33,190 nt of DNA from a virus (IMGVR_UViG_3300036716_000782:1-33190), one strand, 5' to 3'. Shown: positions 1 through 33,190, counted from the stretch's first letter. Numbers and translations: made by a program. The notes: generated by a model from the sequence alone, not told the origin.

Positions 1-65
1 TTTTCTTTATCGTCCCACGTAAGTTTTTTACCTACTTTATGAAGATATGTTGGGTCTAGTCTCAT
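1..65 (-). CDS. Partial hypothetical protein, N-terminal 21 codons
   Basis: Only the first 21 codons lie inside the window; the gene runs off the left edge. Its ATG overlaps the stop codon of the dnaJ-like gene in an ATGA arrangement, which suggests translational coupling and one transcript. The visible residues begin MRLDPTYLHKVGKK and are basic. I do not recognise the product. Confidence 0.6.
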   Translation of the reverse strand, partial: MRLDPTYLHKVGKKLTWDDKE

Positions 66-889
66 TTATTGTTCTTCCATTTAATTATAGCACGTTTTTG
101 TTCATCTGTCAAATTTTTAGGTATATTAATATGTAGTCTAACAAACAAGTCCCCACCATTTAATCCGTATCCAGGTATACGTTGTATTGACTGGTGTTGT
201 GTGCCTTCTTTGATTGATATTTTTAAAACCCTATCATCGATATGTGTGTATTCAGTTGTACCTCCAATAATCGCTTCCCATACACTAATTTCATGTTCAG
301 CGACAAATTTTCCTCCTTCTATACTATACTTATTATCTCTTTGGATTAGAATGGTGATTATTAAGTCTCCTGGAGTACCCATTTGACTAGGTGGTAAACC
401 ATGTTCAGCATAACGTATTTTAGTTCCGTTACTAACAAAAGGAGGAGTTTTAACACTCAATGTTTTTCCGTTTACTTGTACGAAATGTTCATGCCCATGC
501 CACATTTGGTGAAAAGTTATTGGCAGGTTCATGGCTATATCTCTGCCTTTTCTGTGTGTTTCTCTATATTTTATATCAGGATGAGGGCCAGCAAACCCCT
601 TACCAAACATTTCTCCAATATTGCCAAAACCGGACAATATATCGTGTAAATCGTCTTGCGACATTCCACCAGTACTAGTCCATGTAAAGTTTCCATCGCC
701 AAATGGATTTTGCCCAGTATCGCCTTTAGTAATTCTAGTGTATGCTTCAGATATTTCTTTCATCTTGGTTTCACTACCACCTTCTCGGTCAGGGTGGTGC
801 TTCATAGCCAGTTTTTTATAGGCTTTTTTTACTGTTTTTTCATCTGCATCGGGGGATACACCTAAAATTGTGTACGGATCTTGATTCAT
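62..889 (-). CDS. DnaJ/CbpA-like co-chaperone
   Basis: This is a J-domain protein expected to stimulate the ATPase of host DnaK and hand it client proteins in the cytoplasm. Residues 4-59 form a J domain with the diagnostic HPD at 32-34. A short Gly/Phe-rich linker (about 60-100) follows, then a C-terminal substrate-binding region (about 110-260) resembling the DnaJ/CbpA beta-sandwich domains. The Cys-rich zinc finger of full DnaJ is absent, so the build is CbpA-like, and 275 residues is near that family's length. A consensus sigma70 promoter ends six bases before the ATG and no Shine-Dalgarno is present, so the mRNA is probably leaderless. With the GroES-like gene at 20785-21213 it suggests the phage supplements host chaperones. 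Confidence 0.93.
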   Translation of the reverse strand: MNQDPYTILGVSPDADEKTVKKAYKKLAMKHHPDREGGSETKMKEISEAYTRITKGDTGQNPFGDGNFTWTSTGGMSQDDLHDILSGFGNIGEMFGKGFAGPHPDIKYRETHRKGRDIAMNLPITFHQMWHGHEHFVQVNGKTLSVKTPPFVSNGTKIRYAEHGLPPSQMGTPGDLIITILIQRDNKYSIEGGKFVAEHEISVWEAIIGGTTEYTHIDDRVLKISIKEGTQHQSIQRIPGYGLNGGDLFVRLHINIPKNLTDEQKRAIIKWKNNK

Positions 890-895
890 GTGTAT

Positions 896-924
896 ATTAT
901 AACGGATTTTTGACTAAATGTCAA
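896..924 (-). promoter_or_regulatory. Consensus sigma70 promoter for dnaJ-like gene
   Basis: On the minus strand TTGACA (919-924) and TATAAT (896-901) are separated by exactly 17 bases. Both hexamers are perfect matches. Six bases separate the -10 box from the ATG at 889, so transcription should begin at or next to the start codon. The -35 box lies just after the stop of the upstream gene. Confidence 0.88.
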
Positions 925-925
925 G

Positions 926-1225
926 TTACTTTTTTTTGCCGCCTGAACCAACATATAAACCAAACCAAGCCGCACCAGCACCAACAACTATTGATACTAA
1001 TCCGCTTTGTTCGAAGTTAGGTGTTTCAAGAGCCATAAACCAAACAACAACTTTATAAAGTAAAATGATATATGTAGTGATGAATATTCTTGGAAAAATT
1101 CTCCAACTATCTATTGCTCTTGCTAGGTCTATTACTGCTTTGTATTTGGTTTGAGAACTATCTACAACACTTGTATCTACTTCAAGTTCAATGTTTACTT
1201 TTTTCTTTGTGACATCTTCAGCCAT
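926..1225 (-). CDS. Small membrane protein, two predicted helices
   Basis: This 99-residue protein is not recognised. It has a polar N-terminal half (about 1-42), a hydrophobic segment around 46-65, a second around 77-94, and a Gly/Lys-rich C-terminus. Its start overlaps the stop of the MscS-like gene (TAATG). It is one of several small membrane genes between the spanins and dnaJ, so a holin role is possible on position and topology only. Confidence 0.75.
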   Translation of the reverse strand: MAEDVTKKKVNIELEVDTSVVDSSQTKYKAVIDLARAIDSWRIFPRIFITTYIILLYKVVVWFMALETPNFEQSGLVSIVVGAGAAWFGLYVGSGGKKK

Positions 1226-1662
1226 TATTTTTTCCTCTTCTTAAGATCTTTAATATCGTTCGCATTGGTTTCAATTCGCTGATTTTGTGCTTCGTCTAGA
1301 AGTTGCTTAATGCGTCTACCCTTGTCACCTTTGCTATCTAGATGTAATTCAGCATTGACTATTTTTTCTAATTTTAAGTAAGGAATTCTATTATTTGGAA
1401 CATAACGCCAAGTATAACCTTTGTCGCTGTATACACCAAACACACTTTCTCTTAATCCAATTTTAACTATAATAGCATCTTGTCCGTCTAACACAACACT
1501 ATCACCTTCGTTAAAAGCAGGATTGAATTTTAATTTTAGACCTTGCATCAAGTTAATAGCAAAATCTTTAAACCAAAACGCCACAACTATTGATATTAGT
1601 ATAGCAATCCAAGGACCTATTATATCTGTTACACTTACTCCAAGTTGATCAAAAGCATCCAT
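1225..1662 (-). CDS. MscS-like mini-protein (one helix plus beta domain)
   Basis: An N-terminal transmembrane helix (about 17-36) is followed by a segment (about 45-105) that reads like the cytoplasmic beta domain of MscS mechanosensitive channels: F-x2-GD-x-V, then a VKIGLR turn, then W-R-YVPNNRI, matching the family's F..GD.V / I..RST / IPN pattern. The C-terminus (about 110-145) is charged and probably helical. MscS proteins are normally 280 residues or more with three helices and an alpha/beta cage; here most pore helices and the cage are missing. It could still oligomerise, or modulate host channels during lysis or osmotic stress. The domain assignment is from motif reading. Confidence 0.6.
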   Translation of the reverse strand: MDAFDQLGVSVTDIIGPWIAILISIVVAFWFKDFAINLMQGLKLKFNPAFNEGDSVVLDGQDAIIVKIGLRESVFGVYSDKGYTWRYVPNNRIPYLKLEKIVNAELHLDSKGDKGRRIKQLLDEAQNQRIETNANDIKDLKKRKK

Positions 1663-1664
1663 TG

Positions 1665-1907
1665 TTATTTCTCCAGTACTTTAAGGCGTTTGTCCATTTC
1701 CGCTAGACTTTCTGATAAAGCCGGAAATTTTTTCATTTGCTTTTCTTCATCTGTGAGAAGTTTAACATGGTAACGTTTAGCCGCCCAGTTGTATAAACTA
1801 TCTATCTTATTGTAAAACCAAACGCCTAGTTTAGTATCTCGAAACCACGTTGCTGTAGCATTTCCTATAATTGCTCCAGCACATATTTTTATTAGCCAAA
1901 ACCACAT
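1665..1907 (-). CDS. Small membrane protein with coiled-coil tail
   Basis: This 80-residue protein has one N-terminal hydrophobic segment (about 3-22), a basic aromatic middle and a C-terminal stretch (about 55-80) with heptad-like spacing ending in KRLKVLEK. A good ribosome site (AAAGGAG) precedes the ATG, and a late-promoter-like box lies at 1930-1937. It sits directly downstream of the spanin pair, so it is a possible holin or lysis accessory. I do not recognise the family. Confidence 0.75.
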   Translation of the reverse strand: MWFWLIKICAGAIIGNATATWFRDTKLGVWFYNKIDSLYNWAAKRYHVKLLTDEEKQMKKFPALSESLAEMDKRLKVLEK

Positions 1908-1929
1908 AATTGATTTTCTCCTTTATTAC

Positions 1930-1937
1930 TATTTAGT
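1930..1937 (-). promoter_or_regulatory. Possible T4-late-type box ACTAAATA
   Basis: The minus-strand octamer resembles the T4 late motif TATAAATA with two differences and lies 22 bases before the ATG at 1907, ahead of a clear AAAGGAG site. In AT-rich DNA such boxes also arise by chance. Confidence 0.35.
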
Positions 1938-1954
1938 AAGAATTATATGGTGTT

Positions 1955-2380
1955 TTATTTAAGTTCCCACCATTTTTTATCAGCGTTGGCTTTGTCGGCT
2001 TCTTCTTTTTCAGCGTTTGCGTCGTCAATGGCCTTTTCGGCATCTTCATAGTATTCTTTGTAAGCACCTATGATTGCTTTTTGTTGTTGAATTAGTGTCA
2101 TTATATCCGATAAGTTTAATGCTAGTTGTTCGTACCCGTCATCAGTTAGTCCAAACAGGACTATATCTTTTTTGTCGTCTGCTATACGTTTCCAAACAGT
2201 TTCCACATTTTCTTCGTTAATAACAAACCATTCAACATCTTGTAAATTCAATGTATCAGCGGCAGGTAAAACTAATGCCGGTTTTTCTATTGGTGTTGTT
2301 GTTATTTCTAATTGTTTTGTTGTACTACATCCTGCTAAAAGCAAGACACTAATCATTGATACCGCTATTAATTCGTTCAT
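1955..2380 (-). CDS. Outer-membrane lipoprotein spanin (Rz1-like)
   Basis: From the chosen ATG the protein starts with a short lipoprotein signal peptide ending in the lipobox LLAGC (lipidated Cys about residue 18). A periplasmic region follows, with an acidic, helix-prone C-terminal half rich in Glu, Ala and Asp. An earlier in-frame ATG at 2398 exists, but 2380 gives an ATGA overlap with the preceding gene, the common arrangement. It follows a single-helix coiled-coil protein, as in two-component spanins where an inner-membrane and an outer-membrane subunit fuse the two membranes at lysis. At 141 residues it is longer than lambda Rz1. Confidence 0.72.
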   Translation of the reverse strand: MNELIAVSMISVLLLAGCSTTKQLEITTTPIEKPALVLPAADTLNLQDVEWFVINEENVETVWKRIADDKKDIVLFGLTDDGYEQLALNLSDIMTLIQQQKAIIGAYKEYYEDAEKAIDDANAEKEEADKANADKKWWELK

Positions 2381-2874
2381 AAGTTTTTCTTTCTCCATGC
2401 TTCAGATTGTATGCTAGGATCAAAGTTAGGGTTTGCTATTTCATAACATTCCGGATTGATTTCGCTAGGCTTTGTTGCTGAGATCTCTGATTCTAATAGA
2501 GGTGAACCGCTAATTATTTCAGCACACCTTAGAACATTATCAGATCCAGCATTTAAAACCTTCTCTGTGTATGTATCTTTAGCAATACCCAAGACACCTA
2601 TATCGTGTCTGCTTAACTTATTTTGTAATCTTTTATTTGAGGCTTCTATTACCGCAAACTTGGCATTAACTTTTTCATTTTCTTCTGCCATCTTTTTATA
2701 TGATGCTTCCATAGCCTCCTTGGCCGCTTCTGCTTCTTGTACTGCCAGTGTTGCTTTTGCCTCATTGGCAACGAGAGTAGCCATACGTTCTTGTGTGTCA
2801 TTGTAATACCAATAACCTACTCCACCCATGGCTCCCATAAGGACCATCATAATTAATGCTAATTTTAATCCCAT
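2377..2874 (-). CDS. Inner-membrane spanin (Rz-like)
   Basis: The protein has an N-terminal signal-anchor helix (about 3-24), a long Ala/Glu/Lys-rich coiled coil (about 25-88) and a C-terminal domain with the stretch LSRHD...L..AK...TEKVLNAGSDNVLRC, a pattern I associate with Rz-like spanins of T4-like marine phages. It would span the periplasm from the inner membrane and pair with the lipoprotein encoded next to it. The gene begins four bases after the endolysin stop, completing an endolysin/i-spanin/o-spanin order. The spanin assignment rests on topology, context and that C-terminal motif. Confidence 0.75.
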   Translation of the reverse strand: MGLKLALIMMVLMGAMGGVGYWYYNDTQERMATLVANEAKATLAVQEAEAAKEAMEASYKKMAEENEKVNAKFAVIEASNKRLQNKLSRHDIGVLGIAKDTYTEKVLNAGSDNVLRCAEIISGSPLLESEISATKPSEINPECYEIANPNFDPSIQSEAWRKKNL

Positions 2875-2878
2875 AATT

Positions 2879-3715
2879 TTATCCCAGTAATTTTCCTAAA
2901 GATTTTGGTCCCATAATACCATCTGGTGTTAAGCCGTTACTTTGTTGCCAACGTTTAACATAGTTTTCTGTACCAGGACCAAAGTCACCATCTGCTGGTA
3001 AAATATTTAGTGCCCTTTGTACTTCTATAACTGTTTGTCCTTTGGAACCTCGTTTAACTGTTTCGTAACTTTTCTTAGGAACGTAATGCCCGCCGAACAC
3101 TTCTAGAGCGTGTTCATAATGTTTCTTGCGGTCTTCTAATCCTATAGTTCCACCATTAATTCTTTTTGTCATACCAACTATATCTTGATCGTCGGCATAC
3201 TTATTTAACTTATTTGTGCTCCAAAACCAACAAGCACTTTCTAAAGCACCTTTTTTGGTTTCTAAATAATTTACTACTTCAGTTATTGATTTATCAATTG
3301 ACTTACTGAATCTAGTATAGTTACTTCTACCCGTTAGTTGTATTACACCACGTCCACGGAATCTATATCCATCTCCTGACGCTGTGTCTCCGTTGTCCAT
3401 CCTATTAGCATAGATAACGTTAGCAATTTTTTCAGGATGCCTATGATACTCTGTAGCATCTCTACCTGCATTTTTAAAATACTTAGGAAATACTCTGTTA
3501 AGAGCATCCGAACTGTAGTTTAAGTTTTCTTTTAGTACTGTGAACTGTAAACTTTCATGCCCACATTGTGCTAAAAATCCTGCTACTCTATTTTCAGTAT
3601 TGATATCATACTTTGGTAACAAGGTTTTCATTATGTCGTACCATTCAGATACTTCTTTGTTTTTAGTTAAGATATTTGACAGTTGGTCTTGGGTAAAATC
3701 AAATTTAAAACTCAT
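2879..3715 (-). CDS. Endolysin, GH19 family with peptidoglycan-binding domain
   Basis: Residues 1-200 match glycoside hydrolase family 19 lysozyme/chitinase-like endolysins: a FLAQCGHES block (candidate catalytic Glu54), the following KENLNYSS block (Glu63), then FRGRGVIQLTGRSNY, and TKRINGG near 185. Residues about 215-278 form a PG_binding_1-type domain (GSKGQTVIEVQRAL ... DGDFGPGT ... DGIMGPKS). It should cut the peptidoglycan glycan strand at the end of infection. No signal peptide is visible, so it needs a holin, probably one of the small membrane genes nearby. A weak TATAAGTA box lies upstream. Confidence 0.93.
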   Translation of the reverse strand: MSFKFDFTQDQLSNILTKNKEVSEWYDIMKTLLPKYDINTENRVAGFLAQCGHESLQFTVLKENLNYSSDALNRVFPKYFKNAGRDATEYHRHPEKIANVIYANRMDNGDTASGDGYRFRGRGVIQLTGRSNYTRFSKSIDKSITEVVNYLETKKGALESACWFWSTNKLNKYADDQDIVGMTKRINGGTIGLEDRKKHYEHALEVFGGHYVPKKSYETVKRGSKGQTVIEVQRALNILPADGDFGPGTENYVKRWQQSNGLTPDGIMGPKSLGKLLG

Positions 3716-3750
3716 TGAATAAATCCTTTCGTATGCTTTACATACTTATA

Positions 3751-3777
3751 GAAAGCAATTATATATTAATTGCTTTC
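3751..3777 (-). terminator. Hairpin overlapping a stop codon, possible terminator
   Basis: A perfect 11-base inverted repeat (3751-3761 with 3767-3777) surrounds a five-base loop. It overlaps the stop codon of the 3759-4217 gene and precedes the endolysin gene. The stem is AT-rich and there is no real U-tract, so it may be a weak terminator or an RNA-processing or stability hairpin. Confidence 0.4.
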
Positions 3778-4217
3778 TTGATATTGTCTATTAGTTTTGA
3801 GTCGGTTAAAAAATTATTGTAAGATTCAGAAGAGTTAGGTATTTCTTCTAGTGTTTCTTCTGTAACGTCTTTGCTTAAAGAACTTTTACTATATCGCATT
3901 TTCCATTCTTCAAGGTCAGCAATTTTACTTACTTCTGTAAGCATAAATCCTATGTTTTCTCTAACTGCATTGTTTCGTTCCATTTCAACAAATACCATAT
4001 ATTTGCCGTGTCTGTTAGTACCAGGTGATACAGCGGCATCTAGTACCCATTCGTATCCTGACTCTAAAAAGTTAACTAGGTCTTGCCCTGCTTCTCTGCT
4101 TTCAACTTGAAAGTTAACAACACATACATCTTCGTCTGTGCCCATTTTTGCTTTGTAACGATCTATTTCAACGTGATCGCTAATTGTCATTCTAAGGTCG
4201 CCGTGTTTAAGTCCCAT
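3759..4217 (-). CDS. Hypothetical protein, 152 aa
   Basis: I do not recognise this protein. It is soluble and mixed alpha/beta by eye, with a KYMVFVEMER strand in the middle and a Ser/Glu-rich linker before a short C-terminal helix. Its start shares one base with the stop of the upstream gene (TAATG), so the pair 4753 to 3759 is probably translated together under a late-type promoter. A structural or assembly role is possible from the promoter type only. Confidence 0.8.
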   Translation of the reverse strand: MGLKHGDLRMTISDHVEIDRYKAKMGTDEDVCVVNFQVESREAGQDLVNFLESGYEWVLDAAVSPGTNRHGKYMVFVEMERNNAVRENIGFMLTEVSKIADLEEWKMRYSKSSLSKDVTEETLEEIPNSSESYNNFLTDSKLIDNIKKAINI

Positions 4218-4753
4218 TATAAATCTAACTCCGGTGTTTCTTCAGGAGTAATAATATCTGTGTCAGTTACTCCGGTTTCTTGTTGTGCTGTAACATCTTC
4301 CATTTCGTAAGTATCACCTTCTATTTCAACACTTCCTCTGTATATTTCAGATATTAATTGTTTAGGCAAAGTGATTTCTACTATCCAAACTTTTTCTGAA
4401 ACCATTTTAGGATACCTAGTACCAGGAGCCATTTGCTCCATTCTTTCAGCATGGTCTGGTGAGATGTCTGCTGGCGTTTCTAATACATCTCTTCTGTATT
4501 TAATATTAGCACCGTAATCTAAAAGCCTTCTACCGCCATCTGGGTCTGGCATTTGTTTTTCAGGCCACATAAATGAAGCCGTTACCCAATGGCGTTCAGT
4601 AACAGGTCCTAGGACTAATTCACCTTCCATCCAGTTTTTATAACTGTAAAGATGAACAGCATCTAGTACTCGTTCAAAATCAACCAGTGTTTCTGTAAAA
4701 CTATCTGAGTTGTATAAACTCTTTAGTGTTTCTGCTATTTCAAATGCTTTCAT
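4217..4753 (-). CDS. Hypothetical protein, 178 aa
   Basis: No family is recognised. The protein is soluble, has several Trp/Tyr-rich strands (for example KNWMEGELVLGPV and WIVEITLPKQL) and ends in an acidic Thr/Glu/Asp-rich tail. It is the first gene of a two-gene minus-strand unit with a T4-late-type box 32 bases upstream, back to back with phoH on the other strand. Confidence 0.8.
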   Translation of the reverse strand: MKAFEIAETLKSLYNSDSFTETLVDFERVLDAVHLYSYKNWMEGELVLGPVTERHWVTASFMWPEKQMPDPDGGRRLLDYGANIKYRRDVLETPADISPDHAERMEQMAPGTRYPKMVSEKVWIVEITLPKQLISEIYRGSVEIEGDTYEMEDVTAQQETGVTDTDIITPEETPELDL

Positions 4754-4784
4754 TATTTAAATCCGTAATATTGTGTGCTCATTG

Positions 4785-4792
4785 TATTTATG
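4785..4792 (-). promoter_or_regulatory. T4-late-type promoter box CATAAATA
   Basis: The minus strand reads CATAAATACA, seven of eight bases of the T4 late consensus TATAAATA, placed to give a leader of about 25 bases before the ATG at 4753. The trailing C is shared with the boxes before other genes in this window. Confidence 0.6.
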
Positions 4793-4839
4793 TTTAAAAA
4801 CCAGAATATTATATAAGTTATGGCTTTTTACACTAAGAT

Positions 4840-4847
4840 CTTAAATA
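4840..4847 (+). promoter_or_regulatory. Possible late-type box upstream of phoH
   Basis: CTTAAATAC on the plus strand shares the TAAATAC core with other candidate late boxes here. It would give a leader of roughly 75 bases before phoH. No consensus sigma70 promoter was found in this divergent gap (4754-4926). Confidence 0.35.
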
Positions 4848-4926
4848 CTTATAGTGGTTTATCGATATCCACTTCGAGAATGAATAGGATATTTTGCCAC
4901 TGAGACATTGTTTTATAGGAGGCACT

Positions 4927-5655
4927 ATGTCAAAGAAAAATAAAAGACACAAGCATAATCATAATCTTGCTTATGCAGATAACACATTACATTTTGACAA
5001 CATTCGTCAGAAACCACCACAAATGATACCGCGATCTTTAGCACAAGAGCATTACATTGATATCTTAACAGATACCGATTGCCCTATTGCTATAACTAGC
5101 GGACCAGCAGGCACAGGAAAAACGTACTTGGCTATGTTAGCGGCTATTAGAGCTCTACGAACAAGCCAATGTGATAAATTAGTTTTAACTAGACCTGCCG
5201 TTGGTGTAGATGATGAACGTCATGGTTTTTTACCTGGTGATTTAAACGCCAAGATGGAACCATGGACAAGGCCCCTCTTCGACGTGTTGAAGGAATACTA
5301 CGGTACAAAAGAAATAACTAGAATGCTAGAAGAAGAAATTTTGGAGATCAGTCCACTAGCATTTATGCGAGGTCGAACTTTCAAAAAATCGTGGATCATA
5401 GCAGATGAAATGCAAAATGCCACCCCAAGTCAGATAAAAATGTTACTCACCCGCTTAGGAGAAGGATCTAAAATTGTAGTGACCGGCGACGTCAAGCAGG
5501 CAGATAGAAACAACTCAAATAATGGATTATTGAATTTTGATACTATCACAGATGGTAAAGAGATGAAATATATTAGAACTTGTCGGTTTACTAATAAAGA
5601 TATAGAAAGACATCCGGCTGTTGCGGAGGTATTAGCATTATATGGCGATAATTAA
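4927..5655 (+). CDS. phoH: PhoH-like ATPase
   Basis: This cytoplasmic P-loop ATPase belongs to the PhoH family, very common in marine phages and of debated function (RNA metabolism or phosphate-stress response have been proposed). The Walker A motif GPAGTGKT lies at 59-66, and the Walker B-like segment WIIADEMQN is followed by TGDVKQ, both typical of the family. The ATG at 4927 is chosen because AGGAGG lies four bases before it; an earlier in-frame ATG at 4894 has no such site. The N-terminus is a basic, His-rich tail. The 242-residue length fits phage PhoH. Confidence 0.94.
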   Translation: MSKKNKRHKHNHNLAYADNTLHFDNIRQKPPQMIPRSLAQEHYIDILTDTDCPIAITSGPAGTGKTYLAMLAAIRALRTSQCDKLVLTRPAVGVDDERHGFLPGDLNAKMEPWTRPLFDVLKEYYGTKEITRMLEEEILEISPLAFMRGRTFKKSWIIADEMQNATPSQIKMLLTRLGEGSKIVVTGDVKQADRNNSNNGLLNFDTITDGKEMKYIRTCRFTNKDIERHPAVAEVLALYGDN

Positions 5656-5667
5656 CAAATAACAAAA

Positions 5668-5715
5668 TCCAGGAAAAACTACCCATATAACCTGTGGATA
5701 ATAGTTTTTCCTGGA
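5668..5715 (+). terminator. Long hairpin after phoH, candidate terminator or RNA structure
   Basis: A perfect 14-base inverted repeat (5668-5681 with 5702-5715) encloses a 20-base loop. The right arm contains a run of five T. It lies 13 bases after the phoH stop. The long loop and missing downstream T-tract are atypical for an intrinsic terminator. Confidence 0.5.
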
Positions 5716-5734
5716 GATATTACAAATCAAAACC

Positions 5735-5758
5735 ATGGTTTTTGGCGTCAAAAACCAT
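5735..5758 (+). other. Perfect 10-bp hairpin with GCGT tetraloop
   Basis: The arms 5735-5744 and 5749-5758 are fully complementary around a four-base loop. It lies 20 bases after the previous hairpin. A third, six-base-pair hairpin (5803-5808 with 5816-5821) sits just before the next gene's ribosome site. The 186-base gap therefore appears structured throughout. Confidence 0.5.
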
Positions 5759-5841
5759 TTCAGATGTTATAACTATCGATTGGATTACCAGTAAATATTA
5801 GAGCTGATTAACTATATCAGCGAAACTAAAGGAGATCCAAT

Positions 5842-6075
5842 ATGGACATTATGACAAAAATAAAAGGTTGGGCATCGTCTCTAGCCGACACAGGTGTAAG
5901 CCTGATCGCTTTAGGCATTGTGCTTGAAGTTCTTTTTAGTGGGCAAAATATTCCATTCTGGCCAAACATTTCTGTAATAGGTAATGTACAGTCAATTCTA
6001 GCAGGTTTCTCAGAGCAAGGTTTACTTGGTTTGGTTGCTGTGTGGATTTTATATAACTTATACAACGCAAAATAA
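5842..6075 (+). CDS. Small two-helix membrane protein
   Basis: This 77-residue protein has an amphipathic start, a hydrophobic helix (about 18-34), a short polar turn rich in Pro and Trp, and a second helix (about 55-72). A strong ribosome site (AAAGGAG) precedes the ATG. The family is not recognised; holin or membrane-remodelling roles are possible. It follows phoH after a structured gap and precedes another tiny membrane gene. Confidence 0.85.
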   Translation: MDIMTKIKGWASSLADTGVSLIALGIVLEVLFSGQNIPFWPNISVIGNVQSILAGFSEQGLLGLVAVWILYNLYNAK

Positions 6076-6159
6076 ACGTATATGTTATTAGAGAATGAAT
6101 CGTTCAAAATGAGTGGATATCAACTTGTTCACTCAGATTTACTCAGAAGAGGAAATTAA

Positions 6160-6267
6160 ATGATGAAAAATAAATGGATATGGGGAGGAATCGTACTTGT
6201 GGTAGCAGTAGTGTTATGGCAACTGGGAATTTTCACTCCTTCACCTGCAGAAGTAACTTCAGGTTAA
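6160..6267 (+). CDS. 35-aa single-helix membrane peptide
   Basis: The start has two consecutive ATG codons and is preceded by AGAGGAAA, a good ribosome site. The product has a short basic start, one hydrophobic helix (about 8-24) and a Pro/Thr/Ser tail. It lies between the two-helix protein and a terminator, so it is probably the last gene of the phoH unit. Function unknown. Confidence 0.65.
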   Translation: MMKNKWIWGGIVLVVAVVLWQLGIFTPSPAEVTSG

Positions 6268-6295
6268 TCAATAAGAATTATAGACGTTAAATGGG

Positions 6296-6327
6296 AAAGA
6301 GCATTACTAAGTTAATGCTCTTTTTTT
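6296..6327 (+). terminator. Intrinsic terminator after the phoH unit
   Basis: An 11-base-pair stem (6296-6306 with 6313-6323) and six-base loop run directly into a T-tract (6321-6327). It lies between convergent genes and probably ends plus-strand transcription; it could also act weakly in the other direction. Confidence 0.85.
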
Positions 6328-6334
6328 ATGACTG

Positions 6335-6946
6335 TTATCCCAACTTGCGAATTTCTATTACATTACTACTTGTGCCAGTAATAATTTCGTATACATCTTT
6401 CCAGTTTTTTGCTACAGGATAACCGTGTTCAACATTCATGTTGTGACCGTGTTCCATTACAATAGGTTTCAGTCCTGCTTTATCTCCAGCAATAGCATTT
6501 TCTACTTTATCTTCAATCCACCACATTTTACTGTTCTTGTATACTGATAGTGCTTCGTCTTTATCAGCACCTGTTCCTAAACAAGTAACTTCTGTAAACA
6601 CACCTTCGCCAAATAGTTTATCTAAGCATAGTACACGAAGTTTTTTAGCATGATAGTTGGTAGACATACTAGTAATAGCATGAAAAGTATACCCTTCATC
6701 AGCCATTTTAGTTACCCATTCAACTGCATCACGTAACGGAGGTATAAACCCCATAGCGGCACTTTCATTGAAAGTTTTAATAAGTTTTTTGACTTGTTGG
6801 CGTTCAATGCCGTAACGTATTTCCATACCGTATACGAATTCTTCGCCTTCTTGCTTCTTAAAGCCGTGTTCGGTCATATAGATATCAAAAGCATACTCCC
6901 AATTCAGTAATACACCGTCTACATCTGTCAATATTGTCTTTTTCAA
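6335..6946 (-). CDS. HAD-family phosphatase, possible deoxyribonucleotidase
   Basis: Residues 8-12 carry the HAD catalytic motif DVDGV (nucleophile Asp8, acid/base Asp10). An ITS segment follows mid-protein and an ED pair appears in WWIEDKVENAI, the family's acidic motif IV. The size and cap region resemble 5'(3')-deoxyribonucleotidase-like HAD proteins of phages, but the substrate is not visible. The start codon is TTG, preceded by AAGGA; no in-frame ATG is suitably placed. A consensus sigma70 promoter lies upstream and the gene stands alone between two plus-strand units, so it is probably expressed early. Confidence 0.85.
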   Translation of the reverse strand: MKKTILTDVDGVLLNWEYAFDIYMTEHGFKKQEGEEFVYGMEIRYGIERQQVKKLIKTFNESAAMGFIPPLRDAVEWVTKMADEGYTFHAITSMSTNYHAKKLRVLCLDKLFGEGVFTEVTCLGTGADKDEALSVYKNSKMWWIEDKVENAIAGDKAGLKPIVMEHGHNMNVEHGYPVAKNWKDVYEIITGTSSNVIEIRKLG

Positions 6947-6978
6947 TGGAATGTCCTTATTGTGTGAATTATAGTATA

Positions 6979-7007
6979 ATTATACACTCATTTTGGTCGT
7001 TTGTCAA
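6979..7007 (-). promoter_or_regulatory. Consensus sigma70 promoter for the HAD gene
   Basis: TTGACA (7002-7007) and TATAAT (6979-6984) on the minus strand have a 17-base spacer. The spacer shares a CCAAAA..GAG element with the promoter at 16322-16350. Confidence 0.88.
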
Positions 7008-7044
7008 CCGGTTTTTTCATTAACAACTCAGTTATATAAGCATA

Positions 7045-7076
7045 TTTTATTTGTTAAATACTACTAACAAATAAAA
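7045..7076. other. Perfect 12-bp inverted repeat, AT-rich
   Basis: Arms 7045-7056 and 7065-7076 are complementary around an eight-base loop. A TAAATA late-like box (7053-7060) runs from the end of the left arm into the loop. It is placed ahead of the plus-strand cassette and could be an operator, a transcript hairpin or part of its promoter. The rest of the gap 6947-7238 holds the HAD promoter and no convincing gene. Confidence 0.4.
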
Positions 7077-7238
7077 AAAGGTTATTTTAATGATAGATCT
7101 AATTCGAAAATATATGTTCAATAATTGGCGTAGTAAGCCTAACATACCTTTTTATTTTATCACACCAACTAGAGGTGTAATACAGAATCTAGGCCTAAGT
7201 AGAACCAATGGCTTTAACCAACAAAGGAAAATACAATT

Positions 7239-8168
7239 ATGTTTAAGTCATTCTTTCAAGAAACTAGATGGTTCTTACTGGCGATCGGCATATTAACAGC
7301 CATCCTTGTAGGTAATATATTCTACTGGCAGTATGAAGAAGACCGAATAGCACGAGAAAATGCTGGTATCCCGCCTTGGATATTTAATCCAGAAGAGACT
7401 GAATTTGATATCGCTAAGAAGAAAGGACTAGAATTCAAAAAATTATCCGAAAATTTATATTCTATGACAGGTCATGTCGGGGTCGATGACTGTGAAAAAA
7501 TTGTACCAGAATTACCAAAAGATGGAACGCCATTTACTGTTATCTTAGAGAGTCCGGGTGGTTCTTTATTTGATGGTGTTTGTTTAGCGGCACATCTTAA
7601 ACAAAGAAATGTTGTAACAGTTGTCCGAGACACACCAATTATAGACGATGAGGGTAAAGTATTATATCAACCTGGTCTAATTAAAATGGAAGGGCAACCA
7701 GAAAGAAAAGAAAAATATACCATTTGTGCTTCGTCTTGTACTTTAATATTTTTAGGTGGTGACTATAGATATCTAATAGGAAATGTTTGGTTAGGAATTC
7801 ATGCTCCACGAACACCCGAAGGAGTAATATCAGGTATAAGCAAACAAGCACTTGAGTCACAAGCCTATAGAGCCAGTGCTGGTATATTGATGTTGTTAGA
7901 CTCGTTAGGCGTAACAAGTAATGACGTTAAGTATTTGTTTTTACAAGTACCATCCTCTTCGATGTATTGGTTACATCCTAGAGATTTTGAATATAAACCA
8001 CAACTAGGATTATTGGCAACTCATTATAGAGATTTTTGGGATTTCAATTTTGAGCAACCATTATATGTTGGAACTGGATCGCCAGGTAAAATTGAGCAAC
8101 CAAACAAGATACGATCAGTAGGACCGCCGGGTTCGAAACCACAATTACAAGAAATGCAGGAGAATTAA
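7239..8168 (+). CDS. Membrane-anchored ClpP-fold protease (COG3904-like)
   Basis: A signal-anchor helix (about 11-30) is followed by a ClpP/crotonase-fold domain, probably facing the periplasm. Visible motifs are ESPGGSLFDG (104-113), ICASSCTLIFLGG (candidate nucleophile Ser165 or Ser166), LGIHAPR (candidate His188) and HPRDF (candidate Asp249). The CAS-C...FLGG...LG-H order is what I recall for the COG3904 group of predicted periplasmic ClpP-like proteins. The C-terminus is Pro-rich. AAAGGA precedes the ATG. It is the first gene of a plus-strand unit, three bases before an SbmA-like transporter, so it may process peptides on the periplasmic side. Catalysis is inferred from motif order. Confidence 0.78.
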   Translation: MFKSFFQETRWFLLAIGILTAILVGNIFYWQYEEDRIARENAGIPPWIFNPEETEFDIAKKKGLEFKKLSENLYSMTGHVGVDDCEKIVPELPKDGTPFTVILESPGGSLFDGVCLAAHLKQRNVVTVVRDTPIIDDEGKVLYQPGLIKMEGQPERKEKYTICASSCTLIFLGGDYRYLIGNVWLGIHAPRTPEGVISGISKQALESQAYRASAGILMLLDSLGVTSNDVKYLFLQVPSSSMYWLHPRDFEYKPQLGLLATHYRDFWDFNFEQPLYVGTGSPGKIEQPNKIRSVGPPGSKPQLQEMQEN

Positions 8169-8171
8169 ACA

Positions 8172-9197
8172 ATGTTAAAATCATTTTTCTTAGATAAAGC
8201 AAGTGCCTTTTATGCCTGGGCGATGTTATCATTGTTACTAGGTATGACTTGGTATACAGTAGAAATACTTGTTTTTTATAATTTTTGGAATAAAGAAATT
8301 TATGACGCTATACAATCGCTCCAAGAGGATCGATTTTGGGAACTGTTTTTAGGATGGGATTGGAGTCGGATAACAGAATTTGTTATGTTGACAGAAGATA
8401 CTATGCCTTCGTTTTTAGAGATTATTGCTCTATATGTTCCTATTGCCGTTTACGCCACGTGGCAAACACAACGATATTGTTTCCATTGGCGAGAAGCAAA
8501 CACACATCACTACCTACGTAGATGGGAGAATTGTGATGCTAAGATTGAGGGTGGAAGTCAGAGGATACAAGAAGATTTAATGATATTTGGTAAAACTCTA
8601 CAAGGGTTATTTACTGGATTCTTTTCGTCTATCTTAGTATTGTTTGCTTTCCTTCCTATACTTTGGACATTATCAGAAGGCTTGCCTGTATGGAAGGGAG
8701 AAATAGTTCCTGGATTCTTAGTATGGGTAGCATTAGGTGTATCACTCGGTGGTACTTTTATATCAGTAATACTAGGTTGGAAATTACCAGGACTAGAATA
8801 CAATAATCAGAAAGTAGAAGCAAAGTTTAGAAAACAATTAGTATTCTCAGAAGATGATTTTAAACACAGAGCAACGGAAGTTTTATTTCCTATGTTCTCT
8901 TCAGTTAAGAGAAACTATTATAGACTGTTTAACTGGTATATGGGATTTGGTGTATGGCAAACGGCATTTGGATTATGTGTAGGTAACCTTGCCTTAATTG
9001 TTTTAGCACCAGCATATTTTGACCAACTAATTACACTTGGAGTATTATTCCAAGTATTAAACGCATTTGGACGGGTAGAAAGTTCAATGGGATTCTTTAT
9101 AGATCGATGGACGACCATCGTAGACTTCATGTCTGTTATTAAACGTATCCGTGAATTCAACACAGCCTTAGATACGGCAGAATTGGAGAAAAAATAA
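8172..9197 (+). CDS. SbmA/BacA-type peptide transporter
   Basis: This inner-membrane protein matches SbmA/BacA over nearly its whole length. Landmarks shared with E. coli SbmA (from memory) are IYDAIQ near 43-48, FHWRE then IEGGSQRIQED (126-135), LPGLEYNNQKVEAKFRK (205-221) followed by SEDD, NYYRLF (248-253), and near the C-terminus ITLG...FGRVE...WTT.V..MS..KR.R.F. SbmA/BacA are proton-driven dimeric importers of peptides and related compounds, without an ATPase domain. At 341 residues it is shorter than the roughly 400-residue SbmA, mainly through loss of the first N-terminal segments. AGGAG precedes the ATG. A proton-channel-like pair follows immediately. Confidence 0.92.
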   Translation: MLKSFFLDKASAFYAWAMLSLLLGMTWYTVEILVFYNFWNKEIYDAIQSLQEDRFWELFLGWDWSRITEFVMLTEDTMPSFLEIIALYVPIAVYATWQTQRYCFHWREANTHHYLRRWENCDAKIEGGSQRIQEDLMIFGKTLQGLFTGFFSSILVLFAFLPILWTLSEGLPVWKGEIVPGFLVWVALGVSLGGTFISVILGWKLPGLEYNNQKVEAKFRKQLVFSEDDFKHRATEVLFPMFSSVKRNYYRLFNWYMGFGVWQTAFGLCVGNLALIVLAPAYFDQLITLGVLFQVLNAFGRVESSMGFFIDRWTTIVDFMSVIKRIREFNTALDTAELEKK

Positions 9198-9689
9198 ATG
9201 ATTAAAAAGACTTTAGCCCGATGGTGGTTAATAACAACAGTTACTCTATGCGGAATCTATCCGTTATGGAAGTTTGGTATTTTCAGTGACATTTATCAAG
9301 CAGATGTCACTAGCATTCATTTGGTAATTTATGCTGTGTTTGTACTTGCTACTATATTAACGGGACTCGCGGCATGGCGAACAAATATAAGCGATAAGCA
9401 AACTGGACACTACAATGCTACAACAGGTAAGATAGTAGATGTATGCTGGTTCAGTTCAGAAACAATGATGGCATTAGGTCTCATTGGTACAATCGCAGGA
9501 ATGATATACTTGTTTGGAATGATCTTTGACCAAATAGATCCAAGCAATCCAGATGACTTAAAAGAAGCATTATCACATATGGCTAGAGGACTTTCAACAG
9601 CCATGTATACTACTATTTGTGGTATGATAGGTGCTTTAATTATTAAGGTTCAATTAATGAACATAGAGTTTGATAACAATAGTATATAG
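9198..9689 (+). CDS. TolQ/ExbB/MotA-like proton channel subunit
   Basis: Hydrophobic segments lie at about 9-29, 41-61, 90-109 and 128-150. The third carries LGLIGTIAGMIYLF, matching the TolQ/ExbB/MotA signature LGLIGTV.G, and the fourth carries LSTAMYTTICGMIGALI, matching the family's A..TT..GL. These proteins form proton-conducting pentamers around two copies of a TolR/ExbD/MotB partner and turn proton-motive force into mechanical work. It begins at the base after the SbmA-like stop codon and is followed two bases later by a TolR-like gene, so a complete stator is encoded. At 163 residues it is short for TolQ (about 230). Confidence 0.85.
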   Translation: MIKKTLARWWLITTVTLCGIYPLWKFGIFSDIYQADVTSIHLVIYAVFVLATILTGLAAWRTNISDKQTGHYNATTGKIVDVCWFSSETMMALGLIGTIAGMIYLFGMIFDQIDPSNPDDLKEALSHMARGLSTAMYTTICGMIGALIIKVQLMNIEFDNNSI

Positions 9690-9691
9690 AT

Positions 9692-10390
9692 ATGGATAAA
9701 CAAAGATTTAAAAGTATGACAGGATTTTTAGATATGCTATGGATCTTGTTAGCAGGGTTTGGTGCTATGTTTATTATTGCCTATTTAATGATTCAACCGC
9801 CAGCAAAAACGGCTGACATTATTAAAAAAGCAGAGTACATAGTTACTCTTGGTTGGGACAGTGAAGTTGGTGATGATATCGACCTTTGGGTTAAAAGTCC
9901 AAAAGGTATTACTGTTTCTTTTAGAAATAAGACTGGCGGTTTTATGAATCTAGAGAAGGATGATTTGGGCAGACAAAATGATACAATAATAGATGAATTT
10001 GGTAATCGAATTGTGTTAAAGATCAACAGAGAAATAATTACGTTAAGAGGTGTCCATGCTGGAGAATATGAAGTTATGATCCATGTTTATAATAGAGAAA
10101 TGTTTCAAGACAAAACTGTCGGTAGTGAAACTTATGGAAAGTTAACAAAAAGAGCAGGCCCGGTAAAATATACGGTTGAAGTTATCAAAATCAATCCTTA
10201 TAAGATTGTATATGTTCAAGAAGGAGTATACGAACATCACAAACAGGAAATAAGTATTGTAAGATTTACAGTTGACGAAGATGCAGAGTTTATAAGTTTT
10301 AATAATAAAGCATCGGATATTATACAAATGAGAGGTCGAACCTCATATGATGGGAATACAACCAGACCAGATGGGACACCAATATTATGA
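9692..10390 (+). CDS. TolR/ExbD-like stator subunit fused to DUF2135/YfaP-like domain
   Basis: A short basic N-terminus leads into one transmembrane helix (about 12-34) containing FLDMLWILL. This parallels FLDVLLVLL of TolR, so Asp14 is the likely proton-carrying residue. The periplasmic part does not look like TolR/ExbD or OmpA-type MotB. Residues about 45-125 instead have a beta-rich pattern, VTLGWDSEVGDDIDLWVKSP then a GG...L..DD...ND stretch, resembling DUF2135/YfaP-type domains. A second beta-rich region (about 145-215) follows. The domain swap suggests the stator acts on a different partner from Tol-Pal. Its stop overlaps the next start (ATGA). Confidence 0.78.
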   Translation: MDKQRFKSMTGFLDMLWILLAGFGAMFIIAYLMIQPPAKTADIIKKAEYIVTLGWDSEVGDDIDLWVKSPKGITVSFRNKTGGFMNLEKDDLGRQNDTIIDEFGNRIVLKINREIITLRGVHAGEYEVMIHVYNREMFQDKTVGSETYGKLTKRAGPVKYTVEVIKINPYKIVYVQEGVYEHHKQEISIVRFTVDEDAEFISFNNKASDIIQMRGRTSYDGNTTRPDGTPIL

Positions 10391-10902
10391 TGTTAGATAT
10401 GGAAACAACTAAAATATTTTTAACACTATCGATATTTGTATTAATGACGTTTTCGTTATTAGTTTCTATTCGTTATGGCAAAGTTAATAAATGGACTTAT
10501 ATTATGATTCCTTTTATTCTAATCCTGTCTATGACTGTTAAAACTAGTATAGAAGATATGTTAGGTTACCCAACTAATAAAGTTATATCAAAACAACAAC
10601 TTTATGTTACTCATATGGTTGGCATAAACAAAGAATGGATATATATTTGGGCTATCGATAGAGATATATCTTGGGAGCCCCGTTCATATAAAATAGTATA
10701 CACTAAAGAAGATCAACAGAAATTAGAAGAAGCCAAACAGCAACAACAAGCAGGAGTACCTGTAGGGATTATGATGGAGGCGCCAATGTTAGGTGGCGGC
10801 ACAGATCATGATACTTATTCACTTCAGGTTGAAGTTTACGATAAATTTTTAGGACACACAAAAGAAAATACAGAAACAAACAATAATGGAGCAGACGAAT
10901 GA
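10387..10902 (+). CDS. Two-helix membrane protein with soluble tail
   Basis: This 171-residue protein has two hydrophobic segments (about 8-28 and 37-55) and then a soluble domain with a KEWIYIWAIDRDISW strand region, a Gln/Glu-rich helix and a Gly/Met-rich loop. The family is not recognised. It overlaps both neighbours by four bases (ATGA junctions), so it is almost certainly made together with the stator genes and the ClpP gene and may be a structural partner. Confidence 0.82.
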   Translation: MMLDMETTKIFLTLSIFVLMTFSLLVSIRYGKVNKWTYIMIPFILILSMTVKTSIEDMLGYPTNKVISKQQLYVTHMVGINKEWIYIWAIDRDISWEPRSYKIVYTKEDQQKLEEAKQQQQAGVPVGIMMEAPMLGGGTDHDTYSLQVEVYDKFLGHTKENTETNNNGADE

Positions 10903-11477
10903 GTGATAAAAAAGTAATAACACCAGCAGATATGATACCACCTAAAGTAGAATTGCTTATGAATGGTATGTATGTGTTTATGGGAGATGTTTCTATGGAA
11001 ACTATGAGTCCAGTTGTTGATTGGATACTCGCTGAAAATATGAAAAAAACTAATAAACCAAAAGAACTAACCTTAGGGATTTGTTCTCGAGGAGGCGATT
11101 TAAATGCCTGCTTTGCCTTAGTTGATGTTATGAGGGCTTCGTCTATACCAGTTAAAACTGTAGGACTAGGAATGATTGCTTCATGCGGTTTACTATTGTT
11201 TATATCAGGTAAGAAAGGTCGTAGAGTTCTTACACCTAATACAGCAATATTGTCACATCAATATAGTTGGGGAAGTGTAGGCAAAGAACACGAACTATTT
11301 GCTCGTGTTAAGGAAATGGAACTAACCTCAGAACGTTTAATTAATCACTATAGAAAGTGTACAGGATTATCTGAAAAGAAAATTAGAGAAGTTTTACTAC
11401 CACCTCAAGATGTTTGGCTAGGTGCTGAAGAAGCCTTGGCATTGAAACTTTGTGATAAGGTAGAAAATGTCAAATAA
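10899..11477 (+). CDS. ClpP-like serine protease with full triad
   Basis: The protein follows the ClpP fold: a GDVS strand near the start, SRGGDLNACFALVDVM (63-78), GMIASCGLLL with nucleophile Ser95, AILSHQ with His120, and PQDVWLGAEEAL with Asp171. The Ser, His and Asp fall in ClpP order and approximate spacing. No leader or membrane helix is seen, so it acts in the cytoplasm. At 192 residues it matches ClpP length. In T4-like phages ClpP-fold enzymes can serve as prohead proteases, but here the gene sits in a membrane-transport cassette, away from head genes, so peptide degradation is the simpler reading. Confidence 0.88.
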   Translation: MSDKKVITPADMIPPKVELLMNGMYVFMGDVSMETMSPVVDWILAENMKKTNKPKELTLGICSRGGDLNACFALVDVMRASSIPVKTVGLGMIASCGLLLFISGKKGRRVLTPNTAILSHQYSWGSVGKEHELFARVKEMELTSERLINHYRKCTGLSEKKIREVLLPPQDVWLGAEEALALKLCDKVENVK

Positions 11478-11613
11478 CAAGAAACTTTGTTCTTGTGGGC
11501 ATGACCCAGTTGAATGTGATTGTAAAGCAGGTTGTAAATGTGGTTGTAGACGTCAGTATTTAGGAAGTCATATTAGGTGGGGCACATCTTCGTTTAGTAG
11601 GATGGTTAAATAA
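11467..11613 (+). CDS. 48-aa Cys-rich mini-protein, possible metal binder
   Basis: The ORF starts inside the end of the ClpP gene and its stop shares a base with the next ATG. Seven Cys lie within residues 8-27 (CSCGH...CDC..GCKCGC), plus a His, a density like metallothioneins or small zinc-ribbon peptides. The remainder is basic. Metal binding is inference from composition. AAGGT upstream is a modest ribosome site, but the exact fit between two genes supports translation. Confidence 0.65.
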   Translation: MSNNKKLCSCGHDPVECDCKAGCKCGCRRQYLGSHIRWGTSSFSRMVK

Positions 11614-11711
11614 TGACAAGAACTGTATTTGATAAAGTAATGACTTTTTGTTCGTATGCTTTATTATCAGCATATGGAGTCTGGGTTATCTACTATATAG
11701 TTAATTTATAG
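11613..11711 (+). CDS. 32-aa single-helix membrane peptide
   Basis: Its ATG overlaps the previous stop (TAATG). Most of the peptide is one hydrophobic, Tyr-rich helix (about 11-31). It ends the plus-strand cassette, and its last 19 bases overlap the end of the convergent 2OG oxygenase gene. Function unknown. Confidence 0.55.
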   Translation: MTRTVFDKVMTFCSYALLSAYGVWVIYYIVNL

Positions 11712-12361
11712 TATCTCATCATCAACGAATCCCTATTAAAATCTGTTAAATCTTTAATAGGGTCTACTTTATGCCAAGAATTCTCGCTAGGTTTAATACA
11801 CCAAGCGATATTAGGTATATATGGTATCGATTTAAGTGTCATGTAACCATCCATTACGTTAAATGCTTTAAATTTCTTTAATAATTTTACACCTAAATTT
11901 GAATGGCTGTCATCAATAGGACAGTATACTTGAAAGTTTAATAATAATCCTTTATGATTCATATCAGTATGTGGAAGTAAATCTATATTAATTTCTCTTA
12001 CTAATTCCGATCCACCTTTTGCTTCATCGGTAATACCAAATCTGTTAAAGATTGCTTCTTTAACTTGTACATTAGATAAAAGTATATCAACTTCTTCATG
12101 TACACTATCTGCTTTATACATATTATAAGTTATTGTGCCGGCTTTGTGTATGTTTTCTAATGTAGGTTTAAATTCGCCGTCATTATGTATTTCTATTTTT
12201 TGTATCACTTTGAGGTTATCGTTTGTTAACTTGTCATTGGCTTGTACTAATCTTTTATAAAGATCTTCTGGTAAAAAGTCGTGGATTATAAAATGATCGA
12301 ATGGTGTCTTTGACACCATTGCTTTATTAATTTTAGATAGGATATATTCTAAATGTTTCAT
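11693..12361 (-). CDS. 2OG-Fe(II) oxygenase-like protein
   Basis: This cytoplasmic protein has the layout of a 2-oxoglutarate/Fe(II) dioxygenase. H131-x-D133 (LLPHTDMNHKG) would be the first two iron ligands, His197 (NSWHKVDP) the third, and Arg210 (NRDSLMMRYY) the 2-oxoglutarate-binding residue. The N-terminal FDHFIIHDFLP motif is typical of prolyl-hydroxylase-like members. Such genes are frequent in T4-like marine phages, with mostly unknown substrates. A late-type box lies ten bases upstream and no Shine-Dalgarno is seen. Confidence 0.78.
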   Translation of the reverse strand: MKHLEYILSKINKAMVSKTPFDHFIIHDFLPEDLYKRLVQANDKLTNDNLKVIQKIEIHNDGEFKPTLENIHKAGTITYNMYKADSVHEEVDILLSNVQVKEAIFNRFGITDEAKGGSELVREINIDLLPHTDMNHKGLLLNFQVYCPIDDSHSNLGVKLLKKFKAFNVMDGYMTLKSIPYIPNIAWCIKPSENSWHKVDPIKDLTDFNRDSLMMRYYKLTI

Positions 12362-12370
12362 TGTTGCTCA

Positions 12371-12378
12371 TATTTATG
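12371..12378 (-). promoter_or_regulatory. T4-late-type box CATAAATA
   Basis: Seven of eight bases match TATAAATA. It lies between the tRNA and the 2OG oxygenase gene and predicts a leader of only about four bases before the ATG at 12361. Confidence 0.5.
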
Positions 12379-12380
12379 TT

Positions 12381-12455
12381 TGGTAACACCTAGGGGAATC
12401 GAACCCCTCTTGCCAGGATGAAAACCTGGAGTCCTAACCGATAGACGAAGGTGTC
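12381..12455 (-). tRNA. tRNA-Glu (anticodon UUC)
   Basis: The minus strand folds as a complete 75-base cloverleaf. The seven-pair acceptor stem is GACACCT with AGGTGTT (one G-T pair). The anticodon stem CCAGG/CCTGG holds the loop TTTTCAT, giving anticodon TTC. The T arm GAGGGGTTCGATTCCCC has the invariant GTTCGA, and a 3' CCA is encoded. It reads GAA codons, abundant in AT-rich phage genes. Its first 22 bases overlap the 3' end of the glycosyltransferase-like gene. Confidence 0.96.
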
Positions 12456-13423
12456 AATGTCTTATATATTTCTATCCACTTCTTTGATATAGAATTTGGT
12501 GAATAGTTTTGTGCTATGAATTCTTGTGCCTTTGTAATCTTATCAACAACTAGATCTGGTTGATTTATCATCTCTTGATATATTTCAGACATATCACCGA
12601 TATATAAAAAGTCTTTTAGGTCTTCATAACTCGGTATGCCTGGGTTTGTTAACACCATTCTACCTTGTTGTAAAGCGTCAATTGGTCTGTTATTACCTTT
12701 ACAAGATGAATGTTTGTCATCAACAACAGGTAACATAACAAAATCAGATTCTTCTACCAATTTACCCTGTTCATCAAAGTCCCACTCTATTAATTGATCA
12801 AGTAGTATCATATATTCATCTTCTACAAGTTTTCTTTTCTCAGGTGTTAAATTCCAATAACCGGCAATCTTTTTTCTCAACTTTGAGATTTTTATAGGAC
12901 GCTCGGGCACATTGGTCATTATTTTTATATTAGTTTTTCTAATGCTATTCAAGACTTCTCTTATTTCAGACCAATTTAATTTAGAATAATTAGCCTCTGA
13001 TCCATAATAAAATGTATTCATAATATCTTTAAGTACAAATTTTGGTTCGCCTCTAATTCTCTCTGTAGGGTCGGGGATAACATATGATGTTTTACTTGTT
13101 TCTGTTTGTATCACTTCACTTAATGTGCGACAAGTAGTTGTAACAGCATTGGCATTTGGTATAGTAAAATACCAATGTTCAAATTTGTTAAACTTGTCAT
13201 CGGCAACATCAACAATATACTTTATTTTGTTTGACATACAATACTCAGCATCTTCTTTACTATGCTTTTTACCTAATACTGCTATATCATCAGGTTTTAA
13301 AGATGTAATATCATCTGTAACTCTACTATCATCTATATTACTTGACGGTATTGTTGCCCTTGATCTGTAAGAATAAGGTGGCGGTCTAGTGCTATCTAAT
13401 TTTGGTGTAACAAAAACTAACAT
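12434..13423 (-). CDS. Glycosyltransferase-like protein (GT-B type C-terminal half)
   Basis: The C-terminal third reads like GT-B glycosyltransferases: KGNNRPIDALQQGRMVLTN (a nucleotide-sugar-site-like segment), then YIGDM and a closing helix AQEFIAQNYSPNSISKKWIEIY. The N-terminal half is poorly matched to known families. Such proteins in T4-like phages may decorate DNA or virion proteins; the acceptor is unknown. The final seven codons and stop come from the 5' part of the tRNA-Glu gene. Confidence 0.62.
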   Translation of the reverse strand: MLVFVTPKLDSTRPPPYSYRSRATIPSSNIDDSRVTDDITSLKPDDIAVLGKKHSKEDAEYCMSNKIKYIVDVADDKFNKFEHWYFTIPNANAVTTTCRTLSEVIQTETSKTSYVIPDPTERIRGEPKFVLKDIMNTFYYGSEANYSKLNWSEIREVLNSIRKTNIKIMTNVPERPIKISKLRKKIAGYWNLTPEKRKLVEDEYMILLDQLIEWDFDEQGKLVEESDFVMLPVVDDKHSSCKGNNRPIDALQQGRMVLTNPGIPSYEDLKDFLYIGDMSEIYQEMINQPDLVVDKITKAQEFIAQNYSPNSISKKWIEIYKTLTPSSIG

Positions 13424-13435
13424 AAAACTATTTAC

Positions 13436-13897
13436 TTATTTGATAGAATGGGGTGTAGTTTGTGATATGTAATAACCAAACCAATGTTCGCCAAACCTGT
13501 TATTAATCCTTCTGTAGAACTTTGGTTCAATACTTACATCTACAATATATACATTATTTTTATCGCTATCTTTATGATAGAATATTAAGTAACAAGGTGC
13601 TTTATGTTTTAGAGCATATTTTCTATATTCTAAAAGTTTCTCATCAACACTCCAAATTCTTTCTGGTTCACCTGTAACTTTATAGGTGGATCGCTTGTTC
13701 TTACTATCATAAAAGGCTACAACTTTTTTGCCTTTCTTTATTATATGATCAGGAACTGCTAACCCATCTTCTCTAAACTCGTCGGGTTCGTGTATAGTAC
13801 ATTTTGGATGGATTCTCTCTATTACTTTGAGAGCATGATTCTTTTCTAGCCTGTTGCCAAATTCTAAACTGCTTTCAAATTCCTTAGACCGTTTCAA
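13436..13897 (-). CDS. PD-(D/E)XK nuclease-like protein
   Basis: Residues 49-66 read VPD (Asp50), a KGKKVVAF strand, then Asp64-Ser-Lys66, fitting the PD-(D/E)XK metal-binding core. Glu12 or Glu18 in the N-terminal helix could complete the site. The 153-residue size suits a minimal nuclease domain. It starts with TTG and overlaps the upstream gene by 14 bases. Sequence signatures of this superfamily are weak, so the call is tentative. Confidence 0.5.
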   Translation of the reverse strand: MKRSKEFESSLEFGNRLEKNHALKVIERIHPKCTIHEPDEFREDGLAVPDHIIKKGKKVVAFYDSKNKRSTYKVTGEPERIWSVDEKLLEYRKYALKHKAPCYLIFYHKDSDKNNVYIVDVSIEPKFYRRINNRFGEHWFGYYISQTTPHSIK

Positions 13898-14213
13898 TGT
13901 CTTCTGCTACTTTAACTGCTATAACATTTGCCCATATAAAACTACGCCAACCTTCTGCTTTAATATCCCAAACACTTTGTAAATGGTCTTTAACAGGCTT
14001 AGGCTCTTCGCCCTCTGCTAAAGGTTTAGGTCGTTTGTCAACAGGTATTGCTTCTGTTACAAGTGTACAAGTCATTATACGTTGTTCACCGTCTTTTTTT
14101 GTAAACGTAACTTCTAGAATTTTAGATTGTAAATCTTCTTTAACTTCTGCTTGACGGGTCTTGTCGTCAAACCCTACGTCTTCAAATATATCTCGTTGTA
14201 CAAAGTCGTCCAT
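13884..14213 (-). CDS. DUF2693-like (SH3-type beta-barrel) protein
   Basis: The pattern VTFTKKDGEQRIMTCTLV, then ...VWDIKAEGWRSFIWANV, is what I recall for DUF2693 proteins of T4-like phages, small proteins with an SH3-like barrel and unknown role. The ATG at 14213 is chosen because GGAG lies eight bases upstream; an in-frame TTG exists at 14225. The gene begins one base after the previous stop. Confidence 0.68.
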   Translation of the reverse strand: MDDFVQRDIFEDVGFDDKTRQAEVKEDLQSKILEVTFTKKDGEQRIMTCTLVTEAIPVDKRPKPLAEGEEPKPVKDHLQSVWDIKAEGWRSFIWANVIAVKVAEDIETV

Positions 14214-14214
14214 A

Positions 14215-14526
14215 TTATACTCCAAAATAAAAGTTCATTAGGCCAATGCCTATAAGAGTTACTAGTACACCATTTAATAGAATAAGAGCCCTATCATGCC
14301 AAAGCATTCCTACCCAAAGCCAACCAAATGTTCCTACTAACCCAAACCACATATCGATATGTGGTATCGATCCTTGACTTCTAGCCGCGGTTGCTACTAC
14401 AATAAGAATAACCGAAATCCATTTTACATACCACGATAAGTCACCTTTGGGTGTTATTTTCTTAAAAACCCTGGTTGAATTCAGGGCTTTTATTTTGTCG
14501 TTAAGTTTTTGTCTAGTTTCAGCCAT
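14215..14526 (-). CDS. Small membrane protein, about three helices
   Basis: A basic N-terminus (1-32) precedes hydrophobic segments at about 33-48, 57-75 and 80-101. The WFGLVGTFGWLWVGMLWHDRA stretch is Trp-rich. The gene overlaps the upstream 39-aa membrane gene by eight bases. Family and function not recognised. Confidence 0.75.
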   Translation of the reverse strand: MAETRQKLNDKIKALNSTRVFKKITPKGDLSWYVKWISVILIVVATAARSQGSIPHIDMWFGLVGTFGWLWVGMLWHDRALILLNGVLVTLIGIGLMNFYFGV

Positions 14527-14638
14527 AAATCAACTGCCCTACTTCCCAAGTAATTATTACTGCTACTAAAAACCATACTAAGTTTTTCATTTGGTTCATT
14601 GAACGTTCTAATTTGTCTATTGGTTTTAATTCTTTCAT
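14519..14638 (-). CDS. 39-aa single-helix membrane peptide
   Basis: A charged N-terminus (1-18) is followed by one hydrophobic helix (about 20-37). The ATG directly abuts the stop of the upstream gene and the stop overlaps the downstream start, which supports it as a real coupled gene. Function unknown. Confidence 0.6.
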   Translation of the reverse strand: MKELKPIDKLERSMNQMKNLVWFLVAVIITWEVGQLIYG

Positions 14639-15403
14639 TTAAGCCTCCTCGACCTTTTTAACATAATTTAAACTTGTTTCCCAAGCACCTTTATAAAACT
14701 TACTAAGACCAAGACGTTTAATCTTTGCTTTGATATTAATAGTTTCGTTGTTTTTTGCTAATTCGTTACTGTTCCAAAAGTTAACAAGAAACTTGTTCTC
14801 ATATATACCTGTGTAAATATATGATTCATAATTTTTTGAATAAAATACATTTATAAGTTTAACATCACCTTCTATTTTATCGTTAACAGAACCAATGTAT
14901 TCATTAACACAATTTTCTAAAACTGTGTCTTCGATATTTTCTTTGTTAAGATCTCTTTCGTAAGCAGACGGTGTTGAACATAGTAAGCCAACTCCGTATG
15001 CTGGTACTTCTTCTGTGTCTAATGTTTTCCAAATGTTCTCAACATACTCGTTAAGTTTGCCACCAAGTGCTTCAAATAGTTTGCCTTGGAAGTGTAATTT
15101 AATATCTTCTGCTAGACACTTATCATCCATTGTAATTTTAATATTACAATTTTCTAAGAAATCATATCTTTGCGGGTGGTGACCATAACTAGGAAGGTTG
15201 CCTGTTACTAAAAAATATACTAGAGTTTTGTTACTTGCTTTTGTAACTTTCCATTTAGTAGGCTGATGATCCGGCTTGTGAAACTTTGTTTCATCTTCCT
15301 TAAGATAACAACCATTAAAACGTTGAGCGGCACAGGCCGCCTGTAATACTAATTCGGTGTTATATGTTTTTGTAGATTTCATATTGTTCGCATTTAGGTA
15401 CAT
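14639..15403 (-). CDS. Hypothetical protein, 254 aa
   Basis: I do not recognise this soluble protein. It has several Cys (AACAAQRFNGC, ENCNIK, LLCSTP), a mixed alpha/beta look and a basic C-terminal segment ending in Glu/Ala. A second in-frame ATG at 15382 (residue 8) is an alternative start; neither has a clear ribosome site. It follows the secreted Cys-rich gene by one base. Confidence 0.78.
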   Translation of the reverse strand: MYLNANNMKSTKTYNTELVLQAACAAQRFNGCYLKEDETKFHKPDHQPTKWKVTKASNKTLVYFLVTGNLPSYGHHPQRYDFLENCNIKITMDDKCLAEDIKLHFQGKLFEALGGKLNEYVENIWKTLDTEEVPAYGVGLLCSTPSAYERDLNKENIEDTVLENCVNEYIGSVNDKIEGDVKLINVFYSKNYESYIYTGIYENKFLVNFWNSNELAKNNETINIKAKIKRLGLSKFYKGAWETSLNYVKKVEEA

Positions 15404-15404
15404 A

Positions 15405-15677
15405 TTATTGCCCTGTGTCTGTGTTGGGAGGACATACTACAATTTCGTTTCGCATTATACTAATACATCTTGACCCATTCCATTTATATCCTGATTTACA
15501 AAAGAACCCTTCACTAGATTTAATAGCAATAGCATTGCCAGGCAATTCAGAACAATTATTATCATTTTTATAATAACCAGTTTCACATTCAGTAGGACTA
15601 TCATTTGCTGTAAATAGACCAGCATTTGATGTAGTAACTGTAAACATTAAAGTGATTGCTATTAACCAATATTTCAT
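15405..15677 (-). CDS. Secreted Cys-rich mini-protein
   Basis: A classic signal peptide (about 1-19, cleavage after SNA) leads to a mature region of about 71 residues with five Cys. The region contains two similar C-x-x-GY/SGY-K-x-N-x-x-C units (CETGYYKNDNNC and CKSGYKWNGSRC), suggesting an internal duplication with disulfides. It is expected in the periplasm or outside the cell. The start is four bases inside the upstream gene. The role is unknown; envelope interaction is a guess from export. Confidence 0.75.
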   Translation of the reverse strand: MKYWLIAITLMFTVTTSNAGLFTANDSPTECETGYYKNDNNCSELPGNAIAIKSSEGFFCKSGYKWNGSRCISIMRNEIVVCPPNTDTGQ

Positions 15678-15964
15678 ACAGCCTCCTTAGTTGAATAAGA
15701 ATCGAGTTCATTTTGTAATTCTTTATCTGACATTGTAGAAATGCCTATGCTTCTAGCATAACTCTTAGAATACTCGTCGGATACAAGATTATAAAGACAT
15801 TCTTCGTCCATGTGACGATCAAATTGAGCAGGAGTAGTAATACCGTAGTCTGCCCAATGTTTAGGATCTTCTACAATAGTACCAATCCAAAGATGTGGAT
15901 TAGCATCCATCTCTTTTTTAGATTTTTCGTTAATTGATTTAATGTGTTTAACTAATTTTAACAT
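15674..15964 (-). CDS. Hypothetical protein, 96 aa
   Basis: A small soluble protein with a basic N-terminus and a helical acidic C-terminal half. No family is recognised. It overlaps the next gene by four bases and shares one base with the previous one, as part of the unit from the promoter at 16322-16350. Confidence 0.72.
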   Translation of the reverse strand: MLKLVKHIKSINEKSKKEMDANPHLWIGTIVEDPKHWADYGITTPAQFDRHMDEECLYNLVSDEYSKSYARSIGISTMSDKELQNELDSYSTKEAV

Positions 15965-16287
15965 TATTGTATTGCCATTTTAGACCTAAAAGCCATAGCA
16001 TCTGCTACCTTGGCTTTTATTGCCACTTTATAATTTGCTAGTGTTGCCGGAAGACCAATTTCTTTACACGCCTTCTTTGCCATTGGAGTCATAAATCCTT
16101 TTGACTCTAAAATTGCTAAAGGTGATTCACCTTCTTTGTAACGAGTAAAATACTCTTCAGGAGTAAAGTTTTTGATTAAAAAGTTCTTAAAAGAACCTTG
16201 ATATGTTACATATTTAAAACGAGCAACAAAGTCACCTTTGTAAGTTAGGTAACCACCGTGATAATCGAATCCTTCTTTTTTAAACAT
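15964..16287 (-). CDS. Hypothetical protein, 107 aa
   Basis: This basic protein begins with Tyr/Gly-rich strands and continues into helices; no family is recognised. A good ribosome site (AAAGGAG) precedes the ATG, and a perfect sigma70 promoter lies upstream, making it the first gene of an apparently early transcription unit. Confidence 0.78.
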   Translation of the reverse strand: MFKKEGFDYHGGYLTYKGDFVARFKYVTYQGSFKNFLIKNFTPEEYFTRYKEGESPLAILESKGFMTPMAKKACKEIGLPATLANYKVAIKAKVADAMAFRSKMAIQ

Positions 16288-16321
16288 ATTTCCTACTCCT
16301 TTTATTAACTATATACTATGT

Positions 16322-16350
16322 ATTATACGCTCTTTTGGCCAATCTGTCAA
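16322..16350 (-). promoter_or_regulatory. Consensus sigma70 promoter
   Basis: Minus-strand TTGACA (16345-16350) and TATAAT (16322-16327) flank a 17-base spacer. The transcript would have a leader of about 25-30 bases with AAAGGAG. A small palindrome (16351-16372 region) upstream could be a weak terminator for the preceding gene. Confidence 0.9.
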
Positions 16351-16383
16351 CCAAAAAGACGTCTTTTTTTCAGGTTTTTATAG

Positions 16384-17199
16384 TTATTTGAAGACTTTGT
16401 CGAAATATTCGGCAAATTCAGGCATATATTTGGAATGTAAGTGGTTATCATCATAACAAAACTGTTTAAGATGCTGTCTTGCTACTTCTGGGTTAGTAAC
16501 TTTTCCTATATCTTGATCGTATTTCCATTCACTTATGTTGTCTGGTTTAAGCAATGCTAATTTGTTAGAATCAATTTCTAACCCGTTAGGTTTCCAACTA
16601 AACCAAAATACTTCTTTACCCTTGCTCACTAAGAAGTCATTTATTACTTCACATTGTGCTATAGTATCTAAAAACCTAGACTTTACTCCATCGTTAAATG
16701 TTGATAGGACTTTTATATAACCTTGCCATTGTTTTGGTCCTAAGTGAAACGGCATATTTGTATGCTTTGTCCAGTACCTATTTAAGTCATCAGGTTCCAT
16801 AAGCACTTGACTGTCATCTATTATTGAAGCAGAAACTTTACGAAACTCCTCATCTAAGTTTTGAGGTTTTCCTGCCTTCCATATTTGTACAGGAAAATGT
16901 ATATCATAGTTCTCTCCATACTCGTTGTCTGTATGTGCTAAGATACGTTGAGCATTAGGTATTTCAAGAACGAATACATCAGGATTATATCTATCTAGCA
17001 ACGTCAGTAGTCTTTTAAAATATGTAGTAATGCCATGCCCACCCTCGCTACAGTTATAGATTATATTAGAAGTATGCTTTTCAGATACTGCTTGAATGAG
17101 GTTTGTTTGAAATTCAAATCTTAAATTATCACTACTGTGGTATTTGTCTTCACACGAATGTAGATAACTTGTTCCTATGAAAGCATATGACTTGCTCAT
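16384..17199 (-). CDS. SGNH/GDSL-like hydrolase
   Basis: The first strand ends in FIGTSY, where Ser11 could be the GDS-like nucleophile. NCSEGGHGITTY fits block II and FVLEIPNAQR resembles block III. Near the C-terminus YDDNHLHSKYM offers the Asp-x-x-His pair of block V. SGNH enzymes are esterases or acyl-modifying hydrolases; in phages they may trim envelope acyl groups. The substrate is unknown. It is the last gene before the promoter at 16322-16350. Confidence 0.66.
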   Translation of the reverse strand: MSKSYAFIGTSYLHSCEDKYHSSDNLRFEFQTNLIQAVSEKHTSNIIYNCSEGGHGITTYFKRLLTLLDRYNPDVFVLEIPNAQRILAHTDNEYGENYDIHFPVQIWKAGKPQNLDEEFRKVSASIIDDSQVLMEPDDLNRYWTKHTNMPFHLGPKQWQGYIKVLSTFNDGVKSRFLDTIAQCEVINDFLVSKGKEVFWFSWKPNGLEIDSNKLALLKPDNISEWKYDQDIGKVTNPEVARQHLKQFCYDDNHLHSKYMPEFAEYFDKVFK

Positions 17200-17577
17200 T
17201 TAAAAAGGTATGTCATCAACAAATTCTTCAGGCTCTGGAGGTGTTAGTAGTTCTAATGTTATATGCTTTTCAACTTCTAACTCATATGCTTCAGCCATTG
17301 CTTTAATATGAGGATGTTTTTCTTCTATTTCTTTATTACGTTCTAAGTCTGCTGGAATACCTAATACTTTTTCTATTCTTTGTAGTCGGGTATTAACTTC
17401 ATCTATTTTATTATGACCTTCATCTTCTTCTACATCATCAATACCTAGATTTTTATAAAAACTGTCAGTGCCTAAGTCCATGCCAGATATAGATGTATAT
17501 CCTTCATCTTCTTTTTTGTAACTTTCAAACATATCATCAAATCTTATAGTTAGTTGTTCTTCGTCTTCTGGATTCAT
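17200..17577 (-). CDS. Acidic protein with SSB-like C-terminal tip
   Basis: This 125-residue protein is acidic throughout, with a coiled-coil-like centre (KIDEVNTRLQRIEKVLG). It ends in EEFVDDIPF, which closely matches the C-terminal tip of bacterial single-stranded DNA-binding protein (DDDIPF), the docking site for many repair and replication proteins. No OB-fold is present, so it is not an SSB itself. It could recruit or decoy SSB partners. It overlaps the radical SAM gene by four bases. Confidence 0.7.
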   Translation of the reverse strand: MNPEDEEQLTIRFDDMFESYKKEDEGYTSISGMDLGTDSFYKNLGIDDVEEDEGHNKIDEVNTRLQRIEKVLGIPADLERNKEIEEKHPHIKAMAEAYELEVEKHITLELLTPPEPEEFVDDIPF

Positions 17578-18857
17578 AATTCAATTCTCTCTTCTTTTTT
17601 AGATCGTAACTCTGTAGCAATCGATCCACAGTTATCAATACAGATGTTCAGCCTAGGTTTTTCTTGATCATCTGTTTTATTATTCCAACTATCATGTAAA
17701 TCCTTTTGAAAGAATTTATGATGTAGGATATCTTCTAATGTATGATGACTTGTATAGTTCCAGTTATCATCATACTTGTTAACATAATAGTTTTGGTATT
17801 CATTGTCTGGTTGGCCTTGTTCGTTTGCTGAATCTTTATTCCAAGGTCTACCAAAATATGCTGTCATATGACAGCAAACATGAACTCGCCCGTCCCATTC
17901 TATTTGTAATTTACCTTCGTTACCCCATTGACACCAAATGCTACAATTATTAGCATAGTCGTCCATGTCGTTGTTAAACTTCTTAACAACAATTTCTTTT
18001 GCTTTTACTTCCATTTCTTTGTATGCTTCTGTAGTGTGACTATGTTCAGCACCTTCAGACATATCTTTTTTCTTTACTTTGCTAAAGCCTGAGTGTTCAT
18101 AACTTGTTTCTTTTTCTTCTACAGTCATTACACCTGTTCTGATTGCTTCTTCTCTTAATGAATTAGAAATGTGTTCAGCCATTCTACTACGTCTTATATC
18201 AAATCTAGAGAAGCCATATTCTTTTGCTAGTTTTTTAGCATCTTCTATTTGATGTTTGTTGTGTTCAAATTCTATAAACTGCCATACTGCTACGCCACCG
18301 GCATCCATAAACCATTTGGCTCTTTCTAAAACCGCTTCGTAAGGCACCCCACGACGGTACATTTGATGTGTTTTATCGTCAGTTCCTTCTAGAGCAAATA
18401 TAACTTCTGAGTTATTAGGATTGTATCTTTCACTAGCAATTTTTCCTAATTCAGTCCAAAATGCTTTATCCCTAACACCACCATTTGTACTAATCCATAA
18501 GTCAGTACGCCTGTTACGATTGTTTGCTTTACGTTGTTCTTTTTGAGAATCACTTACATCTGCTATGTGATGAAGAATTGGTATCAAGTCTGGGTGCATT
18601 ATACAATCACCAAACGTACCATTAAAGTCTAGTGTTTTAAGTCCGCCCATTACAGTAGGAGTAAAGATATTTTTAACTGTTGACAAAGGCATATTTCCTT
18701 TGTGACCTACTTGAATAGCAGGGTTGATATCGCCTTCTTTAAGTCCAAGCCTTGGGACATCAGATGCTACACGGCGTAGACATCCGGGGCAAAAACTGTT
18801 ACAGTTGGCTGTAATGTCTATTGTAATTCTTCGTAGTAGTTTAGGATTTAAAAACAT
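17574..18857 (-). CDS. Radical SAM enzyme
   Basis: Cys19, Cys23 and Cys26 (CNSFCPGC) form the C-x3-C-x2-C motif that binds the 4Fe-4S cluster for S-adenosylmethionine cleavage. TLDFNGTFGDCIMHP is where the GGEP-like segment normally sits. A C-terminal Cys group (NCSIWCQWG, VCCHM, NICIDNCG) may bind an auxiliary cluster as in SPASM/twitch enzymes. At 427 residues it is a full-length enzyme. It shares one base with the Asp-hydroxylase-like gene upstream. The substrate, perhaps a peptide, is unknown. Confidence 0.88.
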   Translation of the reverse strand: MFLNPKLLRRITIDITANCNSFCPGCLRRVASDVPRLGLKEGDINPAIQVGHKGNMPLSTVKNIFTPTVMGGLKTLDFNGTFGDCIMHPDLIPILHHIADVSDSQKEQRKANNRNRRTDLWISTNGGVRDKAFWTELGKIASERYNPNNSEVIFALEGTDDKTHQMYRRGVPYEAVLERAKWFMDAGGVAVWQFIEFEHNKHQIEDAKKLAKEYGFSRFDIRRSRMAEHISNSLREEAIRTGVMTVEEKETSYEHSGFSKVKKKDMSEGAEHSHTTEAYKEMEVKAKEIVVKKFNNDMDDYANNCSIWCQWGNEGKLQIEWDGRVHVCCHMTAYFGRPWNKDSANEQGQPDNEYQNYYVNKYDDNWNYTSHHTLEDILHHKFFQKDLHDSWNNKTDDQEKPRLNICIDNCGSIATELRSKKEERIEL

Positions 18858-19483
18858 TATATCATGTTGCTGTTATCGAGTACATACCCAACAGACTCCT
18901 TATTAAGTAATACATTTAGCACAACCATAGTCATATTATCATAACCACAGTTGAATAGTAAATGTTGTTTACAAGTATTTACAAAATAAGTAGAACCGTA
19001 ATCCCAATGTAGAATCCTATCTTCCATTATCATATAACTATGTGTAGGATTCATATTCTCTAAAGGAATTAAAAGTCTAAACGAGTCTATGTCTGTTCCG
19101 TAACTATCGATATGAGGAGGAAAGTACCCGCCAGGCCTTAGTTGTAATACATGACATCTTACTAAATGCTCCTTAATAGGATCTAATACTTCTTTAAATA
19201 TGTCATATACAGGCGTAGGAGTAACGAAGTCTAATTCAGTTAATTGTGTGTTGTGTTCTTTATTGTACTGTAAAAGACTATCCAAGTCTGGTCCAGCACC
19301 TAACTTGCCATCTAAATTTGTTATGCTTAGACCCCATCTGTTGTTAACTGTACGTGGATTGTAGCGGGTATAATGCTTTTCGTAGGGTTTGAGTTGCTGT
19401 AATATATCGTAAGGATTTAGATCCTTATTAAGTTGGAATTGGTCGCCGTATGCTGTTAAAGTATTGTAAAGTTCGAAACTCAT
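18857..19483 (-). CDS. Aspartyl-hydroxylase-like 2OG-Fe(II) oxygenase
   Basis: PGGYFPPHIDSYG gives His124-x-Asp126, FRLLIPL gives Arg136, and a later THQ-like segment, CKQHLLFN, gives His174. This order fits the jelly-roll fold of aspartyl/asparaginyl beta-hydroxylase-like proteins. It is coupled to the clamp-loader gene (four-base overlap) and to the radical SAM gene. The substrate is unknown; protein side-chain hydroxylation is the usual family activity. Confidence 0.72.
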   Translation of the reverse strand: MSFELYNTLTAYGDQFQLNKDLNPYDILQQLKPYEKHYTRYNPRTVNNRWGLSITNLDGKLGAGPDLDSLLQYNKEHNTQLTELDFVTPTPVYDIFKEVLDPIKEHLVRCHVLQLRPGGYFPPHIDSYGTDIDSFRLLIPLENMNPTHSYMIMEDRILHWDYGSTYFVNTCKQHLLFNCGYDNMTMVVLNVLLNKESVGYVLDNSNMI

Positions 19484-20406
19484 CCCTTACCAATCTGTGC
19501 TAATTCAACTAGTGTTGCCGACAGATTGATTTCAGGATCACTAACCATACTATGATTAACTAACCCTTTTCTAATTGTTAGAATTGCTTCGTCTTGACTC
19601 TCGTCAGTTGTACCCCATAACTCTAAGTTATCATACATCCAACGAAACAAGTCTTCCATTTCGTCTGCTCTTACTTGACTACACAATAGTTTTCTTGCTT
19701 CTCTAATTTGTCCAGCCTTAATCATATCTACCATTTGTAGTCTATAATCTGCTGTTGTGTTCTCTGCTTCTTGAGGACTTTGTAATGTACCTTCAACTGT
19801 ATTCATTTGACACAAGTTTAAACATTTTCTCAAGTCTGGATATGTTGCTTTTACATAACTGTCTAATACATCTAGTTCTACTTTAACATCTTCAGTAACT
19901 AATACAGTTGCTACTCTAGTTGTAAAGTCTGTTTGATCTAGTTTCTCAATATGAAATCCTTGACATCTACTATGTAATGCTGGAATAACTCTATTAGGAT
20001 AGTTACAAGTTAATATAAATCTTGCTGTGTTGGCATACATTTCCATAACACCACGTAACGCCGCCTGTCCGTTTGGACTAATATAATCTGCTTCGTCTAG
20101 TAATACAACTTTAAACTCACCAAATGGCATAGTTTGTACAAACCCTGTAATCTTATCTCTAATTGTGTCTACAGAGTTTTCTCTACTAGCATTAATCTCT
20201 AGTATATCATATTCATCTACGTCTAATACATTTAATAATACTTTTGCTAATGTAGTTTTACCTACACCAGGAGCACCACTAAACAATAAATGTGGGATTG
20301 TGTTTGAGTCGACCCAACTTTGTACTTGCTTACGTTGTTCATCGTCGCGAAATACATAATCTTTAATAGTTGTAGGTCTATACTTCTCAGTCCAAAGTTC
20401 TTTCAT
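19480..20406 (-). CDS. 44: Sliding-clamp loader ATPase, gp44-like
   Basis: This AAA+ ATPase loads the phage sliding clamp for DNA replication. It has Walker A GAPGVGKT (44-51), Walker B VVLLDEADY (about 100-108), sensor-1 TCNY, and the SRC arginine-finger motif (about 147). The N-terminal LWTEKYRPTTIKDYV is the standard clamp-loader opening. The small-subunit gene (gp62) is not next to it in this window, unlike in T4 where 45-44-62 are adjacent. It overlaps a small leaderless membrane gene upstream. Confidence 0.95.
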   Translation of the reverse strand: MKELWTEKYRPTTIKDYVFRDDEQRKQVQSWVDSNTIPHLLFSGAPGVGKTTLAKVLLNVLDVDEYDILEINASRENSVDTIRDKITGFVQTMPFGEFKVVLLDEADYISPNGQAALRGVMEMYANTARFILTCNYPNRVIPALHSRCQGFHIEKLDQTDFTTRVATVLVTEDVKVELDVLDSYVKATYPDLRKCLNLCQMNTVEGTLQSPQEAENTTADYRLQMVDMIKAGQIREARKLLCSQVRADEMEDLFRWMYDNLELWGTTDESQDEAILTIRKGLVNHSMVSDPEINLSATLVELAQIGKG

Positions 20407-20542
20407 TGTGCTTTATGCTCCATTTTCTTGTAAAAAATTTAGTATCAAATATAATCCAACTCCATATTCCTATTTGATATAGTAAACCCATAATCAAACA
20501 AGCATACATTATGAGGTTCCAGTCTTTAAAATACTCTAACAT
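20387..20542 (-). CDS. 51-aa membrane peptide on a leaderless transcript
   Basis: The ATG at 20542 lies exactly six bases after a consensus -10 box, at the predicted transcription start. An alternative ATG at 20509 has a GGAA-like site. The peptide has one hydrophobic segment (about 10-32) and a basic C-terminus. Its end overlaps the first 20 bases of the clamp-loader gene, so its translation may feed ribosomes into that gene. Confidence 0.55.
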   Translation of the reverse strand: MLEYFKDWNLIMYACLIMGLLYQIGIWSWIIFDTKFFTRKWSIKHNERTLD

Positions 20543-20548
20543 ACAAAT

Positions 20549-20577
20549 ATTATATATGATTTAAGAGTATTTGTCAA
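20549..20577 (-). promoter_or_regulatory. Consensus sigma70 promoter for clamp-loader unit
   Basis: TTGACA (20572-20577) and TATAAT (20549-20554) on the minus strand with a 17-base spacer. The geometry relative to the following ATG is identical to that at dnaJ. Confidence 0.88.
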
Positions 20578-20579
20578 GT

Positions 20580-20783
20580 CTAATATTGAGGAATATTGGC
20601 GAAAGCCCTTTGGTTGTCGGCGTCGTTGCGAGCCGATTGTACTTGCCCTTCTAGTTCAGATATTTGGCGTCTTAGTTTTTTATTTTCTAATACAAGTTCG
20701 TCAATTTGACGTTCAAGATCTAATGGGCCTCTTTGGTCTTTTGGTATACTTGCGATATATTCATTCGCTGTTTTCTTTGTCAT
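20580..20783 (-). CDS. Small coiled-coil protein, 67 aa
   Basis: Residues about 20-58 have heptad spacing of Leu/Ile with many charges (LERQIDELVLENKKLRRQ), a short parallel coiled coil. No family is recognised. It ends directly before the promoter at 20549-20577 and starts one base after the co-chaperonin stop. Confidence 0.75.
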   Translation of the reverse strand: MTKKTANEYIASIPKDQRGPLDLERQIDELVLENKKLRRQISELEGQVQSARNDADNQRAFANIPQY

Positions 20784-20784
20784 G

Positions 20785-21213
20785 TTACTCTTGAGTCATT
20801 GGGTTAGCAGGCACAAACGTCGATATAGAGCCAAAACCCTCATCAGGCTTTTCATCTGATACAGCAAGAACATCTTTAGGGTCTGCTCGTCTTATTTTTG
20901 TAATCACACCCGTGTCAGGATCTTCTAGATCAATCCCTCTACTCCAACGACCATGATCAATTAGTATCCATTGCCCAACATTGTATGGTTCTTTGTTTTC
21001 AGGACCTTTAGCAAAAACTTTCCCCCAACGTGCTTTAATGCCTTCGTCAGTTCCATCATCAGATTGAATAATAATGCCGCCTGCTGTAACTCTTTCTTCA
21101 AAGTTTATACCTTCTACAAGAACATTATCTTTAATAGGTCTAAGTTTACCTTTAATGGCATTATATTGGGCAACCTTACCGCCCATTTTACTTAATGTGT
21201 TACTGCTAAACAT
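20785..21213 (-). CDS. GroES-like co-chaperonin
   Basis: The segment LRPIKDNVLVEGINFEERV followed by TAGGIII matches the GroES start (RPL.DRV.V) and mobile loop that contacts GroEL. WGKVFAKGP, then NVGQWILIDHG and a DVLAV end fit the rest of the small beta-barrel. T4 makes a functional analogue, gp31, for capsid folding; this protein is closer to GroES in sequence. The N-terminus is about 20 residues longer and the C-terminus about 25 longer than typical GroES. It sits ten bases after the formate dehydrogenase gene. Confidence 0.82.
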   Translation of the reverse strand: MFSSNTLSKMGGKVAQYNAIKGKLRPIKDNVLVEGINFEERVTAGGIIIQSDDGTDEGIKARWGKVFAKGPENKEPYNVGQWILIDHGRWSRGIDLEDPDTGVITKIRRADPKDVLAVSDEKPDEGFGSISTFVPANPMTQE

Positions 21214-21222
21214 TCTTACCTC

Positions 21223-22419
21223 TTACTTTTTATATTCTGCCGCTTCTTCCGAACCGCCTGTAGCCGTACCCTTACTATAAGAGTGAGCTCCCATACCTGC
21301 TAGTTCTCCATTTTGTACAATTAAATATGGATCTCTAATAGGTGTGCCGTCAAAGAAACATTCTAATATTTCTCTAACACCATCAGCATATCTTGTTTGT
21401 GCTGATAAACTTGTTCCTGATGTATGAGGTGTCATACCGTGATGTGGCATACTTCTCCACACATGATCGTTAGGTGCTGGTTGTGGAAACCAAACGTCTC
21501 CAGCATAGCCACTTAACTGACCTGACTCAAGTCCTCTAGCAATAGCATCTTTATCACATATCTTGCCTCTGGCAGTATTAATAATATAAGCACCAGGCTT
21601 ACACTTACTAATCATTTCGTCGTTAAACAAATGTTCTGTTTCAGGGTGTAGTGGGCAACTAATGTTAATAACGTCACAAACTGCTACTAAAGATTCTACT
21701 GTTTCGTGGAATGTAAGATTTAATTCTTGTTCTACTGATTCAGGTAATCTATGTCTATCCATGTAATGTAAATGTACATCAAATGGTTTCATTTTTCTTA
21801 ACATATCAATACCAATACGTCCTGCCGCAATAGTACCTACGTTCATACCTTCAACATCATATGATCTTGAAACAGCGTCAGCAATATGCCACCCGCCGTC
21901 ATTAACAATTTTATATTGTGTATGGTAATCTCTAACTAATGATAGAATCATCATAACAATATGCTCTGCTACTGATCTTGAATTACAATATGTTACTTCG
22001 ACAACATCAACTTTATGATCCATTGCCGCCTGTAAGTCTACATGATCAGATCCTATACCTGCCGTAATTGCCATCTTTAAGTTTGGTGCTGATTCCATTT
22101 TTTCCCTTGTTAAGTAGTAAGGAAAGAATGGTTGTGAAATAACAATGTCAGCATCAACTAATTCATTGTCTGCTTGACATCCTTCGCCATCTTTGTCACT
22201 AGTAACAACTAGTGTATGTCCTTGGTCTTCTAAAAACTTTCTTAATCCTAGTTCGCCTGACACACAACCTAGCAATTCACCGGGTGTAAAGTCTCTACCC
22301 TTAGGACTTGGTAGTGTCATGCCATCTGGATATTTGTCTATCATTGGTAAATCTTTTAGTGGGTAACTTGTAGGCATCCCACCGGTTGGATCATCATATA
22401 ACACACATAATATTTTCAT
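21223..22419 (-). CDS. fdh: NAD-dependent formate dehydrogenase
   Basis: The enzyme oxidises formate to carbon dioxide while reducing NAD+ in the cytoplasm. It is full length (398 residues) and follows the D-2-hydroxyacid dehydrogenase fold. Residues remembered as critical in the Pseudomonas sp. 101 enzyme fall at the same numbers: Ile122, Asn146, Asp221 (NAD choice), Arg284, Asp308, Gln313 and His332. The Rossmann glycine motif reads GTIAAGRIG (195-203). The long N-terminal arm (DFTPGELLGCVSGELGLR) and the C-terminal GAHSYSKGTATGGSEEAA stretch, specific to formate dehydrogenases rather than relatives, are present. It overlaps the upstream gene by four bases. In a phage it is best read as an auxiliary metabolic gene providing NADH. 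Confidence 0.95.
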   Translation of the reverse strand: MKILCVLYDDPTGGMPTSYPLKDLPMIDKYPDGMTLPSPKGRDFTPGELLGCVSGELGLRKFLEDQGHTLVVTSDKDGEGCQADNELVDADIVISQPFFPYYLTREKMESAPNLKMAITAGIGSDHVDLQAAMDHKVDVVEVTYCNSRSVAEHIVMMILSLVRDYHTQYKIVNDGGWHIADAVSRSYDVEGMNVGTIAAGRIGIDMLRKMKPFDVHLHYMDRHRLPESVEQELNLTFHETVESLVAVCDVINISCPLHPETEHLFNDEMISKCKPGAYIINTARGKICDKDAIARGLESGQLSGYAGDVWFPQPAPNDHVWRSMPHHGMTPHTSGTSLSAQTRYADGVREILECFFDGTPIRDPYLIVQNGELAGMGAHSYSKGTATGGSEEAAEYKK

Positions 22420-23057
22420 AGTCTTTTTACTCCACCTTTTTCTTTTACTTGTTGTTGAGCTGTTTTTTCTTCAACAACAGGTGTTGCTATTTGAACTTTT
22501 TTAACTGCTGATGCTAGTCCACCACGAGGTGCTGTTTCTATAACTTCTTCTACTTCTTTAACTACTTCTTTAACTACTTCTTCAACTACTTCTTCATCAA
22601 TTTGTTCTTCATCGGCTATCTTCACCGTAGGTTTTTCAACTGGTGCTAATACTTCAGCCGCCGCACTTCTTAAAGTAGGATCTTCCATAACTTCGTCGGC
22701 TGTTTCTGCCAATGCTTTTGCTAGTTCATCACTAGTAATAACTTCGGAATTGTTAATTGGTATGTTGTCTGCTTCTATAATAGGAGTTGAATCTGCTGTT
22801 GGTGTGTCCATTGGACCAGTAGGATCGTCATCTGGATCAGGTATATGTTTATCTTCAGGTATTGTACCGTTGTGGATTCTGTAATAATCTGCCATTACTT
22901 CTTCACGTGATTTGACAACTTCTCCTGCTGTACCTAATTTATCACCTCTGGCATTAACACCCATATTTCCAACAGCAATAGTTTCTTCACCTTTAAGTGA
23001 AAGAGTGTCAAAGTCTATTACTTTGCCAGTTGCTGTTTTATATTCTCTTTTTGCCAT
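22416..23057 (-). CDS. Acidic low-complexity protein, 213 aa
   Basis: The first 60 residues include ETIAVGNMGVNARGDKLG, a conserved-looking module I have seen in marine phage proteins without a known role. The rest is Glu/Val/Pro-rich with repeated EEVV/KEVV units (about 155-175) and a basic C-terminus. It is preceded by CGGAG. A structural or scaffold function is possible but unproven. Translation is coupled to the formate dehydrogenase gene. Confidence 0.75.
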   Translation of the reverse strand: MAKREYKTATGKVIDFDTLSLKGEETIAVGNMGVNARGDKLGTAGEVVKSREEVMADYYRIHNGTIPEDKHIPDPDDDPTGPMDTPTADSTPIIEADNIPINNSEVITSDELAKALAETADEVMEDPTLRSAAAEVLAPVEKPTVKIADEEQIDEEVVEEVVKEVVKEVEEVIETAPRGGLASAVKKVQIATPVVEEKTAQQQVKEKGGVKRL

Positions 23058-23095
23058 TTGTTATCTCCGTTATATATGTATATTATATGTACTTA

Positions 23096-23605
23096 TTACC
23101 TAAGAAACTCTGAGAAGTCTAAACTGTAATATATTGGATTAATTCTGTTGATTCCGATTTTATACAATACAAAACTAGATACACTAGATCCTCGGCCAAC
23201 TCCCCATACTATATTATTTTCCCTCATTGTTTCTACTAGATAGTACATAAAATTTAACAATGGTAACAGGTTACGTTTTTGGAAAGCCATTAGTTCGTCA
23301 CCTGCTCGTTGTAACTCTGTATCACCGTCACATTGTTCTAATACCCATTTCGCTATATCAAAGTCTATATATTCTTTAGGCATAAACCAATTGCTTTGGT
23401 TATTCCTATCAAATTCTTCAATACTAGTATTCATAGGTACATATTGTTTTAACTTTGGAACATTACTATATAATTCTTCTACTGCTTTATTAAACTTACT
23501 AGCATTATCAATAGTAATAGTATTCAAGTCTATTGTAGGATTAGAATAAACTAATCTCAGAGCCTCTGCTTCATTTAAATATACTTGTCCGTATTGATCT
23601 ATCAT
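23096..23605 (-). CDS. DNA polymerase III alpha-like palm fragment
   Basis: Residues about 77-169 resemble the DnaE region before the catalytic aspartates: a helix ending YYLVETMRENNIVWG, the GRGSS loop (137-141), then SFVLYKIGINRINPIYY and the ending LDFSEFLR, like GPGRGS..GSLVAYAL.IT.LDPL...LLFERFLNP in DnaE. The protein stops where DnaE continues into its PDFDVDF catalytic motif, so polymerase activity is not expected. It may bind nucleotide or DNA, or be a domain relic. It is coupled by ATGA to the gene upstream. Confidence 0.7.
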   Translation of the reverse strand: MIDQYGQVYLNEAEALRLVYSNPTIDLNTITIDNASKFNKAVEELYSNVPKLKQYVPMNTSIEEFDRNNQSNWFMPKEYIDFDIAKWVLEQCDGDTELQRAGDELMAFQKRNLLPLLNFMYYLVETMRENNIVWGVGRGSSVSSFVLYKIGINRINPIYYSLDFSEFLR

Positions 23606-23748
23606 AGGTATTTCTTTTTATACCATTTTTTAAAGCCAGGATCTGCTTCTAATTCTTCCTGTACTTGTCTTGCTGATAGTTGATCAGATCTTATACAATC
23701 AGCAAGAAGTTGGTATGCTTTTTTCTTTACCTTATCTATCATTGTCAT
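23602..23748 (-). CDS. Small basic protein, 48 aa
   Basis: The ORF fits exactly between two genes through ATGA overlaps on both sides and has GGAGA upstream. The product is basic and helical (KVKKKAYQLLADCIRS ... ARQVQEELEADPGFKKWYKKKYL). No family is recognised. Confidence 0.68.
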   Translation of the reverse strand: MTMIDKVKKKAYQLLADCIRSDQLSARQVQEELEADPGFKKWYKKKYL

Positions 23749-24011
23749 TCTCCTATATCTATAGGGTCTGTATTATTAGGATCTTTAGTAGGCTCGTACT
23801 TTTCGTGTTCTTCTTTTTTAGCCGTTAGCATATCCATACTACGTTTGGCTAATGCTTCTGATGTTTCCGTTATCATTATACTTATTTGGCTCATTACTGC
23901 TTGGTTTCCCGATTGCCTAGCACCTACCATACGAGCATTTAACTTGCTTAATCTTTTAGTTAAATCATCTATGCTTAAATCATTTAAGTCAGGTGTTAAT
24001 GGGTTGTACAT
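23745..24011 (-). CDS. Hypothetical protein, 88 aa
   Basis: A helical protein with an amphipathic N-terminal half and an acidic Pro/Asp-rich tail. It shares one base with the MazG-like gene's stop. Function not recognised. Confidence 0.75.
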   Translation of the reverse strand: MYNPLTPDLNDLSIDDLTKRLSKLNARMVGARQSGNQAVMSQISIMITETSEALAKRSMDMLTAKKEEHEKYEPTKDPNNTDPIDIGE

Positions 24012-24424
24012 TACAAATCGCCATCCTTACGGTTTTCACTATACCAAATATTAAAGTCGCCATCTGGGTAACGTGATTCTAACTTATGTACATTTTCTGC
24101 TATTACTTCATTAGGGTCCAAACCCAATGCCCTACAAGAAGTAATCCAATACCACATAATATCGCCCAACTCTCGTTTAGCATGAAAGATTGTGTCCTCA
24201 TCCAACGGTTTACCTTGGAATATACATTTTTTAACAATTTCACTAAACTCTCCTCCTTCTGATGCCATCCCTATAGCACCTGTTAACAACGATGCTATAT
24301 TTACACCTGTTGTGTTTTCTAATACTTTTAATTTACCTGTTAATGATCCAGTATTACTAGATTCGTTTGATGTTACTTTTGCTACAAATTCTTTGTAAGC
24401 ATTTAAATCGATTTGTTTAGACAT
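24011..24424 (-). CDS. MazG-like nucleotide pyrophosphohydrolase
   Basis: The all-alpha NTP-PPase core is visible: ASEGGEFSEIVKK (Glu56, Glu59, Glu62) and ELGDIMWYW (Glu85, Asp88), the acidic metal-binding residues, followed by VIAENVHKLESRYPDGDF, a common MazG ending. MazG-like enzymes hydrolyse nucleoside triphosphates; in marine phages they are proposed to adjust nucleotide or ppGpp pools. The ATG at 24424 has AAAGGAG five bases upstream and is preferred over the in-frame ATG at 24472. It overlaps the methyltransferase gene by eight bases. Confidence 0.85.
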   Translation of the reverse strand: MSKQIDLNAYKEFVAKVTSNESSNTGSLTGKLKVLENTTGVNIASLLTGAIGMASEGGEFSEIVKKCIFQGKPLDEDTIFHAKRELGDIMWYWITSCRALGLDPNEVIAENVHKLESRYPDGDFNIWYSENRKDGDL

Positions 24425-25064
24425 CTTGACTCCTTTTCCATGCTCTAACTCTGTGATAATGTTGGTGCCCATTGTGTAATAAACTCGGGTACGGATCTGA
24501 TTGATAAATCATTGTTAAATCGTTTTGAGCGTTCCATCCTCCTTCTTCTAAGTATGAATAGTCTGCTGGAATCAAAGCGTGTCCGTGGGCATTACTAGGG
24601 TTTGAGCATACAAATGTACCATTTGGGTTCAAACTATCAGCAATATTTTTACTTGTAGGCTTAGCACTTAGGTGCCCAGGAGCAAATACTCCACTAGCAC
24701 TAACTACATCATATGTTTTTGGTAAAGGTTCAGCACAGATGTCGTTATAAGAAACATCTCGATAAAACTCTTTAGCCTTTTCTAAAAATTCTACTGTAAT
24801 ATCATAACCATCAATATTAGTATACCAACCAGGCTTTAGTAGTTTAGCAACTAATCCTGTACCACATCCAATGTCTCCAATTTCGACATCTGGGTCAAAG
24901 TTATGTATGATGTATGCCGCAACTTTAACTGGTGCTAACCATTTACCTGCGTTAATATCTTCTTCGTAAGTTGGCCAAGTGCTAAATATTTCTTTAGACC
25001 CAACTGTATTGTCAAATCCATTTTCGTAACTATCTTTTAATTTTTTGCTCATTAATCCTGACAT
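24417..25064 (-). CDS. SAM-dependent methyltransferase (class I)
   Basis: Motif I GDIGCGTGLVAKLL (63-76) and the acidic end of strand 2 (NIDGYDI) mark a Rossmann-fold methyltransferase. YDVVSASGVF fits motif IV and a Pro/Asn-rich FVCSNPSNAHGH segment follows motif VI. The build resembles small-molecule methyltransferases rather than DNA methylases, since no DPPY-type motif is visible. Starts at 25064 or at the Met at 25052 (AGGA five bases upstream) are both possible. A sigma70 promoter lies upstream. Confidence 0.8.
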   Translation of the reverse strand: MSGLMSKKLKDSYENGFDNTVGSKEIFSTWPTYEEDINAGKWLAPVKVAAYIIHNFDPDVEIGDIGCGTGLVAKLLKPGWYTNIDGYDITVEFLEKAKEFYRDVSYNDICAEPLPKTYDVVSASGVFAPGHLSAKPTSKNIADSLNPNGTFVCSNPSNAHGHALIPADYSYLEEGGWNAQNDLTMIYQSDPYPSLLHNGHQHYHRVRAWKRSQDV

Positions 25065-25099
25065 AGCGATATATTCCTTATTAGTTAATTGTTATACAC

Positions 25100-25129
25100 A
25101 GTATAACACTAAAAGGTGTGTAATGTCAA
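25100..25129 (-). promoter_or_regulatory. Sigma70 promoter for the methyltransferase unit
   Basis: Minus-strand TTGACA (25124-25129) with TATACT (25100-25105) at 18 bases, or TTATAC at 17. It separates the early-type unit from the structural genes that follow upstream. Confidence 0.75.
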
Positions 25130-25153
25130 GTAATGTTTAAGAAAAACTTGGAA

Positions 25154-26353
25154 TTATGCTAAAGTACAGCCAGTATTGGAAATTAATGCCCAACCGCCAG
25201 TTGTATTGTATACTAACATAGCAGAGTCTCCTACATCGTTAAATGCAAGTGTTGTTCCGTTAGCAAATGTGGCAGGAGTAAGTGTACCAACTCCACCATC
25301 AGCAACCATTGTAATGATTTTAATTTGTCCGTTAGTTCCATTAGCAAGTGTTAGTGCCTGAGCACCTGTTGTAGTAACTTGAGTAATTAATGTAGTTAAA
25401 TTAACTGCTCCAGCACCCGATAATGCTTGTACCGTACCTGTTACAGTACCAACCAAGCCACCAGTAAATGCTGTAGAATGTACGTTAGCAAATTTCTTAG
25501 TTGAACTACCTAGGCTTCTTGAATTAGTTGTACCAGGTAATATGTTTCCAGTTATAGCATTTCCACCATTTCTTAGTAGTCTATTACTTGTTGCTTCATT
25601 GGCGTGTACATCAACCTTCTTCCAAATACTTGCGGAGCCATCGTATGTTGCGTTAGCAACATAAATCGCATCGCCATCTACTGCTATCATTCCAGCCTTA
25701 TCGCCTGCGGCTCCTGTGCCTGATTTTGGTGATGCTGTTTGTTGTATTTGAAGTACGTCACCATGTATTACATTTGGTGCTCTATTTAAATCTTCAACTG
25801 CTACTGTTGTTCCAGCATCAATTGTTGAGAATTTGAATCTATATTTTCCTGTTGAAGCAAAACTAATTTGTCTGCTAGTACTATTGTAGTCAGCAAGTTC
25901 GCTAACCCCTAGTGTACATTGTGTAGGAAGTGTTAATTTATGTGATGTGTTTGTTATATCTGCTTCAACTGTTACAGCACCATATTTTGTTGTTGCTGGC
26001 CAGTTGCTAAAAGCAAGTTCTAAAGTAGCACCAGATGAAACTGTTTGGAATACACCTGCGGAAAAATCAATTGCTGTAGCACCTGATAGTGTTCCTTTGT
26101 TAACCATAGTTGATGACATATCTTTTAGTTCAAAGTCTTCAAGTATAGAACCAGCACCATCATTTGCTAATGTAGTACCAGTTAAGGCACTTTTAAATAT
26201 ACCCTTTGTTTGTAGATCTTCTAACTCAGTCTTTGCTGTGGTTAAGTTAGTTTTAATATTATTAAAATTATCTCTAAATCCCTGAGAGTCGTTATCCTGT
26301 CCAGCAATTGGAAAGGTTACACTTATGTTGTTAGGGTTTATGTTACTTGCCAT
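25154..26353 (-). CDS. Tail-fibre-like structural protein
   Basis: The N-terminus NINPNNISVTFPIAGQDNDSQGFRDNFNNI matches the module I associate with fibre-type proteins of T4-like marine phages. The body is Thr/Ala/Gly/Ser-rich and beta-repetitive. A segment around 280-300 (NSRSLGSSTKKFANVHSTAF) is the LGS..K.F..V motif found in many fibre shafts. The C-terminus (NGQIKIITMVADGG ... GDSAMLVYNTTGGW) looks like a beta tip domain. It carries GGAG before the ATG and a late-type box upstream. Confidence 0.82.
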   Translation of the reverse strand: MASNINPNNISVTFPIAGQDNDSQGFRDNFNNIKTNLTTAKTELEDLQTKGIFKSALTGTTLANDGAGSILEDFELKDMSSTMVNKGTLSGATAIDFSAGVFQTVSSGATLELAFSNWPATTKYGAVTVEADITNTSHKLTLPTQCTLGVSELADYNSTSRQISFASTGKYRFKFSTIDAGTTVAVEDLNRAPNVIHGDVLQIQQTASPKSGTGAAGDKAGMIAVDGDAIYVANATYDGSASIWKKVDVHANEATSNRLLRNGGNAITGNILPGTTNSRSLGSSTKKFANVHSTAFTGGLVGTVTGTVQALSGAGAVNLTTLITQVTTTGAQALTLANGTNGQIKIITMVADGGVGTLTPATFANGTTLAFNDVGDSAMLVYNTTGGWALISNTGCTLA

Positions 26354-26373
26354 TTTCTATTCTCCGTATACTG

Positions 26374-26381
26374 TATTTAGT
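26374..26381 (-). promoter_or_regulatory. Late-type box ACTAAATA
   Basis: Minus-strand ACTAAATACA lies 20 bases before the fibre gene start, with a GGAG site between. It shares the TAAATAC core with the other structural-gene boxes. Confidence 0.45.
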
Positions 26382-28698
26382 TCGGTGTGTCCATAATTGT
26401 TTCTCGTGGAAATTTGAGATATGTGTCACCTGTGTTCCAATTTCGTTCTTCCTTATCAACATTACCAAAAAAGCTCGTATAAGCACCCTCAAACGTGGTT
26501 GTATCGCTATCAAATGTGGTTTCTGCTGTAGTTGTCCATTCCTGTGTAGTTTTATTAAAGTTTTTACTTCTACTGTTGTCCCAAAGTAATCTATCAACTG
26601 TAAAAGACGTTTTTTGTATTTCTTTTGCTGTATTTACAGAATCTAGGTAATATTTAATTTGATCTGCTCTGCCTGATTTAGCATAACACAATACTATTGC
26701 TGGAACATATCCTAGCACTTCTCCATTGCTTTGTGTACTTCTCATCCATAAAGGTAAAACTCTACTATCTAATTGAGTAATGTCGCTAATTAAAACTTTC
26801 CTCATAATTTCTATACCACTTGGATATAATTTTGTTTTATTTTTAACATCACCTGTAATTAAATTAGTGTTAGCCTTAGTTATCTCATCAACAGTTAACG
26901 GAGCACTATAATTGGTAATTGTAGTTGCTGAATTGGCCGTTACTGCTACGTTTCCTGGAATCATTTTTCCTAGTGTATTCTTTTCTGTATTTCTATCAAT
27001 TATTTCTACATAAACAACTTCGTAGGCAACTTTATTAGTGTCAGGGTCAACTGCCATTGCTGTTTTAATTTCACCGTGATTTAAATCTGTTTTATAAAAG
27101 TTCTTTTGTAAAACTTTCATGTACTCTGAACTTAATTTAGGAGCAAGTCCGTGTACTAGTAACATTCTAGCCTCGTGCTGTAATCCAAAATGTGGATCAT
27201 TACGTCTGTAAATTAGTTCTAAAGGTATATTGTTAGTATTTTCTAGTACATTCTTCCAAATTTTTCTTTCTGTTTCTGACGATTGGTTAACTAGATACAC
27301 ATTTTCATATGGTTTATAGTTTTCGTTTTTAACTGCTATAGTAAATTCACGTTCGGCTCTAATGTCACCACTAGCATTAATGGCCTGTATTGTTACTTTA
27401 GTTGCTTTATCAAATGTAGTAAGTTTCTTATCGTATGTTGTAGTGTTGTCGTCGTTTGAGTATGTTCCAAAGCCAGGAACACCTGTTATTGTTCCATCTG
27501 TTTGTAATGTTAATCCCTGAGGTAGTCCACTTTTTGTACTGCTTTTAATTTTATAATGAAATTTCTCTGCTTGAGTACTTGTTGCTTCTACATACAGTCT
27601 ACTAGGCTCACCACTAATAACTGATCCTAATTTAGTAGGAGTTGTCCAAACAGGAGTAACTTCGCTATCAGTTACTAGGTTTAATTCGTATTCTGATTCT
27701 GTATAAAAAGTAGCGTCATCTTGTTTAGTAACTCTAACAGTATATTTGTACTGCTTCTTAATGTCTGTTATTTGTGGTAACGATCCACTTATCCAACCAG
27801 ATGTTGAATTAATTGTTAACCCAGGCGGTAATGCTCCACCACTAATACTATATGTTATTGGCGTACCATCAAAGTCTTTTCCTTTAATTTGTTTAAACCA
27901 ATTGTTATTATGTAATACGTTGTTATATACTTGAGAATTATTTAATATAATAGGCGGATGCCTAACTTCAGCATCAGCACTAAACTTATCACTGTCTGCT
28001 GTCAATCCAGTAAAACTAGATCTTAAATTGTTTGCTGACCTAACATCTATTGAGAATGTTCTTAGTGATACATCCTTGCCATCTGTTAATGAAACAGTAA
28101 ATTCATATGATTTACTAATATAATCATCAGTAAAATCATATCCGTATTGGTCATAATATGTTACATCAAATCCATCATCTGGTGTTCCCTCTATTTTTGC
28201 TGGTGTAATCGCACCATCAATTTTTCCTTCTGAATCAATTGAAATGCCTGGTGGTAGTTCACCGGATATTAATGTAAATGAATAAGTATCATCAGGGTCA
28301 GGATCATGTGCTGTTAATTTTAATACTATGCTTTCGCCGTCGATAAATGTACCTAGGCTACCACCTGATGTGGTAAACATTGGAGCATCTTGTCCTGTTA
28401 CTGTTAATGAGAATGTTCTATCTGTTACAATATTATCTGCTGTTGCTCGTATGGCGAATGTTGATTTAACATCTTGTCCTACTTCTTGTGGAATACCCGC
28501 TACGTCAACCTTAGTAGTTGGTTGTCCTTCAATGACACCATCTCTTCTAATTAATAAACCGGGTGGTAATGAGCCTGCGACCAAGATATAAACGATATCA
28601 GAACTACCGGCTGTTGCGATAACAGGGAGGTTATAATACTCGTTCTCTTGGATTGTACCAAGGTGTCCGGAGGGGGTTGTCCATACGGGTTTACTCAT
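26377..28698 (-). CDS. Large adhesin/fibre protein with He_PIG-type Ig repeats
   Basis: At 773 residues this is the largest protein here. At least four related modules (about 5-100, 105-220, 248-343, 349-455) each contain LPPGL/LPQGL, then a short polar strand and G-x-I-x-G. This is the putative-Ig (He_PIG) signature of surface and tail proteins. The remainder (about 460-773) is a different mixed domain with charged helices and a Trp/Thr-rich end. A virion surface role such as host binding or tail-fibre connection is likely. A late-type box places transcription start at the ATG. Confidence 0.8.
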   Translation of the reverse strand: MSKPVWTTPSGHLGTIQENEYYNLPVIATAGSSDIVYILVAGSLPPGLLIRRDGVIEGQPTTKVDVAGIPQEVGQDVKSTFAIRATADNIVTDRTFSLTVTGQDAPMFTTSGGSLGTFIDGESIVLKLTAHDPDPDDTYSFTLISGELPPGISIDSEGKIDGAITPAKIEGTPDDGFDVTYYDQYGYDFTDDYISKSYEFTVSLTDGKDVSLRTFSIDVRSANNLRSSFTGLTADSDKFSADAEVRHPPIILNNSQVYNNVLHNNNWFKQIKGKDFDGTPITYSISGGALPPGLTINSTSGWISGSLPQITDIKKQYKYTVRVTKQDDATFYTESEYELNLVTDSEVTPVWTTPTKLGSVISGEPSRLYVEATSTQAEKFHYKIKSSTKSGLPQGLTLQTDGTITGVPGFGTYSNDDNTTTYDKKLTTFDKATKVTIQAINASGDIRAEREFTIAVKNENYKPYENVYLVNQSSETERKIWKNVLENTNNIPLELIYRRNDPHFGLQHEARMLLVHGLAPKLSSEYMKVLQKNFYKTDLNHGEIKTAMAVDPDTNKVAYEVVYVEIIDRNTEKNTLGKMIPGNVAVTANSATTITNYSAPLTVDEITKANTNLITGDVKNKTKLYPSGIEIMRKVLISDITQLDSRVLPLWMRSTQSNGEVLGYVPAIVLCYAKSGRADQIKYYLDSVNTAKEIQKTSFTVDRLLWDNSRSKNFNKTTQEWTTTAETTFDSDTTTFEGAYTSFFGNVDKEERNWNTGDTYLKFPRETIMDTPN

Positions 28699-28703
28699 AC
28701 AAG

Positions 28704-28711
28704 TATTTATC
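28704..28711 (-). promoter_or_regulatory. T4-late-type box GATAAATA at a leaderless start
   Basis: Minus-strand GATAAATAC matches seven of eight bases of the late consensus. Only five bases separate it from the ATG at 28698, so a T4-like start site would fall on the start codon. Confidence 0.6.
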
Positions 28712-28728
28712 TAGTTTAAGGGTTTGGA

Positions 28729-29343
28729 TTATAGTGCCGCTATACGGCTCTTGAAGTCAGCAAAGTCGCTTGATGCCGCAACGTGTGTTTTTAATATTGC
28801 TAACGACATTGTTTCTGCGGTTAAGTAATTGCTATTGTTAGTCCATTGACTAATGTTACCAGACTTGTTTGTAAATGTGTCAGTACTTGTTGCTGTAACG
28901 GCACCAGTTAAGTTTGTCCAATTACCGTCTATATAACCAACAAAGTTATCTGTTGAGGTATTATAATAAAGTGTGCCGTCTACTGGTGAAGCCGGTGCTG
29001 ATGATTGGGCATTAAGTATAGTCTTGTCTGTGTAGACTGCCTGTGTATGTAAATCTTTCCAACTTTTACTTGTCGAACCTAAGTCTTTTGAATCTGTAGT
29101 GTCAGGCTCAACGTTACTTGATAGTACTATTTTGCCTGTGCCGTTTGGGTCTAATGTAATATTAGCATTTGTTGTAACTGAAGCAATAGTTGTACCTGTT
29201 AAATCTAAATTAGTATCAACTGCTCCTACTTGCCATAAGTTTGTAAAGTTTGTATTTGCTTTTATTAAAGCGTCACGTAAGTAATCACCAGAACCGTCGT
29301 CTGCTGTTGTACCTACGTTTATAATCTCTCTTGTGTATGCCAT
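28729..29343 (-). CDS. Tail-fibre-like protein, 204 aa
   Basis: The first 40 residues (NVGTTADDGSGDYLRDALIKANTNFTNLW) are a fibre N-terminal module shared with the next upstream gene. A beta-rich shaft with a LDPNGTGKIVLSSNV unit and a DLGSTSKSWKDLHTQ motif follows. The C-terminal part (SPVDGTLYYNTSTDNFVGYIDG) is a typical tip segment. Late-expressed virion protein by context. Confidence 0.8.
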   Translation of the reverse strand: MAYTREIINVGTTADDGSGDYLRDALIKANTNFTNLWQVGAVDTNLDLTGTTIASVTTNANITLDPNGTGKIVLSSNVEPDTTDSKDLGSTSKSWKDLHTQAVYTDKTILNAQSSAPASPVDGTLYYNTSTDNFVGYIDGNWTNLTGAVTATSTDTFTNKSGNISQWTNNSNYLTAETMSLAILKTHVAASSDFADFKSRIAAL

Positions 29344-29356
29344 TAAGTATTACCTA

Positions 29357-30025
29357 TTAATGTAAGTCAACCCAAGCACCATTGGCTCTGCCTTTGAACT
29401 TATGGGCCGTACTATCATAATAGATCATACCGTTTGTTGGTGAACCTGGAGCCGTTCCTGGATTGTGTAATGTGTGGCCAGCACTTACAGAAGTACTTGC
29501 TGTAACTGTGCCACCGAATATTGTTAACCATTGTAAACTAGCACTACCTAAACTCTTTTGAGCATCAGCACTAGGTTTAATATCACTTGCTACTGAAACA
29601 TGACCTGTTCCTGCTGGGTCAAGTACAATACTTTCGTTAGTTCTGTTAGATGAAATAGTGCCAGCGTGTATTGATAAGTCTTCTACTGCTAATGTACTTG
29701 TTGTAGCATTCCATGTCATTTTAGCATCGTGGCTTATATCACCGTTAGCATCAACAAATAGGATAGCATGATCAGTATGAGCATCAAGCCTTAAATTAGT
29801 ACTCACGTCAACTATAACCTTACCACTTCCGTTAGTATCTAGTGTTAGGTTTCCGTTAGTATCAGTAGTTGTAATCTTATTGCCAGTTATGTCAATGTTA
29901 GTGCCTGTGGCACTTGCGGCGTATACTTCATCAAAATTATCATTAATTTTATCAAAGGCTGTTCTTAACGGATCACCTGTACCGTCATTTGCAGAACTAC
30001 CTAGATTTACTGTTTGTTTTGCCAT
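29357..30025 (-). CDS. Tail-fibre-like protein, 222 aa
   Basis: This is a paralogue of the 28729-29343 product: NLGSSANDGTGDPLRTAFDKINDNFDEVY at the N-terminus, LTLDTNGSGKVIVD and IVLDPAGTGHVSVAS shaft units, a KSLGSASLQW motif, and a SPTNGMIYYDSTAHKFKGRA tip. Local duplication is likely. AGGAA precedes the ATG, and an exact T4 late box lies upstream. Confidence 0.82.
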   Translation of the reverse strand: MAKQTVNLGSSANDGTGDPLRTAFDKINDNFDEVYAASATGTNIDITGNKITTTDTNGNLTLDTNGSGKVIVDVSTNLRLDAHTDHAILFVDANGDISHDAKMTWNATTSTLAVEDLSIHAGTISSNRTNESIVLDPAGTGHVSVASDIKPSADAQKSLGSASLQWLTIFGGTVTASTSVSAGHTLHNPGTAPGSPTNGMIYYDSTAHKFKGRANGAWVDLH

Positions 30026-30050
30026 TGTAGTGTTCCTATTTTATATATTG

Positions 30051-30058
30051 TATTTATA
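30051..30058 (-). promoter_or_regulatory. T4 late promoter box TATAAATA
   Basis: An exact match to the T4 late consensus on the minus strand, with a predicted leader of about 20 bases and an AGGAA ribosome site before the fibre gene at 30025. Confidence 0.75.
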
Positions 30059-30062
30059 TTCT

Positions 30063-31325
30063 TTACTGTTCAATTAGTTCGTGATAATGAGGGAAATGTT
30101 TAGAGAATGAAATATTTCTTCTGTTCTCTATCATATCATACTCATTTTTTACTTCTTTTTTGTATTCTATATTTACTTCGCTCCCTACTATACCTTTTAA
30201 GGTCTTCATAGAGTCTAAGAAATGTGATTTATTTTCCCAAATATCGGGCATTTCGTTAATATAATCTATTTGTTCTTGTACCACATCAGCATATTTAGGA
30301 TCTAAACATAATACTGACATCCACCTAGGGGATTGTACCCAATTATGAAACATCATTATTTCTTTGTTGTAATTAAATTTATCAACTTTATCATACAAGT
30401 ATACTAGAAACTCTTTAAAATAAGGTACACTCAAATTATTATGGGCAGGAGCAAATCCTATTATTAAGTTTTCTATTTTTTTAGATTCTTCAAAAAACAT
30501 ATCTACGCCCTTATCCCATTTATTAAAATCTAATCCCCATCTTATAATTTCACTTTGCTTACCCAATGCCTCGCCAGACAATTGCATTTCGTAACGAATG
30601 TTTGGTGTTTTCTTTACAAGTTCTAAAAATCTTTTATATTTACGTTCTGGAAAGTTTACACTAGTAGTAACCATTAATATTATCTTTTGATTGTATCGAC
30701 ATGACTCATTAACATTAACCATAAACTCCTCAATGAATTTATATATGTGATCGGAAAAGAACGGCTCACCGCCTAGTATACTAAACATTATGAGTCTTTT
30801 CTTCTTAAGTGATTTGTCCCAATACTCGTTTAATAGTTCTAATACTTTATCAAACAACTTGTCTTCTGTATCAGGATATCGTACTCCTACTTCCTTTTGC
30901 CAACGATTGCTAGAGGCAGGTCCGCAATAAGCACAGGCCATGTTACATTTATTTGTTAGTTCTAGTTCGAGACATTGAACAAGATCTTCGTCTATATTTA
31001 GGTTTTGATTTATTATAAAATCGTTATCCCTACTAGACATAGTTCTCATACTAACACCACTTGTTCTTTCAGAATCCCAACAGTCAGCACAGTCTTGACT
31101 TTGTATCCCAGACCTTAAATCTTTTTTTAGTTTTTCTACTACAGGATGTTTTAGAAAGAAATCTATTCCTTGTTCCTCTAATATATCTAAATCAAAATTT
31201 AAAGTTTTGATTTGTTCTGGGGTATGAACATTTTTACAACACCATTTAACTGATTTGTTAGGCAAGGATATAATAAGGTCGAGCCAGGGTCTAAAACACA
31301 TTGTATCTGATATAGGATTGGGCAT
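30063..31325 (-). CDS. Twitch-type radical SAM protein
   Basis: Cys127, Cys131 and Cys134 (CNMACAYC) form the radical SAM cluster motif, and MFSILGGEPFFSDHI supplies the GGE motif. The N-terminus has extra Cys (MCFRPW, WCC, CADCWDS) that may bind a second cluster, as in twitch/SPASM enzymes whose auxiliary Cys lie in an unusual place. The CFRPW opening is common in phage radical SAM proteins. It lies 18 bases from an A-type Fe-S carrier gene and just before the fibre genes. The substrate is unknown. Confidence 0.87.
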   Translation of the reverse strand: MPNPISDTMCFRPWLDLIISLPNKSVKWCCKNVHTPEQIKTLNFDLDILEEQGIDFFLKHPVVEKLKKDLRSGIQSQDCADCWDSERTSGVSMRTMSSRDNDFIINQNLNIDEDLVQCLELELTNKCNMACAYCGPASSNRWQKEVGVRYPDTEDKLFDKVLELLNEYWDKSLKKKRLIMFSILGGEPFFSDHIYKFIEEFMVNVNESCRYNQKIILMVTTSVNFPERKYKRFLELVKKTPNIRYEMQLSGEALGKQSEIIRWGLDFNKWDKGVDMFFEESKKIENLIIGFAPAHNNLSVPYFKEFLVYLYDKVDKFNYNKEIMMFHNWVQSPRWMSVLCLDPKYADVVQEQIDYINEMPDIWENKSHFLDSMKTLKGIVGSEVNIEYKKEVKNEYDMIENRRNISFSKHFPHYHELIEQ

Positions 31326-31343
31326 TATGTTTGGATTATATTC

Positions 31344-31676
31344 TTAAACAGCAAATGATTCACCACAACCACAACTTGCTGTTGACTGCGGATTTTTTAC
31401 TGCTAAGAACGAGCCTCCTAGTTCTTGAACGTAGTCGATAACACTACCTAAGACATACATTTCAGCAAGTCTATTAATCATTAGTTTATTGTCTGATTCG
31501 TTGCTTAGATGAACTTCTATCCATTCTTCAGGATTTGTGATTTCATTAGCAAATTGCCAGTCGTAAGTAAAACCACTACATCCTCCACCTTTTACACTGA
31601 ATGTGGCATATTTCTGACCATTGCTGTTTGTAGCATTTAGTAGATAATCTTTTGCTTTGTCTGTTACTTCTATCAT
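31344..31676 (-). CDS. A-type Fe-S carrier (IscA/ErpA/HesB-like)
   Basis: The three conserved Cys are present: Cys33 in GGGCSGF and Cys102/Cys104 in SCGCGESF. The 110-residue length is standard. These proteins carry 2Fe-2S or 4Fe-4S clusters to client enzymes. It starts one base after the SufT-like stop and precedes the radical SAM gene, a natural client. HesB-like genes are known in cyanophages and pelagiphages. Confidence 0.93.
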   Translation of the reverse strand: MIEVTDKAKDYLLNATNSNGQKYATFSVKGGGCSGFTYDWQFANEITNPEEWIEVHLSNESDNKLMINRLAEMYVLGSVIDYVQELGGSFLAVKNPQSTASCGCGESFAV

Positions 31677-31677
31677 T

Positions 31678-32058
31678 TTATAATCCTAATTCCATCTGGG
31701 CAAGTTCGCTAGCCATTTTTGGTCCAAACGTTGGTTGGAATGACATCTCTACCTTAACAGTATTTATACCTTCTAGTTTTTCAACTGCTTCTTTTACCCA
31801 TTTAGGCATTTCGCCTGCTACTGGACAAAAAGGACTGGTTAGTGTCATTATAATATCAACGTTATTATCGTTGTCAACGTCCATTTTGTATATAAGTCCT
31901 AAATCATGTACGTTAATGTGTATTTCAGGGTCAAAAACATTTCGTAATGCTTTTTTAATTAGCTCTGCTTGTTCAACATTACCATTGGTTGTGACCCAAT
32001 CAAATGTCATATCTTCGCTTCTATATCTATTGTGTACGTCTGGTTGTTTCTCAGTCAA
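31678..32058 (-). CDS. SufT/MIP18-family Fe-S assembly protein
   Basis: The family core is clear: FDPEIHINVHDLGLIYKM, then VDIIMTLTSPFCPVAGEMP and a GINTVKVEMSFQPTFGPKMA ending, matching DPE..i.v.dLGLIY, MTLT...CP and the closing strand of MIP18/PaaD/SufT proteins. These act in late Fe-S cluster assembly. The start is TTG, overlapping the ferredoxin gene by eight bases; an ATG at 32010 is a shorter alternative but would cut the coupled start. Confidence 0.85.
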   Translation of the reverse strand: MTEKQPDVHNRYRSEDMTFDWVTTNGNVEQAELIKKALRNVFDPEIHINVHDLGLIYKMDVDNDNNVDIIMTLTSPFCPVAGEMPKWVKEAVEKLEGINTVKVEMSFQPTFGPKMASELAQMELGL

Positions 32059-32374
32059 TGTGATGAACTTTCACGACTAGTGTGTTTGATTCTATGCCCT
32101 GTAATTCGCACTGGCAACCTAGTCGACTGCTGACAGTTTCATTATGAGCATCTTCTAATAAGTATTCTTCTTGCTCGTCTAATTTCATATCCGGTCTTGT
32201 TGGATATCCTTTTATAATTTCAACGTGGCACGTGGCACATATACAAGAACCTCCACAATCACCCCAGGGTTCCCCTTTGAAGTGATCATAGAGTGCGATC
32301 ATTATGTTGTCGTTCTCAGAGTATTCAACGTCAAACTCTCTGCCTGTTCGTGTAATACACTTGAACGTTTTCAT
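32051..32374 (-). CDS. 2Fe-2S ferredoxin (adrenodoxin/ISC type)
   Basis: Cys40-x5-Cys46-x2-Cys49 (CGGSCICATC) and Cys87 (SRLGCQCEL) are the four cluster ligands in vertebrate/ISC-type ferredoxins, with TCHVEI and L..QEE..L landmarks. Extra Cys44 and Cys89 are present. It would pass electrons to Fe-S assembly or to radical SAM enzymes. The gene is part of a coupled Fe-S unit. Confidence 0.92.
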   Translation of the reverse strand: MKTFKCITRTGREFDVEYSENDNIMIALYDHFKGEPWGDCGGSCICATCHVEIIKGYPTRPDMKLDEQEEYLLEDAHNETVSSRLGCQCELQGIESNTLVVKVHHID

Positions 32375-32376
32375 AA

Positions 32377-32535
32377 CTAGCCTTTAGTTAAAACTTGGTA
32401 GGCACCATAGGCAATGGCGGCATAGGCGGCGATGTTAATCCAACTGCCCATGAATAAGATAACCAATCCCACAGCAACTAAACCTAGTCCACCATGTGAT
32501 GCTTTCTCTTTCATTCTATCTGTAATAAAATCCAT
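32377..32535 (-). CDS. Small membrane protein, 52 aa
   Basis: The ATG at 32535 is chosen because AAGGAG lies a few bases upstream; an in-frame ATG at 32568 would read through a hairpin. A charged, amphipathic N-terminus is followed by hydrophobic Gly/Ala-rich segments (about 18-50) without an obvious signal peptide. Function unknown; it lies two bases before the ferredoxin gene. Confidence 0.75.
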   Translation of the reverse strand: MDFITDRMKEKASHGGLGLVAVGLVILFMGSWINIAAYAAIAYGAYQVLTKG

Positions 32536-32552
32536 AATCTTCTCCTTTATTG

Positions 32553-32569
32553 TGTGGCACCTCGCCACA
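32553..32569 (-). other. Short perfect hairpin in a leader region
   Basis: Six-base arms (32553-32558 and 32564-32569), GC-rich for this genome, enclose a five-base loop. It lies between the glucosaminidase stop and the ribosome site of the small membrane gene, and lacks a T-tract. It may stabilise or tune the downstream message. Confidence 0.45.
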
Positions 32570-32574
32570 TTATG

Positions 32575-33190
32575 TTAAGCATTTTCTAAAATCTTTCTAA
32601 TGCTTAAAACCTTTTTCTTGACTAAATCTGTATAGTCAGGATTAGTACTCCATTTATTAAGGAGTTCTATTTGTTTGTTTATGTTGAGTTTATTTGATTT
32701 TAATTGACTGCTTCTCTCTTCTCTAAATAGTTCATAAGCATGGTGATTGTTAATAGTACTTATCATATATTTGACTGAATCACACTTAGTATTAAACACT
32801 CTTACACCCCATTTTACGTCTGGATTTCCGAGTGGTTTGAGTGATGATACACTTTTATCCCACGTTCTAATGCCAAACAAATTGTTACCTTCATTAGCAA
32901 ATCTACTCTTACCATACCCTGTTTCTAATACAGCCATTGCTATAATAATATCTCTGCTGATACGTTGGTCAGGCATTACACTTAGATTTACATATTCAAC
33001 ACACCTGCTTACTGCTAATACAAATTCTTTGTTACTAGAATATTCCATTGATGGCGGTTGTATTCCAAACTCTATCCATTGTTGAATTGCTTTGTTTTGG
33101 TAACTTGCTTCTGCTTTCTTTATTATATAACTGTTAGGAAAAAATGTTCCAACAACAAATGCTATTGCTACCGATGTAATGAATACGGTA
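32575..33190 (-). CDS. Membrane-anchored glucosaminidase (Bax/LytG-like), 5' end outside window
   Basis: The reading frame stays open from the ATG at 33048 to the right edge, so the gene is partial. The extension encodes a hydrophobic helix (TVFITSVAIAFVVG) and a short linker, giving an N-terminal anchor. The domain reads ISRDIIIAMAVLETGYGKS then NEGNNLFGIRTWD, the signature of endo-beta-N-acetylglucosaminidase-type peptidoglycan hydrolases (PF01832), with Glu in LETGYGKS as candidate catalytic residue. It may be a second lysis or infection-stage hydrolase. ATG at 33048 as an internal start cannot be excluded. Confidence 0.8.
   Translation of the reverse strand, partial: TVFITSVAIAFVVGTFFPNSYIIKKAEASYQNKAIQQWIEFGIQPPSMEYSSNKEFVLAVSRCVEYVNLSVMPDQRISRDIIIAMAVLETGYGKSRFANEGNNLFGIRTWDKSVSSLKPLGNPDVKWGVRVFNTKCDSVKYMISTINNHHAYELFREERSSQLKSNKLNINKQIELLNKWSTNPDYTDLVKKKVLSIRKILENA

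Follow-up and report, generated by a model that had tools for sequence, protein, structure and literature searches.

A recurrent phage gene cassette joining a membrane-anchored ClpP-fold protease, an SbmA-type transporter and a TolQR-like motor

Our analysis of a virus record of 33,190 bases (IMGVR_UViG_3300036716_000782:1-33190; the whole stretch is called the window here) revealed a cassette of membrane and protease genes that probably works as one still undescribed machine. The initial annotation had proposed a new grouping of protease, importer, proton motor and second protease. This grouping proved to be real: it recurs in related contigs, and each of its six genes is under purifying selection (dN/dS 0.06-0.31). 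We also checked for genes failing to co-occur elsewhere, found co-occurrence, and the claim stood. The grouping had been supposed to be undescribed, and no description of it appeared in the open-access full-text literature searched, which also offered nothing relevant on phage-encoded SbmA or TolQR.

Gene content of the cassette

The cassette lies on the plus strand as eight ORFs at 7239-11711. The first is SPP (7239-8168), a ClpP-fold serine protease with an N-terminal membrane anchor and a predicted periplasmic orientation, followed after a 3-bp gap by SbmA (8172-9197), an SbmA/BacA-type (SLiPT) peptide transporter that lacks the TM0 region at its N-terminus. TolQ (9198-9689), a TolQ/MotA/ExbB-type proton-channel subunit of 163 aa, begins 0 bp further on, and a 2-bp gap separates it from TolR (9692-10390), a TolR/ExbD-type subunit with one TM and a periplasmic beta-domain. 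Overlaps of 4 bp link TolR to P3 (10387-10902), which has two TM helices and a predicted periplasmic domain, and P3 to ClpP (10899-11477), a cytoplasmic Clp protease. ClpP overlaps by 11 bp with Cys48 (11467-11613), a Cys-rich 48-aa ORF and possible accessory, which overlaps by 1 bp with TM32 (11613-11711), an uncertain 32-aa one-helix ORF. Minus-strand genes at 6335-6946 and 11693-12361 border the cassette on either side, the latter sharing 19 bases with TM32. The eight ORFs, their junctions and the opposite-strand flanks, as given in the initial annotation, were all confirmed on the window sequence. A promoter scan of the cassette was uninformative (34 promoter-like sites, 25.9 expected). 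Other window genes include a T4-type clamp loader, PhoH, DnaJ and a weak T4 gp9/10-like match.

Six genes (7239-11477) form the supported unit, with TolQ-TolR-P3 as its three-gene core, and the proposal of an eight-gene cassette held for these six and not for the last two. Homologues of Cys48 occurred only in one close group of loci (L013, L014 and L015; 48-50% identity), directly 3' of ClpP, and TM32 had no homologue among the fetched loci. Cys48 and TM32 are thus weakly supported and are not established cassette parts.

Co-occurrence of the cassette genes in phages

Scans of IMG/VR yielded 13, 72 and 80 loci; pooled with those of named phages and with the window, they came down to 106 distinct loci. 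TolQ was present in 70, TolR in 70 and P3 in 71 of these, lying together, so that TolQ-TolR-P3 forms an obligate triad in these marine phages and, as shown below, in rhizobial phages and on bacterial chromosomes. SPP was found in 28 of the 106 loci; the flank was long enough in 26 of them, and 25 of these 26 carried the whole triad. The exception (L103) has P3, a 96-aa gene, SPP and SbmA, with no adjoining TolQ or TolR. The SPP loci showed at least four gene orders: SPP-SbmA-TolQ-TolR-P3-ClpP, TolQ-TolR-P3-x-SPP-SbmA, ClpP-SPP-SbmA-TolQ-TolR-P3, and ClpP upstream of TolQ-TolR-P3-x-SPP-SbmA. Among related contigs, the first 10 kept gene order at 40-90% protein identity, two of them being incomplete or without a recognised ClpP.

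We then compared 46 contigs, which were chosen for the triad or for SbmA, so the counts from them are not unbiased rates. SPP occurred solely with an SbmA of the window type, on all 15 contigs that have one and on none of the 31 others. Elsewhere among phages SbmA is very scarce: each SbmA query matched 4 of 50,697 phage records. In seven triad-only contigs (G016-G019, G022, G023 and G029) SbmA was encoded elsewhere, 0.8-42 kb away, and loci of the L054 type carry a full-ladder SbmA 0.8 kb from the triad. Two contigs longer than 100 kb (G020 and G026) and two of rhizobial type (G031 and G032) had no SbmA. Among contigs of at least 100 kb, SbmA was present in 6 of 9 selected by the triad, and the triad in 5 of 5 selected by SbmA. 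Most triad phages have no SPP, and most phage triad loci have no adjoining protease or importer. The idea of a single cassette was right as to the grouping; the conserved core is TolQ-TolR-P3 alone, to which SPP and its SbmA attach as a second unit.

Named phages gave no match in a nucleotide search with the cassette region, nor in a search with SPP. A TolR-like gene was present in 27 Rhizobium/Sinorhizobium phage records, and the five rhizobial phages examined each carry an unannotated row of TolQ-like, TolR-like and P3-like genes; in Rhizobium phage 16-3 the triad corresponds to p038/p040/p042.

The triad resembles a proton motor with an unfamiliar third protein

The TolQ-like protein matched Pfam MotA_ExbB at 5.8e-8 (33 bits, cut-off 22.9), and 26 of 26 TolQ-like members hit this family. 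All 70 TolR-like proteins have one TM, and Asp14 within it is invariant in the 29 aligned. Their beta-domain carries W/DxDL motifs and is weakly DUF2135-like (3 of 29 members, best 3e-4). The AlphaFold2 model of P3 (pLDDT 82.4) has two TM helices and then a beta-beta-beta-alpha-beta-beta domain. We found no Pfam family for P3 and no PDB fold match for its model; the only significant structural matches were two predicted viral proteins, one of them named as a Rhizobium phage transmembrane protein (3.7e-6). In 54 of 56 proteins the short loop joining the P3 helices carries positive charge, with a tendency towards negative charge at the N-terminus. By the positive-inside rule, this loop suggests that the C-terminal domain of P3 is periplasmic.

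The MotA_ExbB-type TolQ and the one-TM TolR with its invariant Asp resemble the 5:2 proton motors TolQR, ExbBD and MotAB of the Tol-Pal, Ton and flagellar stator systems. The cassette differs from these in the DUF2135-like beta-domain of its TolR-like protein and in its third protein, which is the two-TM P3 instead of TolA, TonB or Pal. Membership of Tol-Pal or Ton was rejected, as no TolA/TonB transducer, TolB/Pal or TonB-dependent receptor was found among the cassette genes, and P3 was rejected as TolA, TonB or any solved fold by the PDB search of its model. By profile, ZorA proteins are the nearest solved relatives of the TolQ-like protein (E 1e-3), yet the latter, at 163 aa, has no ZorA tail. 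Zorya membership was also rejected: the TolQ-like protein scored far under the ZorA cut-offs, and neither ZorB nor the effectors ZorC/D/E were recognised in the cassette. Motor operons with vWA force transducers have a TolA/TonB-like topology with a vWA domain at the end (PMC12204202); they share with the cassette a TolQR-like motor and a non-TolA partner, but P3 has no vWA domain. The cassette thus lacks the features that define Tol-Pal, Ton and Zorya systems, and every part of it belongs to, or is like, a known kind.

SPP is a predicted periplasmic protease of ClpP fold

SPP had no match in Pfam. Its AlphaFold2 model (pLDDT 79.3) matched ClpP in Foldseek (E 6e-7, probability 1.00), and the Ser and His of the ClpP/crotonase fold are in place (S165 and H188, both invariant). 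An alignment of 23 sequences further showed invariant C85, C115, C163 and C167 and the motifs CAS165xC, GIH188 and ESPGG. The mean net charge in 27 proteins was +1.3 before the TM and -1.3 after it. These topology signals and the invariant cysteines predict that the SPP domain lies in the periplasm. SPP shares the fold of ClpP and of the ClpP-like head maturation proteases but differs from them in being membrane-anchored and Cys-rich. Full-length SPP was absent from 385 alphaproteobacterial genomes, with weak partial matches in 5, and SPP was not found in six triad-bearing bacterial genomes.

SPP-linked transporters have an altered glutamate ladder

The window SbmA matched Pfam SbmA_BacA at 6.2e-79 (266 bits, cut-off 24) and was nearer to PRK12369, a 'putative transporter' (5e-90), than to PRK11098 SbmA. 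Its match to PDB 7p34 (1.7e-54) starts at residue 82 of E. coli SbmA, indicating that the TM0 region is missing. The glutamate ladder of SbmA consists of E193, E203, E269, E276, E287 and E378, and E203 has been suggested to be its first proton site (PMC13316013). In the window SbmA this ladder is incomplete, E203 being replaced by Q and E378 by D. Among 27 SPP-linked SbmAs, position 203 was Q in 25, N in 1 and E in 1 (Q/N in 26 of 27), and position 378 was D in 24 and E in 3, whereas each of the 35 unlinked phage SbmAs has E at all six ladder positions. Compared with SbmA/BacA (SLiPT), the cassette protein belongs to the same fold family across about 320 residues and is acidic at five of the six ladder positions; besides the missing TM0 and the two substitutions, it differs in sharing an operon with a protease and a motor. 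Judged from these residues, the ladder is compatible with a transporter whose energy coupling has changed and which works next to a proton motor of its own operon, although E203Q may just mean that the substrate or the coupling is another one.

ClpP is a looser partner

The cassette ClpP is a standard Clp protease (Pfam Clp protease, 4.1e-26), in which inspection placed Ser, His and Asp where the motifs would have them, and the cassette encodes no ATPase for it. It is a looser partner, missing from G003 and G006-G010 and placed elsewhere on other contigs. It resembles phage head-protease PHROGs, and we considered whether it could be the head protease. Of 32 contigs, 12 had T4-like gp23 and 12 had an S77 prohead protease, G003 and G011 with the SPP cassette being among them in both cases. 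S77 lies next to gp23 in these two and in the triad-only G016, and the cassette ClpP of G011 is far from gp23. A role as head protease is ruled out for the T4-like cassette members, which keep a separate S77 beside gp23; this result rests on related contigs, the window contig being too short for the test.

The partnership persists while triads are exchanged

In a tree of the concatenated triad, SPP-bearing loci fell in four places (Fitch 4 changes; mean of shuffled labels 24). The SPP-linked SbmAs, by comparison, formed one clade with support 1.0. SbmAs of the window type and those of L096-L102 cluster together (support 1.0), yet their triads are far apart. One SbmA clade against triads from four parts of the tree suggests that the triad was swapped and the SPP-SbmA partnership kept. 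Such survival of the partnership, as read from these trees, would be difficult to account for unless the units share a function.

The triad has a bacterial chromosomal counterpart

A profile search of bacterial genome contigs confirmed 547 relatives, and the 80 of these that were listed came mostly from Beta- and Gammaproteobacteria. ORFs in high-GC genomes were called with a codon-position model, which missed P3 or TolR at some loci. In sampled genomes, a TolR-like gene was present in 59 of 385 Alphaproteobacteria (15%) and 42 of 369 Gammaproteobacteria (11%). Genes flanking the triad included a PQQ-dependent alcohol dehydrogenase together with Ped-type ABC genes or, alternatively, a YkuD-type enzyme together with a VWA/FHA protein, and the chromosomal triads had no SPP or SbmA alongside. 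The 54 bacterial triads in the tree formed one clade within phage diversity; these loci were picked by likeness to the phage profile, so they carry no inference on the direction of transfer. Since the triad is commoner than the cassette and stands alone on chromosomes, the motor would have some independent job.

A proposed machine and its rivals

We tentatively propose, as the leading reading, that the cassette encodes one PMF-driven inner-membrane machine for the periplasmic cleavage of polypeptides and the uptake of the fragments. The TolQ-like and TolR-like subunits would form a 5:2-type proton motor whose motion is carried into the periplasm by P3 and the TolR-like beta-domain. SPP would cleave polypeptides at the periplasmic face, the motor or P3 probably helping to present or unfold its substrate. 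The SbmA-type transporter with its altered proton ladder would move peptides inward, where their breakdown would be completed by ClpP, working with a Clp ATPase of the host, and by host peptidases. The benefit to the phage could be amino-acid salvage or clearance of envelope proteins in a nutrient-poor host. We infer complex formation, motor activity, transport direction, substrates and benefit alike.

Gene content, folds, the conserved motor Asp, topology signals, purifying selection and repeated co-association are directly supported. The one-machine reading is favoured because 25 of 26 SPP loci hold the full triad in at least four orders, L103 still keeping P3, and because the partnership appears to outlast exchange of the triad. 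It is further favoured by the presence of SbmA in triad phages despite its rarity, by the change of E203 to Q/N in SPP-linked SbmAs against E in all others, and by the predicted periplasmic position of the SPP and P3 domains together with the low dN/dS. Against the one-machine reading count the greater frequency of the triad, its occurrence on chromosomes with no SPP or SbmA alongside, the several cassettes without ClpP and the simpler readings of E203Q given above. We consider it doubtful that, more specifically, the TolQR-like rotary motor and P3 replace a Clp ATPase as unfoldase or feeder of SPP and that the motor takes over the partly lost proton coupling of SbmA; a substitute for the Clp ATPase would make sense because the periplasm has no ATP.

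The main rival, and the strongest alternative, is superinfection exclusion or envelope shielding, which we regard as possible, if on the unlikely side. Here the motor, P3 and SPP would destroy or block incoming phage or bacteriocin proteins in the periplasm, or the extra TolQR-like complex would compete with host Tol/Ton, and SbmA would clear debris or toxins. The envelope location of the products suits such a role, as does the difference in cassette type between related phages; PMF motors also act in phage defence (ZorAB; PMC11890865), and TolQR is known as a target for phage entry (PMC10424213). The window P3 also has a marginal PHROG match to SieB (0.0066), but this match is weak, and no PADLOC family was found at a meaningful score for SPP, SbmA, TolR-like, P3 or ClpP. 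Moreover, exclusion does not obviously require a peptide importer and a cytoplasmic ClpP, and bacteria, too, carry the triad as an ordinary operon on their chromosomes.

That same chromosomal distribution, with its PQQ/Ped neighbours, and the many triad phages without SPP would suit a triad of generic envelope function, such as upkeep of envelope or periplasm during infection, with SPP-SbmA as a separate peptide-salvage pair sharing only operon and timing. We think this unlikely, as shared timing poorly accounts for one SPP-SbmA clade beside four triad lineages with changing order. Envelope remodelling or lysis, with a weakening of the envelope by motor and SPP at a late stage of infection, is improbable: a GH19/PG-binding endolysin-like gene (2879-3715) lies about 3.5 kb from the cassette, but it is on the other strand, spanin, holin and endolysin were not recognised among recurrent neighbours, and an importer fits badly. 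A chance pile-up of accessory genes is scarcely credible, for although accessory regions are mosaic and several cassette genes stand single elsewhere, the co-occurrence data are strongly against it, with order and adjacency kept at 40-90% identity and re-formed repeatedly under purifying selection.

Implications

Isolated Rhizobium phages with the triad (16-3, RL2RES, P10VF and the RHph series) make it bench-testable now, and the natural E203Q change offers a direct way to probe how the SbmA transporter family is energised. Beyond phages, about one in every seven to nine of the alpha- and gammaproteobacterial genomes sampled encodes an unnamed TolQ-TolR-P3 motor operon. If the one-machine reading is true, phages would reprogramme the host periplasm, in a take-over not described in the open-access literature searched, with a proton-driven motor of their own for protein breakdown and import.

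Gene neighbourhoods of the TolQ-TolR-P3 triad

In the phage loci L017, L032, L039 and L096-L102, an RyR-domain protein, an acyl carrier protein, a J-domain-like protein (HscB-like by eye) and an Fe-S assembly protein of the IscA type are encoded near the triad, a few genes upstream of TolQ. In L096-L102, the gene immediately upstream of TolQ encodes a protein of ~276 aa that is probably secreted, and in L096-L111 the interval between P3 and SPP, the membrane-anchored ClpP-fold protease, holds a conserved gene of ~90-100 aa. Neither protein had a match in Pfam.

The triad was also present as a chromosomal operon in bacterial genomes (L166-L244). In several of these it adjoins either PQQ-alcohol-dehydrogenase/Ped ABC genes or the genes of a YkuD-type enzyme together with a VWA/FHA protein.

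SbmA and proteases outside the cassette

Stand-alone SbmA was found in many marine phages from IMG/VR (L113-L164), with ~38% identity to the window SbmA and with the full glutamate ladder (six residues) retained. SbmA was almost absent from named phages.

Elsewhere in the window, the minus strand encodes two radical-SAM-like proteins (17577-18857 and 30066-31325), and a perfect TTGACA-17-TATAAT promoter-like site (7007-6979, minus strand) lies upstream of the minus-strand NT5C-like gene.

A single exceptional locus, L103 (3600-9380), carried SPP-SbmA and P3 without adjoining TolQ/TolR, directly following genes resembling virion structural genes. Near the triad of two Rhizobium phages, trypsin-like proteases are encoded (p036 of Rhizobium phage 16-3, L004; EVB79_071 of L003); these are probably periplasmic, and may represent a parallel to SPP.
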